From positions 1-64,000 of the forward strand of contig DATGHL010000023.1 in NCBI GenBank assembly GCA_035308025.1: DNA of 64,000 nt, read 5' to 3'. This stretch comes from Candidatus Binataceae bacterium. Its GTDB lineage: Bacteria > Desulfobacterota > Binatia > Binatales > Binataceae. The position numbers were made by a program, and so were the translations under genes. The notes beneath the pieces are model-generated. The model ran no database searches, was not told the origin of the DNA, and saw nothing but the letters and a program-made list of their open reading frames with translations. Positions 1 through 64,000 of the stretch are shown piece by piece; the first letter of the stretch is position 1; every line of letters begins with the position of its first letter.

Positions 1-611
1 GAGCGGCTGGGACTCAAAAAGCCGACACCGGAGGCGTAGCCGAGGCTGTCGGCGAGAGCCGCGGTCGTGTCGGGGGTCAGCGCGTGCACGAACGTGCAGA
101 TGCCGTCGGAGCGGGCTACTGAAGTGAAGCCTCCCCGCACCAGCATCCGCAGGGCCGGAGCATTGGAGGCGAGCGTATCCGTCGTGAGACGCTGAAAGCC
201 GGCCTGTTGGGCGCAGCGGCTGAGGTGCCGCACCAATAGCGAACCGACGCCCAGTCCTTGATATTTATCGAGAACACTCATCGCGAGTTCTGCCTCGCCC
301 GGCTGATCGGTGGCGACACAGCGCGCGTCGCCGATGATCAACGGTGCCCCGGCCGCATCGGTTACTACCGCGATGAGTGCAATGTGCTTGGGGTATTCGG
401 GTGCCGTGAGCCGATCCAGTTCATGAGGCTCAATCGCATGGCGCAGTCCGAAAAACCGTCTGTATCGAGAATCGGGACTGAGCAGTTCGAAGTGACGAGC
501 AAGAAGCTGGTTATCCTCAGGGCGAATCGAACGCACTGTCACGAGCGTACCATCGCGCAAAAGTTTATCGCAACGATAGCTCCACGCCCCGCTGTTAGGC
601 TGAATGGTCAT
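1..611 (-). CDS. GNAT family N-acetyltransferase (3' end off window)
   Basis: Reading the minus strand from ATG at 611 gives an open frame of about 203 codons that runs off the left edge, so the C-terminus is missing. The N-terminal half has the GNAT start (RDGTLVTVRSIRPEDNQLL, with FFGLRH further on). The acetyl-CoA binding loop follows at about residues 118-125 (YQGLGVGSLL, the Q-x-x-G-x-G/A motif). A conserved N-x-x-A-L-R-x-L-x-R-x-G-F segment follows. Such domains move an acetyl group from acetyl-CoA to an amine or protein lysine; the substrate cannot be told. It resembles the GNAT modules fused to or near acyl-CoA synthetase-like Pat enzymes. No clear Shine-Dalgarno sequence precedes the start. 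Confidence 0.8.
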   Translation of the reverse strand, partial: MTIQPNSGAWSYRCDKLLRDGTLVTVRSIRPEDNQLLARHFELLSPDSRYRRFFGLRHAIEPHELDRLTAPEYPKHIALIAVVTDAAGAPLIIGDARCVATDQPGEAELAMSVLDKYQGLGVGSLLVRHLSRCAQQAGFQRLTTDTLASNAPALRMLVRGGFTSVARSDGICTFVHALTPDTTAALADSLGYASGVGFLSPSR

Positions 612-702
612 TCACCATTAGTTTAACCACTCCGCAGTCTTATTGCATCTCAGCATTTTATGTCTGCGAATCTCTTAACGCGGATGCAGAGTCGCGGAAG
701 GG

Positions 703-963
703 TCAGGGCTGCTGCGAGGCTATCTTCTTTTTCCGCGGCGGCTGGTTCGCAATTTCGTGGCCTGTGGCCTCTTCCATCTCACGCAGATGCTCGCGCTCCT
801 CGGTGATTTCCATCGCGTCGATTTGGCTGTCGTTGGGCAATTGCTGAGCCAATTCCTGCTCCGCCCGGAACCAATGCTCAAGTTCCCGGCCTTCAGGTTT
901 ACCTTCGCGCGCCCAGATAGCGTAGGCGCGTTCCCGCACCTGTTCGAAAGTATTCTCACTCAT
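703..963 (-). CDS. DUF2934 domain protein
   Basis: A small protein of 86 residues if started at ATG 963. It contains the DUF2934 signature: RERAYAIWAREGKPEGRELEH followed by a W and a short acidic helix, with a Lys-rich tail. The function of the family is unknown; it is common as a short stand-alone soil-bacterial protein. The start is chosen because ATGAGTGA overlaps the stop of the upstream gene (956-1198), which suggests coupled translation. An in-frame start further upstream at 1038 would lie inside that gene and is less likely. Confidence 0.7.
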   Translation of the reverse strand: MSENTFEQVRERAYAIWAREGKPEGRELEHWFRAEQELAQQLPNDSQIDAMEITEEREHLREMEEATGHEIANQPPRKKKIASQQP

Positions 964-1198
964 TTTTCGCGAAGCCTCGGCGTTGAGCAGCGGCCGTCGG
1001 CGGCGCCGCACTTGATCCTTTTGCGCGAGCCGGCGCACCCTCGATAAATCGATTGCAGCCGCTCGCCCCGGAAACTCGCAATTGGAATGACAACAACTCC
1101 TCGTCTATGCACTCGCCTTGGGTCAGATTTCCTACGGAAGCGTCAGGTTCTATCTGCCACCATTTGCAGTCCTTGCATAAGCCCCATTTTTTACTCAT
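956..1198 (-). CDS. Small Cys-containing hypothetical protein
   Basis: Encodes 80 residues with a good ribosome site (AAGGAG about 8 bases before ATG 1198). The N-terminus carries C-x2-C-K-W-W (residues 8-13), a further Cys at about residue 30 and another at about 48, which would suit a small metal-binding fold. The second half is Ala/Arg-rich and low complexity. Its stop overlaps the start of the DUF2934 gene, so the two are probably co-translated. I do not recognise the family. Confidence 0.55.
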   Translation of the reverse strand: MSKKWGLCKDCKWWQIEPDASVGNLTQGECIDEELLSFQLRVSGASGCNRFIEGAPARAKGSSAAPPTAAAQRRGFAKNE

Positions 1199-1260
1199 TT
1201 CAGGCTCCTTAACGCTACGAGATGGCGAGCGTGATCTGTCCGCTTGCCGCCGCCGATATT

Positions 1261-1509
1261 CTAAGGCATCGCCGAAAATGTCGTGGTCGAATGCTTCTCC
1301 ACCGCACTGCTGTCGGCCGGGCTCGTCGTCGTCGTGGTCGTAGACTCCGAAGTTGCTGGTAACGGCTCAACGGCGACGGCCGGCTCGGTGGTTTTGCTGC
1401 TATAAGAGAAGCACCCAGCCACTGCGCCTACAGCAACCATTGCACCGACCAAGGTAGCTGCGCCAATTAGGTTCGTAAGGTCGCCCAGATGGAACCTATT
1501 TTTAGTCAT
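1261..1509 (-). CDS. Small predicted lipoprotein, Thr-rich
   Basis: About 82 residues from ATG 1509, preceded by GGGAGG at a normal distance. A hydrophobic segment (residues 14-33) ends in a lipobox VAGC, so the product is probably lipidated and anchored at the cell envelope. The mature part is short, Ser/Thr-rich with a run of six threonines, and looks disordered. No family is recognised. It is separated by about 60 bp from the Cys-containing small gene at 956-1198. Confidence 0.6.
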   Translation of the reverse strand: MTKNRFHLGDLTNLIGAATLVGAMVAVGAVAGCFSYSSKTTEPAVAVEPLPATSESTTTTTTSPADSSAVEKHSTTTFSAMP

Positions 1510-1749
1510 TGTTCGAGAACCTCCCAAGATTTACAGACGCTTGTGGCGTCAATGCGAAGTAAGAGCAGCAAACCCTATGCCGCAGCCCGCACTCCGAATC
1601 ACGTCTCGAACCGCAGTGATTTGCTTTATTGAACGAGACCCCGGTAAAAACTACCGGAGCATCCAGGAGATTTCTGGAAGTCGTGGAAACGGCGCGGATC
1701 ACACTGCGATAATCCGGTTTGACCCGGATACGCCCTGCGCCGGTTAGAT

Positions 1750-3177
1750 TCAGGCTTTTGCGGGTTCTGGCGGCGCGCCGCCCTTGCCGTCCGGCTTGCC
1801 GAGTCCGAACTTGTCGAGCCGATACTGGAGGGTGCGGTAACTCATCCCGAGCATCTTCGCAGCTTTCGCGATCACCCAGTCGTTTTTCTCCATCGACTGA
1901 ATTATCAGGTCGCGTTCAAAACGCTCGAAATTGATCCCTTCGGCGGGAATTTCGAAGCGATCCGAAATGCGGGCCTTGTCCGCCCGGCCGGCGGCGCGGC
2001 GCTGCAGGACCTCTTGCGGCAGGTCGCGCGGAAGAATCTTGTCGCCTTCACATAACAGGATGGCGCGCTCGAGCGCCGACTCGAGTTGGCGGACATTGCC
2101 CGGCCACGCATAGTCGATCAGCACTTCCATCGCTTCGCGGCTGAGTTCTTTCGTGCGTCCGTCGGCGAGATGGGTGAAGCGCGCCAGCGTGTGATTCGCC
2201 AGCAGCGGGATGTCCGCGCGGCGCTCGCGCAGCGGCGGCAGCGTGATCGTGACGACGTTCACGCGGTAGTAGAGATCTTCGCGGAAGCGCTCTTCGGCGA
2301 CTTCGTCGGCGAGGTTGCGATTCGAGGCCGAGAGCAGCCGCACGTCGACGCGCACCGATTCATTACCCCCCACCCGGCGCACCTCGCGCTCCTGCAGTAC
2401 GCGTAACAGCTTGGCCTGCACGCTGATCCCGAGGTCGGCGATTTCGTCGAGAAACAGTGTGGATTTGTCCGCGCTCTCGATCAGGCCAATCTTGCGTTCG
2501 GTCGCGCCGGTGAAGGCGCCGCGCTCGTGGCCGAACAACTCGTTTTCAATGAGCGTCTCGGGGATCGCCGAGCAGTTGATCGCAACGAAGGGACGCGTGC
2601 CGCGCGGCGACAGCCGATGGATCGCGCGGGCGATAACTTCCTTGCCCGTGCCGCTCTCGCCCTGAATCAGGACGGTCGAGTTGGACGGCGCGATCTTCTG
2701 GACCATGCGGATAATCTCATGGATCGCCGGATCCTGGCCGATGATGCCCTCGATTTGGAGCTTGCCGGCGACTTCGCGGCGCAGCAGCAGATTTTCCTGC
2801 TTTTCGTTCGCGAGCTCGGCCGCGCGCGTAATCGCGATTACCAGCGTCTCGCGATCGGTCGGCTTGGTCAGGTAGTTGAAGGCGCCGTCTTTGGTCGCCT
2901 TGACGGCGCTGTCGATCGAACCGTGCGCCGTCAGCACGACCACCTGCGTTGCGGGATGCTGCTCCTTGACTATGAGCAACAGCTCTTCGCCGGTGAGCCC
3001 GGGCATCATCAGGTCGGTGAGGACGACGTCGAAGCGGCTGAGTTGCAGCTGTTCGAGAGCGCGGCGGCCGTTGACCGCCTCCTCGACCGCGAAACCCTCC
3101 TCGCGCAGGGTCTCGGCCGTGATTTGACGCTCGCGGTCGTTATCCTCGACGACCAGTACGGAAGCCTGCGCCATCAT
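1750..3177 (-). CDS. Sigma-54-dependent response regulator, NtrC family
   Basis: 475 residues in the classical three-domain order. The receiver domain (about 1-122) has phospho-acceptor D55 in VVLTDLMMPG and K105. The AAA+ domain (about 143-375) has Walker A GESGTGKE (173-180), the sigma-54 contact loop GAFTGA (220-225) and Walker B with DE at 244-245. A Fis-type helix-turn-helix sits at the C-terminus (about 430-455). It activates transcription by sigma-54 RNA polymerase after phosphorylation. It starts 2 bases after the stop of the histidine kinase at 3180-4640, its evident partner. Target promoters are not visible here. Confidence 0.95.
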   Translation of the reverse strand: MMAQASVLVVEDNDRERQITAETLREEGFAVEEAVNGRRALEQLQLSRFDVVLTDLMMPGLTGEELLLIVKEQHPATQVVVLTAHGSIDSAVKATKDGAFNYLTKPTDRETLVIAITRAAELANEKQENLLLRREVAGKLQIEGIIGQDPAIHEIIRMVQKIAPSNSTVLIQGESGTGKEVIARAIHRLSPRGTRPFVAINCSAIPETLIENELFGHERGAFTGATERKIGLIESADKSTLFLDEIADLGISVQAKLLRVLQEREVRRVGGNESVRVDVRLLSASNRNLADEVAEERFREDLYYRVNVVTITLPPLRERRADIPLLANHTLARFTHLADGRTKELSREAMEVLIDYAWPGNVRQLESALERAILLCEGDKILPRDLPQEVLQRRAAGRADKARISDRFEIPAEGINFERFERDLIIQSMEKNDWVIAKAAKMLGMSYRTLQYRLDKFGLGKPDGKGGAPPEPAKA

Positions 3178-3179
3178 GC

Positions 3180-4640
3180 TTAATGTTGTATGCCGCCGAG
3201 CGGAAAGCTGAAAGTGACGCGCGCGCCGGGCGGCGGCTGGTTGGCTCCGATCGTTACGCTGCCGCCGTGCTTTTCGACGATCGCCTTGGAGAAAAACAGC
3301 CCCAGGCCGATACCTTCGCGCTTGGTCGTGAAAAACGGCTCGAAAACCCGTCCCGCGATCTCCTCTTCAATCCCGCCGCCGCTATCGGCGAAGGTCAGGA
3401 CCAGATTGCCGTTGTTGCGGCTGAAATCGACCGTCAGCCGCCCGCCATCGGGCATTGCCTGCACCGCGTTGACGACGACGTTGACGAAGCAGGTGCGCAG
3501 CTTCTCGGCGTCAACGTTCAGAGTCACGCGGCCGGCGTCGCCGCGCTCGACGAGTTCGATCGCCTGGCTCCTGAGCTTGGATTCGCTGAGCGCGAGCACG
3601 CCGTCAACCAACTGGCGCATATCGGTCGGCGCCGGATGGATTTCGATGGGCTGGCCGTATTGCAGGAAGGTCTGCACCATTTCCGCCAGCCGCCGAATCT
3701 CATCCTTCATGATGGCGATCTGATGGAGGAAATCCTCGCGGCCACTGTCGGCCGGCGGCGCATAGCGGGCGCGCAGGCGATCGAGCGCGAGACTGATGAA
3801 ATTCATAGGGTTCTTGATCTCGTGGGCCAGCGCGCCGGCGAGCTGGCCGAGCGCCGTGAAACGCTCGAGCCGGTTCAGCTCCTGTTCGCGCTCGCGGGCG
3901 TGGCGCAGTTGCGCGAGCATCCCGTTGAAGCTGCGCGTGAGCAGACCGATCTCGTCGCGCCGACGCGCTTCCGGCACCGGCGCGAAGCCGCGCGCCTCGA
4001 TATTCTGCGCGGCATCGGCGACCGCGTGGATCGGATCGACGTAGCGGTCAGCGAGCACATAGACAAAGACCAGGCCGAGGGCGAAGATCGCAAACCCGAT
4101 CGTCACCAGCCGCCAGCGATAATCGCGCAACGGCTGGTCAAAGTCGCTGAAGTCCGCCACCACCTGGATGTAGCCGAGCAGATGATCCTCGACCTCGACC
4201 GGGATGAAGTAGACCGTGCTCTGTCCGTTCGCCAGTCCGAGCCTGACGCCGGGCACCGCCACCGGTTCGTGCGGATTTTTGTTGCGTAAATGCATCAGGC
4301 TGCGCACGACATCGGGATTCAGCGCTGCGCCAATCAGGCGCGGGTTCGAGCTGTTGATGATCAACTCCTGGTTGGAGGCGATCGAGACTTCGAGGCCGTT
4401 GGTGTGGAGCTTGCCGACGAAGCTCTGCAGGCGATCGCGATCGGTCGCGCCGACCGAGGAGAGCTCCTGCACACTGATCTGAATCACGCTGGCCAGGTCC
4501 TGAACCTTTTTCTCGGTGGTCCGGACGATGGTGTCCTGTGTCCGCAAGCTGACCAGAATTTCTGCGCCCAGGGTCAACGCGAGCAGCGTCACCATCAGGG
4601 CGATCAGTTTGGCTTTGAGGTTAAGCGCGGGGATGCGCAT
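3180..4640 (-). CDS. Membrane sensor histidine kinase (HAMP-HisKA-HATPase)
   Basis: 486 residues. TM1 is at about 10-31, followed by an extracytoplasmic sensor region of about 145 residues, TM2 at 177-198 and HAMP at 199-250. The dimerisation/phospho-acceptor helix has LAHEIKNP with H273. The ATPase domain has an N-box (NVVVNAVQAM), DSGGGI and the FTTKREGIGLGL G-boxes. It lies directly before the NtrC-type regulator gene, so the pair forms a two-component system in one transcript. The ligand is unknown; the position after a DedA gene and a Cys-rich envelope protein gene suggests an envelope signal, but that is inference. Confidence 0.95.
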   Translation of the reverse strand: MRIPALNLKAKLIALMVTLLALTLGAEILVSLRTQDTIVRTTEKKVQDLASVIQISVQELSSVGATDRDRLQSFVGKLHTNGLEVSIASNQELIINSSNPRLIGAALNPDVVRSLMHLRNKNPHEPVAVPGVRLGLANGQSTVYFIPVEVEDHLLGYIQVVADFSDFDQPLRDYRWRLVTIGFAIFALGLVFVYVLADRYVDPIHAVADAAQNIEARGFAPVPEARRRDEIGLLTRSFNGMLAQLRHAREREQELNRLERFTALGQLAGALAHEIKNPMNFISLALDRLRARYAPPADSGREDFLHQIAIMKDEIRRLAEMVQTFLQYGQPIEIHPAPTDMRQLVDGVLALSESKLRSQAIELVERGDAGRVTLNVDAEKLRTCFVNVVVNAVQAMPDGGRLTVDFSRNNGNLVLTFADSGGGIEEEIAGRVFEPFFTTKREGIGLGLFFSKAIVEKHGGSVTIGANQPPPGARVTFSFPLGGIQH

Positions 4641-4664
4641 CGTAGAGCTATTCGCCGGATCCGC

Positions 4665-5288
4665 TCAGGGCGTCAGCTCGGAGCCGGCCCGCGGCGCGCC
4701 GCGCGAGATAAACGCGCGCGACGCCAGAAATAACGCGACCGCAATCAAGACCACCCAGATAATCCGCTGCACCCCGCCGATATACGCCAGCGCGTGCTCG
4801 ATCTGCGCACCAAACCGGTAGCCAAGAGTCACGACGATCGGCACCGAGATGAGCGCGCCCAGGCTGTCGTAAAGCACGAAGCGGCCAAAATCGATCCCCA
4901 GCGATCCTGCCGTGACATAGACCAGCGCCCGCGCGCCCGCAAGAAAACGGGCATAAAAGATCGCCAGATGGCCATGACGATCCATAAAGCGTTTGAGGCG
5001 TTCGAGCCGCCGGTGTGAATCGGGCCAGATTTTGATGTACGAAACCAGTCCCGTGCCGAAACGCCGGCCCAGGAAGTAGAGACAGTTATCCCCGACCACC
5101 ACGCCGACGAACGAAATCGCCAGCGTCAGCGGATAGCTGGTGATGCCGCGATAAACCAGGAATCCGCCGGTCAGCAACGCCAAATCCTCCGGCACCGGCA
5201 AGCCCAGACCGCATAGCAGTAAGGTCAGAAACAGCCCGGCGTAGCTGAAGTGCTGGATGTAATGGGAGACCAGGCCGCTCAAGCTCAA
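4665..5288 (-). CDS. DedA family membrane protein
   Basis: About 207 residues. It has the DedA/VTT features: an N-terminal re-entrant region with LGLPVPED, the FYARFLAGARALVYVTAGS motif and several transmembrane helices. DedA proteins act in membrane homeostasis as lipid scramblases or transporters (UndP or PE flippases in characterised cases). The start is TTG: either 5288, overlapping the stop of the upstream gene, or 5282, which is 6 bases after GGGAG. It belongs to the minus-strand directon with the CYCXC protein upstream and the two-component system downstream. Confidence 0.9.
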   Translation of the reverse strand: MSLSGLVSHYIQHFSYAGLFLTLLLCGLGLPVPEDLALLTGGFLVYRGITSYPLTLAISFVGVVVGDNCLYFLGRRFGTGLVSYIKIWPDSHRRLERLKRFMDRHGHLAIFYARFLAGARALVYVTAGSLGIDFGRFVLYDSLGALISVPIVVTLGYRFGAQIEHALAYIGGVQRIIWVVLIAVALFLASRAFISRGAPRAGSELTP

Positions 5289-5686
5289 CTCCCGTGGGCG
5301 TACCGATCGTGCAAAGCCTGGCGAATCTGATCGACCGGCATCCCGCCGTCAGCGAGTTTGCCCGCCGCTACCGCCTCGCCGACGCAGGTGTCGCAGCCGG
5401 CGCCGTGATTGGTGCGAAAACAATCGAGAAGGTTTTTGTGCCCTTCGTGCTGCTCGCAGCCGCAGTAACAGTCGAGCTGGGCGAGCAGGTCGGGATGCGC
5501 CTTGGCAACCTCATAAGCCATTCGCGTATCGCCCTCGAACTGCTTGGGATCGAGCGTGAGCGCCTGCTCCGCGGCGGCGCTGGGCGCCAGCCGGACGCGA
5601 TAGATGGTGGCGCTCACCAGCGTCAGCAGCGCGATAACGACGCCTCCGACGACCAAGCAACCTCGACTCGTCGATCCTCCGTGCAT
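5285..5686 (-). CDS. CYCXC-family Cys-rich membrane-anchored protein
   Basis: 133 residues from ATG 5686, which has AGGAGT 5 bases upstream; a longer frame exists but lacks a ribosome site. TM helix at about 11-28, then a mature domain with C73-x-C75-x-C77 (the C-Y-C-G-C motif), then EGHKNLLDC (C89) and HGAGCDTC (C98, C101). This is the PCYCGC/CYCXC family, small envelope proteins of unknown role thought to bind metal or handle thiols. Its stop overlaps the TTG start of the DedA gene. Confidence 0.8.
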   Translation of the reverse strand: MHGGSTSRGCLVVGGVVIALLTLVSATIYRVRLAPSAAAEQALTLDPKQFEGDTRMAYEVAKAHPDLLAQLDCYCGCEQHEGHKNLLDCFRTNHGAGCDTCVGEAVAAGKLADGGMPVDQIRQALHDRYAHGS

Positions 5687-5744
5687 GGCTACTCCTGAAC
5701 TAATGCGAATCGCAAACTCGCGCGAAATTGATCTTGCGCCCGGA

Positions 5745-6473
5745 TTATAGCATTTCGATGGCCTGCAAATCGCGGCGTGCGAATTCATAGAGCGCCGCAG
5801 GCCGGCCCTGCCCGCGGCGCGTTTGCGGCAGCCGCCGCAGCAGGCTCATCGCGAAGATCCGGCGGCGGAAGTTGCGGCGATCGAGATCGCGCTCGAGCAC
5901 GGTCGCATAGAGCTCTTCGAGTTCCGCAAAAGTGAAGGTCTCGGGCAAGAGATTGCAAGCGATATTCGTATATTCGAGCTTGGCCTTGAGCCGCTCAAGC
6001 GCGCAGGCCGCCATCAATCCGTGATCGTACGCCAATGGCGGCAACGCAGCGGCCTCGAACCACTGCCCACCAGGGTATTTTTGCGCGCCGCAACCCGGTC
6101 CCATCGAACTGCCACTCAGCGCGAGATAGCCGACGGAGACGACGTGAGCCTGCGGGTCGCGGGTCGGATCGCCAAAAGTGCGCAATTGCTCCAGATAAGT
6201 GGCGCGGATCCCGGTCGAAAGTTCGAGCTCGCCGCGCGCCGCTTCGTCAAGCATCTCGCCGACGCGAATCAGCCGTCCCGGAAAGGCCCATTTTCCCGCC
6301 GTGGCGCCGACGCGCAGTTCCACCAAATAGCATTTGAGCCGCCGGTCGCGGATCGCAAACGGCACGACGTCCACGGCAACCTTCGGGCGGGCGTCGGCGC
6401 GGCGTCGGCGAAGACCCGCCTCCGCCGGTTGCCCGAGCTGCGTTCGGATTGGCACTGCCGCGGGCGCGCTCAC
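5745..6473 (-). CDS. nrtR: NrtR-like NAD regulator (Nudix-like + winged helix)
   Basis: 242 residues from GTG 6473, 7 bases after the nadA stop. A Nudix fold covers about 30-170 and a C-terminal winged-helix DNA-binding domain about 175-240 (the RRNFRRRIFAMSLLRRLPQ region, as in NrtR). The Nudix box is degenerate: the catalytic R-E is G81-E82 and the paired Glu are L85-S86, so hydrolysis is unlikely and the domain probably serves as a sensor. In known NrtR proteins ADP-ribose or a related nucleotide releases the repressor from NAD-synthesis promoters. Being downstream of nadA fits autoregulated control of NAD synthesis. Confidence 0.85.
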   Translation of the reverse strand: MSAPAAVPIRTQLGQPAEAGLRRRRADARPKVAVDVVPFAIRDRRLKCYLVELRVGATAGKWAFPGRLIRVGEMLDEAARGELELSTGIRATYLEQLRTFGDPTRDPQAHVVSVGYLALSGSSMGPGCGAQKYPGGQWFEAAALPPLAYDHGLMAACALERLKAKLEYTNIACNLLPETFTFAELEELYATVLERDLDRRNFRRRIFAMSLLRRLPQTRRGQGRPAALYEFARRDLQAIEML

Positions 6474-6480
6474 GAGCCAG

Positions 6481-7488
6481 CTACGCGCTCAGTTCGAGCA
6501 TCCGTTCGAGCGCGCGGCGGGCGCCCTCGCGAACTTCCTCCGAGAGCGTGATCTCGTAGCGCAGATGCTCAAGCGAGTCACGCGTGCCCTCGAGGGTGAT
6601 CATCTTCATATAGCGGCAGAGCTTGCAGGCCTTATAAAAATGTTTTTCCGGAATCTCCATCAACAAGCGATCGGACAACCCGCACTCAGTCACAATCAGG
6701 AATTTGTCTGCCGGGCTTTCCTGCGCATAACGAACCATCGCGCTGGTCGAAAGCACCGCGTCGGCCAACGCCAGCACATCCTTGCGGCACTCCGGATGAG
6801 CCAGCACGACAAGCCCGGGGATGCCGCTTCGCACCTTCTCTACCTCTTCCGCGGTTATCTGATGATGGACGTAACAGTTACCGTCCCATGAAATTATCCG
6901 CTTGCGGGTCTGGGTCTGAACATAGTTGGCGAGATTCTGATCGGGCACGAACAGGATATTCTCGGAATCGATCGCGTTGACGATTTGCGCGGCGTTGGCC
7001 GAGGTGCAGCAGGCGTCGGAGAGCGCCTTCACGTCGGCCGTGCAGTTCACGTAAGAGACCACTTTCAGGTCCGGATAAAGCTCGACCAGCTCCGCCTTGC
7101 GCTCGGCCAGCGCCTCGGCCGTAACGGCGTCAGCCAGCGAGCATCCCGCGCGCAAATCCGGAATCAGCACCTTGCGCTCGGGATTGAAGACCTTGGCGGT
7201 CTCGGCCATGAAATGCACTCCGCAAAAAACGATGACGTCGGCATTGCGCACCTCGCGGGCCTTGCGGGCCAGCTCCAGCGAATCGCCAATAAAGTCCGCC
7301 ACCTCGAAAATTTCCGGCCGCTGATAGTTGTGCGCCAGCACCACCGCCTGGCGCTCGGCCTTGAGTCGATGGATTTCCGCGATCGTATCAACGTACTGGT
7401 CGCAGAGTTCGACTGTGTAGGCCGAGTCGTGCAGGACCCCCAGCTTGCGATGGAGCGCGGCGCCGTCGATAACAGTTTGCAGGTTCAT
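6481..7488 (-). CDS. nadA: Quinolinate synthase
   Basis: 335 residues from ATG 7488 (GAGAGG upstream at normal spacing); a longer start at 7557 would run into the palindromic control site and is rejected. NadA condenses iminoaspartate with dihydroxyacetone phosphate to quinolinate in NAD synthesis, using a 4Fe-4S cluster. Visible motifs: AHNYQRPEIFEVADFIGDSL, FCGVHFMAETAK (first cluster Cys region), PDLRAGCSLAD, SYVNCTADVKA and TECGL near the C-terminus. nrtR follows in the same transcript. NadB and NadC are not in the window. Confidence 0.95.
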   Translation of the reverse strand: MNLQTVIDGAALHRKLGVLHDSAYTVELCDQYVDTIAEIHRLKAERQAVVLAHNYQRPEIFEVADFIGDSLELARKAREVRNADVIVFCGVHFMAETAKVFNPERKVLIPDLRAGCSLADAVTAEALAERKAELVELYPDLKVVSYVNCTADVKALSDACCTSANAAQIVNAIDSENILFVPDQNLANYVQTQTRKRIISWDGNCYVHHQITAEEVEKVRSGIPGLVVLAHPECRKDVLALADAVLSTSAMVRYAQESPADKFLIVTECGLSDRLLMEIPEKHFYKACKLCRYMKMITLEGTRDSLEHLRYEITLSEEVREGARRALERMLELSA

Positions 7489-7550
7489 CGCTATATCCTC
7501 TCGCTTTCGGCCTCTCCACTCCGTTCCATCAGCGGAAACCTGCCGACTTT

Positions 7551-7597
7551 GCGTCAATCTGACGCTTATGCTAACAGTCTCGCGGCACTTCCTGCAA
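7551..7597 (-). promoter_or_regulatory. nadA promoter with overlapping 15-bp palindrome
   Basis: On the minus strand a -35 like TTGCAG (7597-7592) and a -10 like TAGCAT (7573-7568) are separated by 18 bases. Two bases after the -10 lies the perfect palindrome GCGTCAGATTGACGC (7565-7551; arms GCGTCA/TGACGC), which covers the expected transcription start. That is where a repressor would act. NrtR, encoded just downstream of nadA, is the obvious candidate ligand, but this is inferred from position. Confidence 0.55.
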
Positions 7598-7651
7598 CCG
7601 CACGAACATCAGCGCGGCCCGGTTCCATTTGGAGATCGGTGCGGTGCGGCG

Positions 7652-8013
7652 CTGGGTGAGATACAAAATCGGCTGTTTCAGTTCTCGTTCAATAGCTCGC
7701 TGAACGTTGATTTCCAAGGTTCACGGGTGATCTCGGACGGTGGTTTGATTCTGGTGCGCGAGTTGGACGGAGGTGCGGCTCTGGGTGAGTGTCATCGCCT
7801 ACGACCTCGGCAATCTATGGCGGCGACTGGCGCGGACCGCTCCGAGCGGGAAGTGGTTGCTCGCGAGCTTGCAGCAGCGGTTGGTAAAGACTGGCGGACG
7901 GCTCATCCAACATGCGCGTACTACTGGTTGCTGCAGTCGGAGAGCCATCTGACGCGCGGCGGCTGTTCGCGGGCATGCTGGCGAAGATCGCGATGCTGCC
8001 GTCGGCGAGATAA
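7652..8013 (+). pseudogene. IS1380-family transposase remnant, internally deleted
   Basis: The plus strand reads LGEIQNRLFQFS, then VDFQGSRVISDGGLILVREL (about 7652-7789), the N-terminus of IS1380-type transposases. It then jumps directly to VIAYDLGNLWRRLARTAPSG, LLASLQQRLVKTGGRLIQHA and LLQSESHLT, RRLFAGMLAKIAMLPS, stop at 8013, which is the C-terminus of the same family. The catalytic middle, about 350 residues, is gone. The C-terminal part needs at least two frame changes. The usual start Met is replaced by CTG. It is a dead fragment. Terminal repeats were not identified. Confidence 0.8.
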
Positions 8014-8310
8014 AGTTAGCGCAAAGCAGAGCAAATTTCGATGACGACGCCGGGGATGCAGGGACAAGTGTCGCCAGAATCGATAGAGAAACGGCATTTT
8101 CAGCCGTCGGAGCCCGTCGGACGCGAAACCGGCCCCTCCCCACACTACTGAGAGCACTGCGGCACAAAAGCGGCTAAAGCCTTGCCGCGAAAACAGTTTC
8201 GAGCTATAGAACGGCTCGGAATTGGAAAGGCAAAAAGAAAATGCCGGTATAAACTTAAAATCGCAGTTCTATGGCTGGGCAGTATCGCCGAGGAAACAGG
8301 AGCTTAGCGA

Positions 8311-9687
8311 ATGAGAAGCCTTCTGGGCGAACGCGCGATCGTAATCGGTGGCAGCCTCGCCGGACTAATGGCTGCTCGCGTCTTGGCCGACCACTTCGAC
8401 CACGTGACAGTTTTGGAGCGCGACCATGTTGAGGACCGACCTGCGCTTCGCAAGTCGATCCCCCAGGGTAGTCATGCGCACGTCCTCCTACTTGGTGGCC
8501 AGCAGGCGATGTCGCGTCTCTATCCTGGATTCGTCGATAGGTTACTTAGTCTCGGCACCGTGCGCGTCCATGTGGGCAGAGAATTTGTGGTGCTGACGCC
8601 GACCGGCAAAGCATACTCATTCGGCGGCGCGGTCAGGGAAGCGCGCGATCTCGGGATAACCTTCCATTATCAAAGCCGTGGTTTGCTCGAACATTGTGTC
8701 CGGCAATGCACACTGGAATCGCCGAACGTGAGTTTCGAGGGCGACTGCATAGTGCGGCGGCCGATCTTTCGCGACGGACGCGTGCGCGGTGTGATTTGCG
8801 GCCGCGACGGAGACATCAAGCCGCTCGTTGGGGATTTGGTAGTGGACGCCGGTGGCCGAGGTTCGCGCGCCCAAGGCTGGCTCCGGCAGGTTGGCTTCGC
8901 GCCCCCCGAAGAAACGACGGTGGGCGTTGATTTCGCGTACTCCAGCGCGAGGTTTGTGGCGCCGGATTACGCGGAGCCGGCGCAGGTCTTTGCCGCGCTG
9001 GGGCCCGGCCCCGATTATCCCAAGGCCGCATATCTCGTCCCGCTCGAGGATGGTGTGCGGCTGCTGACTCTAGGCGGTCGTTTCGGAGACTATCCGCCGA
9101 CCGATGAAGCCGGCTTTCTAGCTTTCGCGAAATCGCTGCATACGCCGAAGATCCATGAGATTGTCATGAACGCGGAGCGTGTATCGGAGATCACGCACCA
9201 TAGCTACCCGACCGCGTTTCGCCGCCATTACGAGCGAATGCCGACTTTTCCAGACGGCTTTCTGGTCATCGGCGACGCGTTGTGCAGTTTCAACCCGGTC
9301 TACGGGCAGGGGATGAGTTCGGCGGCGCTGCAGGCCGAAGCACTTCAGCATGTCTTGAACGAACGCGCCGAGGGACCGGCTCCGCTCGAGGGACTGGCGC
9401 CCGCTTTCTTCACGAAGGCGGCCGAAGTGATCACGACACCGTGGCTGCTGGCGACAATTTCCGATTTCGCTTATCCGCAGACCCGTGGCGTGCAACCGCC
9501 CGGGCTCGAGGAGAGCGGCAGGTACTTCGCGGCGGTCGAGGCGCTTAGCGCCGACGACGCGAAGCTGCAAGCTCTTATAGTGGAAGTTTTCAGCCTGGCG
9601 AAGCCTCTATCGGCGCTATCCGAAGAACCCCTGCGAAGCCGTGTCCTGGCGAAGATGCAAACGGCGCCGATAGCATCAGTCGATTAA
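8311..9687 (+). CDS. FAD-dependent oxidoreductase/monooxygenase
   Basis: 458 residues, AGGAG 8 bases before the ATG. The N-terminal dinucleotide-binding motif VIGGSLAGLMAARVLADH is followed by an acidic ERDHVE segment. The second FAD motif is near residue 320 (FLVIGDALCSFNPVYGQGMS), as in aromatic hydroxylase/geranylgeranyl reductase-like flavoproteins. It likely hydroxylates or reduces a hydrophobic substrate, which is unknown. A close paralog lies at 39301-40704 with the same length and motifs. It stands alone between an IS1380 relic and an IS1595 transposon. Confidence 0.8.
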   Translation: MRSLLGERAIVIGGSLAGLMAARVLADHFDHVTVLERDHVEDRPALRKSIPQGSHAHVLLLGGQQAMSRLYPGFVDRLLSLGTVRVHVGREFVVLTPTGKAYSFGGAVREARDLGITFHYQSRGLLEHCVRQCTLESPNVSFEGDCIVRRPIFRDGRVRGVICGRDGDIKPLVGDLVVDAGGRGSRAQGWLRQVGFAPPEETTVGVDFAYSSARFVAPDYAEPAQVFAALGPGPDYPKAAYLVPLEDGVRLLTLGGRFGDYPPTDEAGFLAFAKSLHTPKIHEIVMNAERVSEITHHSYPTAFRRHYERMPTFPDGFLVIGDALCSFNPVYGQGMSSAALQAEALQHVLNERAEGPAPLEGLAPAFFTKAAEVITTPWLLATISDFAYPQTRGVQPPGLEESGRYFAAVEALSADDAKLQALIVEVFSLAKPLSALSEEPLRSRVLAKMQTAPIASVD

Positions 9688-9714
9688 GGGCCCCTCAGAA
9701 AACCGAAAATAGAG

Positions 9715-9722
9715 CTAATACT
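9715..9722. repeat. 8-bp target site duplication, left copy
   Basis: CTAATACT immediately precedes the left terminal repeat and is repeated exactly at 12102-12109 after the right one. Eight-base duplications are what IS1595-family elements generate. Confidence 0.85.
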
Positions 9723-9747
9723 GGTAATTATCCCCTTGACGGCCGTA
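9723..9747 (+). repeat. Left terminal inverted repeat of the IS1595 transposon
   Basis: 25 bp starting with GG. It matches the reverse complement of 12077-12101 at 22 of 25 positions, the inner 19 bases (TATCCCCTTGACGGCCGTA) being identical. It contains TTGACG, the -35 box of the transposase promoter. Confidence 0.9.
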
Positions 9748-9764
9748 TTCTGATTTGCTAGATT
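9736..9764 (+). promoter_or_regulatory. Transposase promoter, -35 inside the terminal repeat
   Basis: TTGACG (9736-9741), a 17-base spacer, then TAGATT (9759-9764). The start of transcription would fall at about 9771, next to the ATG at 9772, so the message would be essentially leaderless. No Shine-Dalgarno sequence is present, which agrees. Confidence 0.6.
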
Positions 9765-9771
9765 GATCGGT

Positions 9772-10707
9772 ATGAGCAAGGTCAATCGCAACAATCCGAT
9801 TCGGTCTGGCGCTTCTGAAAGCACCTATTCTCGCATGGAATTCGAGCGGCAATTCCCTGATGACGCAACGTGCCTCGAATTCTTGGTTGAGAAGCTTTAT
9901 CCAAGCGGCATCTATTGCTCTAAATGCGAGAAGGTCACGAAGCATCATCGCGAAAGCAAACGACCAGCTTACAAGTGCCAGCATTGCGGACGACATGAGC
10001 ATCCGATGCGCGGCACGATATTCGAGAATTCGGCTACCTCGCTCAAGCTCTGGTTCACAGCGATCTTCTTGATGTCGGCCACTCGATGCGGCATTAGCGC
10101 AAAGCAGCTTGAGCGAGAGCTCGGCGTTACCTACAAATGCGCGTGGCGTATCTTCAAACAAGTCCGTTCGATGCTCGATGAAGATGATAGCCCCAAGCTG
10201 TCGGGCAAAATTGAAATGGACGAAAGCTTTTTCGGCGGCTTGGAAAAAAACAAACACGCGAATAAGCGCCAACACCTTGGGACGGGCGGAACGGGCAAAG
10301 CCGCCGTTTTTGGCATGGTTGAACGTAAGGGTCGCGTGGTCGCGAAGGTCGTCCCGAACACTGGCAGCGCCTCGCTTATGCCTCATGTCATCGAGCGTAC
10401 GATGCCCACGAGCACAGTTTTTACCGATGAATGGGTCGCTTACAACCCGCTTGAACGGCTCGGCTACCAGCACAAACGCGTTCACCACGCGACCAAGGTC
10501 TACGTCTCTGGCGACGCGCACACGAACACTATCGAAGGATTCTGGAGTCTCACTAAGAACGGTATTCGTGGCGTTTATCATAACGTTGGACGCGACTACT
10601 TGCAGAGCTATCTGGACGAATATGCCTTCCGGTTCAATCGTCGTCCGAGTCTTGGGCGACACAATATGTTTGCGGCATTTGTTTCACGCATTAAGAAATC
10701 CGCTTAG
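9772..10707 (+). CDS. IS1595-family transposase
   Basis: 311 residues from ATG 9772; a TTG at 9763 is possible but would lie in the promoter. The N-terminal zinc ribbon has C49-x2-C52 and C69-x2-C72. The ISXO2/IS1595 catalytic domain follows: EMDESFFGG with D150, then FTDEWVAY with D219, and HTNTIEGFWS with N252/E255, the family's D-D-N/E set. The C-terminus has YLDEYAFRFNRR, typical of the family. It would cut and join the inverted repeats at 9723-9747 and 12077-12101. The frame is intact. Confidence 0.95.
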   Translation: MSKVNRNNPIRSGASESTYSRMEFERQFPDDATCLEFLVEKLYPSGIYCSKCEKVTKHHRESKRPAYKCQHCGRHEHPMRGTIFENSATSLKLWFTAIFLMSATRCGISAKQLERELGVTYKCAWRIFKQVRSMLDEDDSPKLSGKIEMDESFFGGLEKNKHANKRQHLGTGGTGKAAVFGMVERKGRVVAKVVPNTGSASLMPHVIERTMPTSTVFTDEWVAYNPLERLGYQHKRVHHATKVYVSGDAHTNTIEGFWSLTKNGIRGVYHNVGRDYLQSYLDEYAFRFNRRPSLGRHNMFAAFVSRIKKSA

Positions 10708-10720
10708 AGAGGAAATTCTC

Positions 10721-10945
10721 ATGGCATTGGAAACGTTTGAACGCCAGTTACTTACAGATGCAACAGAGGCAATTGGCAGCATGTCACTAGTCTTGAGCGC
10801 CGTGATAAGTGTCCTTGGGCAAGATGTTACCAACTTGAAGCCGCGACTACTCCACGCCCTTACTACTAGCTCTAATGATTTCAGTGCCATCGGCGATATG
10901 GAGCGAATGCTCCGTCACGCCCGGACTTTCATCGATTCGATTTAA
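10721..10945 (+). CDS. Small passenger protein of unknown function
   Basis: 74 residues; GAGGAAA lies about 6 bases before ATG 10721, 13 bp after the transposase stop. Composition suggests a small helical soluble protein (ETFERQLLTDATEAIGSM at the start, DMERMLRHARTFIDSI at the end). No family recognised. It is co-oriented with the transposase and probably co-transcribed. A longer frame reading into it from inside the transposase gene is a shadow. Confidence 0.6.
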   Translation: MALETFERQLLTDATEAIGSMSLVLSAVISVLGQDVTNLKPRLLHALTTSSNDFSAIGDMERMLRHARTFIDSI

Positions 10946-11025
10946 TTTAGCGAGACCATCTCGGAGAGGTTTGAGCCAAATCGCAATTCGGCCAACTAAT
11001 TGGTTGGAATTCGTATCGTCTTTGT

Positions 11026-12000
11026 TCATTTCTTTTCTCGCTTCTGTATGGCCTTCGCTAGGTCGTTAAAGAACCTCCCCTTATTGGGATGTTCTGATAC
11101 ATCCTTATCCCGTGACTTGCGTGACGGCTTGGGTTTAGATTCTTCCATCGCCGTTTCAACAGGCTTATCGTCGTCTCGCTTCTTCATCGCTTCTACAATC
11201 CTTTTCTCGAATTCTACTAGTTTAGGTTGATTGAGAATTTCGAGAATTTTGGTTGACGGGACAACCATAGAAATTCCAGTATGCCATTTTGTAGCGCCCG
11301 AAGTAGCACCTTCGGCGTTTGTCGGATAATAACCATGCACTAGACCAAGCAAATACATATCGCCCAGTGCCATCCCAATTTCGGGGTCAAATGTTGTCCG
11401 AGAGCGGCGCAGCGCCGATACACCTACAGTTTGCCGAACAATCACCGGCGATCCGCTTAGGCCCCCGAGCGAGAGCGCTTCGACCAAATGTAAGAGCGCG
11501 TCACTGTAATTTCGCGTCGGAATAAGCTCATTCGCCATCATGGCGATATGGCCATGTCGAACAATTGGAGTTACTTGCGCCCTTCCTGCCCATTCGCGGA
11601 AAAGGCCGACTATAAAAACTTCGTCTCCTATGCCAATTCCTATCAGATCAAGATTTACTTCCGTAATGAATCGGCTAACTGGAAAGGTTGCGGTCCGGCC
11701 ACGCAAGCCCCAAGGAAAGACAGCAGCATCGACAGAACTATCCGTCGGGTGATACCACCATTTGTGTTGAGGCTGTTGACTCAGTTGGACATGCGATTGC
11801 CCAGCCCTATCATTAAATCTTATTGCAAAAGGCTGGTTGAGCTTAGACGCAACATGATGAGCGGTTATGAGATAGATGGCACCTCCAGGGGTGCGATTTA
11901 GATCAACAAGAAAGCCAGTACCCTTTGCGACAAAGGTACCGCCCGGCGTTTGATAGCCGAGATAAACAATAGATCGGAGGGCAGCATCGGGTACGCGCAT
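11026..12000 (-). CDS. Trypsin-like serine protease carried by the transposon
   Basis: 324 residues from ATG 12000 (GAGG 5 bases upstream); a TTG at 12060 would add 20 residues. A chymotrypsin-fold triad is visible: H49 in ITAHHV, D91 in SSVDAAVF, S183 in GLSGSPVI. No signal peptide or TM helix is seen, so it is probably cytosolic, unlike DegP-type proteases, and it has no PDZ domain. The last 60 residues are Lys/Glu-rich and probably disordered. As a transposon passenger it could serve defence, stress or element maintenance; nothing in the sequence decides this. Confidence 0.8.
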   Translation of the reverse strand: MRVPDAALRSIVYLGYQTPGGTFVAKGTGFLVDLNRTPGGAIYLITAHHVASKLNQPFAIRFNDRAGQSHVQLSQQPQHKWWYHPTDSSVDAAVFPWGLRGRTATFPVSRFITEVNLDLIGIGIGDEVFIVGLFREWAGRAQVTPIVRHGHIAMMANELIPTRNYSDALLHLVEALSLGGLSGSPVIVRQTVGVSALRRSRTTFDPEIGMALGDMYLLGLVHGYYPTNAEGATSGATKWHTGISMVVPSTKILEILNQPKLVEFEKRIVEAMKKRDDDKPVETAMEESKPKPSRKSRDKDVSEHPNKGRFFNDLAKAIQKREKK

Positions 12001-12059
12001 AGTCGCCTCACGCGATATGCGCGGCGCGACAGCATCTAGTCCGCGAAATCGCAGGGCCA

Positions 12060-12088
12060 AGGCTAGCCCCTCCCCTTACGGCCGTCAA
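12060..12088 (-). promoter_or_regulatory. Possible protease promoter in the right terminal repeat
   Basis: Mirror image of the left end: TTGACG (12088-12083) inside the repeat, 17-base spacer, then TAGCCT (12065-12060). The -10 is weaker than at the left end. It would place transcription start about 50 bases before the ATG at 12000. Confidence 0.4.
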
Positions 12089-12101
12089 GGGGATAGGTTC
12101 C
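12077..12101 (-). repeat. Right terminal inverted repeat of the IS1595 transposon
   Basis: 25 bp. The reverse complement begins GGAACC and continues with the same 19-base core as the left end (22 of 25 identical overall). Confidence 0.9.
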
Positions 12102-12109
12102 CTAATACT
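12102..12109. repeat. 8-bp target site duplication, right copy
   Basis: CTAATACT, identical to 9715-9722. Its first three bases are the stop codon (TAG on the minus strand) of the lipoprotein gene, so the insertion did not alter that protein. Confidence 0.85.
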
Positions 12110-12833
12110 GGCCCTGCACAATCGGCTGTACGGTAATCTTGTCTTGCAGATTTTCGAGCGCCGCCTGCGCGCCTTGCGCGGTGAGATCATTGGCCCGCAC
12201 CCAGCGGCCGTTGTTCGCAATAAATGTTGGCAGGTCGAAAACGTTGTCACTTAGCGACTTCTGTTCCTTCGCGAAATTCGCCGTCCAGACAATTTGTTGA
12301 GATTTCTCGTCAACAAACTTCAACGTGAAAGCAACCGACGCCGGCGACTGCGCCGCATAGTCGTAACCGACGCGCTCCTTATAGTGATGCACCGAACCGT
12401 AGAGTACGCCGTCCGCGCCGAGCTTGCGGCCAAGTTCCAGGGCGTTCTGATCCATATCCGCTGCGGTCGTCGGCGGCATCTGCTGCAGGATGTTTGCGAC
12501 GTCCTCTTGAGTCACGACGGTCCAGCCGCCGAGAATTGTCGCGCGGGCGTAGACTTCCGCCGTCGCCGATTCGGTCGCACCGGGCGCCAGGTTATGCTCG
12601 ATCTTGTCCGGCTCCTCAATCAACGGCATCACAGCGATCTTGTGCACGATGACCGTCTTGCTCGAACGCACCGCGTGGATCTCGAGCCCGGGCGTGCCGT
12701 GAAATCCGGGCAGGATGTGCGCGACGTTGCCCATTTCCTGATACTCGCTGGTCTCCTGCAGACGCTCGCACGCCGCGAGCGCGAAGACCAACAGCAGCGC
12801 ACCGATCAGGCGCACCCATGACGACGGCGTCAC
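12102..12833 (-). CDS. Lipoprotein of the GNA1162/LpoB-like fold
   Basis: 243 residues from GTG 12833, whose GTGA overlaps the aspS stop by four bases (coupled translation). Signal peptide about 4-20 with lipobox LAAC. The mature part contains IAVMPLIEEPD, EVYARATILGGWTVV, LGRKLGADGVLYGSVHHY and VAFTLKFVDEKSQQIVW. These are typical of envelope lipoproteins with a TolB-N/CsgG-like fold (GNA1162, LpoB, DUF799). Members help assemble or regulate envelope machines; the partner here is unknown. The gene ends inside the transposon's target duplication. Confidence 0.75.
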   Translation of the reverse strand: MTPSSWVRLIGALLLVFALAACERLQETSEYQEMGNVAHILPGFHGTPGLEIHAVRSSKTVIVHKIAVMPLIEEPDKIEHNLAPGATESATAEVYARATILGGWTVVTQEDVANILQQMPPTTAADMDQNALELGRKLGADGVLYGSVHHYKERVGYDYAAQSPASVAFTLKFVDEKSQQIVWTANFAKEQKSLSDNVFDLPTFIANNGRWVRANDLTAQGAQAALENLQDKITVQPIVQGQY

Positions 12834-14629
12834 AGCGCCACCTTGATCGACAGCTCTTTTAGCTGATGCGCCTCGACCTCTGAGGGCGCGCCACTCATCG
12901 GATCGACCGCCTTCTGCGTTTTGGGAAAGGCCATCACGTCGCGCAGCGAGTTGGCGCCGCAAACCATCATCGCGATCCGGTCCACCCCGAACGCGATTCC
13001 GCCGTGAGGCGGCGCGCCGTATCCAAGAGCGTCGATCAGAAAGCCGAATCTGCTCACCGCCTCCTCGCGCCCGAGTCCGAGAAGCTCGAAAACCTTGAGT
13101 TGAAGCTCGGGGTTGTGGATACGAATCGAGCCGCCGCCCATCTCCTGTCCGTTCAACACCAGGTCATAGGCCAGAGCGCGGGCTTGCGCGGGATCGCTTT
13201 CGAGCAAATGCAAATCCTCAGGCCGGGGAGCGGTAAACGGATGGTTAACCGACGTCATACGCCGTTGTTCCTCGCTGTATTCGAAGAGCGGGAAATCCAC
13301 GATCCAGAGAAACTTGAGCGCGGAGGCGTCGCGCAGCTCGAACTTGCCCGCAAGCTGCAATCGCAAGTCGCCGAGAATCGGCCGCACCAACGCTTGCGGC
13401 CCGGCCATGATAAGCAACGTGCCGCCCGCCGCGAGTCCCGCCGCGCGCTCCGCAGCTTGGCGCTCCGCCGCGCTGATATGGCGCGCGAGCGGTCCCTGCC
13501 ATCCGCTTTCGACGGTTTTGGCCCAGGCCAGACCGAGACTCTTTTGCGCGCGCAGCATCTCGACCAGCTCGTCGAGCTCGCGCCGCGAGAGTTGATACTC
13601 GGCGGGCAGCGCGAGCGCGTAAATCGATTCGCCGCGCTCCAGCACTTCCGCGAAAACCTTAAACGAGGTTCCGGCAAAGGCGGCAGTCAGATTCTTCAGC
13701 TCGAGCTCAAACCGCAGGTCCGGCTTGTCGGAGCCGAACCGCTCCTGCGCTTCTTCAAACGGCATCCGAATGAATGGCGGCGCGAGTTTGACGCCCAGCG
13801 CGTATTCGTAGATCGACGCCATCATGCCTTCGGCGACGCCCATGATGTCGTCGAGTCGCGGCCCGGTCATCTCGATATCGATCTGGCTGAACTCGGGCTG
13901 GCGGTTCGCGCGCAAGTCTTCATCGCGAAAACATCGCGCGATCTGGTAGTAGCGATCGAAGCCGCCGACCATCAGCAGTTGCTTGAACAACTGCGGCGAT
14001 TGCGGGAGCGCGTAGAATTTGCCGGGATTGACACGGCTCGGCACCAGGTAATCGCGCGCCCCTTCGGGCGTCGCCCGGCACAGGATCGGCGTTTCGACCT
14101 CGATAAAGCCCTGCCCGTCGAGCCACGCGCGCGCCCCGCGTAGCGCCTGATGACGCCGGCGCAAATTATCCTGCATCTCGGGCCGGCGCAGATCGAGATA
14201 ACGGTACTTGAGCCGCACCTCCTCCGCGGTGTTCTCCGCCCCAGCGCCCAACTGAAAGGGCAGCGCCGCCGACGCGCTCAGGATCTCCGCCGACGCGACG
14301 ATGATTTCAATTTCGCCGGTCGGCAACTGCGGATTGATCGTATTGTCGGAGCGCCTGACGACCCAGCCCTTGGCCGCGAGATAGAACTCGGCGCGCGCCG
14401 CCCCCGCGGCCGCACGCGCTCCTGCCGCCTCGCTCTCGGGCTTGAAGACGAGCTGCACGATCCCTTCGCGATCGCGCAAATCGATGAAGATCACGCCGCC
14501 GTGGTCGCGGCGCGCCGCGACCCAGCCCCAGAGCGCGACTTCGCGGCCTTCATCGGTTGCGCGCAGCGTTCCGCAGTAATGACTGCGTGGCCACGGCGGA
14601 ATCGGGGTGTATGAATCAGTGGGCGACAT
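12830..14629 (-). CDS. aspS: Aspartyl-tRNA synthetase
   Basis: 599 residues, normal for the bacterial-type enzyme. It has an N-terminal OB anticodon-binding domain (VALWGWVAARRDHGGVIFIDLRD), class II motif 2 (FRDEDLRANRQPEFSQIDIE), a GAD insert and motif 3 (GGIAFGVDRIAMM). It charges tRNA-Asp; whether it also charges tRNA-Asn (non-discriminating) cannot be decided from here. hisS lies 48 bp upstream and the lipoprotein gene overlaps its end, so the three probably form an operon. Confidence 0.95.
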   Translation of the reverse strand: MSPTDSYTPIPPWPRSHYCGTLRATDEGREVALWGWVAARRDHGGVIFIDLRDREGIVQLVFKPESEAAGARAAAGAARAEFYLAAKGWVVRRSDNTINPQLPTGEIEIIVASAEILSASAALPFQLGAGAENTAEEVRLKYRYLDLRRPEMQDNLRRRHQALRGARAWLDGQGFIEVETPILCRATPEGARDYLVPSRVNPGKFYALPQSPQLFKQLLMVGGFDRYYQIARCFRDEDLRANRQPEFSQIDIEMTGPRLDDIMGVAEGMMASIYEYALGVKLAPPFIRMPFEEAQERFGSDKPDLRFELELKNLTAAFAGTSFKVFAEVLERGESIYALALPAEYQLSRRELDELVEMLRAQKSLGLAWAKTVESGWQGPLARHISAAERQAAERAAGLAAGGTLLIMAGPQALVRPILGDLRLQLAGKFELRDASALKFLWIVDFPLFEYSEEQRRMTSVNHPFTAPRPEDLHLLESDPAQARALAYDLVLNGQEMGGGSIRIHNPELQLKVFELLGLGREEAVSRFGFLIDALGYGAPPHGGIAFGVDRIAMMVCGANSLRDVMAFPKTQKAVDPMSGAPSEVEAHQLKELSIKVAL

Positions 14630-14677
14630 CGGCTGCGATCCCGCAAGGATACCTATGCGGCTGCACCTGCGAAATAG

Positions 14678-15940
14678 TCAGCGCGCCGGCTCGGAGACGG
14701 CGGCGATTTCGCCGGCGACGACCGCCTGCGGAAGCTCGCGCTGCGTGCCGGCGCGCAGATCGCGCAATTGCACGACGCCCCGGGCCAATTCGTTTTCGCC
14801 GACGATAATCGCGAAATGCGCCCCGAGCTTGTTCGCCCGCCGCATGAGCGCCTTGAGTCCGCGATCTGGCGCCAGCAGCTCGACACAAATACCCCGGCGC
14901 CACAGCTCGCCCGCGAGCTTCATCGCCGCCACCACAGCGCTGTCGCCGAGCGCAATCAGTGCAACGTCGGGCGCCACCGCTCCCGCGCCGCCGGTCGCCT
15001 CGAGCGCGAGCGCCAACCGCTCGACGCCAATCGCGAAGCCGGTACCCGCCACCGGCGCCCCACCCAACGCCTCGACCAGACCGTCGTAGCGCCCGCCGGC
15101 GACCACCGCGCTCTGCGATCCCACCGCGGTCGAGACGACCTCAAAAGTCGTGCGCATATAGTAGTCGAGGCCGCGCACGAGTCGCGGATTCACGACGTAG
15201 GGGACTCCGGCTCCGCTGAGCAGCCGCTCGACCGTTGCAAAATGCGCGCGGCACGCATCGCACAGATAATCGATGCTCTTGGGCGCTCCGGCCGCCAGTT
15301 TCACGTCGATTTTACAATCGAGCAGACGCAGCGGATTGCGTTCGAGCCGCTGATGGCAATCCGCGCAAAGCTCCGTTAGATGGGCGCGGCCGTATTCGAG
15401 CAGAGCCGCACGATAGGCGGGCCGGCACTCGGCGTGGCCCAGAGAATTGATCTGGAACTCCAGTTCCAGCTTCAACTCCTGACGCAGCTCATCGATCATG
15501 ATCAGCAGTTCGGCGTCGCAAGCCGCGTCGGCGCGACCGAAAATCTCGACGCCAAATTGATGGAACTGCCGGAAGCGCCCCTTCTGCGGCCGCTCGCGGC
15601 GAAACATCGGACCCGAGTAATAGAAACGCTGCTCGGGATCGCTGCGATCCAGGCCCGCCTCGATATAGGCGCGGACGACACCGGGAGTCCCTTCCGGTCG
15701 AATCGCGAGCAGCGTCTCCGCCTCGTCGGCGTCGCTGAATGCGTACATCTGCTTTTCGACGACATCCGAGGTTTCGCCGCTCGAACGCTGATACAGTTCG
15801 AGCCGTTCGAGGATCGGGATGCGCATCTCGTGGACCGCGTGGCGCTCCATGATCGCGCGCGCGCAGTCCTCGACCCGGCTCACGGCGCGCGCGCTCGGCC
15901 CGATCAAATCCTGAAAACCTCTGAGACGTGTCAGGTGCAA
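14678..15940 (-). CDS. hisS: Histidyl-tRNA synthetase
   Basis: 420 residues when started at TTG 15940, which has GTGAGG 5 bases upstream; the protein then begins LHLTRLRGFQDLIGP as the family does. A longer frame from ATG 15988 would read through a terminator hairpin and is rejected. Motifs: RPEGTPGVVRAYIEAG, motif 2 YYSGPMFRRERPQKGRFRQF, the HisA motif LVRGLDYYMRTTFEVV and AGGRYDGLVEALGG. It is followed by aspS, the usual hisS-aspS order. Confidence 0.95.
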   Translation of the reverse strand: MHLTRLRGFQDLIGPSARAVSRVEDCARAIMERHAVHEMRIPILERLELYQRSSGETSDVVEKQMYAFSDADEAETLLAIRPEGTPGVVRAYIEAGLDRSDPEQRFYYSGPMFRRERPQKGRFRQFHQFGVEIFGRADAACDAELLIMIDELRQELKLELEFQINSLGHAECRPAYRAALLEYGRAHLTELCADCHQRLERNPLRLLDCKIDVKLAAGAPKSIDYLCDACRAHFATVERLLSGAGVPYVVNPRLVRGLDYYMRTTFEVVSTAVGSQSAVVAGGRYDGLVEALGGAPVAGTGFAIGVERLALALEATGGAGAVAPDVALIALGDSAVVAAMKLAGELWRRGICVELLAPDRGLKALMRRANKLGAHFAIIVGENELARGVVQLRDLRAGTQRELPQAVVAGEIAAVSEPAR

Positions 15941-15953
15941 ATCAGCCTCACTC

Positions 15954-15983
15954 AAATAAAAAGGGCCGCCCGCCGGGCGGCCC
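15954..15983 (-). terminator. Rho-independent terminator after the thiolase gene
   Basis: On the minus strand a perfect 9-bp GC stem (GGGCCGCCC/GGGCGGCCC, 15983-15963, 3-base loop) is followed by TTTTTATTT. It lies 25 bp past the thiolase stop and 14 bp before the chosen hisS start. Confidence 0.85.
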
Positions 15984-16007
15984 CTCATGCCCTTCGCGAA
16001 TCCTCGA

Positions 16008-17171
16008 TTATACCGTCAGGATATTGATCGTGCAGGCCGAGCCGAGCCCGATCACATGCGCCATCCCGACCTTGGCGTTCGGCACCTGCCGTTCCTTCGC
16101 GCGATCGTCCTGCGTCAGGTGCCAGACGATTTCGCAGATATTCGCCACTCCAGTCGCGCCCAGCGGATGACCCTTCGAGAGCAGGCCGCCGGAGACGTTG
16201 ACCGGCGCGTGGCCGCCGAGGTCCGGATGCTTGCCGCCGCCCTCGTCGATAAACTTGGCCGCTTCACCGTCGGCGCAGAGCTCCAGATTCTCGTAGTGCA
16301 CCAGTTCGGCGGTCGCGAAACAGTCGTGCAGCTCCGTCAGGCTCACGTCCTTGGGGCCGAGTCCGGCCGTCTCGTAAGCCTTGCGCGACGCGCGCCGCGT
16401 CAGTGTACTCACGTCAGGCAGCGTCAAATCGCGATCGGTGTAGGGATCCGACGTCAGCACCGAGGCTGCTACCCGCGGCCGCTTGCGGCCGCCGGCGAGC
16501 TGCTTGAGCTTGTCCTCGGAGACCAGGATCGTGGCCGCGGCGCCGTCGCCCGTCGGGCAGCACATATAGAGGGTATTCGGGAACGCGACCATGCGCGCGC
16601 TCATCACGTCCTCAAGCGAGACTTCGTTGCGATACTGCGAGAACGGATTCTTGGTCGCGTGCTTATGCGACTTGACCGAAATTTTCGCGAAGTGTTCGAG
16701 CTTGGTGCCGTGCTTGCGCATGTGCTCGACGCCCGCCTGGCCGAACACCGCCGGCATCAGGCCCGAGCCGATCCGCCCTTCCGTCGAATAAGCCGGGTCG
16801 GAACCGCCGCCGCCACCGCCGAGCAGCCCCTGCTTGCCCATCTGCTCGACCCCGATCGCCATAGTGACGTCATACATACCCGACGCGACGGCGATATAGG
16901 CCTCGCGAAAAGCGGTCGAGCCGGTGGCGCAGGCGTTCGAAACGTTGATCACCGGGATTCCGGTCTGCCCGATCTGTTGGAGGATCCGCTGCCCGACCAT
17001 CGCGTTTGATTGATATAGATTACCCGCCGCGAACATCTCGACATCCTTGATCGTGACGCCGGCGTCCTTGAGCGCGATCAAAGCCGCTTCCGCGCCGAGC
17101 TCCGGTACGGACTTGTCGGGATAGCGGCCGAACTTGATCATTCCGGTTCCCAGTACGTAGACATTTCGCAT
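16008..17171 (-). CDS. Thiolase-family acetyl-CoA acetyltransferase (SCP2/Ltp type)
   Basis: 387 residues with GGAGA 6 bases before ATG. Nucleophile Cys is in NACATGST (about residue 81), LHDCFATAEL lies in the C-terminal half, then GGLLSKGHPLGATG with the active His, and the second Cys in LGSACTINIL. This resembles SCP2/lipid-transfer-type thiolases, which pair with DUF35 Zn-ribbon proteins and cleave or condense branched or steroid acyl-CoAs. The DUF35 gene lies 73 bp upstream on the same strand, supporting a two-protein complex. The acyl substrate is unknown. Confidence 0.85.
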   Translation of the reverse strand: MRNVYVLGTGMIKFGRYPDKSVPELGAEAALIALKDAGVTIKDVEMFAAGNLYQSNAMVGQRILQQIGQTGIPVINVSNACATGSTAFREAYIAVASGMYDVTMAIGVEQMGKQGLLGGGGGGSDPAYSTEGRIGSGLMPAVFGQAGVEHMRKHGTKLEHFAKISVKSHKHATKNPFSQYRNEVSLEDVMSARMVAFPNTLYMCCPTGDGAAATILVSEDKLKQLAGGRKRPRVAASVLTSDPYTDRDLTLPDVSTLTRRASRKAYETAGLGPKDVSLTELHDCFATAELVHYENLELCADGEAAKFIDEGGGKHPDLGGHAPVNVSGGLLSKGHPLGATGVANICEIVWHLTQDDRAKERQVPNAKVGMAHVIGLGSACTINILTV

Positions 17172-17244
17172 CGCGATTCTCCTTCAGAAAAGAACTTGCT
17201 GGAAAAGAAACTGCGGGCCGTGCCCCTCGATTAATTCTCGGTAT

Positions 17245-17691
17245 CTAGTTCTTGCTCGGGCGGAACTGGAAGGCCATCACTTCGTTGCCCTGACGATCCT
17301 TCGCCACTGCATTTACCACCAGCTCGACCGGCATTCCGAAGGCCTGCCCCGGATTCTTTTGCAGATCCTCGGGATCGACATCGATCAGATTCGACTTCAC
17401 GCTGATCCCTTCGGGCAGATCGATAATCGCCGTTACGTATGGCGTCTTGATTCCCGGGAACGACTGATGGATCACCGAAAAGACCCAGACCTTACCCTTG
17501 TCTGAAAGGTCGATCTGCTGGAAATTACCGGCAGCTCCGCACTTTGAGCAGGCCAGCCGTTTGAGATCGAGGAATAACGCGCCGCAGCCGCCGCACTTGA
17601 TCGCCACCAGATGAGGTTTCGGTTGCAGTTTGAGGATCGGCAGGATCGGGCGGGGTCCCGCTTCAGCCGGCGCAGTCTGCGGTTCAGCCAT
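17245..17691 (-). CDS. Zn-ribbon/OB-fold protein (DUF35), thiolase partner
   Basis: 148 residues, GAGGAAA upstream. A rubredoxin-like zinc ribbon (C-G-G-C at about 34-37 and C-S-K-C at about 48-51) is followed by the OB fold (GKVWVFSVIHQSFPGIKTPY, then IIDLPEGISVKSNL). DUF35 proteins bind the acyl-CoA chain and dock on thiolase-like enzymes such as Ltp2 or HMG-CoA synthase complexes. The gene lies directly before the thiolase. Confidence 0.85.
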   Translation of the reverse strand: MAEPQTAPAEAGPRPILPILKLQPKPHLVAIKCGGCGALFLDLKRLACSKCGAAGNFQQIDLSDKGKVWVFSVIHQSFPGIKTPYVTAIIDLPEGISVKSNLIDVDPEDLQKNPGQAFGMPVELVVNAVAKDRQGNEVMAFQFRPSKN

Positions 17692-17804
17692 GATTTTCCT
17701 CCGAGGGCACGATTGCGACCGCGCTGTTACACTGTTCTTCTTTCACGTTTTTCAATCTTACACTCTTAGCCGGGCCTGAGTTTCCCACGGCCCGAGCCGT
17801 ATCG

Positions 17805-18647
17805 TCAACCGGAAGAGGCCTCCGGATGCGTTTCAATGAACTCCTTCAGCACCTGCGCCAGTTCTGCCGGTCGTTCGAGCGGGATATGGTGATGCGCGTC
17901 CGCAATCGTCTCGAGGCGCGCCCGCGGATTTGATGCGACCGCGGCGGCCGCCGCCTCGGCGGTGAGGATCCGGCTGTGGCCTGCGCGCACCAGCAGGAGG
18001 GGCATTTCGATTTGGCTGATCGCCGACGCCACGTCGAGCCCGTCGCTGCCGAAAAAACTCTCGCGATCGAATTTCATCGTGAAGCCGCCGTTCGCCGTGC
18101 GCACGAGGCTATGCTCAGCGACGGCGCGCATGATCTCCGGCGCGATCTCCCCCTCTTTCGGCATCAGCCGGAACCTTTCGATCGCGGTCGCGAGGTCGGG
18201 ATAAACCACCGTCGGCAGAGCCTTGAGATGACGCAGATAGCGATTCCGCCGCGCGGTCGAGGTTACCGCGACGTCGATCGCTACCAACCCTCGCGCGAGC
18301 TTGGCGAAGCGCATCGCGAAGGCCAGCGCCGCGACCCCGCCCATGCTGTGCCCGACGACCACCGGACGCTCAAGTTCGAGCGCGCGAATCAGCCGCGCGA
18401 TATCGTCTGCATAGGCGAGCGGGGAATAGTTCGGCGGCTTGACCCAGTCGCTGTCGCCATGACCACGCAAATCCAGCGCGACGATTCGCTGCGCGGCGGC
18501 GCCCATAGCCTCCGCGACCCAGACCCACCACCAGGCGTTGGCGGAATTGCCGTGCACGAGGACGACGCAATCCCGCGCTCCGCGGTTCCATTCGAGATAG
18601 TGGAGCCGCGCGGCGCCTTCGGTAAAGCCACTTACCGGCGCGTCCAC
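17805..18647 (-). CDS. Alpha/beta hydrolase
   Basis: 280 residues from GTG 18647. Oxyanion HGNSANAWWW at about 32-41, nucleophile elbow GHSMGG with S101, and the C-terminal His in the DAHHHIPLERP segment. The usual acid position after strand 6 reads AGHSRIL, so the Asp/Glu is not obvious there. It is the second of two tandem hydrolase genes (22 bp apart), upstream of the DUF35/thiolase pair on the same strand, so a role in handling an ester or thioester of the same pathway is plausible. Confidence 0.8.
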   Translation of the reverse strand: MDAPVSGFTEGAARLHYLEWNRGARDCVVLVHGNSANAWWWVWVAEAMGAAAQRIVALDLRGHGDSDWVKPPNYSPLAYADDIARLIRALELERPVVVGHSMGGVAALAFAMRFAKLARGLVAIDVAVTSTARRNRYLRHLKALPTVVYPDLATAIERFRLMPKEGEIAPEIMRAVAEHSLVRTANGGFTMKFDRESFFGSDGLDVASAISQIEMPLLLVRAGHSRILTAEAAAAAVASNPRARLETIADAHHHIPLERPAELAQVLKEFIETHPEASSG

Positions 18648-18669
18648 AGTGTGCTGTCCAAATGGCTGA

Positions 18670-19488
18670 TTACTGTAGCTCGCCGAGAAACTCGTTGAGG
18701 ATCGCGATTAGCGCGGCCGGATTATCGATCATCACATGATGGAACGAGTCGGGCACGGTAGCTTGACGGCAATCGGGAATCGCCGCCACGATTTTCCCGG
18801 TGACCTCTTCCGGCAGGACGCTCGATCCGGCGCGAATATAGAGTGACGGACATTGGATTCGTGCGAGGCCCTTCCAGACGCTGACGGGTTCGCGGATCAG
18901 GGTCCGCCGATCCATCTTATGGATCCAGCCGCCTGCCGCATCCTGACGAAAGGAGAGTCGCGCGACATATTCGAGGGTTCCGGGCCGTGCGTTATTCTGG
19001 CGAGGATTCGTGCGGAACTTCGCCACGGCCTCATCCAGTGAAGCGAAGGGCCGCGACGGCCGCTCGCCGATCGCGCGCAGCGCCGCGACCGCCTCGGGCG
19101 GATAGCTGGCCGGACTGTCGATCACGACCATCGCGCGCAGGCTCGCGCTCTGCTCGCTCGCGTACGCCATCACCGTATGACCGCCCATCGAATGGCCGAC
19201 CAGAATTGGCGCCCCCAGTCCCCAGCCTTCGATCACCGCGCTCAGGTCTGCGACGTATTGACGGGTGCCGTAAGTCCATTCCGCGGTCCATGGACTCTCG
19301 CCATGACCGCGCTGATCGAGCGCCAGCACGTGAAAGCGATCGCAGAAGGCCGGCGCGACGAAATCCCACCAGCGCGCGTGCGCCGACCCGCCGTGGACAA
19401 ACAGGATCGGCGTCTGGCCCGCGCCGCCATAATCCGTGGCGCTCAGCACCAGGCCGTCGGCGGCGTCGAAGCGGCGAATCGTAATCAT
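18670..19488 (-). CDS. Alpha/beta hydrolase
   Basis: 272 residues. HGGSAHARWWDF oxyanion region, GHSMGG with S100, and FHHVMIDNP carrying the catalytic His. Similar in layout to its neighbour at 17805-18647, so the two probably arose by duplication and then diverged. The start faces the divergent cupin gene across 114 bp, which must hold both promoters; TACAAT at 19569-19574 is a possible -10 for the cupin side but lacks a convincing -35. Confidence 0.8.
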   Translation of the reverse strand: MITIRRFDAADGLVLSATDYGGAGQTPILFVHGGSAHARWWDFVAPAFCDRFHVLALDQRGHGESPWTAEWTYGTRQYVADLSAVIEGWGLGAPILVGHSMGGHTVMAYASEQSASLRAMVVIDSPASYPPEAVAALRAIGERPSRPFASLDEAVAKFRTNPRQNNARPGTLEYVARLSFRQDAAGGWIHKMDRRTLIREPVSVWKGLARIQCPSLYIRAGSSVLPEEVTGKIVAAIPDCRQATVPDSFHHVMIDNPAALIAILNEFLGELQ

Positions 19489-19602
19489 GCTTCGCTATTC
19501 AAGAGGCTTCCGCCGCGTTGCGCAATCGTTGCGCGCGATCGAGTCTCGCCGCTAACCCCAAGCCCTGCTACAATCCGCGCCAATCCATTGCGAGGTAACA
19601 CC

Positions 19603-20079
19603 ATGAGCCAAACTACGCCCGCCGAAAGCACGCCAGCCACACCAAATCGTTTCCGGTTTGATACCGGCAACATCCAATGGAAAGACTTCCTGACCGAGGG
19701 CTGTTACTACCAGATTCTTGACGTCAATGTCGCCGCGCACACCGCCGACATAATCGTGAAGTTCGATCCCGGGGCCCGTTGTCTGTTCCACCGCCATGTC
19801 GCCGCGACGACGACCCTGGTGCTCGAAGGCACCCTCCACGTTTTCGACCAGACTGCAGACGGCGTGGTCGAGAAGATCAAACCCGCAGGCTTCTTCTCGA
19901 GTGGCGCGGAAAACGAAATCCACATCGAGGGCGGCGGCGACGAGGGCGTCATCGTCTATTTCAGCATGCGTGGCAAAGACGATCACATCTACGATCTGCT
20001 TAACTCGGATTTCAGCCTGCGCAAAGCCATCACGGTGCAGGATTTTGCCAAAGACATGGCGCGCTGGTCCGAATCCTAG
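19603..20079 (+). CDS. Cupin-domain protein
   Basis: 158 residues from ATG 19603 (GAGG 7 bases upstream). A single cupin barrel is seen with HRHVAATTTLVLEGTLHVF at about 65-83 as the first metal motif and a weaker second one. The layout is that of a small cupin dioxygenase/isomerase or a binding protein; the substrate is unknown. The first motif has HRH but the usual downstream Glu is displaced. It lies before an SDR gene with about 115 bp between. Confidence 0.75.
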   Translation: MSQTTPAESTPATPNRFRFDTGNIQWKDFLTEGCYYQILDVNVAAHTADIIVKFDPGARCLFHRHVAATTTLVLEGTLHVFDQTADGVVEKIKPAGFFSSGAENEIHIEGGGDEGVIVYFSMRGKDDHIYDLLNSDFSLRKAITVQDFAKDMARWSES

Positions 20080-20194
20080 GACTAGCCGGAGCGTAGCGGA
20101 GGCGAGCACAGGGGGGCGGCCGAGTCTGCGCGAGGCGCGGCCAGGTCAGGAGTCTGCGAGCTGCGTAAAAAATTAAGCCGGAAGGGGAATTCCA

Positions 20195-20950
20195 ATGGAC
20201 CGACTCAAAGGTAAAGTGGCGCTGATTTCGGGCGGGGCGCGCGGCCAGGGCGCCGCCGAGGCGCAGCGCTTTGCCGCTGAAGGGGCCAAGGTCGTGATCG
20301 GTGACGTGCGCGACGACTTGACCAAATCGACCGCCGACGCGATCAATGCGAAGCTCGCAAACGCCGTGCGCGCGGTGCATCTGGATGTGACACGCGCCGC
20401 CGACTGGCGCGCCGCGGTCGAGGTCTGTGAACGCGAATTCGGCGGCCTCGATATTCTCGTCAACAACGCCGGTATCCTCAATATCAAAGGTCTCGAACAG
20501 ACCTCGGAAGAGGAATGGGACGCCGTGGTCAACGTCAACCAGAAGGGCGTCTGGCTCGGGATGAAGGCGGCGATTCCCGCGATGCGTAAGCGGGGCGGCG
20601 GCTCGATTATCAACATCTCATCGATCTTCGGTTTGATCGGTTCGCCGGGCTCGACCGCCTATCACGGCACCAAGGGCGCGGTCAGGCTCCTGACCAAGGC
20701 GGCGGCGGTGCAATACGGACCGGAGAAAATTCGCGTCAACTCGGTCCATCCGGGGGTGATTCACACGGCGATGGTCTCCGAGGCTTTGCCGACCCGCGAA
20801 GACCTGCAGCCCTTTTTCGATATGACACCGATGAAGCGCGGCGCGCAGCCGGAAGAGGTCGCGGCGGCGGTGCTGTTCTTGGCGAGCGACGACGCGTCAT
20901 ATGTGACCGGGGCGGAGTTGGCGGTGGACGGCGGCTACTCGGCTGCCTAG
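20195..20950 (+). CDS. SDR family oxidoreductase
   Basis: 251 residues, GGAAGGGG upstream. Classical short-chain dehydrogenase: cofactor motif GGARGQG (14-20), DV at about 64-65, NNAG (about 90), and the catalytic Ser-Tyr-Lys (ISSIFGL then YHGTK). An Asp at the end of strand 2 (GDVRD) favours NAD(H). It resembles 3-alpha/20-beta-hydroxysteroid and glucose dehydrogenases; the substrate is unknown. Confidence 0.9.
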   Translation: MDRLKGKVALISGGARGQGAAEAQRFAAEGAKVVIGDVRDDLTKSTADAINAKLANAVRAVHLDVTRAADWRAAVEVCEREFGGLDILVNNAGILNIKGLEQTSEEEWDAVVNVNQKGVWLGMKAAIPAMRKRGGGSIINISSIFGLIGSPGSTAYHGTKGAVRLLTKAAAVQYGPEKIRVNSVHPGVIHTAMVSEALPTREDLQPFFDMTPMKRGAQPEEVAAAVLFLASDDASYVTGAELAVDGGYSAA

Positions 20951-21076
20951 TGAAGTAAATCTTGGCGGACGACTGCTACCCGAAGATCTCCGCGCAGAGA
21001 TATGCTCTTCCAGCATAACTGGTTTTTTGAGATACTATGTCGCGTTCGAGTAATCTATCTCTGCTGGGAGTTGCAG

Positions 21077-21340
21077 GTGATCAAACAAATCGTTTTGGGT
21101 GTGGCCGCGTTGGCCTTAGTGACGGCGATCGGCGGCGTCGGAAGCGCTCACGCAGGTAAGGTCGATTGTGCCAAGGTTATGACCGAAGTTGGCGCGGGTA
21201 AGAAGACCAAGGATATCGCAAAGGAGATGAGTATCTCGACCAGCAGCGTTTACCGCTGCAAATCGAAAGCAAAGACCAAGGCCAAGGCGGCAGGCGCGGC
21301 GAGTCCCGCTGCGGTCAAGTCGCCGTCGAGCCACTCGTAA
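21077..21340 (+). CDS. Small exported protein with HTH-like segment
   Basis: 87 residues from GTG 21077 (GGGAG 6 bases upstream). A signal peptide (about 1-26, cleavage after SAHA) is followed by a mature domain with C31 and C61. Between them GKKTKDIAKEMSISTSSVYR (41-60) looks like a resolvase/Hin-type helix-turn-helix. The tail is Lys/Ala/Ser-rich. An exported DNA-binding-like fold is odd; the Cys pair could form a disulfide. No function is assigned. Confidence 0.6.
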   Translation: MIKQIVLGVAALALVTAIGGVGSAHAGKVDCAKVMTEVGAGKKTKDIAKEMSISTSSVYRCKSKAKTKAKAAGAASPAAVKSPSSHS

Positions 21341-21519
21341 CCGGCTGGATCGCCGGGGTTCCGGCGCTGCGGCCAACATGCGCAGGAGATGCGGGGCTTA
21401 GCGCGCACTCGACGCGCCGCCAGTTGATGCGCACCGCCGAGCGAATTCACACGATCGTCGCCATGAACTCCGGTACCGAGCGTTTACTCCCGGTCCAGAG
21501 ACCAGTACACTAGGCGCTG

Positions 21520-21543
21520 CGCGACCGAGACCGCTCGGTCGCG
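21520..21543 (+). terminator. Hairpin before typA
   Basis: Perfect 10-bp stem CGCGACCGAG/CTCGGTCGCG with a 4-base loop, followed by TTTCCCTTT. It may terminate the small exported gene 180 bp upstream or act in the typA leader. It ends 21 bp before the typA ATG, which has no Shine-Dalgarno sequence. Confidence 0.5.
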
Positions 21544-21564
21544 TTTCCCTTTATAAATAACACT

Positions 21565-23412
21565 ATGCGCCGTCAGGATATTCGTAATCTCGCCATTGTT
21601 GCGCACGTTGATCACGGGAAAACCACCCTGGTTGACGCGATGCTGCGCCAGTCGGGGGTTTTCCGCGCCAACGAACAGGTGGTCGATCGCGTGATGGACT
21701 CGTTCGCCCTCGAGCGTGAACGCGGCATCACGATCATGGCCAAGAACACTTCGATCCAATTCGGCGCCACACGCATCAATATCGTCGATACGCCCGGCCA
21801 TTCCGATTTCGGCGGCGAAGTTGAGCGTACGCTCTCGATGGTCGATGGCATCTTGCTGCTGGTGGACGCCTGCGAGGGGCCACTGCCGCAGACTCGTTTC
21901 GTCCTGCGCAAGGCGCTCGAGTCACACCTTTCTGTGGTCCTGTGCATCAACAAGATCGATCGCGCCGACGCCCGCGCGGCGGAAGTGCTCGACGAAGTTT
22001 ACGATCTCTTTATCGATCTCGAAGCCCACGAAGATCAGCTCGACTTTCCCGTGCTCTACACCAACGCGCGCGCCGGCACGGCGACGCTGAGGCCCGAGAT
22101 ACCCGGAGTAGATCTGCATCCGCTGTTCGACACAATCATCGCGCATCTGCCGGGACCCGAGGTTGATCCCGACGCGACCGTCCAACTTCAAGTCAATAAC
22201 CTCGACTACGACGACTATGTCGGCCGCCTCGCGATCGGCCGCCTGATCGCCGGCACGATCGTGGCGGGCGGCAACTATTCAATCTGCCGCGGCGAGATCC
22301 GCCGCGGTTCAGGCAAGGTCTCGCGGCTCTACGGATGGCAGGGGCTTAAGCGGATTGAGGTCGCCGAGGCGCGCGCCGGCGACATCGTGATGCTCGCCGG
22401 CCTCGATGATCTCGAAATCGGCGATACTATCGCCGACCTCGACGAGCCGCGCTCGTTGCCGCCGATCCGCGTGGACGAGCCGACCGTCGCGATGACCTTC
22501 TCGGTTAACAATTCGCCCTGGGCGGGCCGCGAGGGTACTTTCGTCACTTCGCGCAAGCTCGGCGAGCGCATCGATTTCGAGGGCCGCCGTAATGTCAGCG
22601 TGCGCATCGAGCAACTCAGCCCGGAAGCCTGGCGCGTGATGGGCCGCGGCGAATTGCAACTCGCGGTAATCCTCGAAACCATGCGTCGCGAGGGCTACGA
22701 GCTCCAAGTCTCGAAGCCCACCGTGATTACCCGCCAGGAGGGCGGCGCAGTGGTCGAACCGATGGAGTTCCTCGTAATCGATATCCCGGAAGAGGCGGTC
22801 GGCACCGTCACCCAACTACTGGCCGGCGCCAAAGGGCGGATGCGCGCGATGGAGACGCACGCCAGCGGAAGGGTGCGCCTGGAATATGATGCGCCCGCAC
22901 GCGGCCTGATCGGTTTTCGCGGCAACTTTCTCACCGAGACGCGCGGCGCCGGCGTAATGCATTCGATCTTCAATGGTTACGCGCCGTGGTGCGGCACGAT
23001 TCGCACCCGCCAGAACGGCGCGATGATTTCCGATCGCGAGGGCGCCGCGACCGGCTACGCGATCTTTCATCTGCAGGAACGCGGGCGCTTCTTTATCGGC
23101 GCCGGCGAACCGGTGTACGAAGGCATGATCGTCGGCGAGTATTCCCGTGAAACCAATCTGCCGGTGAATGTCTGCCGCGAGAAAAAGCTCACCAATATCC
23201 GCGCCGCCGGTCACGACGAAGCGATCCGGCTGTCACCGCGGCGCGACCTCGGGCTCGACGCGGCGCTCGAATGGATCGACGAGGAGGAGCTGGTCGAAAT
23301 TACGCCGAAGTCGATCCGCGTCCGCAACCGGATCCTCAAGACTGCGCTGCGCGGCAAGCATCGCGCGGCCTGGAGCGATAGCGCCCCGGCGCAGTCCGCG
23401 CCCAGCAACTGA
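21565..23412 (+). CDS. typA: Translational GTPase TypA/BipA
   Basis: 615 residues, full length for BipA. G1 motif AHVDHGKT (13-20), switch I RGITIMAKN, G3 DTPGHSDFGGEVER, G4 NKIDR. Domains II and III and the BipA-specific C-terminal domain (TGYAIFHLQERG, then VNVCREKKLTNIRAAGHDEA) follow. It acts in 50S subunit assembly and stress adaptation. No ribosome-binding site precedes the ATG, though the N-terminus matches the family exactly. Confidence 0.97.
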   Translation: MRRQDIRNLAIVAHVDHGKTTLVDAMLRQSGVFRANEQVVDRVMDSFALERERGITIMAKNTSIQFGATRINIVDTPGHSDFGGEVERTLSMVDGILLLVDACEGPLPQTRFVLRKALESHLSVVLCINKIDRADARAAEVLDEVYDLFIDLEAHEDQLDFPVLYTNARAGTATLRPEIPGVDLHPLFDTIIAHLPGPEVDPDATVQLQVNNLDYDDYVGRLAIGRLIAGTIVAGGNYSICRGEIRRGSGKVSRLYGWQGLKRIEVAEARAGDIVMLAGLDDLEIGDTIADLDEPRSLPPIRVDEPTVAMTFSVNNSPWAGREGTFVTSRKLGERIDFEGRRNVSVRIEQLSPEAWRVMGRGELQLAVILETMRREGYELQVSKPTVITRQEGGAVVEPMEFLVIDIPEEAVGTVTQLLAGAKGRMRAMETHASGRVRLEYDAPARGLIGFRGNFLTETRGAGVMHSIFNGYAPWCGTIRTRQNGAMISDREGAATGYAIFHLQERGRFFIGAGEPVYEGMIVGEYSRETNLPVNVCREKKLTNIRAAGHDEAIRLSPRRDLGLDAALEWIDEEELVEITPKSIRVRNRILKTALRGKHRAAWSDSAPAQSAPSN

Positions 23413-23477
23413 TTTCGACGCGACGCTGCATTCGGGGGACCTCGGCGCCTCCGAGCTCTGACGCGAATCAACTCCCG

Positions 23478-26400
23478 ATGAGACGTCTGCGATTTGTCGG
23501 CTATGCGCTCCTGCTGGCGGTCGCCGTAGGCGTTACCGCCGGCGTGGTCGCGGTGCGCAATCAGGCGACGATCGCGAAGATCGTACTGGGCCGGATCCGC
23601 GATCACACCGGCTTCGACATTCAGATAAGCGGCACCCGCGTCGCCTTCAATCGCCGCCTCGAGGTCGTGCTCGAACATCCGCGCGTGCTGCGGGCGGGCG
23701 TTGAAGTGGCGCGCCTGAAAGAGATCCGCGCCGTCCTCGGCTATCGCGCAGTCTTCCGTAATGCCGGCCTACCGGTCTACGAGCTGGGGTTTGAACAGCC
23801 GCTTGCGCGAGTTCCCGCCGGCGGGGCGAACTTCGCCGCAGACGGCTTCGCCCATCTCGACGCGCCGGCGATAAAAGCGCTGTCCGAAACGCTCGACGCA
23901 CTCTCCGACACGGTCCAGCACATAAAAGTCAACGAGGCGACGCTGACCGATGAACACAATGTCCCAATCGTCGAGCATCTGAACCTCGAGGCGAGCCGTT
24001 GGCACTATCGCCATCCGGGCAACTGGCCGTGGCAGGTGAAGTTTACCGCAATGCCGGCGTGGGTGCCGGCCGACCCGTTTCATCTCGCCGGCCGGGTCAC
24101 CCTCGGTCCGCCGTTGGATCATCCGCAGCTCATCGCGAACGGCGAAATCTGGTTCTGGGATCTGCGCGTCACCGGCGTTGACGTTGGCGCTGCAAAGGCG
24201 GCGGCTAAGGTCGACGGGAATCTGCACGTGGCCCTTGACGACACCGGGGTCCTCAGCGGCAAGAGCAACACCAACGTCCGTGGTTTGTCACTGAGTGGCG
24301 GCAGCCTGAGCAAGCCGCTCACGCCCGGCGATTATCAGATCAGCGCGGGCTATCATGCGGCACCCGACGAGATCGACCTGCCGAGCGTCACGCTGCGTCA
24401 GGAAGGCGTGATCGTGTTGAGCGGGAACGCGCGCATCGTACATCCATACACCGATGATCGCGCCGCGACCTTTAGCGCGGGCGGAACGCGGCTGACGCTG
24501 GCGCGCGTCAGCTCATTGATGCGCTCAGTCCGCGCGATTCCACCATCGCTGCTCCAATTCGCCACACGGCTTGACCAGGGCGAAATCGCGCTGACGCAGA
24601 TCGCGCTCGACACGGCCGTACCGCTTCGCGACTGGAGCGTCGCGACGCTGCGCAATAATTTGCGCGCCGCCGCGATTCTTACGAACGTCGGTTACCAGTT
24701 TCCGCCCGATTCAAAGCTTATGCCGCTGCGCGATTTCAATGGGCAGCTCGCTTATGCGGCGGGCCTGCTGACGCTCACGCAGGGCTCGCTCGCGATCGGC
24801 AAATCCCGCTTCGACGGTCTCAGCGCCGACGTCAATCTGTCGCGCGCCCCGGCGCTTATTTCTTACAAGACGAAACTGCGCGGCGATCTCGATCTCGGCG
24901 AGCTTTACCCGGCCGCTAACGCCGTGGCGCGCACTGCGAGCCCGACGATCGCCGATAACGTCACGCATGTCGCTGGACGCGCGCCAGTCGTGCTCAGCGG
25001 TTCCGGCGACTCGAAAGATCTCAGGTGGCGCGCGCCGCGCGACTATCTTGCGACCTTCGACTTGAGCCGCGCGGTGCTCGGAACAAGATCTGTTCCCGAG
25101 GACATTGTCTTCGCCCAGGGCAGTGCGGTGCTCAGCCCCGCCGGCATCTCCTTAGACCACGTCCGTTTGCTTCCTGCGGGCGCGAAGGGCGGCGACATCG
25201 TCCTCAACGGGACATTAGCGCCTCGGCCCGGCATGCCGCTTCTGCACAACTTCACCGCGCAACTGCATCAACTTGTGATCGAGCAGTGGCTGCCGCGATT
25301 CGTCGATCCCGCGGACCTCGCCGCCGATGGCACGGTAAGCGGCGCGCTCACCGCCAACAGCGCTCCCGGTCACGAAGATTTTCCGGTAATCACCGGCAAG
25401 CTCACGCTCACTGCCGGCCAGATCCAATTCGGCTTCGTCCGTTCACCGATGATCGTAAGTCGCGCAGCGACCCTCATCTTGGACGGCAAGGGGTTGACGC
25501 TCGATCTGCCCGGCGCCAAACTGGAAGGCTCGGCTCTGGACTTCCGGCTGGCGGTCGCAGACCTGGCGCATCCCGCGGTGCGGCTCGACGCCACCGCGGC
25601 CAAACTCGATTTTGAAGTGCTGCGCTTCATCCGCCTACCCTGGTCGCCGCGCACTCCGCCGCATTTTTTCCCCGTCCCAGTATCGGGACATATCGAAGGA
25701 CGCGAGGCCAATTTCGGTGAGTTGCCGCTCTCCAACGTCGCCACCGACTTCACCAAAGCGGGTAACGACTGGCACGTATCCAATTTCACCGCCACCGTCT
25801 TGAAGGGCGACGTCCACCTCGATATTGCAGGCCGTTCGCGTGACGATTGGATCCGTATCATCGGCACGATCGCCGGAATGGATGCACGGCTGCTTTCGAC
25901 CCTCGCCGCCCCGGGGCCGCGTCCCATCTTGATCGGGACGCTCGCCGCCAACGGCGACATCTGGGCGCACACCGACGTCGATTTCTTCGACTCGCTCGGC
26001 GGAACCCTCTCAGTCCGCGTCACCGACGGTCTGGTCAATCGCTTCAAGCTGCTGACGCGCATCCTGGGGCTTATCGATCTCAAGAGCTGGCTCACCGCTC
26101 AAGTGGATCCGCTGGTCACCGGAGTGCCCTTCAAAGCCTTGACCGCAGATTTCCTGGGCGCAGGCGGTGACTTCAAAACCAAAAATCTGTTGCTCGATGG
26201 CCCGGTGGTCGATATCACCGCGCACGGCGACGTTCAGTTTGGCCGCGAGCGCGTGAATATGGAGGTCGGCGTCTTCCCATTCAACACCGCCAACTGGATA
26301 GTCCATCAAATCCCGATCGTCGGCGGCAACCTCGCCGGTGGCACCAAAGGCCTGGTCGCGGCTTACTTTGCGGTTTACGGGCCGCTAAAGGATCCCACCG

Positions 26401-26492
26401 TCTTGCCCAAGCCAGTGACCTCAGTAGCGGAGTTTGTCAAAAAGATGCTGGGCCTGCCGATCAATATAATCGTGCCTAACACGATCAAGTGA
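23478..26492 (+). CDS. AsmA-like envelope protein (YhdP/DUF3971 type)
   Basis: 1004 residues. One N-terminal TM helix (about 5-26) is followed by a long beta-rich periplasmic body. The C-terminal AsmA-like region contains LTRILGLIDLKSWLTAQVDP, then LTADFLGAGGDFKTKNLLLD and GGNLAGGTKGLVAAYFAVYG. AsmA/YhdP/TamB proteins form hydrophobic bridges that carry phospholipids to the outer membrane, so the cell should be diderm. The next gene starts on the GTGA overlapping its stop. Confidence 0.85.
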   Translation: MRRLRFVGYALLLAVAVGVTAGVVAVRNQATIAKIVLGRIRDHTGFDIQISGTRVAFNRRLEVVLEHPRVLRAGVEVARLKEIRAVLGYRAVFRNAGLPVYELGFEQPLARVPAGGANFAADGFAHLDAPAIKALSETLDALSDTVQHIKVNEATLTDEHNVPIVEHLNLEASRWHYRHPGNWPWQVKFTAMPAWVPADPFHLAGRVTLGPPLDHPQLIANGEIWFWDLRVTGVDVGAAKAAAKVDGNLHVALDDTGVLSGKSNTNVRGLSLSGGSLSKPLTPGDYQISAGYHAAPDEIDLPSVTLRQEGVIVLSGNARIVHPYTDDRAATFSAGGTRLTLARVSSLMRSVRAIPPSLLQFATRLDQGEIALTQIALDTAVPLRDWSVATLRNNLRAAAILTNVGYQFPPDSKLMPLRDFNGQLAYAAGLLTLTQGSLAIGKSRFDGLSADVNLSRAPALISYKTKLRGDLDLGELYPAANAVARTASPTIADNVTHVAGRAPVVLSGSGDSKDLRWRAPRDYLATFDLSRAVLGTRSVPEDIVFAQGSAVLSPAGISLDHVRLLPAGAKGGDIVLNGTLAPRPGMPLLHNFTAQLHQLVIEQWLPRFVDPADLAADGTVSGALTANSAPGHEDFPVITGKLTLTAGQIQFGFVRSPMIVSRAATLILDGKGLTLDLPGAKLEGSALDFRLAVADLAHPAVRLDATAAKLDFEVLRFIRLPWSPRTPPHFFPVPVSGHIEGREANFGELPLSNVATDFTKAGNDWHVSNFTATVLKGDVHLDIAGRSRDDWIRIIGTIAGMDARLLSTLAAPGPRPILIGTLAANGDIWAHTDVDFFDSLGGTLSVRVTDGLVNRFKLLTRILGLIDLKSWLTAQVDPLVTGVPFKALTADFLGAGGDFKTKNLLLDGPVVDITAHGDVQFGRERVNMEVGVFPFNTANWIVHQIPIVGGNLAGGTKGLVAAYFAVYGPLKDPTVLPKPVTSVAEFVKKMLGLPINIIVPNTIK

Positions 26493-27196
26493 CGCATTCG
26501 TCGCAACCGCCGCAAGCCATAAACCAGACCATCATAGTCTTCACGCGCGAGCCGGTCCCGGGCCTCACGAAAACGCGGCTGATTCCCGGCCTCGGCGCGA
26601 ACAATGCCGCGGCTCTCGCCGACGCTTTCACCCGCGATGCGTTGACCAAGGCGCGCGCCACCGGCCTGCGTCTGGTGATTGCCGGGAGCGCCGCGCGCGA
26701 CGTGAGGCAGAGCCGCTATTTTCTTGCCCTCAAGCGCCGCTTCGATGCGGAATTGATCGACCAGGGAAACGGTAGTTTGGGCGCACGGATGGCCCGAGTG
26801 CTGGCCCCCCTTAGCGTCGATGGCGCAATTCTGATCGGCGCCGATACGCCGTCGCTGCCGCTGCGAGCGCTCGTCCAAGCCGTCGCGATGCTGCAGCGCT
26901 CGCCGACCGTCCTCGGCCCCACTCTCGACGGCGGCTACTATATGGTTGGCGTCCGCGGCGGGCTTCCCAAGATTTTTCATGGCATCCGCTGGGGCGGCGC
27001 GAGCGTGCTCGCTACAACGATCGCGCGTCTCGAGCAGGCTGGAAGGCGCTACGCGCTGGCCGAGCCGTGGTACGACATCGATCGCTGGAGCGATCTGATA
27101 CTCCTTGCCGCGCATCTGCGCCTGATCCTTCGCCGCGCGCCGGATCCCTGTCCTGCAACCTCACAACTGCTGTGGCGGCTTGGTCTGCTTTATTGA
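26489..27196 (+). CDS. DUF2064 (TIGR04282) glycosyltransferase-like protein
   Basis: 235 residues, GTG start overlapping the previous stop by four bases. It shows the family marks FTREPVPGLTKTRLIPGLG (about 18-36), GAILIGADTPSLP and LGPTLDGGYYMVGV, and IRWGGASVL. This is a nucleotide-diphosphosugar transferase-like fold found in arsenosugar biosynthesis gene sets and elsewhere. No arsenosugar partner genes (arsS, arsM) are nearby, so that role is not supported here. Confidence 0.85.
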   Translation: MTHSSQPPQAINQTIIVFTREPVPGLTKTRLIPGLGANNAAALADAFTRDALTKARATGLRLVIAGSAARDVRQSRYFLALKRRFDAELIDQGNGSLGARMARVLAPLSVDGAILIGADTPSLPLRALVQAVAMLQRSPTVLGPTLDGGYYMVGVRGGLPKIFHGIRWGGASVLATTIARLEQAGRRYALAEPWYDIDRWSDLILLAAHLRLILRRAPDPCPATSQLLWRLGLLY

Positions 27197-27215
27197 CGCG
27201 GCTAAACTGTTCGCG

Positions 27216-28343
27216 ATGGCCCAGCCGGTTCAATCGTCAGTTGCTGATAACGCATCGATGTTTCGTCCGGCGATCGCGCGGATGGAACCATACGTCCCGG
27301 GAGAGCAGCCGCGGCCGGGCGAGCAACTGACCAAGCTCAACACCAACGAGAATCCCTACCCGCCGTCGCCATTTGTGCGGCGGGCGATCGTCAAGGCAGC
27401 GACCAGCGCGCTGCGCCTTTATCCCGCGCCCAACGCCGACGATTTCACTTTGGCGGCGTCACGCGCCTATGCAGTTCCCCAGAAAATGATTCTGGCCGGT
27501 AATGGTTCCGACGAACTGCTCGCGATGCTGTTTCGGGCGGTCCTCGATCGTGGCGACAAAGTCGCCTGCGCGCAGCCGACCTATTCGCTCTATGACACGC
27601 TCGCGCAAATTCAGGATGCGCACGTAATTAAAATTCCACTCGGACCCAGCTTCAAGCCTCCGCTCCAGGCGCTGACGCGCGAGCGCGCCAAATTGACCAT
27701 CGTCTGCAGCCCAAACTCTCCGTGCGGCACGCCGGCGCCGCGCGCCGCGCTCGACGTGATGGCGCGGGCCCTCGGGGAGCGCTTGCTGGTAATCGATGAG
27801 GCCTACGCGGATTTTGCCGAGGCTCACGCCCTGGACCTCGCCAGGCGGCACAAAAATGTCATCGTGCTGCGCACGCTGTCAAAGTCTTTTTCGCTGGCCG
27901 GAATGCGCCTCGGTCTCGGCTTCGCCCATCCGCATTTGCTCGGCCAGCTACTCAAAGTTAAGGATTCCTACAATCTGAATCGTCTCGCGATCGCAGCCGG
28001 CGCCGCCGCGCTCTCCGATCTACCCTGGATGCGGCGTAACGTCGAGCGCGTCAAACGCACGCGCACCCTGACCGAAGCCCGTCTGCGCCGGATGGGCTTC
28101 GAGGTCCCGCCTTCACAGGCTAATTTCGTGATGGCGCGGATGGCGAATCAGAATCTGGCGGCGTTGGCTGCGAGCTTGCGCCGGCGCGGAATTTTGGTGC
28201 GCCATTTTCCGCGCTCGGTCTTCAATGACGCCCTCCGCATCTCGATTGGGACGCCGGCGGAGATGCGCAAATTGTTTGACGCGCTCGAACCTCTGATCAA
28301 GCCGTTGAGCGCTTCCGGCCGCAATGGCCGCCACGCGCGCTAA
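27216..28343 (+). CDS. hisC: Histidinol-phosphate aminotransferase
   Basis: 375 residues from ATG 27216; a TTG at 27180 overlaps the previous gene and is less likely. Fold-type I aminotransferase with KLNTNENPYPPSP near the start, GNGSDELLAM, SPNSPCGT (usually PNNPTG), VIDEAYADF and the PLP lysine in RTLSKSFSLAGMRLG. It makes histidinol phosphate, or acts on a related aromatic amino acid. No other his genes are nearby, so it is an isolated copy. Confidence 0.9.
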   Translation: MAQPVQSSVADNASMFRPAIARMEPYVPGEQPRPGEQLTKLNTNENPYPPSPFVRRAIVKAATSALRLYPAPNADDFTLAASRAYAVPQKMILAGNGSDELLAMLFRAVLDRGDKVACAQPTYSLYDTLAQIQDAHVIKIPLGPSFKPPLQALTRERAKLTIVCSPNSPCGTPAPRAALDVMARALGERLLVIDEAYADFAEAHALDLARRHKNVIVLRTLSKSFSLAGMRLGLGFAHPHLLGQLLKVKDSYNLNRLAIAAGAAALSDLPWMRRNVERVKRTRTLTEARLRRMGFEVPPSQANFVMARMANQNLAALAASLRRRGILVRHFPRSVFNDALRISIGTPAEMRKLFDALEPLIKPLSASGRNGRHAR

Positions 28344-28369
28344 ACAATCGGCTGACGCAGGAAGCCGCC

Positions 28370-29011
28370 ATGAGCCGGATCGGCAACCTGTTCGTCAGAT
28401 TTCGTCCCGGACCGGCGCCGCGCGCGGAGCCCGATACGGACGCGAGCCGCTGGGTCGTCGCCGGACTCGGCAATCCCGGCGAAGAGTATCGCCGCTCACG
28501 CCATAACGTCGGCTTCATGGCCGCCGCACATCTGGCCGCGCGCCACCGGATCGAACTCAACCGCCGCAAATTCAGTGGCCTCTACGCTGAGACGGCTATC
28601 GCAGGCGCGTCCGCACTGATCGTGACGCCGCAGACCTTCTATAACCGCAGCGGCGATTGTCTCGCGTCGCTAACCGGCTATTTCAAAGTCCCAGTCGAAA
28701 AGTTGATTGTAATCCACGATGAGATCGATCTGCCGCTGCGGCAGATGCGGATCAAGCGTGGCGGCGGCGACGCCGGCAATCGCGGCGTGCGCTCAATCGC
28801 TGCGGCGCTAGGCCCCGACTTCATTCGCGTGCGCGTCGGCGTCGGCCATCCGGGCGCCGCCGCGGACGCGATCGATCATGTCCTCAAGCCATTGACCGCG
28901 AGCGAGATGCGCGAACTTGAGCCGACACTGGACCGCGTCATCGAGGCGGTCACGGTGCTGATTGGCGAGGGGCTCGAGCGTGCGATGAGTATTTTTAACC
29001 AGCAGGTTTGA
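28370..29011 (+). CDS. pth: Peptidyl-tRNA hydrolase
   Basis: 213 residues with a short extra N-terminal tail (about 27). GLGNPGEEY with N35, catalytic H45 in RHNVGF, PQTFYNRSG with N92 and D117 in HDEIDLP. The usual G-H-N-G loop reads G-N-R-G (136-139), so the tRNA-contacting Asn is replaced by Arg. It recycles peptidyl-tRNA. It ends 2 bp from the convergent stop of the VOC dioxygenase gene. Confidence 0.93.
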   Translation: MSRIGNLFVRFRPGPAPRAEPDTDASRWVVAGLGNPGEEYRRSRHNVGFMAAAHLAARHRIELNRRKFSGLYAETAIAGASALIVTPQTFYNRSGDCLASLTGYFKVPVEKLIVIHDEIDLPLRQMRIKRGGGDAGNRGVRSIAAALGPDFIRVRVGVGHPGAAADAIDHVLKPLTASEMRELEPTLDRVIEAVTVLIGEGLERAMSIFNQQV

Positions 29012-29013
29012 GG

Positions 29014-29928
29014 CTACGCGGCTGGCTTCGGCGGTGGTCCGCCCGCTCCGCCGCGATGACCCCAGATGCTGCCGGCTTCGTGCCGCTGAACTTTCCAGGT
29101 CGCGTCGTCGATCTGCCGCGCGCCGTAGCCGTATTCGATCTCAAAGCCCGACGGCGACCGCATATAGAACGACACCATATGGTCGTTGGTGTGGCGCCCG
29201 AGCGTAGCGGCGATCGGAACGCCGCGGTCCTGGCATAGATACATCGTCGAGCAGACATCATCGATCGTCCTGACCTGCAACATGAAGTGATGGAGCCGCT
29301 TGCCGCCGGGAAATTCGCCAAAGGCCAACGAGTGATGGCGCGGATTGCAGTGCAAAAAGTTGATCATCATGCCCGAGGGCGCACCGCGCCGCATCTTTAT
29401 CTCGATAAAATCACTGATCCGCATGCCCAGCGCGTCGCGATAAAAGTGCAGACTTTTGGCCGCGTCGGTGACGCCCAGCACGATATGACCGAGTCCCATC
29501 AGGCCGGTCTCGAAACCCGTTATCGCGCGCGAGGAGTGAAACGGCGCCTCGAAGTTCATCAGCGGACCGTAATAGGCCTCGCTCGCGATTCCATTCGGGT
29601 CGCGAAACTGGATTAGTTGCGCGACACCGCGATTACGCGCGAGTTCCGGCGTTCCCGCCGCCACCTCGACCCCCGCCGCTTCGAGTTGCGTAGTCAGGGC
29701 GTGTAACGCCGGCTCGTCGCTCACTTCCCAGCCGATAAAGGCCACGTCGTCGGCGTCATTCTCGTGCAGGATGAAGCGATGGTGATTCTCGTCCATACGC
29801 AAGTAGAGCGAGCCGTCGGCGGTGACGCCTGACGACTGCAGGCCGAGAATTTCAGTCGCGAACCGCTCCCAGTCCGCGAGCACCTTGACGTTCAATCCCA
29901 GGTAACCGAGTTGCGTCACGCTTGCCAC
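29014..29928 (-). CDS. Extradiol ring-cleavage dioxygenase (VOC, BphC-like)
   Basis: 304 residues from GTG 29928 with GGAGG 6 bases upstream; an ATG at 29964 overlaps the previous gene. Two-domain type I extradiol fold. Iron ligands in the second domain: His in MGLGHIVLGV, His in LHHFMLQV, Glu in FEIEYGYG; catalytic His in FLHCNPRHHS. It opens catechol-type rings next to a hydroxyl. It is the last gene of a cluster with the Rieske dioxygenase alpha and beta subunits. Confidence 0.9.
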   Translation of the reverse strand: MASVTQLGYLGLNVKVLADWERFATEILGLQSSGVTADGSLYLRMDENHHRFILHENDADDVAFIGWEVSDEPALHALTTQLEAAGVEVAAGTPELARNRGVAQLIQFRDPNGIASEAYYGPLMNFEAPFHSSRAITGFETGLMGLGHIVLGVTDAAKSLHFYRDALGMRISDFIEIKMRRGAPSGMMINFLHCNPRHHSLAFGEFPGGKRLHHFMLQVRTIDDVCSTMYLCQDRGVPIAATLGRHTNDHMVSFYMRSPSGFEIEYGYGARQIDDATWKVQRHEAGSIWGHRGGAGGPPPKPAA

Positions 29929-29960
29929 CTGAATCCTCCAGCGCTGAGAGCTTCTGCGCG

Positions 29961-30437
29961 TCACACGATAAAAGTGAGGTTGTCGATCACCTCGTCGTTA
30001 TTGACCAGAATGGCTTTTTTCGCCGCGATCTTCCATCGCCCGGCCTCGAAACGCATCTGATGCTCGTAACGGCCGGCGAAAACCCGCTCCCGCCCGCGAC
30101 GAAGCTCGTAAAGGATAAAAGCCGAAGCGACCTTCGCCGCGGCGTCCGTGGTTTCCTCGATCTGCACATTCGCGATCAGGCGGCGGGTCTTTGAGGGTGG
30201 ACTTTGCGCGTGCGCGAGCCCAGTGCCGAGTCGGGCCACGCGGTCGCGCAGCCGTGCGCCGTTATCGTAGACGATCGAAATGGCACGCGCTGGATCGCCG
30301 CCCTCGCCCCCCATGGGAATCCAATAAGTAATGTCGTCGGTGAGAGAATTCAGCCAATCAGCGTAGCGTCCTTCGTCGAGCAGGCGCGCCTCCGCATAAA
30401 GCAGATCCTCCGCATGCGAGCGTTGCAGCCCGGCCAT
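29961..30437 (-). CDS. Ring-hydroxylating dioxygenase beta subunit
   Basis: 158 residues of the SnoaL/NTF2-like fold, with EARLLDEGRYADWL, DDITYWIPMG and the C-terminal RYEHQMRFEAGRWKIAAKKA of the benzoate/biphenyl dioxygenase beta family. It is structural in the alpha3-beta3 hexamer. It starts 14 bp after the alpha-subunit stop and is followed 32 bp later by the extradiol dioxygenase. Confidence 0.9.
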   Translation of the reverse strand: MAGLQRSHAEDLLYAEARLLDEGRYADWLNSLTDDITYWIPMGGEGGDPARAISIVYDNGARLRDRVARLGTGLAHAQSPPSKTRRLIANVQIEETTDAAAKVASAFILYELRRGRERVFAGRYEHQMRFEAGRWKIAAKKAILVNNDEVIDNLTFIV

Positions 30438-30451
30438 CGTCGCGGAACCGC

Positions 30452-31777
30452 CTACGAGCCTGAGGCGATCAGCGCCAGCTTTGCCGGACGTGGTTCAGTC
30501 GCCGCCGCGCCGCAAATCACCTCGCGCCAGCGGCGGTAGAGGGCGCGCTGGGGAACTTCGTCGGTCAGATGCGCCGCGATGATGCCGTCGGGTGTAATGA
30601 CCTCGCGTTCGAGCCCGCGGCTCAATTCGAGCCACTCTGCGCCTTTGACCGCCAGTCCTGCGGTGCAGCGGTTGAACATCTCGACGTCGTCCGGCGCACC
30701 ACCGCCGGCCGGGCCGTAAAAGGATTCGTGCGCGCGCAGCCGCGCGACGTTGATCTCTTCGGGCACGCCACGCAAAGTCGTCGGCGTCGCAAAGACCTCG
30801 GTGCGATTGAATGCGATCGGAATGACTTGGCGCAATTGGACGCCGATGATCAACAAATTCGGAAAAATCGCCAGATTGACGTTCGAGGCCCCCAGAATCT
30901 CGCTGGTGCGCTGCTTGCCGAATCGCCGCTGAAGGCTGTCGAGGTAGGCGTCCGTCGCAGCCTGCGAACTCATGCCGCGAAACAAATTATTCACCGGCTG
31001 CTCGACGCGCCGCTTCGGCGCCGTATCCAGAATCGAATGGCCGTGCCCTAGGTCCTTGCTCTCCATCGCGGTGCTTTCATTGAAGAGCTTCATCAGCTTA
31101 CGGCCCAGCCGCTTGCCCTGCACCTCAAAGAACGATTGATGGACGAAGTTGGCGTGATAGCCGTCGACGCCGTTCTCCATCTGGAATTTCCAGTTGCCGT
31201 CGTAGCCGTATTTATGGGTGCCGGCGCGCGCCGCGATCTCACCCTCGGGCGACAGATCCATAAACAGATCGAGATAGTACTTCGCGTTGCCGAGATAGTC
31301 AGGCAGTTCTTCGACGTCGGCGCTCAGGCTCGTAAACACCAGCCCTCGGTAGATCGCGACTTTCGCCGGTTTGATCAGCGCGAATTTGCTGCGATCGAAC
31401 TTGCTGCCGAAACCGCCGGCGTACGGCACGCCAATCAGCTCGCCACGGCTGTTGTAAGTCCAGCCGTGATACCAGCATCGCAGATAATTCGAGTTGCCAC
31501 GCTCCTGCTGGCAAATGGTCGCGCCGCGATGCATACAGCGGTTCATCACGACATGCACGCGGCCATCTTCGTCGCGCGAGAGGATCGCAGGCTGCGTGCC
31601 GATCCGCACGGTTTTGTAATCGCCGGGCTCGGCGACCTCGCTCTCGTGGCCGAGGTAAACCCAGTTGCGCTCGAAAATCCGCTCTATTTCGAGCTCGAAA
31701 ATCTCCGGCGTGACGTAGATCTTTCGATGGACCCGATGATCCTGCACCAACTCGGCGAGGTTGACTTGCTCGAGCAT
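30452..31777 (-). CDS. Rieske ring-hydroxylating dioxygenase alpha subunit
   Basis: 441 residues from ATG 31777 (GGGAGG 5 bases upstream). Rieske cluster C81-x-H83-x17-C101-x2-H104. Mononuclear iron site D205, H208 and H213 in the GVDGYHANFVHQSF segment. It adds O2 to an aromatic ring to give a cis-diol or catechol. With the beta subunit and the extradiol enzyme it forms a ring-activation and ring-opening unit. No ferredoxin, reductase or diol dehydrogenase gene lies beside it, so electrons must come from elsewhere. Confidence 0.93.
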   Translation of the reverse strand: MLEQVNLAELVQDHRVHRKIYVTPEIFELEIERIFERNWVYLGHESEVAEPGDYKTVRIGTQPAILSRDEDGRVHVVMNRCMHRGATICQQERGNSNYLRCWYHGWTYNSRGELIGVPYAGGFGSKFDRSKFALIKPAKVAIYRGLVFTSLSADVEELPDYLGNAKYYLDLFMDLSPEGEIAARAGTHKYGYDGNWKFQMENGVDGYHANFVHQSFFEVQGKRLGRKLMKLFNESTAMESKDLGHGHSILDTAPKRRVEQPVNNLFRGMSSQAATDAYLDSLQRRFGKQRTSEILGASNVNLAIFPNLLIIGVQLRQVIPIAFNRTEVFATPTTLRGVPEEINVARLRAHESFYGPAGGGAPDDVEMFNRCTAGLAVKGAEWLELSRGLEREVITPDGIIAAHLTDEVPQRALYRRWREVICGAAATEPRPAKLALIASGS

Positions 31778-31870
31778 CGCTGCCTCCCTTGCGGAAAAGC
31801 GCATCGTTCGCCCTGACGGGCGGCTCTATTAGAGCACTTTCTTGATAAAAATGGCGAGCGCGAGAAAGTA

Positions 31871-31900
31871 AACGCCGCCGGTATTTTAGCCGGCGGCGTT
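31871..31900 (-). terminator. Strong hairpin after the amidohydrolase relic
   Basis: Perfect 11-bp stem (AACGCCGCCGG/CCGGCGGCGTT) with an 8-base loop. On the minus strand it is followed by TTACTTTCTC, not a clean T-run. It lies after the dsbA-like gene and the relic, so it probably ends that transcript. Confidence 0.5.
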
Positions 31901-31923
31901 CATTGCCTCACGATGGCCCGAAC

Positions 31924-32031
31924 TCAGACCGACAAGTGATAAACGCCCGCGACGTTATCGTGCAGGATGGCATCCTTCTCGACGGGCGTCATGGCCTGCT
32001 GCCACCAGAAACGCAGCCAAGCAGTTCGCTC
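31924..32031 (-). pseudogene. C-terminal relic of an amidohydrolase gene
   Basis: The minus strand reads AMTPVEKDAILHDNVAGVYHLSV then stop at 31924, matching the end of the intact amidohydrolase at 34222 (TTVEKDAILHDNVAELYNLSI). Only about the last 25-35 codons survive, joined directly to the 3' end of the DsbA-like gene. No start or ribosome site is present, so it is a deletion remnant. Confidence 0.6.
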
Positions 32032-32041
32032 CGGCTGGAGT

Positions 32042-33130
32042 TCATCGCGCCGCTTCTTTTTCCGGCGCCGGGGGGGCCTTAAGCTCGTCGTCGACGGCGG
32101 CGGAAAATGCCTCCGGCGACTGTGCCCCCGACAATTCGCGTCCATTCAGGAAAAACGTAGGAGTTCCGGTAAGGCCAAGCTTGGTCCCCTGATCGCGATC
32201 GCTTATGACCGCGGCCCGATACTTCTTGGAGTCGAGACAATGGTTGAAGCTCGCCGTGTCGAGCCCTAACTTCGCCGCCGTAGTTCTGAGATCGGACAAG
32301 TCAAGCTTGCTTTGGTCCGCGAGCAAAGCGTCGTGATAGGGCCAGAATTTACCCTGTTCATTGGCGCATCGCGCGGCCATCGAGGCGTCCAGTGCGTGCG
32401 GATGGAAGCCGAGTGGAAAGTCCATATAGACCAGGCGCACCTTGTTGCCGTATTGCTGCCTGACCTGCTTTATCGAGCCCTCGGCAGCCCGGCAGTACGG
32501 GCACTGGAAGTCCGCAAACTCGACGATCTGGACCGGCGCATTTTTGTCGCCCACAGCCGGGCTATCGCCCGTAGCCACCCCAAAGCGCGGCGCTTTCAGC
32601 GCAATTTGAACGTCCTGCGCGGCGCGCAACTTGGCAATTACCGCGTCCACCGCTTCACGCTGCCGCTTTTGTTGCAAAGCCGAAATCAGCAGAGGTTTTA
32701 TTTTGTCGTAAGGCTGGTTTCCCGTCTTGACGTCAATCTGAGCCTTATGCGCGTCATAATAGGTGCGTGCTTCGCTCTCAGTCACTACCGGGACTTTGGC
32801 CGCCTGCTTCATGTAATCTGCGGAATTCAGTTTTGCGTTCGCCGCCGCCTGTCTGATCAGATATTCGTCGATCATCTCGTCGAGCGCATTCTTACGCTCG
32901 TCGTAGAGATGCGCCGGACCTTTTTCTCCTAGCAGCCGCGTATCGACATCCTTTAGCGTGATTTGATAACTGCCAACCATAGCGACCACGCGGCTCGGGT
33001 CGTCCGTGGCTGATGTATCTGCCTGCGCTGCCGGCGCGCTCGGCAGCAGCCACATAAGCAGCCCGAAAAGGCCGATCACCGACAGGTTTCTCCATGATTG
33101 CGTCGCTATCTTGTGCCTGATTTGCATCAT
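32042..33130 (-). CDS. Exported DsbA-like thioredoxin with SurA-like N-terminus
   Basis: 362 residues from ATG 33130 (GAGGG 5 bases upstream). Signal/TM segment about 17-36. The N-terminal part (about 46-175) looks like the SurA/PpiC helical chaperone domain (VVAMVGSYQITLKDVD, DEMIDEYLIRQAA). The C-terminal thioredoxin domain of the DsbA/DsbG-like type has the active site C210-P-Y-C213 and a cis-Pro TGTPTFF. It would form or repair disulfides in the periplasm. A TTGACA promoter lies just upstream. Confidence 0.85.
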   Translation of the reverse strand: MMQIRHKIATQSWRNLSVIGLFGLLMWLLPSAPAAQADTSATDDPSRVVAMVGSYQITLKDVDTRLLGEKGPAHLYDERKNALDEMIDEYLIRQAAANAKLNSADYMKQAAKVPVVTESEARTYYDAHKAQIDVKTGNQPYDKIKPLLISALQQKRQREAVDAVIAKLRAAQDVQIALKAPRFGVATGDSPAVGDKNAPVQIVEFADFQCPYCRAAEGSIKQVRQQYGNKVRLVYMDFPLGFHPHALDASMAARCANEQGKFWPYHDALLADQSKLDLSDLRTTAAKLGLDTASFNHCLDSKKYRAAVISDRDQGTKLGLTGTPTFFLNGRELSGAQSPEAFSAAVDDELKAPPAPEKEAAR

Positions 33131-33477
33131 ATACACCCTCTTTGCTGAATATAACATCATACTGCTTCTTTCGCAATTAGATTAGCTCTTGGGTTTTGTC
33201 AAAAAAACTCAAGATCGCTCTTGGGATAAGCTGACTCGCAACATCTTACACCCATCGGGTCCTAGCTCTCCCCATCACAACAGTTGAATAATCAGCTCTT
33301 CTTGGATATAACCACCGATAGATATATCGACGAGCCCTCACCAATGCAAATAGAAATATTGATATGCTTAACAGCTTTGTACTGATCTGCGCTTGCGTAT
33401 GTAACGCTTTTCAATTACAAGAGAGCTTGACGTGAGAGAGTCTGGTTAAGCGGCCGAATAACGGAGGAGTAAACGTA
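33131..33477. other. AT-richer divergent intergenic region
   Basis: This stretch is clearly less GC-rich than its surroundings and separates two genes for exported proteins. It holds the dsbA-like promoter (33174-33202), two copies of GCTCTTGGG (33185 and 33217), and the ribosome site GGAGGAGT of the plus-strand gene. No other gene is seen in it. Confidence 0.6.
33174..33202 (-). promoter_or_regulatory. Sigma-70 promoter of the DsbA-like gene
   Basis: TTGACA (33202-33197), a 17-base spacer, TAATTG (33179-33174). The leader would be about 37 bases. One GCTCTTGGG repeat falls in the spacer and another just upstream of the -35. Confidence 0.6.
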
Positions 33478-34059
33478 ATGGGCAAAAGAGGTACATTCAT
33501 AGCGACGCTGGCGGCAGCGCTTCTGACAAGCGCCGCCCTCGCACTGGCATTGCCGTCGCCGACCCCGACCCCGTCGGGAGCGCAGAACGGCGTCTACCAG
33601 GTTAACTATTACTCGAATGCTGGCAGCACAACGGACCCGGACGGCACGGTACGGATCGTCAACCCGTCGGGCTCGTCACTGTGCGCGTTGATCTACGTGA
33701 CTGACGAAGATCAGGAACTGCGGGAATGCTGCGGATGCAACGTGACCGACCGGGGGACCCGCATCCTCAGCGTCGACACTGATCTGACGAGCAACCCCGC
33801 CAATGGCGTTTCAACCGTCAATGGATCGGTGGCGATTGTCTCGTCCTCAGCAACGAACTGCGACGCAAGCTTGGCGAAAACGTCTGGGAATCTCGCCGCT
33901 TACGAGACGCATCCGCAAAACGATGGCACCTTGACGGAAGATGAGTTCACGCCAAGTCCGTTGAGCCGTCCCGAGTTGAATGGCCTGCAGACGGCCTGCG
34001 CCGCGATCGAACTGGTCGGCAGCGGTAAAGGCATCTGCAGCTGCGGCACGGGCGGCTGA
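33478..34059 (+). CDS. Secreted Cys-rich protein of unknown function
   Basis: 193 residues, GGAGGAGT upstream. Signal peptide about 1-25, a Pro/Thr linker (PSPTPTPSG), then a domain with eight cysteines, among them LCALIYVTDEDQELRECCGC and the C-terminal GICSCGTGG. Similar CALIYV-x-D-x-DQE-x-x-CCGC proteins occur in acidobacteria and other soil bacteria without known function. The cysteines suggest disulfides, which the neighbouring DsbA-like protein could make. A terminator follows at 34166. Confidence 0.7.
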   Translation: MGKRGTFIATLAAALLTSAALALALPSPTPTPSGAQNGVYQVNYYSNAGSTTDPDGTVRIVNPSGSSLCALIYVTDEDQELRECCGCNVTDRGTRILSVDTDLTSNPANGVSTVNGSVAIVSSSATNCDASLAKTSGNLAAYETHPQNDGTLTEDEFTPSPLSRPELNGLQTACAAIELVGSGKGICSCGTGG

Positions 34060-34165
34060 TCGCGTCAACGAAATGGGGGGAGCGAACCGTGGTTTCTGAA
34101 GATCGCACGTTCTGGGATGTAAACAAGTAGTCCGCGAACCGAACTCTCCACACGCGTCAATGGAC

Positions 34166-34204
34166 AGCGCCGCCAGTCGTAAGACCAGCGGCGCTTCCTT
34201 TTTT
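34166..34204 (+). terminator. Rho-independent terminator
   Basis: 8-bp stem AGCGCCGC/GCGGCGCT followed by TCCTTTTTT. It ends the transcript of the secreted Cys-rich protein and separates it from the convergent amidohydrolase gene. Confidence 0.85.
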
Positions 34205-34221
34205 CGGGAACTCGCGGAACT

Positions 34222-35325
34222 TTAGATCGACAAATTGTAGAGTTCCGCGACGTTGTCGTGCAGGATCGCGTCCTTCTCGACGGTCGTCAGACCCTTCGTA
34301 TGCTCGGCGAGAATCTCCTGCGACCACGGCCAGGTTGAGTCGCTATGCGGAAAATCGTTCGCCCACATCAGGCGCTGATAATTGCACAGGTCCTTCGTCT
34401 TGAAGGCGACCCAGTCATCCTGGAAAGTCAGGTAAACGTGCTCGCGAAAATAATCGCTCGGCATCTTCTCGAGCTCCTTGCACCTCATCCAGGTCCGGTG
34501 GCGGTTGTAGGCGTGGTCCATCCGGTACATGAAGTGCGGCACCCAGCCGGCGTCGGCCTCGACGCAGACGATCTTCAGCTTGGGATGGCGCTCGAAAACG
34601 CCGCCGTAAATGAACGTGCCGATGATGTCCTGGTTGCCGCGGATGATCGACATGAAACTGTTGATCAGCGGTCCGCGTCCACGGCTGCCGACCTGATCGC
34701 TTTTGCTGGTCAGGATATGGAAGCTGATCGGCATCTCGAGGTCGATCGCCGCTTCCCAGTAGGGCCCATAGCAGGGGTCGTCGAAATCGCTCACCTGCGG
34801 ATTGCCGGTCAGCATCACGCCGCGCAATCCCAGCGCCTTCATTTCGCGCAGCTCCTCGATACCCTCCTCAACTGAGCGCATCGTACTTTGGCCGAGCCCG
34901 ATCAAACGCTCCGGGCTCCCCGCGCAGAATTCGGCGATCCAGCGGTTGTAGGCGTCGAAACAGGCTTTCTTGTAGTCAAAATCCTGATGGTTGCAGATCA
35001 TCATCCCAATGGTTGGATAGATAACCTCGGCCGACACGCCGTCGCGATCCTGATCGGCGAGCCGCGCTTTCGGATCCCAGCCGCCGCGATGCAGGCTTTC
35101 GAAGGTCGAGCCGTACGCCCGCAGGTCCTCGGGCCGCTTGCCGGCTGCGGCCGCAAGCGCAATTCCCAAGGGCTTCTTCATGCCGTGAATGACGAAGAGG
35201 TCGCCCTTGGCCTCGTCACGCACGATCCTCGGCGCAATGTCGCGATACTTCGGATCGATGTTATCGATGTAGCAGTTCGGCGGCTCGGTGATGTGCGAGT
35301 CGGCTGAGATAATGGTTTTGCCCAT
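34222..35325 (-). CDS. Amidohydrolase family protein (Amidohydro_2)
   Basis: 367 residues. N-terminal metal motif SADSHITEP (D-x-H), a His in MPISFHILTS, VCVEADAGWVPHFMYRMDH and a C-terminal DFPHSDSTWPW. This is the ACMS decarboxylase-like TIM-barrel branch: decarboxylases, hydratases or hydrolases of aromatic acids. Its nearness to the Rieske/extradiol cluster suits aromatic breakdown. A decayed C-terminal copy lies 2.2 kb away at 31924. Confidence 0.88.
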   Translation of the reverse strand: MGKTIISADSHITEPPNCYIDNIDPKYRDIAPRIVRDEAKGDLFVIHGMKKPLGIALAAAAGKRPEDLRAYGSTFESLHRGGWDPKARLADQDRDGVSAEVIYPTIGMMICNHQDFDYKKACFDAYNRWIAEFCAGSPERLIGLGQSTMRSVEEGIEELREMKALGLRGVMLTGNPQVSDFDDPCYGPYWEAAIDLEMPISFHILTSKSDQVGSRGRGPLINSFMSIIRGNQDIIGTFIYGGVFERHPKLKIVCVEADAGWVPHFMYRMDHAYNRHRTWMRCKELEKMPSDYFREHVYLTFQDDWVAFKTKDLCNYQRLMWANDFPHSDSTWPWSQEILAEHTKGLTTVEKDAILHDNVAELYNLSI

Positions 35326-35484
35326 GGTTCCTCCTGAGGGTCCGCGGCGCGACGCGCTGGCGGCCCAGTCTTATTCCTACATAAGGATAGCTTAGCACCC
35401 CGGCTTTTCCAACGATAAACGACCAACGCACGCAATCGCGCCGCCGAGGCTCAGGCGCTAGACTCGCTCATTCGGTTTTATTCG

Positions 35485-35922
35485 ATGACGTCGTATCACC
35501 TGCTCGCGCCGATCAACTCGGTCCTGAACGCGCTCGCAGCGCTACTTCTGCTGGCCGGTTTCTACTGCATTCGGCGCCGATGGATTCGCGCACATCGCGC
35601 CTGCATGATCGCAGCGTTCACCGTGTCGTCGATTTTTTTTGCCTCTTACTGCTTCTATCACTATGAGGTTGGGGACGTTCACTTTCGGGGCTACGGACTG
35701 ATCCGGCCCCTCTACTTCTCAATTTTGATCTCTCACATCGCGCTGGCGGGCGCGATCGTACCGCTCGCCATAATCACGCTTTCCCGGGCCTTACGCGGCA
35801 ACTTTGCGCAGCATCGGCGGATCGCGCGCTGGACCTTGCCGATCTGGATTTACGTATCCATCACGGGCATCGCGACGTATTTGATCTGCTACCAGCTCTA
35901 TCCGCCCGGATATGGCAAGTAA
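35485..35922 (+). CDS. DUF420 membrane protein
   Basis: 145 residues with four TM helices. Family marks: YCFYHYEVGDVHFRGYG, IRPLYFSILISHIALAGAIV, and the closing HRRIARWTLPIWIYVSITG. Bacillus YozB/CtaM of this family is needed for cytochrome oxidase maturation. No oxidase genes are near. The ATG lacks a clear ribosome site. Confidence 0.85.
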   Translation: MTSYHLLAPINSVLNALAALLLLAGFYCIRRRWIRAHRACMIAAFTVSSIFFASYCFYHYEVGDVHFRGYGLIRPLYFSILISHIALAGAIVPLAIITLSRALRGNFAQHRRIARWTLPIWIYVSITGIATYLICYQLYPPGYGK

Positions 35923-36005
35923 CAGGGCGATTACCGCGACTGATCGCGGGTCACCGAGAGGTCGGCCCTTCGGCTATCGGACTGAATCCGCTTAAGACCG
36001 TTGAA

Positions 36006-36713
36006 CTATTCCTGGTAGAGCGCTGGGAAACGCTTCTGTAGCGCCGCCAATTTCGGCTGATCGTTGATGATGATGTAAGGGCTATCCGGGTGCAGTGCGA
36101 GGTAGTTTTGATGGTAATCCTCGGCGGGGTAGAAAACCTTTAGCGGGACGACCTGGGTCACGATCGGTTCAGAAAAAATCTTTTCCCGCGCGAGTTCGGC
36201 GACGTACTGCTGAGCCATCTTCTTCTGACTCTCGTCCGTATAGAAAATTGACGAGCGGTATTGCGTTCCTTCGTCGGGACCTTGCCGATCCAACTCCGTC
36301 GGATCGTGCGCGACCAGGAAGAAGACCTTCAGCAGATCGCCGTATGAGACTCGGGACGGATCATAGGTTACTTCCACCGACTCCGCGTGTCCGGTCGTGC
36401 CGGTACTCACCAGCTCGTAGCTTGGATCGACCGCAGCTCCGCCGGTATATCCTGAAACGACCTTGGTGACGCCCTTGACGTGCTTAAAGACCGCGTCCAC
36501 GCCCCAGAAACAGCCGCCGGCGAAGACCGCGGTCGCAGGCTCCGCAGCCGCTTCCGCGGACGATCTGCCTGCCCCGGCGCCAAACAGCAGACTCGCGCCA
36601 ATCATGAGAGCTAACGCCAGATGCGTCCGCGATCGGCCCAAGTTGGATCTCTTCAAATCATCGATACCGCTCGCGCCGCCCACGTTCACACCGACCATCT
36701 CGATACTTGCCAC
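36006..36713 (-). CDS. msrA: Peptide methionine sulfoxide reductase MsrA, exported
   Basis: 235 residues from GTG 36713; ATG 36698 is an alternative. A hydrophobic segment (about 30-50) before the catalytic domain indicates export or membrane anchoring. The domain has the active site AGGCFWGVDAVF, YTGG, TGHAESVEVTYDPS and the EDYHQNYL motif. It reduces Met-S-sulfoxide. MsrB is not in the window. Confidence 0.92.
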   Translation of the reverse strand: MASIEMVGVNVGGASGIDDLKRSNLGRSRTHLALALMIGASLLFGAGAGRSSAEAAAEPATAVFAGGCFWGVDAVFKHVKGVTKVVSGYTGGAAVDPSYELVSTGTTGHAESVEVTYDPSRVSYGDLLKVFFLVAHDPTELDRQGPDEGTQYRSSIFYTDESQKKMAQQYVAELAREKIFSEPIVTQVVPLKVFYPAEDYHQNYLALHPDSPYIIINDQPKLAALQKRFPALYQE

Positions 36714-36851
36714 CTCGTTACTTGGACGATGAGACCTGAAAATTGTTCACCTTCGAGCCGCCCCTGCAAAGTCCTCAATCCGCGCGGTTTGCAGTCGTAA
36801 TCGGAACCGACTAGCAATCTCCTCCATCAGACGAGGAGCCGGGAAGCGACG

Positions 36852-37676
36852 ATGGCCATGGATCAGGAACTTACGGGCAAGGTTGCGATCATCACCGGCG
36901 CCGGACGAATGCGCAGCATCGGACGGCCGATCGCGAAGATGCTGGCGCAGGCCGGCGCCGCAATCGTGATCACGGGCACTGGACGGCGTCCCGAGGACTA
37001 CCCCGACGACGAGAAGGCCGCCGGCTGGCGAGACATCGAGAGTGTCGCCGACGAGATCCGAACCGCCGGCGGACGATGCCTGGCGCTGGTTTCGGACATC
37101 CGCGACGAGCAGGCCGTCGACGAGCTGGTGAGCCAAACCGTCGCCGCCTACGGCCGCCTCGATATCGTGATCAACAATGCCAGCGCCGCGCGCGGACCCG
37201 ACCGGGTGCCGGCGACCGAGCTCTCCTACGCGGTTTGGAAGAAAGTCTTCGCCACCAACGTTGACGGAACCTTCCTGCTCGCGCGTGCGGCTGCGCGCCG
37301 CATGATCGCGCAGGGCGAAGGCGGCAGCATCGTCAACCTCTCATCGATTGCAAGCAAGCTGGCCTTCGCCAATACCGCCGCGTACGCTTCGTCGAAGGCC
37401 GCAATCAACGCGCTCAGCCGGGCGATGGCGCTCGAGCTGGCGCCCCATCGCATCCGCGTCAATGCGCTCTGCCCGGGTATCATCGATACCTTTCGCATGG
37501 ACGATATCGGCCGCGGTGAGAAATGGCGGAACTTCGTCAAGACGATGATTCCGCTGGGCTACGCGGGCGACGGCAGCGAATGCGCGGAGATGGTGCTGTT
37601 TCTGGTGACGGATCACGGCAAGTGGATCACCGGCCAGGCCATCAATGTCGATGGCGGCACCGTCTGGGGCAACTGA
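36852..37676 (+). CDS. SDR family oxidoreductase
   Basis: 274 residues, GGAG upstream. Cofactor motif TGAGRMRSIGRPIA (a variant with an extra Arg/Met stretch), NNAS in place of NNAG, catalytic LSSIASK...YASSK, and IDTFRM after the PG turn. The 20-residue insert after strand 2 (RRPEDYPDDEKAAGWRDI) is unusual. The substrate is unknown. Confidence 0.88.
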   Translation: MAMDQELTGKVAIITGAGRMRSIGRPIAKMLAQAGAAIVITGTGRRPEDYPDDEKAAGWRDIESVADEIRTAGGRCLALVSDIRDEQAVDELVSQTVAAYGRLDIVINNASAARGPDRVPATELSYAVWKKVFATNVDGTFLLARAAARRMIAQGEGGSIVNLSSIASKLAFANTAAYASSKAAINALSRAMALELAPHRIRVNALCPGIIDTFRMDDIGRGEKWRNFVKTMIPLGYAGDGSECAEMVLFLVTDHGKWITGQAINVDGGTVWGN

Positions 37677-37760
37677 ATTTGCCTTGATTGCCCTGAAAAC
37701 CCAATCGCGGGCAGCACAACCTCCGGCTGCATCGTTCAACCGTCCAGTGGAGGTTAATCG

Positions 37761-38975
37761 ATGAAAATAAACTCCTGGTCGCTACTGCTTGCATTCATTT
37801 GTATGCTGACGATCAGCTCAGCCGTTCCACGCGCGAATGCCCAGCCTGAGACGCCGCCCCGGTCATCAAGTAGCGCCGCGGTCCAGCCGATGGCCGCCGC
37901 CAGCCCGACGCCATATCTGGGATGCGACCAGACCGTCGCGGCCCATCGGGCAGGAGTCGGCGTCATAGTTCAGCAATCCAGCAACGGCGCGCAGCAAAAG
38001 AGCTGGCAGCCGATCGGCGGCGCCATCCAATTCACCGTCGCGACCTTTACCCGAATCCCTGACGACGCCGAGGTGGTGGTTTGCTTCCGATGGAAACAGC
38101 GGAACGGCGGCGAGCAAAAATATGTCGAGGCATCTAGTGAATCTGAGCTCGACAGCGATCGGAAAGTTCTGAAAGTCACCGCGATCGTTCCCGCCGGCCT
38201 GGGACCGCCAAAAGATGCCGAACGGGTGGCACTGCTTCCTCTGGTCCCTCTGGCGCAGGTTCGGATCCTGGCGGTCGGGCCCGACAACAACCTCGCGGCC
38301 GATGCGAGCACCACGATTGGAATCACCAATCCCCTGTGGGCAATGCTTTTTGCGAGCCTTACGGTAATCGCGGGTCTGCTGCTCTTACATCTCTGTGCCA
38401 CGAAGCGGCTAAAGCAGCCCGGGCTGCAGCAGGCCAACTGGCTACTGAGAATTATTTCAACCGCCAATGGCGTTGCCAGCCTTTCCCAACTTCAGATCTT
38501 GCTCTGGACCTTCGTGGTCGCGGCCTCTGCCGTGTACGTAATGTCCCTTTCGGGTCAACTGGTCGCAATTTCCGATGGAACACTGGTGCTGGTAGGCATC
38601 GCGGGTGCTGCTAGTATCGCGGCGAAAATCAACGGTCAGAATCTGATCGCGCGCGCCGGTACCGATACGGCCCAAGCGACCGCCGCCGCCAACGACGCCG
38701 CGAAGAAAAAGGCCGACGCCCCGCAAGCCCCGCCTGCGACCCAGATCCCCAAATGGTCAGACCTCCTGGTTAGCGACGGCACGAGCGACGCGACGGCCCC
38801 GCGCGAGGTCGATATCGCGCGCTTTCAGATGCTCATGTTTACCCTTATCACGGCCACCTTCGTCCTTATTTCAGTGGCGACGACTTACGTGATTCCGGAG
38901 ATCTCATCGGGATTTGTCACTCTGATGGGAATTAGTAATGGAGTGTATCTGGGATCGAAGATCGCGCAATCATAA
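37761..38975 (+). CDS. Membrane protein with duplicated two-helix unit
   Basis: 404 residues, GGAGG upstream. Signal peptide about 1-27, extracytoplasmic domain to about 185, a TM at 190-212, and then two similar units. Unit A (about 242-290) runs from SQLQILLWT to GIAGAASIAAKI; unit B (about 352-401) runs from ARFQMLMFT to GISNGVYLGSKI. Each unit has two TM helices, and an Ala/Lys/Pro-rich linker joins them. I do not recognise a named family. An integral membrane role is all that can be supported. Confidence 0.65.
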   Translation: MKINSWSLLLAFICMLTISSAVPRANAQPETPPRSSSSAAVQPMAAASPTPYLGCDQTVAAHRAGVGVIVQQSSNGAQQKSWQPIGGAIQFTVATFTRIPDDAEVVVCFRWKQRNGGEQKYVEASSESELDSDRKVLKVTAIVPAGLGPPKDAERVALLPLVPLAQVRILAVGPDNNLAADASTTIGITNPLWAMLFASLTVIAGLLLLHLCATKRLKQPGLQQANWLLRIISTANGVASLSQLQILLWTFVVAASAVYVMSLSGQLVAISDGTLVLVGIAGAASIAAKINGQNLIARAGTDTAQATAAANDAAKKKADAPQAPPATQIPKWSDLLVSDGTSDATAPREVDIARFQMLMFTLITATFVLISVATTYVIPEISSGFVTLMGISNGVYLGSKIAQS

Positions 38976-39300
38976 TTCCAGTCAAGCGCGATCGCGGCTG
39001 GTCACCAAGTTCTTCACCGCGCAGAGGGGCTGACGCTGAGCTGGGTCGGCGCCGGCCGCTATCTCTGAGTGAGGCACAGCAACCCGGCCGCGACAGGCTA
39101 ATGCGATTCCGCCTGATGGAAGGGCCTGACCTGACCCCCTCAACGGAGTTCATGCGATGGGAGAGGCGGATGTTCATTGTGATCGAACGAATTGTTCCCT
39201 CGATTGTTACGCCTTCTAAAATGAGTCTCACCCCTTCTGGAGCTGAACCCAAGTGAGAGACCCTTTTGTGAAAGCTGTGAACGAAATCGGAGGATTTCTG
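38976..39300. other. Intergenic region, no gene seen
   Basis: About 325 bp between two plus-strand genes. The only frames are short and unlike known proteins. The end holds the ribosome site (GGAGGA, about 39289) of the FAD oxidoreductase. No repeat or terminator with a T-run was found. Confidence 0.5.
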
Positions 39301-40704
39301 ATGCCACTATCTCGGGGGCCAATGGCGAATTGTCTTGGTGAACATGCTGTGGTTATCGGTGGCAGTCTGACGGGACTGATGACAGCCCGTGTGCTCGCCG
39401 ATCACTTCGAGTCAGTGACGGTACTCGAACGCGACCATGTTGAGTCGGGGCCTGCGCTGCATAAGTCGGTTCTGCAGGGCAACCATGCTCACGGGCTGCT
39501 GCTCGGCGGCCAGCAGGTAATGGCGATGTTGTATCCAGGTTTTCTCGCAAGCCTCAACAAACTCGGCTCGGTTCGTTGCCGTATGGGGAAGGAATGGGTA
39601 TTTTACGGGCCCTTTGGCAAAGCGTATACCGTCGGGGGAAGTGTGCGCGAGCCACGCGACTTCGGGATCGATTTCTACCTGCAGAGCCGGGGTCTTCTCG
39701 AATATTGCGTGCGGCAAAGTACGCTGGAGTACACGAATGTGAAGTTTCAGAAAGAGTGCGCGGTGCAAGGGCTTTTATGCCGTGCCGGTCATGTCGACGG
39801 CGTTCGATATAGCAAAGATGGCGAGTTGCGGTCTTTAGACAGTGATCTCGTAGTCGACGCGAGCGGATGCGGATCGCGTGCACCTCGTTGGCTTCGGGAA
39901 GTCGGCTTCGAGAGTCCCGCGGAGACTGCTATCGGCATAGATCTGGCTTATGCGAGCACTAAGTTCCGCATACCCGAGGATTGCGACAGGCAAGAGCGGC
40001 TACTGGGCTTTGACTGGGGCTTGGCCCCTGATTTTCCAAACAGTGCTTTGTTGGAGATCATCGAGGGGGACCTCTGGCTCGTCACGCTGGCAGGACGTTT
40101 CGGAAACTATCCGCCCCATGATGAAGCTGGGTTTCTTGCCTTTACCAGATTGTTACATACGTCCAGGTTATTCGAGCTAATCAAAGATGCGGAACGGGTC
40201 GCCGATATCACCACATATCGTTATCCGACTGCCTTACAACGCCATTACGAACGATTGGGCGTTTTCCCCGAAGGATTTGTCGTCTTGGGCGATGCGATCA
40301 CAAGCTTCAATCCGGTGTATGGGCAAGGGATGAGTGTGGCAGCGCTCCAAGTCCAAAGCCTCCAACAATTGCTGGCGGCACGGGCACTGGAAGGGCAAGG
40401 GTTAGGAGGGTTAGCGATGTCCTTCTTCCCGGAGGCACGGGACGTCGCTGGTAACGCGTGGACCCTGGCCGCCAACCTCGATTTGGCCTATCCACAGACG
40501 CAAGGTGAACGTCCACCCGATCTGAAAGAACAATTAGCGTATTTTGCCGCGGTCGAGACTCTCGCCGCCGAGGATATCGAAGTTCATCGCCGATTGATTG
40601 AGGTGGTCAGTCTTTGCGCGCCGATGTCAGCGCTTAGCGAAGAGCCATTGCGGAGCCGCGTGTTGGAGGAACAGCGAAACCATCCAGAGCATTACAATTT
40701 CTAG
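39301..40704 (+). CDS. FAD-dependent oxidoreductase, paralog of 8311-9687
   Basis: 467 residues from ATG 39301 with GGAGGA 7 bases upstream. It begins LGEHAVVIGGSLTGLMTARV and shares long blocks with the protein at 8311: VLERDHVE, HAHxLLLGGQQ, FNPVYGQGMS, LSEEPLRSRVL. The second FAD motif is VLGDAITSFNPVYGQGMS. It is a flavin monooxygenase or prenyl reductase-like enzyme of unknown substrate. Bounded by intergenic gaps of over 200 bp on each side, so probably its own transcript. Confidence 0.8.
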   Translation: MPLSRGPMANCLGEHAVVIGGSLTGLMTARVLADHFESVTVLERDHVESGPALHKSVLQGNHAHGLLLGGQQVMAMLYPGFLASLNKLGSVRCRMGKEWVFYGPFGKAYTVGGSVREPRDFGIDFYLQSRGLLEYCVRQSTLEYTNVKFQKECAVQGLLCRAGHVDGVRYSKDGELRSLDSDLVVDASGCGSRAPRWLREVGFESPAETAIGIDLAYASTKFRIPEDCDRQERLLGFDWGLAPDFPNSALLEIIEGDLWLVTLAGRFGNYPPHDEAGFLAFTRLLHTSRLFELIKDAERVADITTYRYPTALQRHYERLGVFPEGFVVLGDAITSFNPVYGQGMSVAALQVQSLQQLLAARALEGQGLGGLAMSFFPEARDVAGNAWTLAANLDLAYPQTQGERPPDLKEQLAYFAAVETLAAEDIEVHRRLIEVVSLCAPMSALSEEPLRSRVLEEQRNHPEHYNF

Positions 40705-40919
40705 TTTCCGACGACGCACGTATCGGATCTGGCCTTAACAGCGGGTGAAGGCGTTCTATCCGCAGGCGAACAAGCTTCGAAATTGAGAGCGACTGCGATC
40801 CCTCCGTCGAACTCTTATGTAATACTATGTAATACAGGGACTGAGACTTTGCATGTGGCGCTTGACTCCTCAGTCGAGCGGGCATCGATTCGGAGCGGGA
40901 GTCAGGAGTCATCATAGGT

Positions 40920-41837
40920 ATGGAGCAAAAAATCGGATTCGGGGTCTTCTCGCCACAGGCCGGACTGCCCTTCAAGGCGTTGCTCGAGCGCGCGCTTCAG
41001 ATTGAGCGGCTAGGCTATCACTCGATCTGGCTGGTCGATCATTTCTGGAATCGCGGCGTGCCCGAAGCCGACGTGCTCGAATGCACCACCACGATGAGCG
41101 CGCTCTGTGCGCGCACCGAAAAGCTCCGGGTCGGCTCGCTGGTGCTCTGTAACTCATTTCGTAATCCCGCGATGCTCGCAAAGGTGCTGGCGAGTATCGA
41201 CTGCATCAGCGGCGGCCGCCTTGAGATCGGGCTCGGCGCGGGCTGGATGGACGAGGAATATCGCGCCTACGGCTACGAGTTTCCGTCGATGGGAGCGCGG
41301 CTGCGGCAACTCGAAGAGGGCGTGCAGATTCTCAAGGCGATGCTCTCCACGAAACAGTCGAGCTTTAAGGGGCGCTACTATCAGACCGCCGACGCCTGGA
41401 ACAATCCGCAGCCGGTGCAGCGGCCTCATCCACCGATTACGATCGGCGGCAGCGGCGAAAAAGTGATGCTGAAAATTATTGCGAAGTATGCCGACCGCTG
41501 GAATTGCCCGGCGGGATATCGCAGCTTTGAGCAGAAATTCAACGTGCTCAAGGAGCATTGCGCCGCCGTCGGCCGCGACATCAAAGAGATCAACATCTCG
41601 GAGCAATTGCTCGTCTGTATCGGCGCCAACGAGGCCGAGGTCGAGGAGCGCTGGAAGATCGCGCAGCGCCTGCCGTTCTGGCGCACCGCGATCAAAGGCA
41701 CGCCGGACACCGTCGTCGAGCAATTGCGCGAGCGGGTCAAGCGCGGCATCCAGTTTTTTACGATCATCTTCGGCGATCTGAACTCGCCGCAGAGTATCGA
41801 GCTGTTTGCGCGCGAGGTGATGCCCGCTTTCGCGTGA
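40920..41837 (+). CDS. LLM class (F420/FMN) oxidoreductase
   Basis: 305 residues of the luciferase-like TIM barrel: IGFGVFSPQAG, LGYHSIWLVDHFW, RVGSLVLCNSFRNPAMLAKV, SGGRLEIGLGAGWMDEEY, and PPITIGGSGEKVMLKIIAKYAD. The GAGW and IGGSGE loops are typical of F420-dependent members. The substrate is unknown. First gene of a cluster with a small orphan protein and a ThDP enzyme. Confidence 0.88.
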   Translation: MEQKIGFGVFSPQAGLPFKALLERALQIERLGYHSIWLVDHFWNRGVPEADVLECTTTMSALCARTEKLRVGSLVLCNSFRNPAMLAKVLASIDCISGGRLEIGLGAGWMDEEYRAYGYEFPSMGARLRQLEEGVQILKAMLSTKQSSFKGRYYQTADAWNNPQPVQRPHPPITIGGSGEKVMLKIIAKYADRWNCPAGYRSFEQKFNVLKEHCAAVGRDIKEINISEQLLVCIGANEAEVEERWKIAQRLPFWRTAIKGTPDTVVEQLRERVKRGIQFFTIIFGDLNSPQSIELFAREVMPAFA

Positions 41838-41906
41838 GTCGGCGCCGATCGCTAACCACTTCGTCAAGTTTACGAGTATAAGGAATCCATCGAGGAGGAG
41901 AATTTT

Positions 41907-42200
41907 ATGCCGCTCTATCTGGACGAAATCAGTTTCAACGTTTCGAGCAAAGAGGATCTGCAACGCGCGCACGCACTGATCAGCGGTGCGGTGAAGAATG
42001 GCTTTCCGCCGGGCGTGACGCTCAAGGCGGGACCCTGGTTTTCGAACGAAGAGGCCACGGTCATCCTCATCCTCGATATTCAGGACCATGCGCTGACCTT
42101 CGGGCCCTTCAGCGGCGCGATGGCTAGCGGCGTCGTCTCGAAACGGCGGCTCAGCCCGATCGTGGACTGGGAGACCGCGGGCAAGAGTATCAACGGCTGA
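41907..42200 (+). CDS. Small soluble protein, unknown
   Basis: 97 residues with a very strong ribosome site (GAGGAGGAG) before the ATG. It begins MPLYLDEISFNVSSKEDLQR and has a ferredoxin-like alternation of beta and alpha predicted by eye (EATVILILDIQDH, TFGPFSGAM). It has no Cys. Placed between the LLM oxidoreductase (69 bp upstream) and the ThDP enzyme (36 bp downstream), probably as one operon. I do not recognise the family. Confidence 0.6.
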   Translation: MPLYLDEISFNVSSKEDLQRAHALISGAVKNGFPPGVTLKAGPWFSNEEATVILILDIQDHALTFGPFSGAMASGVVSKRRLSPIVDWETAGKSING

Positions 42201-42236
42201 TTGCATCAAAAAAAAATAGCGGATGAGAGTTCGTCG

Positions 42237-43781
42237 ATGAACGGCGCTGAGAGTCTGATCGCGACCGCGTTGGCGGCGGGGGTCGAGGTCTGCTTCGCGA
42301 ATCCGGGGACGACCGAGATGCCGTTAGTCGCGGCGCTCGACGCCACTCGCGGGATGCGCGCGGTGCTCGGCCTGTTCGAAGGGGTCTGCACGGGCGCCGC
42401 CGACGGCTACGCGCGCATGGCCGGCAAGCCCGCGCTGACGCTCCTGCATCTCGGCCCCGGCTTCGCTAACGGGATCGCAAACCTGCACAATGCGCGCCGC
42501 GCCCGTTCACCGATCGTTAATGTGATCGGCGACCACGCGACCTGGCATCTCGCCGCCGACGCGCCGCTCACGTCGGATATTGTTTCGCTCGCGCGGCCGG
42601 TCTCCGGATGGATTCGCGAAGTGAAGTCGGCGGCCGCGGTGGCCGCGGATACCGCTGATGCGATCGCGGCGGCGGGCGGCGCGCCCGGGAAAATCGCAAC
42701 GCTGATTGTGCCGGCGGACTGCCAGTGGAGTCCCGCCGGCGGGATCGCGCCCGCGGGCAAAGTCGCGACGTCGCCGCTCACGCCCGATAACGCGATCGCA
42801 CGCGCCGCCGAGATGCTCCGCACGCACGGCGTTAACGCGGTCATCTTCATGGGGGCGCAGGCGACGCGCGAACGCGGCCTCAAGGCGGCGGCGCGCCTCG
42901 CGGCCAAGACCGGATGCCGCCTGATGTGCGAGACCTTTCCCGCGCGTATCGAGCGCGGCGGCGCGCGGCCCGCGGTCGAGAAACTGCCATACTTCCCCGA
43001 GCAGGCGACCGAAGCGCTGGCGAAGTCCGCTGCCTTCGTTCTCGCCGGCGCGCTCAACCCGGTAGCTTTTTTCGGTTATCCGAATCTGCCGAGCGAGTTG
43101 ATTCCGGCTGGCCGCGCAATCGCGACGCTGGCGACGCCCGAGCAGGACTCGGCGGCGGCGCTGGAAGCGCTTGCCGATCTGATCGGCGCGCGAAGCGATC
43201 CCGCGCCGCCTGCGACCGCACGCCCCGCGATGCCAACCGGCAAACTCGACGCCTCGACGATCGGCGCTGCGATCGCGGCGCTGATGCCCGCGAACTGCAT
43301 CGTGATGGACGAGGCCGCGACCACCGGCCTGCCCTTCTTCGGCGCCTCGACGGGCGCGCCCGCGCATAGTTACCTCGCTCTCACCGGTGGCGCGATCGGA
43401 CAAGGATTGCCCTGCGCGACGGGCGCCGCGGTCGCTTGTCCCGATCGCAAGGTCATTGCCTTTCAGGCCGATGGGAGCGGGATGTACACGCTGCAGGCCT
43501 TGTGGACGCAGGCGCGCGAAAAGCTCGACGTCACAACGCTCATATGCAATAACCGCCGGTACCGGATTTTGCAGGTTGAACTCGCGCGCGCCGGTATCAC
43601 CGAGCCGGGCCGCGCGGCGCGATCGCTCACGAGCCTCGCCGAGCCCGAGATCAATTGGGCTTCGCTGGCGGCGGGAATGGGCGTTCCCGCGGTGCGGGTC
43701 GAGAATGCGGAAACCCTCACCGTGGAACTCCGACGCGCGCTCAAGGAACGCGGACCCAACCTGATCGAGATGATGATCTAA
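42237..43781 (+). CDS. ThDP-dependent acetolactate synthase-like enzyme
   Basis: 514 residues from ATG 42237. The pyrimidine domain has [15 protein letters not shown] and the catalytic-Glu region [16 protein letters not shown] (E about 48). The ThDP/Mg motif is in the C-terminal domain: [16 protein letters not shown] ... ICNNRRY. It resembles the benzoylformate decarboxylase/'acetolactate synthase large subunit' type that acts on 2-oxo acids. There is no small subunit gene. Its stop overlaps the convergent ArsA-like gene by four bases. Confidence 0.85.
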
Positions 43782-44887
43782 CGCCGGCTCGAGCCCAATT
43801 CGTGCAAGCCCGCGGCGATCGCAGCAAGGTCCGCGAGCGCGCGGGGCTCGCGGCCAAGATCGTCCGCAACGATAATCGGAATCTCGTCGGGGATCGCGGC
43901 GCGCAAGCGCGCGAGCGCCGCCCGCTCGCGCTCCTTCAACGCGGCGAAATCCGCGAGGTTACGCCGCAACTTGGCCTTCAACCCCACCGGCAGCTTCGCC
44001 GTCTCGATCTCGTCCGCGTCAGGCAACGACGCCATCCGCCGATTGACCGCCACCGCGCCGATCCGCAATCCCATCGCGCGCAAGGTACGCGCAAATTCTC
44101 GAGCCTCATCGACTCTTTCCGGGCTCGGGCTCGTGACCAACACGATAAAGCTCTCGTCAGCGCGAATCAGTGCCGCGGCCTCGGCCGCACGCGTCGCGAA
44201 ACCGTCGTACATGCCCTCGAAGCCGCGCACAAAACCCTGCACGTCCGCCAGCAGATGAAGCCCAGTCAGGCGATCAAACGCCGACAGCACCGCCCGCGCC
44301 GCGAGGTCCAGCACGCTTAGCGGCGCACGCATCAGACCGCGCGACGCGCCCAGCAGCGTGATCGCCCGCGAGCTCATCAGGTCGAGCATGCGCTGCGGCG
44401 CCTCGAGAAAATCCAGCGCCTCACGCGCGGGCGGCGTGTCCAGCACGATCAACTCCGCGCCGCCCTCGTGATAAAGGCCGAGCAGCCGCTCCATCGCCAT
44501 GTAATCCGCCACGCCCGCCAGCGCGCTCGACAGATTCTGGTAGATTCGCCCCGCAATAATCGCATCGCGGGCAGCGGGCGATGGCGCGTGGCGGGCGATC
44601 AACCCGTCGAAAGTCGTTTTCGGATCGAGCCGCAGCGCGCGCAGCCGTCCCGAGGACTTCGCCCGCAGCCCGGCGAGCCCGACGCTCTGCAGCTCGACGG
44701 CGTCCGCTTCCAGCCCCAGCGCGTCGAGCAGGCGCGGCGCCGGATCGATCGTCATTACATCGACCCGCCGTCCGCGGATCGCCTCCGCCAGCGCAATCGC
44801 GGCGCTGAAGGTCGTTTTGCCGACGCCCCCGGGTCCGAGGCAGATGACGAGCCGCCTGCTGTCGAGGTCGAGGCCCGTTCTCATCAC
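43778..44887 (-). CDS. ArsA/GET3-family ATPase (copy 2 of the pair)
   Basis: 369 residues. Deviant P-loop GPGGVGKTT (about 18-26), [18 protein letters not shown] (switch I-like), [20 protein letters not shown] (switch II) and [19 protein letters not shown]. ArsA/GET3 enzymes handle arsenite or tail-anchored membrane proteins; bacterial copies without an ars operon are of unknown role. Starts on the GTGA overlapping the stop of the partner at 44884. Confidence 0.85.
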
Positions 44888-45774
44888 GCGATCCCGCTTG
44901 CGGCGAACGCGTCCGCGAGCGCCTCGAATTCCGGCTGCGCCAGCGCGGGCCGAAAGAGCGTCGGCAGCGTCACGACTTCGAGCCCTGCGCGCCGCAGCTC
45001 GCGCTTCGCGCGCAGCATCTCCGCGGCTGCCGTGCGCCGTGCTTGCGCCAGGCGGCGATGATCTTCAAGCCCATCCAGGCGAGTCAATTCTTGCGCGGAG
45101 AAAAGTGCCGGGGTCGCGCCGTTGAGTACGGCGCCGATACACCTGATGCCCAACGCGGTCAGCGCCGGCGGCGCGGCGAGCGCCTCGCGGAGCGCGAGTT
45201 CTTCCGCGCGCAGCGTCAGGAGCACCCCGAAGCGCTCGCCCTCCCGGATAAACTCATCGACCTCGGCGGCGAGCCGGTTGAGGGTTCCGAACGGCGCGAG
45301 CCGCTGAACACCGTCCGCGACTGACAACATTTCGAGCGCGCTGCCGGTGGCCGCAGCATCGATCACCAGAGTTCGATCTCGATGCTCCGCGACCGCCATC
45401 AGCCGAATCCGCGCGAGCATCAGGAAAGCCTCGAGTCCGGGCAACGCCGCCGCGACCAGACCAAAGGTGCGGCTCTGCAGCAACCGCCGTGAGATTGCGC
45501 GCAGCGGCACAATTCGCTCGATAAAGGCTTGCAGTTCAGCGCGAGCGGTCAGCGCCCGATACTCAAAGTTGCCTCCCGCGAGCGGCGAGGCCGGACCGCC
45601 GCCATCTGCGCTTGAACGTCGCGGATCGAGCTCAACCAGCGTCACCGCGCGCGCGCGTGACAACGCCAGCGCCAAAGCGACCGCGACCGTGCTCTTGCCC
45701 GTACCGCCCTTGCCGGTTACGAAGATAACCTGGGGCAGCTTGATTGATGAACGGCAGGTTGTCTCAGTGCGCAT
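44884..45774 (-). CDS. ArsA/GET3-family ATPase (copy 1 of the pair)
   Basis: 296 residues. P-loop GKGGTGKST (about 21-29), the VTLVELDPRRSSAD segment, a DAAATGSALEM motif in place of DTAPTGHTLR, and LNGATPALFSA. It is shorter than copy 2 and lacks the metalloid-binding Cys set, so arsenite transport is unlikely. The two probably work as a heterodimer. Only 13 bp separate it from the divergent DUF4911 gene. Confidence 0.85.
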   Translation of the reverse strand: MRTETTCRSSIKLPQVIFVTGKGGTGKSTVAVALALALSRARAVTLVELDPRRSSADGGGPASPLAGGNFEYRALTARAELQAFIERIVPLRAISRRLLQSRTFGLVAAALPGLEAFLMLARIRLMAVAEHRDRTLVIDAAATGSALEMLSVADGVQRLAPFGTLNRLAAEVDEFIREGERFGVLLTLRAEELALREALAAPPALTALGIRCIGAVLNGATPALFSAQELTRLDGLEDHRRLAQARRTAAAEMLRAKRELRRAGLEVVTLPTLFRPALAQPEFEALADAFAASGIA

Positions 45775-45787
45775 CTACGGAGGCGAA

Positions 45788-46045
45788 GTGGCGGAAAGGC
45801 CTAACGATACGGCTCGCGATATTCCCGCGCCGATTGACACCGTCGCGTTTGCCATAGCGCCGGAACAAATCGCGTTGTTCAAGGCGATCATCGAGTCCTA
45901 CGATAACCTGGCAACCGTGCGCACCGAGGATCCGCGCCGCCATCATATGAAACTCTATTTCGCACCCGAGATGCGGCTCGAAGTTGAGGCGCTGCTTGCG
46001 GCGCTCGCCGCCGACTTCTCGATCATCCGTCTGGATTCGCCCTAG
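45788..46045 (+). CDS. DUF4911 domain protein
   Basis: 85 residues from GTG 45788 (CGGAGG 4 bases upstream). Family pattern: FAIAPEQIALFKAIIESYDN, LATVRTEDPRRHHMKLYFAP, VEALLAALAADFSI. DUF4911 is a short domain of unknown role met mostly in deltaproteobacteria. It is divergent from the ArsA pair and its stop shares the bases CTAG with the stop of the convergent GH15 gene. Confidence 0.75.
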   Translation: MAERPNDTARDIPAPIDTVAFAIAPEQIALFKAIIESYDNLATVRTEDPRRHHMKLYFAPEMRLEVEALLAALAADFSIIRLDSP

Positions 46046-48441
46046 GAGGCGCGCACCTCGACCGTGAAATCGCGCCCCTCCCATCGATTATCCTCGGACC
46101 AACGGAAGGTGAAGCGCAGGGGATCGGTGTCACCAACCGCGGTCGTGAGATCAACGAAACTCATTCCGATCGAGGTGTTGTAGGAGGGTGAATCAATCGC
46201 GTGCGACCAGTCGCCGCGTCCCCAATGGAGTGTGAAGGGCGCGCCGGCCTGGATCCGCAATCGCGTGCCCGCGACCATCGCCCGCACCTGCCGGTTAAAT
46301 TTCCAGACCTCGAGTGGCGGCCGCCGCCGCGGCTGCAAATAGCGCTCGGCTACCTCCGGAATCAGATCGAAAACCTGGCCATCGTCGGCCGAGCGCAACA
46401 GCTTGATATATTCCGCGTGCGCCCACATCAGCGGCATCGCCGCACCCGTCGGTTTGCCGAAAAACATGTGCGCCGAAGCCAGGTCCGGCTGATCCCAAAT
46501 CTGTTCCGGCAGCAGGCGGGTCGCCGTCGCAAAACTCTCGATCGCGCGGATGTAGGGGCGCGCGTCGCGGCCCGCAGCCAGCTCATAGTGCGCGCGTTCG
46601 CCGGTCAGCAGGGGCCACGGTCGTCCGCGGCCCCAGTTGATGAACGGGCCGCCGTCGTCCAGTTGTCCGTAGCCGTCATGGTTGTAGCGGCGCCAGCAGG
46701 GCCCGCCGGGAAAATCGGTCTTGAGCGCGGCATCGATTACGCGCAGCGAATCTTCCATCATCGGATCGCCCGCCCGCCGGATGCCATAGCGCACCAGCTC
46801 CAGAAAGCCCGCATCGACGATTTCCGCGGCGGGAAAATCGGTCTGCTCGCCCGGCGCACGATTGCGAATTGAAATCGTGCCGTGATCGGGATCTTCGTCA
46901 GGTAAGGGATTGGCCGGATCCTCCGGATTGATCCGGATGTAATGCCGCTTGATCCCCGGCACGATCACGCCCCGGCGCGTCACCGTCCAAGCTTCGACGT
47001 GAGACTCGATAAAATCGGCGAAATCGGAAAAAAATCCGGCGAGCACCGTGTCGCCCTGTTCCTGCGCAAACGCCGCGGCGCAGACCAGCGCGGCGATATT
47101 GCTCGCCAACGTCGAGGGCGAATAGCCGCTGTTCTCTTCCCAGCGCTCCTGCGGCGTCACGCAGCCGCGATCGATCAGGAACGTCGCTGCCGCTTTCACC
47201 ATCGGATATGGATCGAAGTCGGCCAACGCCCCGGCCTTGTGCAAACGCCAGGCGAGCATGATCGGAAAGGCGACTTCGTCGAGCTGAATACCCGTCCAGT
47301 AGGGCTCGCCATCGACCCAGAAATTCTGCGGAAAACTGCCGTCCGCAAGCTGCGAGCAGGCCAGATAGATCAGCGCGCGCAACGGCGTCTCCAGATCCCC
47401 GGCCGCCATCAGACCCGTCGCGCTGTTGACCATGTCGCGCGTCCACACCAGATGATAGCCGCCGAGATCCTCGTCGCCCTTCGCTTCGCCCCACGGAATA
47501 CTCAGTGAGGCAATGAGCGCACCGGGATAGTTTTTATCTTCGTGCGTCAGGATCAACTCGCGACTGCGGCGATAGAGCATGCCGCCGTCACCGCTGAGTT
47601 TTTCCAGCGGCCGCAGCCGTTTTGTAGCGCGCGACCATTGCTCGAGAAAGCGCTCACGATGCTGCTCGAAGGGCGTACCCAGGGTCTGCGATACCGTGGT
47701 GATCGCATGATGTAGTGTCCGCCCGAAGCCCAGCGCCAGCGTGAAGCGAGCGCCGCTCCGCAAATCGATCTCGCCGGTCAGCGCGATATTGCCGTCCGGT
47801 GCGGAGGCGAACTCCCGATCGAGCTTGAAGTTTCTCGATAAATCCTGCCAACCGTCGGTCGTGCCGACGTAGCCGCACGAACGATGGACGAACGGCGTCG
47901 TCGCCGCCAGCGCCAGCCAGGTCGCGCCTTTGTGCGCCGTCAAAAACTCGCGGCCCGCGATTCGCGCCACGTTGCCGTTGTTGCCCCAGCCGCCGACCTC
48001 GAGATGCGGCGCGAGTATTACGTACATCCGGAGCTTGCGGAGAAACGCCGGATCGCCTTCAAGGCTGGTATCCAGCAGCACGCAGGGCTGATGCGGGTCG
48101 GCAATCACGTCGATCACGATCCGATAGCGCCCCGCCGGGGCGGCGTTGATAATGCGCACGCCGAGCCCGTGCTCGCCGAGATATTCGATCGTCGAATCGA
48201 GATTGCGATGGGTGTCGTGGAAAAAAGTCTCGCCGTCGGTCACCAGATACTGCAGATCGCGGATTTGCGGACGATCGAGGGTGGAAAAGTAAACCTCACT
48301 GATCACGCCATTCGATACCGTAAACCACACCCGGCTCGAGGCCGAATACGCCGTGCCGACCACGTCCTTCGCGCTATGCGTCCAGCGCGGCGGGATACCC
48401 GGCCCGCCGTTCGCAATCGGCAGATATTCAAGCGTCGCCAT
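46042..48441 (-). CDS. GH15 glucoamylase (glucan 1,4-alpha-glucosidase)
   Basis: 799 residues. N-terminal beta-sandwich (glucodextranase N-like, about 10-270), then the alpha6/alpha6 barrel with LVWTRDMVNSATGL, the catalytic acid in RWEENSGYSPST (E435/E436) and the base in LPEQIWD (E646). The C-terminal part (from about 705) is another beta domain. It releases glucose from alpha-glucans. No signal peptide is seen, so it likely acts on internal glycogen or trehalose-like glucans. It overlaps the end of tatC by 14 bp. Confidence 0.93.
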   Translation of the reverse strand: MATLEYLPIANGGPGIPPRWTHSAKDVVGTAYSASSRVWFTVSNGVISEVYFSTLDRPQIRDLQYLVTDGETFFHDTHRNLDSTIEYLGEHGLGVRIINAAPAGRYRIVIDVIADPHQPCVLLDTSLEGDPAFLRKLRMYVILAPHLEVGGWGNNGNVARIAGREFLTAHKGATWLALAATTPFVHRSCGYVGTTDGWQDLSRNFKLDREFASAPDGNIALTGEIDLRSGARFTLALGFGRTLHHAITTVSQTLGTPFEQHRERFLEQWSRATKRLRPLEKLSGDGGMLYRRSRELILTHEDKNYPGALIASLSIPWGEAKGDEDLGGYHLVWTRDMVNSATGLMAAGDLETPLRALIYLACSQLADGSFPQNFWVDGEPYWTGIQLDEVAFPIMLAWRLHKAGALADFDPYPMVKAAATFLIDRGCVTPQERWEENSGYSPSTLASNIAALVCAAAFAQEQGDTVLAGFFSDFADFIESHVEAWTVTRRGVIVPGIKRHYIRINPEDPANPLPDEDPDHGTISIRNRAPGEQTDFPAAEIVDAGFLELVRYGIRRAGDPMMEDSLRVIDAALKTDFPGGPCWRRYNHDGYGQLDDGGPFINWGRGRPWPLLTGERAHYELAAGRDARPYIRAIESFATATRLLPEQIWDQPDLASAHMFFGKPTGAAMPLMWAHAEYIKLLRSADDGQVFDLIPEVAERYLQPRRRPPLEVWKFNRQVRAMVAGTRLRIQAGAPFTLHWGRGDWSHAIDSPSYNTSIGMSFVDLTTAVGDTDPLRFTFRWSEDNRWEGRDFTVEVRAS

Positions 48442-49228
48442 ATTGGGATATTTCCTTCAGAGGTTCCGGCCGTACGCGAAAGAAATATGCGACCCCGACG
48501 CTCAAGCCATAGAGGCCCAGTAGTGGAATCGCCAACAAAAAGGGTGAGATCATGTCTGGCGGCGTCAGCGCCAGCGCGACCACGAAGATCGCCAGGACCG
48601 CGTAGCGCAGATGGCGAATCATCAGGCGATGATCGATCACGCCAACGCGCGTCAGAAAGAACGCAAATATCGGCATCTCGAACGTCAAGCCGAAGGCCAG
48701 CAGCAACTTGGCGGAAAAGGCCAGATACTCGCTGACCCGCAGCGTTGGCGTCACCCCGATACTCGCGTACTGGCCGAGGAAAAACGCATAGCCGATACGA
48801 AACACGACCGCCCAGCAAAAGTAGCCGCCCGCGGCAAAAAACAACGTTGCCGCTATGACGAATGGCCCGGCCATCCGCCGCTCCGACCGATGGAGCCCCG
48901 GCGCGATAAAGCGCCAGACCTCAAAAAACACCGCCGGACTTGCAACGAACAAACCGGCGATCAGCGCAACCTTAATCTTCGTGAAAAAAGCCTCGCCCAC
49001 CCCCGTGCCGATCAGCAATACCGGGCTGCGCGAGGCCTCATGCAGCGGCTCGGCCAATAGTTTGAAAAGCTGATCGGCAAACGCATAGGCGATCGCAAAG
49101 CCAACGCCAACTGCGATCACCGCCCGGATCAAGCGGTTGCGCAGCTCGGTCAGATGTTCGAGCAGCGGCATCCGCCCGTCGCCGGGCTCGGGTGCCGCCG
49201 TCGATGTCGTCAGCTCCGGCTCGGTCAC
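48428..49228 (-). CDS. tatC: Twin-arginine translocase subunit TatC
   Basis: 266 residues, GTG start overlapping the tatB stop (GTGA). Six TM helices. N-terminal MPLLEHLTELRNRLIRAVIA is the signal-binding motif, with FFEVWRFIAPGLHRSERR and FGLTFEMPIFAFFLTRVGVI further on. TatC recognises twin-arginine signal peptides and assembles with TatB and TatA for export of folded proteins. Confidence 0.96.
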   Translation of the reverse strand: MTEPELTTSTAAPEPGDGRMPLLEHLTELRNRLIRAVIAVGVGFAIAYAFADQLFKLLAEPLHEASRSPVLLIGTGVGEAFFTKIKVALIAGLFVASPAVFFEVWRFIAPGLHRSERRMAGPFVIAATLFFAAGGYFCWAVVFRIGYAFFLGQYASIGVTPTLRVSEYLAFSAKLLLAFGLTFEMPIFAFFLTRVGVIDHRLMIRHLRYAVLAIFVVALALTPPDMISPFLLAIPLLGLYGLSVGVAYFFRVRPEPLKEISQYGDA

Positions 49229-49524
49229 GATTGGCTGTCAGGCCCCTCGGATGGCGCGGCTGGACCTGGCGTCGCCGCGCTCGGCGGCTTCGCGATCGCG
49301 GCGGGCGGTTGCCGGATCGACAATGGATCGTCGGCCGCCTCGGTCAGCTCGCGCATCACGGTGTTGCTCGCGAGCCGCAATTCCCGCAACACTTTCCCCA
49401 CCGTGCGCATGACCTCCGGCAGTTTTTCCGGCGGCACCACGATGAGCGCAACAATCAGAATAACGATGATTTCGCTGATCCCCACAATCCGGCTCGCTCG
49501 ATCCGCGCGCCACACTTCGCCCAT
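49225..49524 (-). CDS. tatB: TatA/TatB family protein
   Basis: 99 residues. One TM helix preceded by GISEII (the Glu and hinge position fit TatB), then VVPPEKLPEVMRTVGK (VPP in place of the usual FGP hinge), an amphipathic helix and a Pro/Ala-rich tail. The first 13 residues may not be translated, as a GTG at V14 would give the usual short N-terminus. It lies directly before tatC. A separate TatA must be elsewhere. Confidence 0.75.
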   Translation of the reverse strand: MGEVWRADRASRIVGISEIIVILIVALIVVPPEKLPEVMRTVGKVLRELRLASNTVMRELTEAADDPLSIRQPPAAIAKPPSAATPGPAAPSEGPDSQS

Positions 49525-49574
49525 TCCGGCGCGCTATATGCAATGATCATGGACCTTCCCCGGAGTGTCAAACG

Positions 49575-50609
49575 ATGAACCGCACCGCTGTCGTCGCTGA
49601 CCGCCGCTTCATGAACCACGCTCCCGGCCGGATGCATCCCGAGCGCCCCGAGCGCATCGCCGCGATGCTCGAGATGACGTCGCAGCTGACCCGCCCCGAG
49701 CTCAAGCTCTATTCGCCGCGTCCCGCGACGCCGGCTGAGTTGGAATTGTGTCACAGCCCGGACTACGTCGCGTCAGTCGAACGCACCGCGACGCTTGAGC
49801 ACTTCGACTTCGATCCCGATACGCACAGCTCGCGCGCGACTTGGGCGACCGCGCAACTCGCCGCCGGTGGCGTCCTGACCGCGGTCGAGGCGGTCGCGGA
49901 CGGCGACGCCGACAACGCCTTCGCGATCGTCCGCCCGCCCGGCCATCACGCCCTGGCCGAACGTGCGATGGGCTTCTGCTTCTTCAACAACGTCGCGATC
50001 GCCGCTGCGTCCCTGGTTAAACAGCGCGGACTTAAGCGCGTGATGGTCCTCGACTGGGATGTCCATCACGGCAATGGCACCCAGCAGGCATTCTTCGATT
50101 CGCCGCAAGTCCTCTACCTCTCGATTCATCAATATCCGTTTTATCCCGGCACCGGCTGGTTCGACGAACTCGGCGTCGGCGCCGGCGCGGGCTTCACGAT
50201 CAACGCCCCGCTGACTGCGGGCTTCGGCGACGCCGAGTACCTCGCCGTCTTCGATCATCTCCTGTTGCCCATCGCCCGCCGCTTCAATCCCGAGTTCGTG
50301 CTGATCTCGTCGGGCTTCGACTGCCATCAGCGCGACCCACTCGGCGGCATGAGAGTCACCGCCAACGGCTTCACGGCGATGACCCGCCGGCTGAAACGGC
50401 TCGCGGCCGAATGCTGCGCGGGGAAACTGGTCGCAGTGCTCGAAGGCGGCTACGATCTCGAGGCCCTGAGCGCGGGCGGCCGCGCCGTCATCGAGGAGCT
50501 GGGCCGCGAGGCCGACGAAGCCATCGCGACCGCCGCTCCCAACCCGCGCGTCGCCTCGATTCTCGAACGCGCCCGCCATTTCCTCGCGCCCTATTGGCAG
50601 CTCGACTGA
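49575..50609 (+). CDS. HDAC-like deacetylase
   Basis: 344 residues of the arginase/deacetylase fold. GRMHPERPERI, RPPGHHALAERAMGFCFFNN (H124/H125), zinc ligands D162 and H164 in LDWDVHHGNGT and the Asp in SSGFDCHQRDPLGG, and LEGGYD near the end. Class II-type bacterial members deacetylate lysines or polyamines/acetoin-related substrates; which is unknown here. GGAG lies 9 bases before the ATG. Divergent from tatB. Confidence 0.92.
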   Translation: MNRTAVVADRRFMNHAPGRMHPERPERIAAMLEMTSQLTRPELKLYSPRPATPAELELCHSPDYVASVERTATLEHFDFDPDTHSSRATWATAQLAAGGVLTAVEAVADGDADNAFAIVRPPGHHALAERAMGFCFFNNVAIAAASLVKQRGLKRVMVLDWDVHHGNGTQQAFFDSPQVLYLSIHQYPFYPGTGWFDELGVGAGAGFTINAPLTAGFGDAEYLAVFDHLLLPIARRFNPEFVLISSGFDCHQRDPLGGMRVTANGFTAMTRRLKRLAAECCAGKLVAVLEGGYDLEALSAGGRAVIEELGREADEAIATAAPNPRVASILERARHFLAPYWQLD

Positions 50610-50705
50610 TTTACCCGCGGCGCCACGCCCGCGCGCCTCGTTGTCGCCTACACCCGACCGTGATATTTAATCCATGATCAACTGTGCGTTTGGAGGGAAG
50701 ACGGC

Positions 50706-51980
50706 ATGAAAGTCTCGATGTTCCATCTTATGCCTTACCGTGATTTGCCGGCCGACTTCGAGAAAAAATATCGTTCCGTATGGGTCGATCCGCCGTACTG
50801 GGAGCTCGCCGATTCGACCAAGGTGGGCCAGTACTATAACTGGACGCTTGACGAACTTATCTATGCAGCCAAGGTCGGAATGGACGGCATCTGCGTCAAC
50901 GAACATCATCAGAACGCCTACGGCTTCATGCCCAGTCCCAACCTGATGGGCTCGGCCCTCGCACGCGCCACCGCCGACCTCAACTGCGCCATTGTGCAGA
51001 TGGGCGCGACTTTGCCGACCTCCAACCCTCCCATCCGCGTCGCCGAAGAATACGCCATGCTCGACTGTATCAGCGGCGGCCGCATGGTCGCCGGGATGCC
51101 GCTGGGCACCCCGATGGATGCCAACCTCTGCTACGGCGTCACCCCGATCGAGCATCGCGAGCGCTACTACGAGGCGCACGATCTGATCATGAAGGCGTGG
51201 CAATCCAAAGAGATCTTTGCCTGGAACGGCAAGTACTTCAAACTTCCGATGGTCAACCTCTGGCCGCGCCCGATCCAGCAACCTCATCCTCCCGTGTGGG
51301 TCCCCGGCGCGGGCAGCCTCAGCACCTGGGATTTTTCCGCCAAGCACGATCATTGTTACTGCTTCCTGAGCTACTACGGCAGCCAGCTCGGCAAGCGTGT
51401 CATGGACGGCTTCTGGGAATTTGCCGACAAGGCCGGCGTTGACCAGAACCCCTATCGCGCGGGCTTCCTCCAGCTCGTCGTCGTTGCCGAGACCGACGCC
51501 AAGGCGGAAGAGTTGTACTATCCGCACATCCGTTATTTTTACGACAAGAGCCTGCACGTCCTCAACGAGTTCCAGATGATCCCCGGCAATCAGGACTACA
51601 AGAGCCTCGCCAACAGCGTCAAAAATCTGATGCCTATGCAGCTCGGCCTGATGAACGAGATCCCCAACTGGAAGTACAAGGATTTCCTCGATAACGGCTT
51701 CGTCATCGGCGGCAGCCCGGCAACGGTGCGCGATCAGTTGATGGAAGCGGTCAAGAAACTTCGCGTCGGCAACCTGATGGTTCTGCTGCATATCGGCTCG
51801 ATGCCGCACGAGTTGACCCTCAAGAACATCGAGCTGTTCGCGCGTGAAGTGAAACCGCACTTCCGCACCTTGTGGGACGATAAGTGGGAGAACAAGTGGT
51901 GGCCGCAGGCGTTGCGCGGGCGCGAGGCGTTTGTCGCGCCTAATCATGGCGTCGGCGCCGAGATGCGCGCAGGCAAATAA
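50706..51980 (+). CDS. LLM class flavin-dependent oxidoreductase
   Basis: 424 residues. N-terminal FHLMPYRDLPADFEKKYRS, then VCVNEHHQNAYGFMPSPNL-type lines (GICVNEHHQNAYGF), DCISGGRMVAGMPLGTPMD, and WVPGAGSLSTWDFSAKH. This is the long luciferase-like type with EHH. FMN or F420 usage cannot be fixed. AGGGAAG upstream. An alpha/beta hydrolase follows 15 bp downstream, so the two probably act in one degradation step series. Confidence 0.88.
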   Translation: MKVSMFHLMPYRDLPADFEKKYRSVWVDPPYWELADSTKVGQYYNWTLDELIYAAKVGMDGICVNEHHQNAYGFMPSPNLMGSALARATADLNCAIVQMGATLPTSNPPIRVAEEYAMLDCISGGRMVAGMPLGTPMDANLCYGVTPIEHRERYYEAHDLIMKAWQSKEIFAWNGKYFKLPMVNLWPRPIQQPHPPVWVPGAGSLSTWDFSAKHDHCYCFLSYYGSQLGKRVMDGFWEFADKAGVDQNPYRAGFLQLVVVAETDAKAEELYYPHIRYFYDKSLHVLNEFQMIPGNQDYKSLANSVKNLMPMQLGLMNEIPNWKYKDFLDNGFVIGGSPATVRDQLMEAVKKLRVGNLMVLLHIGSMPHELTLKNIELFAREVKPHFRTLWDDKWENKWWPQALRGREAFVAPNHGVGAEMRAGK

Positions 51981-51995
51981 TTTTAGAAGAGCTGG

Positions 51996-52787
51996 ATGAA
52001 CATGGCTGCAACGTCTGAACGGACCGTTACGCTCTGGGAAAACAAGGTCAACGCGCGCGTCAAGGTCGCCGGCCAGGGCCCGCCGCTGGTCTTTCTGCAT
52101 AGCGGCTATGGCCTGATCTGGAGCGATTTTCTCGATCAGCTCGCGCGCGACTTCACGGTTTACGCCCCCGAACATCCGGGCACCAGCGAGGGCGACCCTG
52201 ACAGCATCAAGGGCCTCGACGACTTCTGGGACCTGGTGCTGTTCTACTACGAACTATTCGACAAGCTCGGGCTCGACGCCCCTGCGCTCGTCGGCCATTC
52301 GTTCGGCGGAATGGTCGCCGCCGAGCTCGCAGCCACCAACCCCAAACGCGTCGACAAGCTGGTCCTGATCGATTCGTTGGGGCTGTGGCGCGACGATACC
52401 CCGATCAAAAACTATATGGTCGCGCCGCAGGCGGATCTGGACCCGCTCTTTTTTCACGACACCAACCATCCCGCGCGCAAACTGGTCTTCATGAATCCCG
52501 AGGAACCCGACTCGATTATTCGCGTGACCTGGGCGCTCGGATGCACCGGCAAGTTCATCTGGCCGATTCCCGATAAGGGGCTGCGCAAGCGGGCGCATCG
52601 CATCGCCGCGCCGACCCTGTTGATCTGGGGCAAGGAAGACGGCTTGACCAAATCTATTTATGCCGATGACTTCAAGCAGCTCATCCCAGGCGCGCGGATC
52701 GAGATGGTTGCGGGTGCGGGCCACATGGCGCCTTTCGAGCAGCCCGCGGCGATCGCCGCGCTGGTGCGTGATTTCATCAAAAAGTAA
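51996..52787 (+). CDS. Alpha/beta hydrolase
   Basis: 263 residues. Oxyanion LHSGYGLIWSDF, nucleophile elbow GHSFGG with S102, acid Asp in IWGKEDGL, and His in GAGHMAPFEQP: a full catalytic triad. Similar to C-C bond hydrolases and esterases of aromatic catabolism. It lies 15 bp after the LLM gene and 11 bp before the FHA-CAP gene. Confidence 0.87.
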   Translation: MNMAATSERTVTLWENKVNARVKVAGQGPPLVFLHSGYGLIWSDFLDQLARDFTVYAPEHPGTSEGDPDSIKGLDDFWDLVLFYYELFDKLGLDAPALVGHSFGGMVAAELAATNPKRVDKLVLIDSLGLWRDDTPIKNYMVAPQADLDPLFFHDTNHPARKLVFMNPEEPDSIIRVTWALGCTGKFIWPIPDKGLRKRAHRIAAPTLLIWGKEDGLTKSIYADDFKQLIPGARIEMVAGAGHMAPFEQPAAIAALVRDFIKK

Positions 52788-52798
52788 CAACATCCCCG

Positions 52799-54175
52799 AT
52801 GGCCGCGCGACTCGTTGCGATCGGCGACTCGACCCCGCGCGAGTTCCCGCTCAATCGCGACCGCGCCGCCATTGGCAGCGCAGCGGGTAGCGATCTCCTC
52901 CTCGCCGACCGGACCGTCTCCCGCAATCACGCGACCCTCGAGCGGCGCGACGGCGTCTGGTTTCTCGCGGATACCGGCTCGACCAATGGCACGTTTCGCA
53001 ACGGGGAGCGCGTCAACACCGCGACCCGCCTGCGCGACGGCGACGAACTGCGCTGGGGTGCCGTGCGCTATCGCTTCGCCGATGAGATCCAGGCGTCTGC
53101 GGCTGCGCCCATGCCCGCGCGGCGCAAAAGCGTATGGCGCTTCGCGGCCTTGGTCCTGATTCTTGTCGCCGCCTTCGGCACGACGCTCTTCGTGATCAAT
53201 TTCGACCGGATGGAAAATCCCGGCGTCACCCCGACCGCGCGAGCAACTTCATTGCTAGCGACCGCGCCCGCAGCGGCATCGCCCGCCACTGCACCAGCCG
53301 TCACTCCGCAGGTCGCCACCGCGGCCACTCCGGTGCCGCCGGCCCCGCCCGAGTCCGAACCGCTGGGTTGGCTCATCGCCTTGAACAACTATCGACGGGC
53401 CGCAGGCGTCGCCGAGGTCAGCGACGACCCGCGCTTGAGTCCCGGCTGCGCCGCGCATTCCCGCTATATCGTCAAGAATTTCAGCGCCGCGATCGGCCGC
53501 GGTCTCGGCGGTACGATCCATACTGAGGACTCGGCCAAGCCCTGGTTCACCGCAGCCGGCTTGAACGCGGCGCGCAATGGCGACGTCGACGAGATGTGGG
53601 ACCCCGGCCATGTCGCAACGCCGTCGTGGGCGATCGACAATCTGATGGAGGGACCCTTTCATCGCGTCTCGATGCTCGACCCGCGCCTGCGCAGCGTCGG
53701 CTATGGCCATTTCTGCGAGAACGGCTACTGCGTCGCGACGCTTGATATCCACAGCGACGCCAGCGGACTCACGCCGCCGCTCGCCAAACCGATTGAGTAT
53801 CCACCCGACGGCGCCACGATTACCACGACCTCCTTCACTGGAGAATGGCCCAATCCGCTGACCAGTTGCCCAGGCTACGTCGCGCCTGCGGGCTACGCGA
53901 TCACGCTGCAGCCCGGCGCCGGGGCAGTTCCACCAGTGACTAACTATTCGCTGACGCGCACCGCACCGACGGCACAAAAGCTCGACGCCTGCGCGCTCAC
54001 GGCGCAGACCTACACGAACCCGGATCCGGTTGCTCAGGAAGTCACGCGCGCGGGTTTGCGCGCCTATGGCGCGATCGTGATCATGCCGCGCCAGCCCCTC
54101 CAACGCGGCGATTACGCAGTCTCGATCACCGCCGGCGCCCAGACCTACGCCTGGTCATTCTCCGTCAACCCATGA
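52799..54175 (+). CDS. FHA domain - TM - CAP domain fusion protein
   Basis: 458 residues. A cytosolic FHA domain (about 1-95) has G26-S27, S41-R42-N43-H44 and TGSTNGTFRNG, the phosphothreonine-binding set. A TM helix lies at 113-133, then an Ala/Pro/Thr linker to about 188. A CAP/SCP-like extracytoplasmic domain (about 190-320) has LIALNNYRRAAGVAEVSDDP and RSVGYGHFCENGYCVATLDI. A C-terminal beta domain (about 345-455) follows. It may pass a phospho-threonine state inside to an outer-surface domain. No Ser/Thr kinase gene is in the window. Confidence 0.8.
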   Translation: MAARLVAIGDSTPREFPLNRDRAAIGSAAGSDLLLADRTVSRNHATLERRDGVWFLADTGSTNGTFRNGERVNTATRLRDGDELRWGAVRYRFADEIQASAAAPMPARRKSVWRFAALVLILVAAFGTTLFVINFDRMENPGVTPTARATSLLATAPAAASPATAPAVTPQVATAATPVPPAPPESEPLGWLIALNNYRRAAGVAEVSDDPRLSPGCAAHSRYIVKNFSAAIGRGLGGTIHTEDSAKPWFTAAGLNAARNGDVDEMWDPGHVATPSWAIDNLMEGPFHRVSMLDPRLRSVGYGHFCENGYCVATLDIHSDASGLTPPLAKPIEYPPDGATITTTSFTGEWPNPLTSCPGYVAPAGYAITLQPGAGAVPPVTNYSLTRTAPTAQKLDACALTAQTYTNPDPVAQEVTRAGLRAYGAIVIMPRQPLQRGDYAVSITAGAQTYAWSFSVNP

Positions 54176-54185
54176 CTTTTTGTAG

Positions 54186-54198
54186 CTGTGTTGCACAG
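54186..54198. promoter_or_regulatory. Palindrome before the toxin-antitoxin genes
   Basis: CTGTGTTGCACAG is a perfect 5-bp-arm palindrome, 8 bases before a TATGAT -10-like box (54206-54211). It is a likely site for the Phd-type antitoxin to repress its own operon. No matching -35 was found. Confidence 0.45.
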
Positions 54199-54233
54199 TT
54201 TACGCTATGATGACCATTATGACTAGGATGACT

Positions 54234-54506
54234 ATGAGATTAAATGATCACGAAGATCGCGCGACTTGGGCGGTTGCCGAGGCTAAGGCGCGCTTCAGCG
54301 AGGTGATTGACCGCGCACTCGCGGATGGTCCACAGACCATCACTCGTAAAGGTCAAAAGGCGGTGGTCGTCGTGTCGGCTGAGGAGTGGCAGCGCAAGAC
54401 CAAACGCAAGGGCAACCTTGCGGAGTTCTTCGCGGCCTCGCCGCTGCGCGGCTCGAACCTGAAGATTAAACGGTCCAAGGATAGGCCGCGCGAGATTGAG
54501 GTGTGA
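54234..54506 (+). CDS. Phd/YefM-family antitoxin
   Basis: 90 residues from ATG 54234, chosen because AGGA lies 5 bases upstream and the -10-like box at 54206-54211 would put transcription start near 54218; earlier ATGs (54207 onward) are in frame. Phd fold: WAVAEAKARFSEVIDRALADG, TITRKGQKAVVVVSAEEW. It neutralises the PIN toxin encoded next, whose start overlaps its stop. Confidence 0.88.
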   Translation: MRLNDHEDRATWAVAEAKARFSEVIDRALADGPQTITRKGQKAVVVVSAEEWQRKTKRKGNLAEFFAASPLRGSNLKIKRSKDRPREIEV

Positions 54507-54928
54507 ATTTTCTGGTCGACACCAACGTGGTGTCGGAATGGGTCACGCCGCAACCGGATCGCAACGTTATTTCCTGGCTGGCCAACGTAGACGAAGACCG
54601 GGTGTTCATCAGCGTCATTTCGTTCGCGGAAATCCGCCGAGGGCTCGAGATGTTGCCGGCCGGGCGCCGCCGCGACCGCCTGGCGGCCTGGCTTACCGAG
54701 GAACTACCGGTGCGGTTCGAAGACCGCATCCTCAACATTGATCCGCACGTTGCTGAGACCTGGGGCGTGGTCATGGCACGGGGCCAGAAGCTCGGCCTGA
54801 CGCTCGGGTCGATGGACGCGTTCGTCGCCGCCACCGCAGAGGTTCATACGCTCACGCTCGCTACCCGCAACGTGAAGGACTTCGAGCGCTTGGGCATCTC
54901 GCTGCTTGACCCTTGGCAGCCCGGTTAA
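54503..54928 (+). CDS. vapC: VapC-like PIN-domain toxin
   Basis: 141 residues, GTG start overlapping the antitoxin stop. PIN nuclease acidic set: D6 in FLVDTNVVSEW, E43 region in SFAEIRRGLEM, D105 region in GSMDAFVAATA, with TRNVKDF near the end. Such enzymes cleave tRNA or rRNA when free of antitoxin. All key acidic residues are present, so it should be active. The module is a typical type II pair. Confidence 0.9.
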   Translation: MNFLVDTNVVSEWVTPQPDRNVISWLANVDEDRVFISVISFAEIRRGLEMLPAGRRRDRLAAWLTEELPVRFEDRILNIDPHVAETWGVVMARGQKLGLTLGSMDAFVAATAEVHTLTLATRNVKDFERLGISLLDPWQPG

Positions 54929-55019
54929 TGAGCTTTCCCTCTGACTTTTGCGCTTGCGTGACCGCGGCGGCTCGAATAGTGCTGTAGGGTCAACCTTTCT
55001 CGAACCACGCTTGGTAGTG

Positions 55020-55592
55020 ATGAAAACGAAATTACTCCGGATGGCGAGCGCTGCGCTCGTCGCGCTCGCGCTAACCGCCGCGGCCTGTCAGGGCGCGGCC
55101 AACCCTAAATTGGACGGATTACCTGTGCGCAACACTGGACATTACGTGACGCTCGAAACTGACCGCGGGAATATCGTGCTGGAACTTTATCCCGAGGTCG
55201 CTCCCAAAACTGTCGCCAACTTCGAAAAGCTCTCGAAGGACGGCTTCTATAACAACCTGACGTTTCATCGGGTCGAGCCCGGCTTCGTCGTGCAGGGTGG
55301 CGACCCGGCAGGCAACGGCACGGGCGGCCCCGGTTACGAGGTGCCGGCCGAAATCAGCTTGACCGAGAAACATCTGCGCGGCACCCTCGCGATGGCGCGG
55401 ACCGGCGACAACGTCAATCCCGAGCGCAAATCCAGCGGCAGCCAGTTCTATATCTGCCTCGCCCCGGCGCCTTTCCTCGACGGCCAGTACACCTCGTTCG
55501 GCGGCGTCGTCGAAGGGATGAACGTGGTCGATCAGATCAAGGTCGGCGACCATATCAAGAAGGCCGTCGTCAGTAGCGCTCTGCCGAAATAG
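55020..55592 (+). CDS. Peptidyl-prolyl isomerase (cyclophilin), lipoprotein
   Basis: 190 residues from ATG 55020. Signal peptide with lipobox TAAAC (about 19-23), so envelope-anchored. Cyclophilin core: VTLETDRGNIVLELYPEVAP, FHRVEPGFVVQGGDP, LAMART and SSGSQFYICLAPAPFLDG, TSFGGVVEGM. The usual catalytic Arg (FHRV) and the FxxQ-type segment are present. It helps folding of exported proteins. Confidence 0.93.
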   Translation: MKTKLLRMASAALVALALTAAACQGAANPKLDGLPVRNTGHYVTLETDRGNIVLELYPEVAPKTVANFEKLSKDGFYNNLTFHRVEPGFVVQGGDPAGNGTGGPGYEVPAEISLTEKHLRGTLAMARTGDNVNPERKSSGSQFYICLAPAPFLDGQYTSFGGVVEGMNVVDQIKVGDHIKKAVVSSALPK

Positions 55593-55617
55593 GCGCTCCG
55601 GCGCAACGCATTCCATT

Positions 55618-56358
55618 ATGGGCGCATCAGGAAGCGGCCAGCCGCAGGCGGCCTACTTCACCCAGCCAGCTTACTTCACCGTCGACCTGCACCTGCACAC
55701 GACGCGCGGCAGCTCCGATTCCAATCTCTCGCCCAAGGAGCTGATCGAGCGCGCCCGCGCGATCGCGATCGGCGCGGTCTGCGTCACCGAACACGACAAT
55801 CTGTGGGACTTAAAAGAGATCGCGCCGTTGGCCGATGCGGCCGGCGTCGTCTGTATCCGCGGGATGGAAGTGACTACCGAGCAGGGGCACGTCGGCGTCT
55901 TCGGTTTGAACGAGTATGTTGGCGGCATTTACAAGCTCGCGGGCTTGCGCAAGGTCGTCGATCAGCATGGCGGCATCATGATCGCGAACCATCCCTTTCG
56001 CTACAAGCTCGACCCGCGCTTCGCCTTCATGAACTCGGATGACGAGCCGATCGACCCGGCGCATCCCGAACGCGCGGCCAAGCTCGAAATCATTCAGATG
56101 TGCGACGCGATCGAAGTTTTGAACGCGGCTTGCTCCGAAGAGGAGAATCAGTTCGCCTTGCGAGTCGCGCGCGCCCTCGGCCTGGCCGAAGTTGCCGGCT
56201 CGGATTCGCACTCGGCCAATTCGATCGGCGTCGCAACGACATTGTTAGCTGAACCGATTCGCACCGACCGCGACCTGATCGAAGCGATTCGCGCGCGCCA
56301 AACGCGTGCGGGCCGCGGTCTGCTGAGCGGCGCCGTCGTGCCCTTCGAACTTGCTTAA
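55618..56358 (+). CDS. PHP-domain metal-dependent phosphoesterase
   Basis: 246 residues. Metal motifs in order: DLHLHTTRGSSD, VTEHDNLWD, GMEVTTEQGHVGVFGL, IANHPFR, and GSDSHSANSIG. It fits the YciV/RNase AM-like PHP family that hydrolyses phosphoesters such as 3',5'-nucleotides. Start ATG 55618 lies 26 bp after the cyclophilin stop. Confidence 0.88.
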   Translation: MGASGSGQPQAAYFTQPAYFTVDLHLHTTRGSSDSNLSPKELIERARAIAIGAVCVTEHDNLWDLKEIAPLADAAGVVCIRGMEVTTEQGHVGVFGLNEYVGGIYKLAGLRKVVDQHGGIMIANHPFRYKLDPRFAFMNSDDEPIDPAHPERAAKLEIIQMCDAIEVLNAACSEEENQFALRVARALGLAEVAGSDSHSANSIGVATTLLAEPIRTDRDLIEAIRARQTRAGRGLLSGAVVPFELA

Positions 56359-56366
56359 AGCATGGG

Positions 56367-57077
56367 TTAGCGCTTGCGGTTTTCGTCCGCCGACTTGACC
56401 GCAAACGGCGCGATGAAGGCCTGAGCGGGATCGGCGAGTAAATTGAGGAACTTCAGCTCGGCAAATTTGCCCGCAACCTGAATCGTCGAGATCGACGCAT
56501 TGTCGATCCGCAACCGATGAAAGTACGCCAACTCCAGCCCCATGAAATGGCATAACACGGTGCGAATGATGTCGCCGTGCGAAACGAACATCACCCGGTC
56601 ACCCGGATAGCGCCCGAGCGCGTCCATCACCGCACCGACCCCGCGCGCCTGCACCTGCGGGATACTCTCGCCGCCCGGGGTTGCCTTCTCGACCGGCGCC
56701 TGACGATATTCGGCGTAATAGGGGTCGGCGATCAGCTCGTGATAGACCATCCCTTCCCAGCGGCCGTAGAGCACTTCGGCGATCGCCGGCTCTTCGACGA
56801 TCTTGATGCCCCCCAACCCCGCCGCCATGATGTCGGCGGTTTGTCGCGCACGGACGAGCGGGCTCGTAACGATCACGTCGGGCCGGAGCTCCGCCGCGAA
56901 GCGCGCCGCCGCCTCCACCTGCGATCGCCCGCGCGCGTTGAGCTCGATCGGGTTGCGCCCCATCACGCGGCCCTCGCGATTCCAGTCGGTCTCGCCGTGC
57001 CGCATGAGCATCACCGCCCCGCGCAGGTCGCTATGCTCGACGAGCTTCTGTGCCACGTAAAAAGGACCGAGCGCCAT
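56367..57077 (-). CDS. Histidine phosphatase family protein
   Basis: 236 residues from ATG 57077; GTG 57014 or ATG 57011 would give the usual short N-terminus before LMRHGETDWN. Catalytic His in RHGET, second His in FVSHGDIIRTVL, and SPLVRARQTADI. Phosphoglycerate mutase superfamily; substrate unknown. Convergent with the PHP gene. Confidence 0.85.
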   Translation of the reverse strand: MALGPFYVAQKLVEHSDLRGAVMLMRHGETDWNREGRVMGRNPIELNARGRSQVEAAARFAAELRPDVIVTSPLVRARQTADIMAAGLGGIKIVEEPAIAEVLYGRWEGMVYHELIADPYYAEYRQAPVEKATPGGESIPQVQARGVGAVMDALGRYPGDRVMFVSHGDIIRTVLCHFMGLELAYFHRLRIDNASISTIQVAGKFAELKFLNLLADPAQAFIAPFAVKSADENRKR

Positions 57078-57205
57078 GCGTACGCGCCGTCAGCTCACGC
57101 CAACGCTGGCATCATCGCCAACGTCCGAGCAATGGCTGACGCCCGCGCAGCTTTTATCTATGACTTGCTGCAAGAATCTGCGATCAGAGCAAGAATCCGC
57201 CGGCT

Positions 57206-58441
57206 TTACCGTCCAGCAGCGGCGGCGTGATCTTGAGCCTGATTTTGGGCATGGCCGTGAGCGCCGTCGGTCGGCGCGGCGAGTCCGCAGAACGCCTCGT
57301 AATCGATCAGGGTGGTCTGCGTCGGATGGTCGCTGCAGACCGGGCATTCCGGATTGCGCCGGATCTTTAGCATCCGCACATAGTCGCTCGACAGCGTATC
57401 GAAATAAACCATCTTCCCCATCAGCGGCTTGCCCGCACCGAGAATCAGCTTGATCGCCTCCAGCGCTTCGATTGAGCCGATCACGCCCGGCAGCGCGCCG
57501 AGCACTCCGGCCTCAGCGCACGAGGGCGCCATGTCGGGCGGCGCCGGCTCCGGGTAGAGGCAGCGATAACACGGGCCGCCGGCGGCTGGATGAAAGACCG
57601 TGGCGTTGCCCTCGAAACGAAAAATCGCGCCGTCCACCAAGGGCTTTTTCGCGAATACGCAGGCGTCGTTAATCAAGTAGCGAGTGGGGAAATTATCGCC
57701 GCAATTTACGACGACGTCGTAAGCCTTGACGATCTCCATCACGTTTTCGGCGCTGAGCCGCACGTCGTGGCGGACGACCTTGACGCCGGGATTGATCGCG
57801 CTGAGCTGCTTCTGCGCCGATTCCGTCTTGGCCATCCCGACGCGATCGACGGTGTGAATAATCTGCCGCTGCAAATTAGAGAGATCGACGACGTCGAAAT
57901 CGACCAGGCCGATCGTGCCGACGCCCGCCGCCGCAAGATACATCGACGTGGGCGAGCCCAGAGCGCCCGCACCGAGGATCAGCACTTTCGCATCGAGCAG
58001 CTTCGCCTGCCCCTTCTCGCCCACCTCCGGAATCACAAAATGGCGCGAGTAGCGGGTTAATTCATCGGGCGTAAAAGCCCGGTCGGCAACAAAGGGCAGC
58101 CCGCGATCTTTCCAGGCATTGAAACCCCCGGTCAGATTGTAGAGGTTTTCGTAACCCAGCTCGTGCAGTGTGCGTGCCGCCAGCAACGAGCGCGTCCCCG
58201 ATGCGCACTGGAGAATCACCGGCGTCTTATGATCGGGCACTTTCTCCTCGATGCGTAGTTCGAGGAAGCCGCGCGGGATAAACACCGCCTGCGGAATATG
58301 GCCCTGCCGCCATTCGTCGCTCTCGCGCACATCGACCAACACCGTGCCGGGCTTGTCGAGCATCCGGCGCGCCTCGTCAATATCTATCTGCTTAATCGTC
58401 GAGCGCGCTTCGTCGAGGATATTCTTCGAGGTTTTCGCCAT
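57206..58441 (-). CDS. moeB: Rhodanese-MoeB/ThiF fusion adenylyltransferase
   Basis: 411 residues from ATG 58441 (AAGGA 7 bases upstream). Rhodanese domain at the N-terminus (about 15-125) with active C79 in LQCASGTRS. The E1-like domain (about 135-385) has GAGALGSPTSMYLAAAGVG, VDFDVVDLSNLQRQ, and the zinc Cys pairs CYRC and CPVC. It adenylates the C-terminus of a ubiquitin-like sulfur carrier (MoaD, ThiS or CysO type) and could also load sulfur. The order is the reverse of MOCS3-like proteins. It lies close to thiC. Confidence 0.88.
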   Translation of the reverse strand: MAKTSKNILDEARSTIKQIDIDEARRMLDKPGTVLVDVRESDEWRQGHIPQAVFIPRGFLELRIEEKVPDHKTPVILQCASGTRSLLAARTLHELGYENLYNLTGGFNAWKDRGLPFVADRAFTPDELTRYSRHFVIPEVGEKGQAKLLDAKVLILGAGALGSPTSMYLAAAGVGTIGLVDFDVVDLSNLQRQIIHTVDRVGMAKTESAQKQLSAINPGVKVVRHDVRLSAENVMEIVKAYDVVVNCGDNFPTRYLINDACVFAKKPLVDGAIFRFEGNATVFHPAAGGPCYRCLYPEPAPPDMAPSCAEAGVLGALPGVIGSIEALEAIKLILGAGKPLMGKMVYFDTLSSDYVRMLKIRRNPECPVCSDHPTQTTLIDYEAFCGLAAPTDGAHGHAQNQAQDHAAAAGR

Positions 58442-58524
58442 CGTTGATTCCTTTGGTCGGGTTCGCACTGATTCAGCTTCGGGATTATCATAAGCATCGT
58501 CGGTGCACGATGCAGAAACACCGC

Positions 58525-59010
58525 TTACCCGCCGATCATGAGGTGCGATTCGAGGAAGGTTCGCACAAAGTTGAGCACCTGACTCGCGTGACCGCGCGGC
58601 GCCACGTCGGCGAAGGTCCGCGCCACCCGTCCGTCCTTGCCGATCACGAAAGTGACGCGCCTGGCAGTCTTGCCGTTAAGCACGCCAAAGGCGCGCGCGA
58701 GGTCGCCACCGGTGTCGGCGAGAAGCGTAAAGGGAAACGCATGTTTTTCAGCAAAGCTCTGATGGGATTCCAAGCTGTCGGTGCTGACTCCGACGATCGC
58801 GCAGTTGAGCGCCGCGAACTGAGCATGCAGATCGCGGAATTCCTTGCCCTCGACCGTGCATCCGGGGGTGTCGTCCTTCGGATAGAAATAGACGACGACG
58901 CAGCGTCCGCGATAATCGGCCAGCCGATGCGGCCGGCCGTGCTGATCGAGCAGACTGACCTCGGCGGCGGCGAATTCCAGTGCGCGCGCCTCCTCAGCTT
59001 GCGGCGGCAT
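58525..59010 (-). CDS. bcp: Bcp/AhpC-type peroxiredoxin
   Basis: 161 residues from ATG 59010, within the last 17 bases of thiC. Active site TPGCTVEGKEFRDL: the peroxidatic Cys is present but the Bcp resolving Cys five residues on is Lys, so it is 1-Cys or uses another partner. Further marks: VVVYFYPKDDTPG, GVSTDSLESHQSF, FPFTLLADTGG. It reduces hydroperoxides. Confidence 0.9.
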   Translation of the reverse strand: MPPQAEEARALEFAAAEVSLLDQHGRPHRLADYRGRCVVVYFYPKDDTPGCTVEGKEFRDLHAQFAALNCAIVGVSTDSLESHQSFAEKHAFPFTLLADTGGDLARAFGVLNGKTARRVTFVIGKDGRVARTFADVAPRGHASQVLNFVRTFLESHLMIGG

Positions 59011-60310
59011 GAACTTCAGCCTGCTCCGCGACCGCGCGCCGTTTGGTAAACTTGATCGCAGCGTTATCGATATTGATCGAGCAGAGCGACCCACACATGC
59101 TGCAGACGTTCGACCCGCCGGCCTCGCTTTCTTCCTTGTAGCGCCGAGCCTTGTCCGGATCCATTGCCATCGCGTACATCCCTTCCCAATTGAGCGCTTT
59201 GCGATACCGCGACATCTGATCATTCCAGGCCTTGGCGGCACGCACGCCCTTCACCAGGTCGCCCGAATGCGCCGCGATCCGCGTGGCGATCACGCCTTCG
59301 CGCACATCCTCGATATCGGGCAGCCGCAGATGCTCCGCGGGCGTCACGTAGCACAGGAAGTCGGTGCCGGCGGCCGACGCGATCGCGCCGCCGATCGCGC
59401 CGGTGATATGATCGTAACCGGGCGCAACGTCGCAGGTCAGCGGTCCAAGAACGTAGAAGGGCGCGCCCCCGCACACCCGCTTTTGCAGCTTGACGTTGGC
59501 CTCAATCTGATCGAGCGGCACATGCCCTGGCCCTTCGATCATCACCTGCACGCCGCGTGCGCGCGCCCGCTCGGTCAGCTCGCCGAGAATCAGCAGCTCA
59601 GCCAGCTGGCCGCGATCAGTCGCGTCGCCAGTCGCGCCGGGCCGCAGGCCGTCCCCCAACGAAATCGTGACGTCATGCTCGCGCAGAATGTCGCAGACCT
59701 CGTCGTAATGTTCGTAGAGCGGATTCTCGTTGCCGGTGCGCTCAATCCAGGCCGCGAGCAGCGCCCCCCCGCGCGAGACGATACCCTCGATCCGCTGATG
59801 GCCCCGCAGCTTGCTGACGCTGTCGCGCGTCACGCCGCAATGGAGCGTCATGTAGTCCACGCCTTGGCGGGCCTGGCGCTCAATCACATCGAGGAAAAAC
59901 TTCGTCTCGAGATCCATGATCGAGTTTTCCGACGCCACCTGGTAAATCGGCACCGTGCCGAGAATCACCTGGCAGCGCGACAAAATCTCAACCCGAATCT
60001 GATCGAGGTCGGTGCCAGTCGAGAGATCCATCACCGAATCTGCGCCGTAGCGCACCGCAGTGTAGAGCTTCTCGACCTCCTCGCTCACCAACTGATGAAA
60101 GTTGGAGGCCCCGATATTCGCATTGACCTTGGTGCGCAGCCTGCGCCCGATCCCGATCGCGCGAAAATCATGATGCAGGTTGTGCGGAATGACGACCTCG
60201 CCCGAGGCCACCAGCTCGCGAATTTCCTCGACGCTGAGGCCTTCATCCTCGGCGACCTCGCTTATCTGTTGGGTGATGATACCCTGTCGTGCAGCTTCAA
60301 GTTGAGTCAT
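58994..60310 (-). CDS. thiC: Phosphomethylpyrimidine synthase ThiC
   Basis: 438 residues, AGAGG 6 bases before ATG. ThiC core: VNANIGASNFH, ADSVMDLSTGTDL, TVPIYQ, MIEGPGHVPLDQIEANV, and the C-terminal radical SAM cluster motif CSMCGSLC (C-x2-C-x4-C). It turns AIR into HMP-P for thiamine. Length matches the short bacterial form. Downstream bcp overlaps its end. A promoter and about 145-nt leader lie upstream; no TPP riboswitch is seen in it. Confidence 0.95.
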   Translation of the reverse strand: MTQLEAARQGIITQQISEVAEDEGLSVEEIRELVASGEVVIPHNLHHDFRAIGIGRRLRTKVNANIGASNFHQLVSEEVEKLYTAVRYGADSVMDLSTGTDLDQIRVEILSRCQVILGTVPIYQVASENSIMDLETKFFLDVIERQARQGVDYMTLHCGVTRDSVSKLRGHQRIEGIVSRGGALLAAWIERTGNENPLYEHYDEVCDILREHDVTISLGDGLRPGATGDATDRGQLAELLILGELTERARARGVQVMIEGPGHVPLDQIEANVKLQKRVCGGAPFYVLGPLTCDVAPGYDHITGAIGGAIASAAGTDFLCYVTPAEHLRLPDIEDVREGVIATRIAAHSGDLVKGVRAAKAWNDQMSRYRKALNWEGMYAMAMDPDKARRYKEESEAGGSNVCSMCGSLCSINIDNAAIKFTKRRAVAEQAEVHAAAS

Positions 60311-60622
60311 ATTGCGCCTCTGGCAGAAAATCTCGCGCGATGTCTGGAAGCCATTCTAGCACTTCCAGATACGCCTCAATATGGACGGCCTCGTGGCTTC
60401 GGATGCTCCGATATACGAACCTTTTTCAAGCTCGAGTCGGAGAAGGTGTCGTCCGGACCGCCACTATAGGTGGCGTGCTAAAAGACAGTCAAGCCAAAGT
60501 ATCAGCCAGCCGTCAGAGCGAACTGCTGCCCCGGTGTTGATTGCGGCGGCTTCAGATTGGCCTCCGAAATCCTCCCTGCCACCCTTCGTTCCGGGCGCGG
60601 CAGCCGCCTGGTGCAAATCTGA
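60311..60622. other. thiC upstream region
   Basis: 312 bp holding the thiC leader, a hairpin at 60344-60368 (7-bp arms CTGGAAG/CTTCCAG) and the promoter at 60463-60492. No gene is supported. The TPP riboswitch core (CTGAGA and CTGATCTGG-like segments) is absent on the minus strand. Confidence 0.6.
60463..60492 (-). promoter_or_regulatory. thiC promoter
   Basis: TTGACT (60492-60487), an 18-base spacer, TATAGT (60468-60463). Transcription would begin at about 60457 and give a leader of about 145 nt. Confidence 0.65.
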
Positions 60623-61447
60623 CTAACTGCGTTCCCGACGCTCGAACGAGGGCCCCGAGAAGCCCGTGCCGAAATTGATGCGGGTGTTGCCGGTGTTCAT
60701 GCCGCCATCAACCACCATCGCGGTCCCGGTGATCCATTCCGCTTCGTCGCTGGCGAGAAACAGCGCCATCGCCGCGATATCCTCGGGCCGTCCGGCGCGC
60801 GGGATTGGCTGCGAGCGATCCATATTAGCGCGCGCCGCCTCCTCACCGCCCGGCATCCCACGATAGACCAGCGGCGTCAGGACGCCGCCCGGACAGATAC
60901 AATTCACCCGGATCCGATCGCGGCCGAGTTCAATCGCGGCGCTCTCGGTCAGGCTCACGACCGCGGCCTTCGCGGCGCTGTAGGCGTGCAGCCCGGCCAC
61001 TCCGCGCAGCCCGGCCACCGACGACGTCGAGATGATCGATCCGCCCCCGGCTTTGCGCATCGGCGCGATCGAATACTTGATCCCGAGAAACACTGCGCGC
61101 GTCAGAATGATGAAGCTCTTGTCCCAATCCGCGCCCTCGGTCTCTTCGAGACGCCCGGTCGCGCCGCCGATACCCGCGTTGTTGTAGGTGATATCGAGGC
61201 GGCCGAACTCGCTGATTGCGCGCTCGATCATGGACTTGATCGCGGCGTCGCTGGCAACATCAGTATGTTGAAAAACCGCGCGCCCACCTGCCGACGCAAT
61301 TTCCGCGATCGTCGCTTCGCCTGCTTGCGAATTAAGGTCCGCGACGACAACGGCCGCGCCCTCTTTAGCGAAACGCAGAGCCGTCGCCCGGCCCATCCCG
61401 CTTGCCGCGCCAGTGATCACTGCGACTTTACCGTCGAGCTTGCCCAT
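60623..61447 (-). CDS. SDR family oxidoreductase
   Basis: 274 residues, GGAGA upstream. TGAASGMG cofactor motif (12-19), VADLN at strand 2 (NAD preferred), YNNAGIGG, catalytic TSSVAGL and YSAAK. A long C-terminal tail after the usual VDGG end (about 25 residues) has a Gly/Phe/Ser stretch. Substrate unknown. Confidence 0.9.
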   Translation of the reverse strand: MGKLDGKVAVITGAASGMGRATALRFAKEGAAVVVADLNSQAGEATIAEIASAGGRAVFQHTDVASDAAIKSMIERAISEFGRLDITYNNAGIGGATGRLEETEGADWDKSFIILTRAVFLGIKYSIAPMRKAGGGSIISTSSVAGLRGVAGLHAYSAAKAAVVSLTESAAIELGRDRIRVNCICPGGVLTPLVYRGMPGGEEAARANMDRSQPIPRAGRPEDIAAMALFLASDEAEWITGTAMVVDGGMNTGNTRINFGTGFSGPSFERRERS

Positions 61448-61508
61448 GGATTCTCCTTACGATTATGACAGACGCTTGTAAATTCGCTGTAAGTCGCGCG
61501 AACCGCGC

Positions 61509-63785
61509 TCACTTGCCCTTGATTAGCGCCGTCGCCTGCTCGAGCCGGTCGCTATACGCGTTGAGCGCGCCCGCGGTGATTTTGGCGTAACGATTGGCGT
61601 CGTTCCAGCGCCGATCTTCGATCGCCTCGGTCACGCCGGGCAGCGTTTTGGCCCGATAACCAGTAAAGCGGCCCGGTGCGTAGATGAGATTCCTGTACCA
61701 CTGACGCCCGGGCAGGCCGACCTCCGGGGCTAGCGTCTGATCGAGGTCGAGCATCAGCGCGTCCAGCCGCGCGCGCTGTGTGTCGGAGAGCTGAGCGGCG
61801 TTGGCCGCGAGCGTCTCGTCATACGCCATCGCGACCCGCTTGAGGCGCGCGACCGCATCTTCGAGCGCGGCGAATTCGATATGCGGAACGCGATCGAGCG
61901 CCTCGGGCAGGCCGCTCGACTTGGTCGGATCGTCGGCGAGCTGAAAGGCGCGGTCGCCGATCATCTTGGTTTGGATTTCGGCCTTTTCGCGCTCATCGTC
62001 GGCGAGCTTCTTGGCCTGATCGAGATAATCCGCCACGGCGTCGGCAAATGCGCCAGTGTGTTGCATCGGGACTTCGGCCGCGGCCGCACGTAGGACTATC
62101 CGCCCGATCGTTTTCGCGAGCAGCGCGTCGTAGACGAAGCCCGGATCGACGAAACGGCTGTGATGCTCGAACGTATCGTAGCGCGAGTGGTAGACCCCGT
62201 AGGTCTCGCCCTCGCCCTCGAACGAAACATCGAGCGCGGGAATTCCGAGATGATCAATGAAGCTGGAAAAATCCGAGCCCGAGCCCAGCGCCTCGATCGG
62301 AAAGTCCTTGTCAGCCTGTGCGGCGATCTTGGCATCAGCTTTAGCCTGCTCGCCGGCGTCGGGTTCGAGCGCCTCGACCTGCATCTTCGCGCGCAGCCGC
62401 TGTCCGATCGGAGCACCGGTCTCCGGATCGATTACGTCGCTCGCCACCTGATTCACCAGATGCCCGAACTCCGGGCTGCCGCCGACGCTCAGCAGACCCC
62501 GTCCGTTGGTGTCGGAATTGACGTAGAGCACGGTCTTTTTCTTGAGCTCGTCGGCGTGAGTCTCGGCCCATTCGGTCGAGCCGAGGAGCATCGGTTCTTC
62601 GGCGTCCCAGCTCGTATAGACTATCGTGCGACGCGGCCGCCACCCCTGCTTGACGAGCCCGCCGATCGCCTGCGCCTCCGCCAGCAAGGCCGCCTGGCCG
62701 GAGAGCGGATCGCTCGCGCCAAAGACCCAGCCGTCATGATGATTGCCGCGCACGATCCATTCATCGGGCAGGACCGCGCCCTTCATCGTCGCGATCACGT
62801 CGTCGATCGCTTTGATGCTCCAGTCGGACTTGATCGCCAGATGCGCGACGGCCGCGCCGGGCCCGACGTGATAGGTAATCGGCAACGCGCCGCGCCAGGC
62901 GGGAGGAACCACGCGCCCACCGAGCGCCGCGAGCAGCGCCTGCGCATCGGCGTAGGAGATCGGAACGACGGGAATCTTGAGAATCGTCGTCGCCTCGGCT
63001 CTGGTCAGCCGCTTCGCGTCTTTGGTCGCGCCGACGCCGGGCGTCAACGGATCGCCGGGATACAGCGTCATGTCGGCGACCGAGCCGCGCTGGATGCCGC
63101 GCGGCGGACGCATCGGCCCAACGGGGTAAGTCTCGTCAACCGAGTAGCCGTCCTGCGCGGGATCGGAATAGATGATGCACCCGACCGCGCCGTGGTCCTG
63201 CGCGAGCTTCGGCTTGAGCCCGCGCCATCCGGCGCCGTAACGCGCGATCACGATCCTGCCTTTGACGTTGACGCCCAGCCGCGCGAGCGTTTTGTAATCG
63301 TCCTGCATCCCGTAATTGACGTAAACCAGAGGCGCGGTGACGTCGCCGTCGCCCTGATAAGTGACGTAGGCCGGCAACGCCGGCTCGGTAGCGGTTGCAC
63401 TCGAATCGCCGGGGATTGGCGGCTCCTGCAGCGTCGCGACGAAGTGATCAGGCGCCGTCAACTCGAGGGTTTCGCTGAGCGGCGTCGGATAGAGCACCCA
63501 GAAAGTTTCGATATGCGCGTCCCAGCCCCAGCTCTTGAACCAGCCGAGGATGCGCTCGGCATTGGCCTTGTCGTGCGGCGAGCCCACCTGGTTCGGCTCG
63601 CTCGCCAGAACCTTCACCCAGTCGCGCAAGTCGTCCGGATGGATTTGCGCGTCAAAATTGTGTTCGAGCGGAGCCTCGTCGGACGGCGCCGCGGAGGGCG
63701 CAGGGGAGGCCGTCGGTGACGGCGCGGCGAAAGCCGCAAACGCCCATAACAGGCCCGCGGCCGCGAGTAGCATGATCGTGCGCAT
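61509..63785 (-). CDS. M28 family peptidase, exported (PSMA-like)
   Basis: 758 residues from ATG 63785; earlier ATG at 63911 lies inside the upstream gene. Signal peptide about 1-20, Pro/Ser linker, PA domain in about 140-310, and the di-zinc site GNHHDGWVFGASDP (H349, D359), WDAEEP (E396/E397), NSDTNGRG (D425) and HSRYDTFEHHSRF. A C-terminal TFR-like dimerisation domain follows. It resembles glutamate carboxypeptidase II, so it probably trims peptides in the periplasm or outside. Confidence 0.92.
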   Translation of the reverse strand: MRTIMLLAAAGLLWAFAAFAAPSPTASPAPSAAPSDEAPLEHNFDAQIHPDDLRDWVKVLASEPNQVGSPHDKANAERILGWFKSWGWDAHIETFWVLYPTPLSETLELTAPDHFVATLQEPPIPGDSSATATEPALPAYVTYQGDGDVTAPLVYVNYGMQDDYKTLARLGVNVKGRIVIARYGAGWRGLKPKLAQDHGAVGCIIYSDPAQDGYSVDETYPVGPMRPPRGIQRGSVADMTLYPGDPLTPGVGATKDAKRLTRAEATTILKIPVVPISYADAQALLAALGGRVVPPAWRGALPITYHVGPGAAVAHLAIKSDWSIKAIDDVIATMKGAVLPDEWIVRGNHHDGWVFGASDPLSGQAALLAEAQAIGGLVKQGWRPRRTIVYTSWDAEEPMLLGSTEWAETHADELKKKTVLYVNSDTNGRGLLSVGGSPEFGHLVNQVASDVIDPETGAPIGQRLRAKMQVEALEPDAGEQAKADAKIAAQADKDFPIEALGSGSDFSSFIDHLGIPALDVSFEGEGETYGVYHSRYDTFEHHSRFVDPGFVYDALLAKTIGRIVLRAAAAEVPMQHTGAFADAVADYLDQAKKLADDEREKAEIQTKMIGDRAFQLADDPTKSSGLPEALDRVPHIEFAALEDAVARLKRVAMAYDETLAANAAQLSDTQRARLDALMLDLDQTLAPEVGLPGRQWYRNLIYAPGRFTGYRAKTLPGVTEAIEDRRWNDANRYAKITAGALNAYSDRLEQATALIKGK

Positions 63786-63814
63786 CGATACGGACCGCGA
63801 TGGCGCGGAAGGAT

Positions 63815-64000
63815 TTACGGGCGTGCGATCCCGGCGACTGCCGCCATAAGATCGATCGCCTCCTCCTGCGCGGGCCGGACGACGAGACAATGCGCGCCGG
63901 AATCCTCCCACGCGCGGTAGCGCGCGCGAATCCGGTCAGGCGGTCCCACCAGCGCGCGCAGGTCTATCAGATCGTCGGGCACCGCGGCGGTCGCTTCGGC
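63815..64000 (-). CDS. LLM class oxidoreductase C-terminus (5' end off window)
   Basis: The last 61 codons of a minus-strand gene are visible, ending in TAA at 63817-63815. The fragment contains VPDDLIDLRALVGPPDRIRA and YRAWEDSGAHCLVVRP, the C-terminal pattern of LLM flavin/F420 oxidoreductases. It stops 29 bp before the M28 peptidase start, so the two are probably co-transcribed. Confidence 0.7.
   Translation of the reverse strand, partial: AEATAAVPDDLIDLRALVGPPDRIRARYRAWEDSGAHCLVVRPAQEEAIDLMAAVAGIARP

Follow-up and report, generated by a model that had tools for sequence, protein, structure and literature searches.

A trypsin-like protease gene as passenger of a probable IS1595-family transporter insertion sequence in Binataceae

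Introduction

A locus on contig DATGHL010000023.1 of Candidatus Binataceae bacterium raises the question of why a serine protease gene lies between the ends of a small transposon, and whether it belongs there as exchangeable cargo. The IS1595 family reportedly includes transporter-IS members, as Siguier, Gagnevin and Chandler are said to have described in 2009 (Res Microbiol 160:232). The sequence-only reading from which we started had likewise taken IS1595 elements with passenger genes to be a known class. Transporter IS, that is, insertion sequences with passenger genes, are indeed presented as an established kind in PMC3129680, where Siguier 2009 is cited for them. Here, we analyzed the element in the window, which is the whole stretch of 64,000 nucleotides (positions 1 to 64,000 of the contig), and compared it with its relatives. 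The results make it very probable that the element is an intact transporter IS (tIS) of the IS1595 family, with the protease in an exchangeable passenger slot.

An intact IS1595-family element

The earlier reading had placed an intact IS1595-family transposon at 9723-12101, with 25-bp terminal inverted repeats (TIRs) that start with GG and match at 22 of 25 bases, flanked by an 8-bp duplication, CTAATACT. Ends, genes and duplication were all verified. Within the TIR pair, the core TATCCCCTTGACGGCCGTA is identical at 19 of 19 positions. The features are as follows.

9715-9722, no strand: target-site duplication, left copy, 8 bp, CTAATACT, identical to 12102-12109
9723-12101: complete IS1595-family element (ends, transposase and passenger)
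9723-9747, plus strand: left TIR, GGTAATTATCCCCTTGACGGCCGTA, 22/25 against the right TIR; the core also occurs in relatives
9736-9764, plus strand: predicted transposase promoter, TTGACG (9736-9741), 17 bp, TAGATT (9759-9764), from population statistics
9772-10707, plus strand: IS1595-family transposase, 311 aa, zinc ribbon and DDE domain, intact (PF12762/PF12760, NF033547)
10721-10945, plus strand: 74-aa ORF (ORF call), 13 bases behind the transposase, preceded by GAGAGGAA
11026-12000, minus strand: trypsin-like (PA-clan) serine protease, passenger gene, 324 aa (triad H49/D91/S182, fold model)
11029-11130, minus strand: basic tail at the protease C-terminus (residues 291-324); sister elements carrying other cargo encode a homolog as a stand-alone small ORF
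12060-12088, minus strand: predicted passenger promoter, TTGACG (12088-12083), 17 bp, TAGCCT (12065-12060), weak -10, from population statistics
12077-12101, minus strand: right TIR, GGAACCTATCCCCTTGACGGCCGTA on the minus strand, 22/25 against the left TIR
12102-12109, no strand: target-site duplication, right copy, CTAATACT, including the stop codon of the adjacent gene on the minus strand

The transposase gene starts with ATG at 9772 and is free of internal stops. Its product exceeds the curated cut-offs of the Pfam families DDE_Tnp_IS1595 (PF12762, 4e-42) and Zn_ribbon_IS1595 (PF12760, 1e-7) and of the NCBIfam equivalog_domain model NF033547 for IS1595 (5e-61), in agreement with the intact transposase described previously. 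The DDE domain, the N-terminal zinc ribbon, the 8-bp duplication and the GG-starting TIRs place the element in the IS1595 family; the zinc ribbon is found in all IS1595 groups except IS1016 (PMC8101967). The 74-residue ORF, which had been called an orphan, is present as described and without a family match in Pfam, and a weak homolog lies within another IS1595 element (L155).

The right target copy holds the stop codon of the minus-strand gene at 12102-12962, so that the insertion left this gene unbroken, and it is intact. The element has a GC content of 50.8% compared to 61.7% for the window. The source genome contains only one intact copy, besides one decayed relative (contig C4), which gives little indication of present transposition activity.

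Sister elements with different cargo

Our search for relatives with a transposase of this lineage yielded seven, 52-71% identical to the window transposase. The trypsin-like proteases of four of them have diverged strongly, to 26-34% identity. Across the eight elements including the window, the cargo is a trypsin-like protease in five, a proteasome-like Ntn hydrolase in one and an unrelated protein in two. Three trypsin-type elements from other genomes of the family, L034 (2627 bp), L035 (2725 bp) and L036 (2855 bp), have matching TIRs, a convergent protease and perfect 8-bp duplications that are different in each; the L036 transposase is frameshifted. In the decayed relative on contig C4 of the source genome (L032), the transposase is 71% identical and the trypsin-like protease is broken. 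Since the ends, the gene order and duplications of 8 bp recur in independent relatives, the arrangement goes beyond chance. The assemblies of the relatives are recorded as Deltaproteobacteria palsa_1114/1115 and Proteobacteria Centralia_MAG_89, names that point to soil and permafrost metagenomes. A further convergent protease, in a locus of another family whose transposase is 38% identical (L076), was found without resolved element ends. Under strict N-terminal patterns, a genome-wide scan with the transposase alignment gave only four loci.

The genome of L036 harbors a second element, L056 (2145 bp), with a 64% identical transposase, the same TIRs and a duplication matching at 6 of 8 bases. 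Its convergent slot lacks the trypsin-like protease and encodes a protein starting MTVCIV instead. The sequence similarity of this passenger to proteasome subunits is sub-threshold (0.0026); a structure model of modest confidence (pLDDT 67.5) has proteasome and Anbu subunits as top matches, and a homolog in another IS1595 element of this genome, L048, scores above the Pfam proteasome cut-off (3e-8). L112 and L113, with transposases 56 and 52% identical to that of the window, carry a cargo family with an LDYxAW/LDHLVHA motif, identified by eye, which is seen, again by eye, in L126 of a different IS1595 lineage. The genes between transposase and protease are different in every element. MTVC-starting proteasome/HslV/Anbu-like Ntn hydrolases were thus observed as passengers of two IS1595 lineages (L048:3100-3972 and L056:2098-2994), and free-standing homologs occur in other genomes of the order.

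Among the trypsin-type elements, pairwise identity is 58-72% for the transposases and 26-35% for the proteases. In the protease tree, the window protease groups with that of L034 (support 90/91) and those of L035, L036 and L032 form a second group (98/97), while free-standing homologs from other families fall among the transposon-borne copies. This split of the transposon-borne copies may reflect repeated acquisition of the protease or its very fast evolution.

At the insertion site, the homologous gene in G020, a genome of the same genus, ends in VQGQY and reads CTAGTACTGTCCCTGCAC, without the element, and the element is likewise absent at the homologous gene end in G015. Across the empty site, both genomes have a gene other than the left neighbour in the window; the homology of these sites is therefore one-sided. 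G020 has no copy of the protease. An exact search of viral contigs for the 19-bp TIR core gave no match.

Taken together, a passenger unrelated to transposition lies between the ends of the element, and sister elements carry different cargo, as expected of a transporter IS. The test proposed with the earlier reading turned out in favor of a passenger module, as one transposase lineage with near-identical ends carries three types of cargo; gene ends without the element also exist, homologous on one side. The opposite case, in which the transposase stands alone between these repeats and the protease is fixed at the locus, was not seen.

Cargo is the rule among IS1595 elements of the order

Our sample comprised nearly every IS1595 transposase match of the order, and the ends were resolved for 56 elements. 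These elements measure 1631-4347 bp and are longer than the transposase gene alone; a perfect 8-bp target-site duplication flanks 44 of them. None has transposase-only length (roughly 1 kb) except for the decayed L052 of 1.2 kb, which is below the end-quality limit. The passengers include DUF3800 (7), HNH, GmrSD-type, DUF433 with PIN, Panacea and HARE-HTH proteins and a Clp-protease with P63C; many others are small membrane proteins with no family assignment. The main passenger is convergent with the transposase in 43 of 55 cases, and the distance from the right tip to the passenger start is mostly no more than about 120 nt.

We additionally observed a third protease fold as passenger, in the IS1595-type element L160:2467-3980, where a Clp-protease-like gene lies beside a P63C-domain gene. 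At L115, three IS1595 elements with different cargo occupy about 8 kb, and two of them share a target duplication on opposite strands (AAACAGTT/AACTGTTT), which suggests adjacent or nested insertion. A short gene with the motif ALVGWYL...ASDDPRLK, noticed by eye, occurs in L035 (5957-6211), L149 and L157, whose cargo otherwise differs; this distribution suggests shuffling of small modules.

Predicted promoters reading inward from both ends

Of the 56 elements, 55 have a TTGAC -35 box in the left TIR and 45 have one in the right TIR; the position is fixed, and nearly all boxes lie 13 or 16 bases from the tip. Inward beyond the repeat, a TATAAT-like -10 with at least 4 of 6 matches follows at a spacing of 16-18 bp in 78% of the left ends (2-31% at eight other spacings) and in 60% of the right ends (2-18% at those other spacings). 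These statistics predict sigma-70-type promoters reading inward from both TIRs, and the right TIR probably provides the promoter from which the passenger is read. In the window, the -10 at the right end (TAGCCT) matches poorly. We also considered a link between right-end promoter quality and passenger orientation, and rejected it, as the right -10 did not differ between convergent and co-directional passengers (p = 1). Given the weak -10 of the window and the lack of an orientation effect, the promoter claim is a population result that serves as a prediction for the window.

The passenger is a trypsin-fold protease without PDZ domain or export signal

The protease gene is convergent with the transposase gene and starts with ATG at 12000; an alternative upstream TTG start at 12060 is possible. 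The catalytic residues His49, Asp91 and Ser182 are invariant in an alignment with 15 homologs, the nucleophile serine lying within GLSGSP. Of the previously claimed triad H49/D91/S183, His49 and Asp91 were borne out, while the serine had been numbered one too high and is Ser182 when counted from the ATG at 12000. The structure model has an overall pLDDT of 78.5, with the core mostly at 80-95; its matches to HtrA-type domains span about 190 residues, with Z scores of 18-21 and 14-21% identity. The chymotrypsin fold of the model and the His-Asp-Ser triad of the alignment place the protein among the PA-clan trypsin-like proteases.

The N-terminus has neither a hydrophobic export signal nor a membrane anchor, in line with the claim that the protease lacks a signal peptide. 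The location "cytosolic", as given before, is a prediction from this missing signal. Judging from fold model and triad, the passenger should be an active intracellular trypsin-like protease. It resembles the HtrA/Deg proteins (DegS, DegQ, AlgW) in its predicted trypsin-fold domain and conserved triad; unlike them, it has no Pfam match to a PDZ domain, no signal peptide and no membrane anchor, which sets it apart from that family, and it ends in a helical basic tail instead. Searches of plasmid and phage collections with the protease gave no match. A free-standing relative without an IS1595 transposase lies on contig C31 of the source genome (L033:4673-5626), with no convincing ends of a TIR-bounded element around it; such a free-standing protease is a possible source type for the cargo.

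A basic peptide is conserved across the lineage

A basic peptide of about 33 residues, IPIP....FF..L.KA.+K., is common to all eight elements of the lineage. In the five trypsin-type elements it forms the C-terminus of the protease, in a shifted frame in the decayed L032. In L056, L112 and L113 it is a separate ORF of 46-55 residues beside the 3' end of the transposase gene. A profile built from the five protease tails found these ORFs among 21,469 ORFs at 3e-8 (L056), 7e-5 (L112) and 0.03 (L113), and none of about 4,900 shuffles each reached their scores. The tail was not detected in the other IS1595 lineages searched. In the protease model, it folds into a helix, which follows a linker of low prediction quality.

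A different basic protein, also small and marked by the motif F..(F/L)..l...l.aVPKkEi, was observed in 19 IS1595 elements that belong to other lineages, among them L048, L134, L130, L144, L159, L140, L141, L119, L118 and L121. It is mostly encoded 15-180 bases behind the transposase, and no match lies outside the elements in loci with resolved elements; it may be an unrecognised accessory protein. Homology of the IPIP tail to this VPK protein is unsupported (hhalign P 0.19).

Possible roles of the protease and its tail

According to the model that we propose, the transposase, read from the left-TIR promoter, would move everything between the TIRs and create the 8-bp duplication. The right half would be a passenger slot read inward from the matching right-TIR promoter, as the statistics predict, so that any cargo in the slot could be expressed from a built-in promoter wherever the element lands. 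Here, the slot would contain an intracellular protease that has an HtrA-like trypsin fold but neither an export signal nor a PDZ domain. The protease tail would be a basic peptide of the transposon lineage, encoded by an ORF of its own in elements with other cargo. As to function, we tentatively favor as most likely a role as accessory cargo: the protease would be retained for a benefit to the host or the element during stress or in the face of invaders. The tail may serve to dock the protease, be it to DNA, to the complex that carries out transposition or to some other protein of the element, although we consider this improbable. Equally speculative is that the lineage peptide is an exchangeable adaptor, fused to or encoded together with trypsin-like and proteasome-like proteases in a targeted proteolysis module driven by the right-TIR promoter.

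The earlier reading had suggested a useful cargo or a defence-type function. As a defence gene, the protease would kill or arrest the cell or cut an invader protein upon phage or plasmid entry, with the IS1595 element as vehicle. The profile of the PADLOC candidate PDC-S45 matches the window protease at 6e-12 over residues 24-270, and all four scanned trypsin-like passengers match it as well; GmrSD-type, DUF433/PIN, Panacea, HNH and P63C/Clp-protease genes among the order's IS1595 passengers and the fast divergence of the proteases compared to the transposases are also consistent with such a role. However, PDC-S45 is a computational candidate only, and among 14 control genomes its profile also matches three ordinary ones, those of B. 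subtilis, Caulobacter and Synechococcus, so that it may just detect the trypsin fold. Moreover, most passengers match no defence model, the element contains no partner sensor gene, and the phage and plasmid collections yielded no match to the protease. The suggestion thus remains a conjecture, and we regard defence as a possible but rather unlikely role.

The protease or its tail might instead be part of the transposition machinery, trimming or removing the transposase or another element or host protein to which the tail targets it. The restriction of the tail to this lineage, among the IS1595 lineages searched, fits this idea. So does the sister element in which the tail is retained although a proteasome-like fold replaces the trypsin fold, as though it were important to have proteolysis close to the tail. 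Yet L112 and L113 have the tail without a protease and most IS1595 elements have no protease, which indicates that it is not required; transposases are, furthermore, frameshifted in two of the protease or Ntn elements, and we find this role unlikely. Chance capture between two TIRs would make the protease a neutral hitchhiker. IS1595 elements generally capture varied genes, and the related free-standing protease is present elsewhere in the source genome. Against this stand the triad, intact across very deep divergence, and the recurrence of gene order, convergent orientation and tail fusion in several genomes, which make neutral carriage quite improbable, and we retain accessory cargo as the preferred reading.

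The element thus shares with known IS1595 members the DDE domain, the zinc ribbon, GG-starting TIRs, 8-bp duplications and passengers beside the transposase, while its lineage appears to differ in the protease passenger, the tail peptide and the double-promoter layout. In the literature searched, with partial coverage, we saw none of the following described: a protease as passenger of IS1595 elements, exchange of unrelated protease folds within one transposon lineage, the conserved tail, or double promoters. Tn3-family transposons carry toxin-antitoxin pairs in the transposition module, with reading from element promoters proposed (PMC7157771). They are similar in that cargo lies beside transposition genes and element promoters are proposed; in contrast, they have another transposase family, and here the protease cargo sits at the opposite end. 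Our reading would imply that insertion sequences, although very small, can act as cassettes with promoters of their own; in an uncultivated soil lineage, such cassettes would spread and trade genes, among them proteases that differ in fold. If the tail does target proteases, this would be a transposon-borne proteolysis system whose mechanism we did not find described; should the cargo be defensive, the element would add a minimal carrier of defence genes.

Elsewhere in the window, the ORF at 7445-8044 appears by eye to be a broken remnant of an IS1380-type transposase (NSSLNVDFQGSRVISDGGLILVREL).
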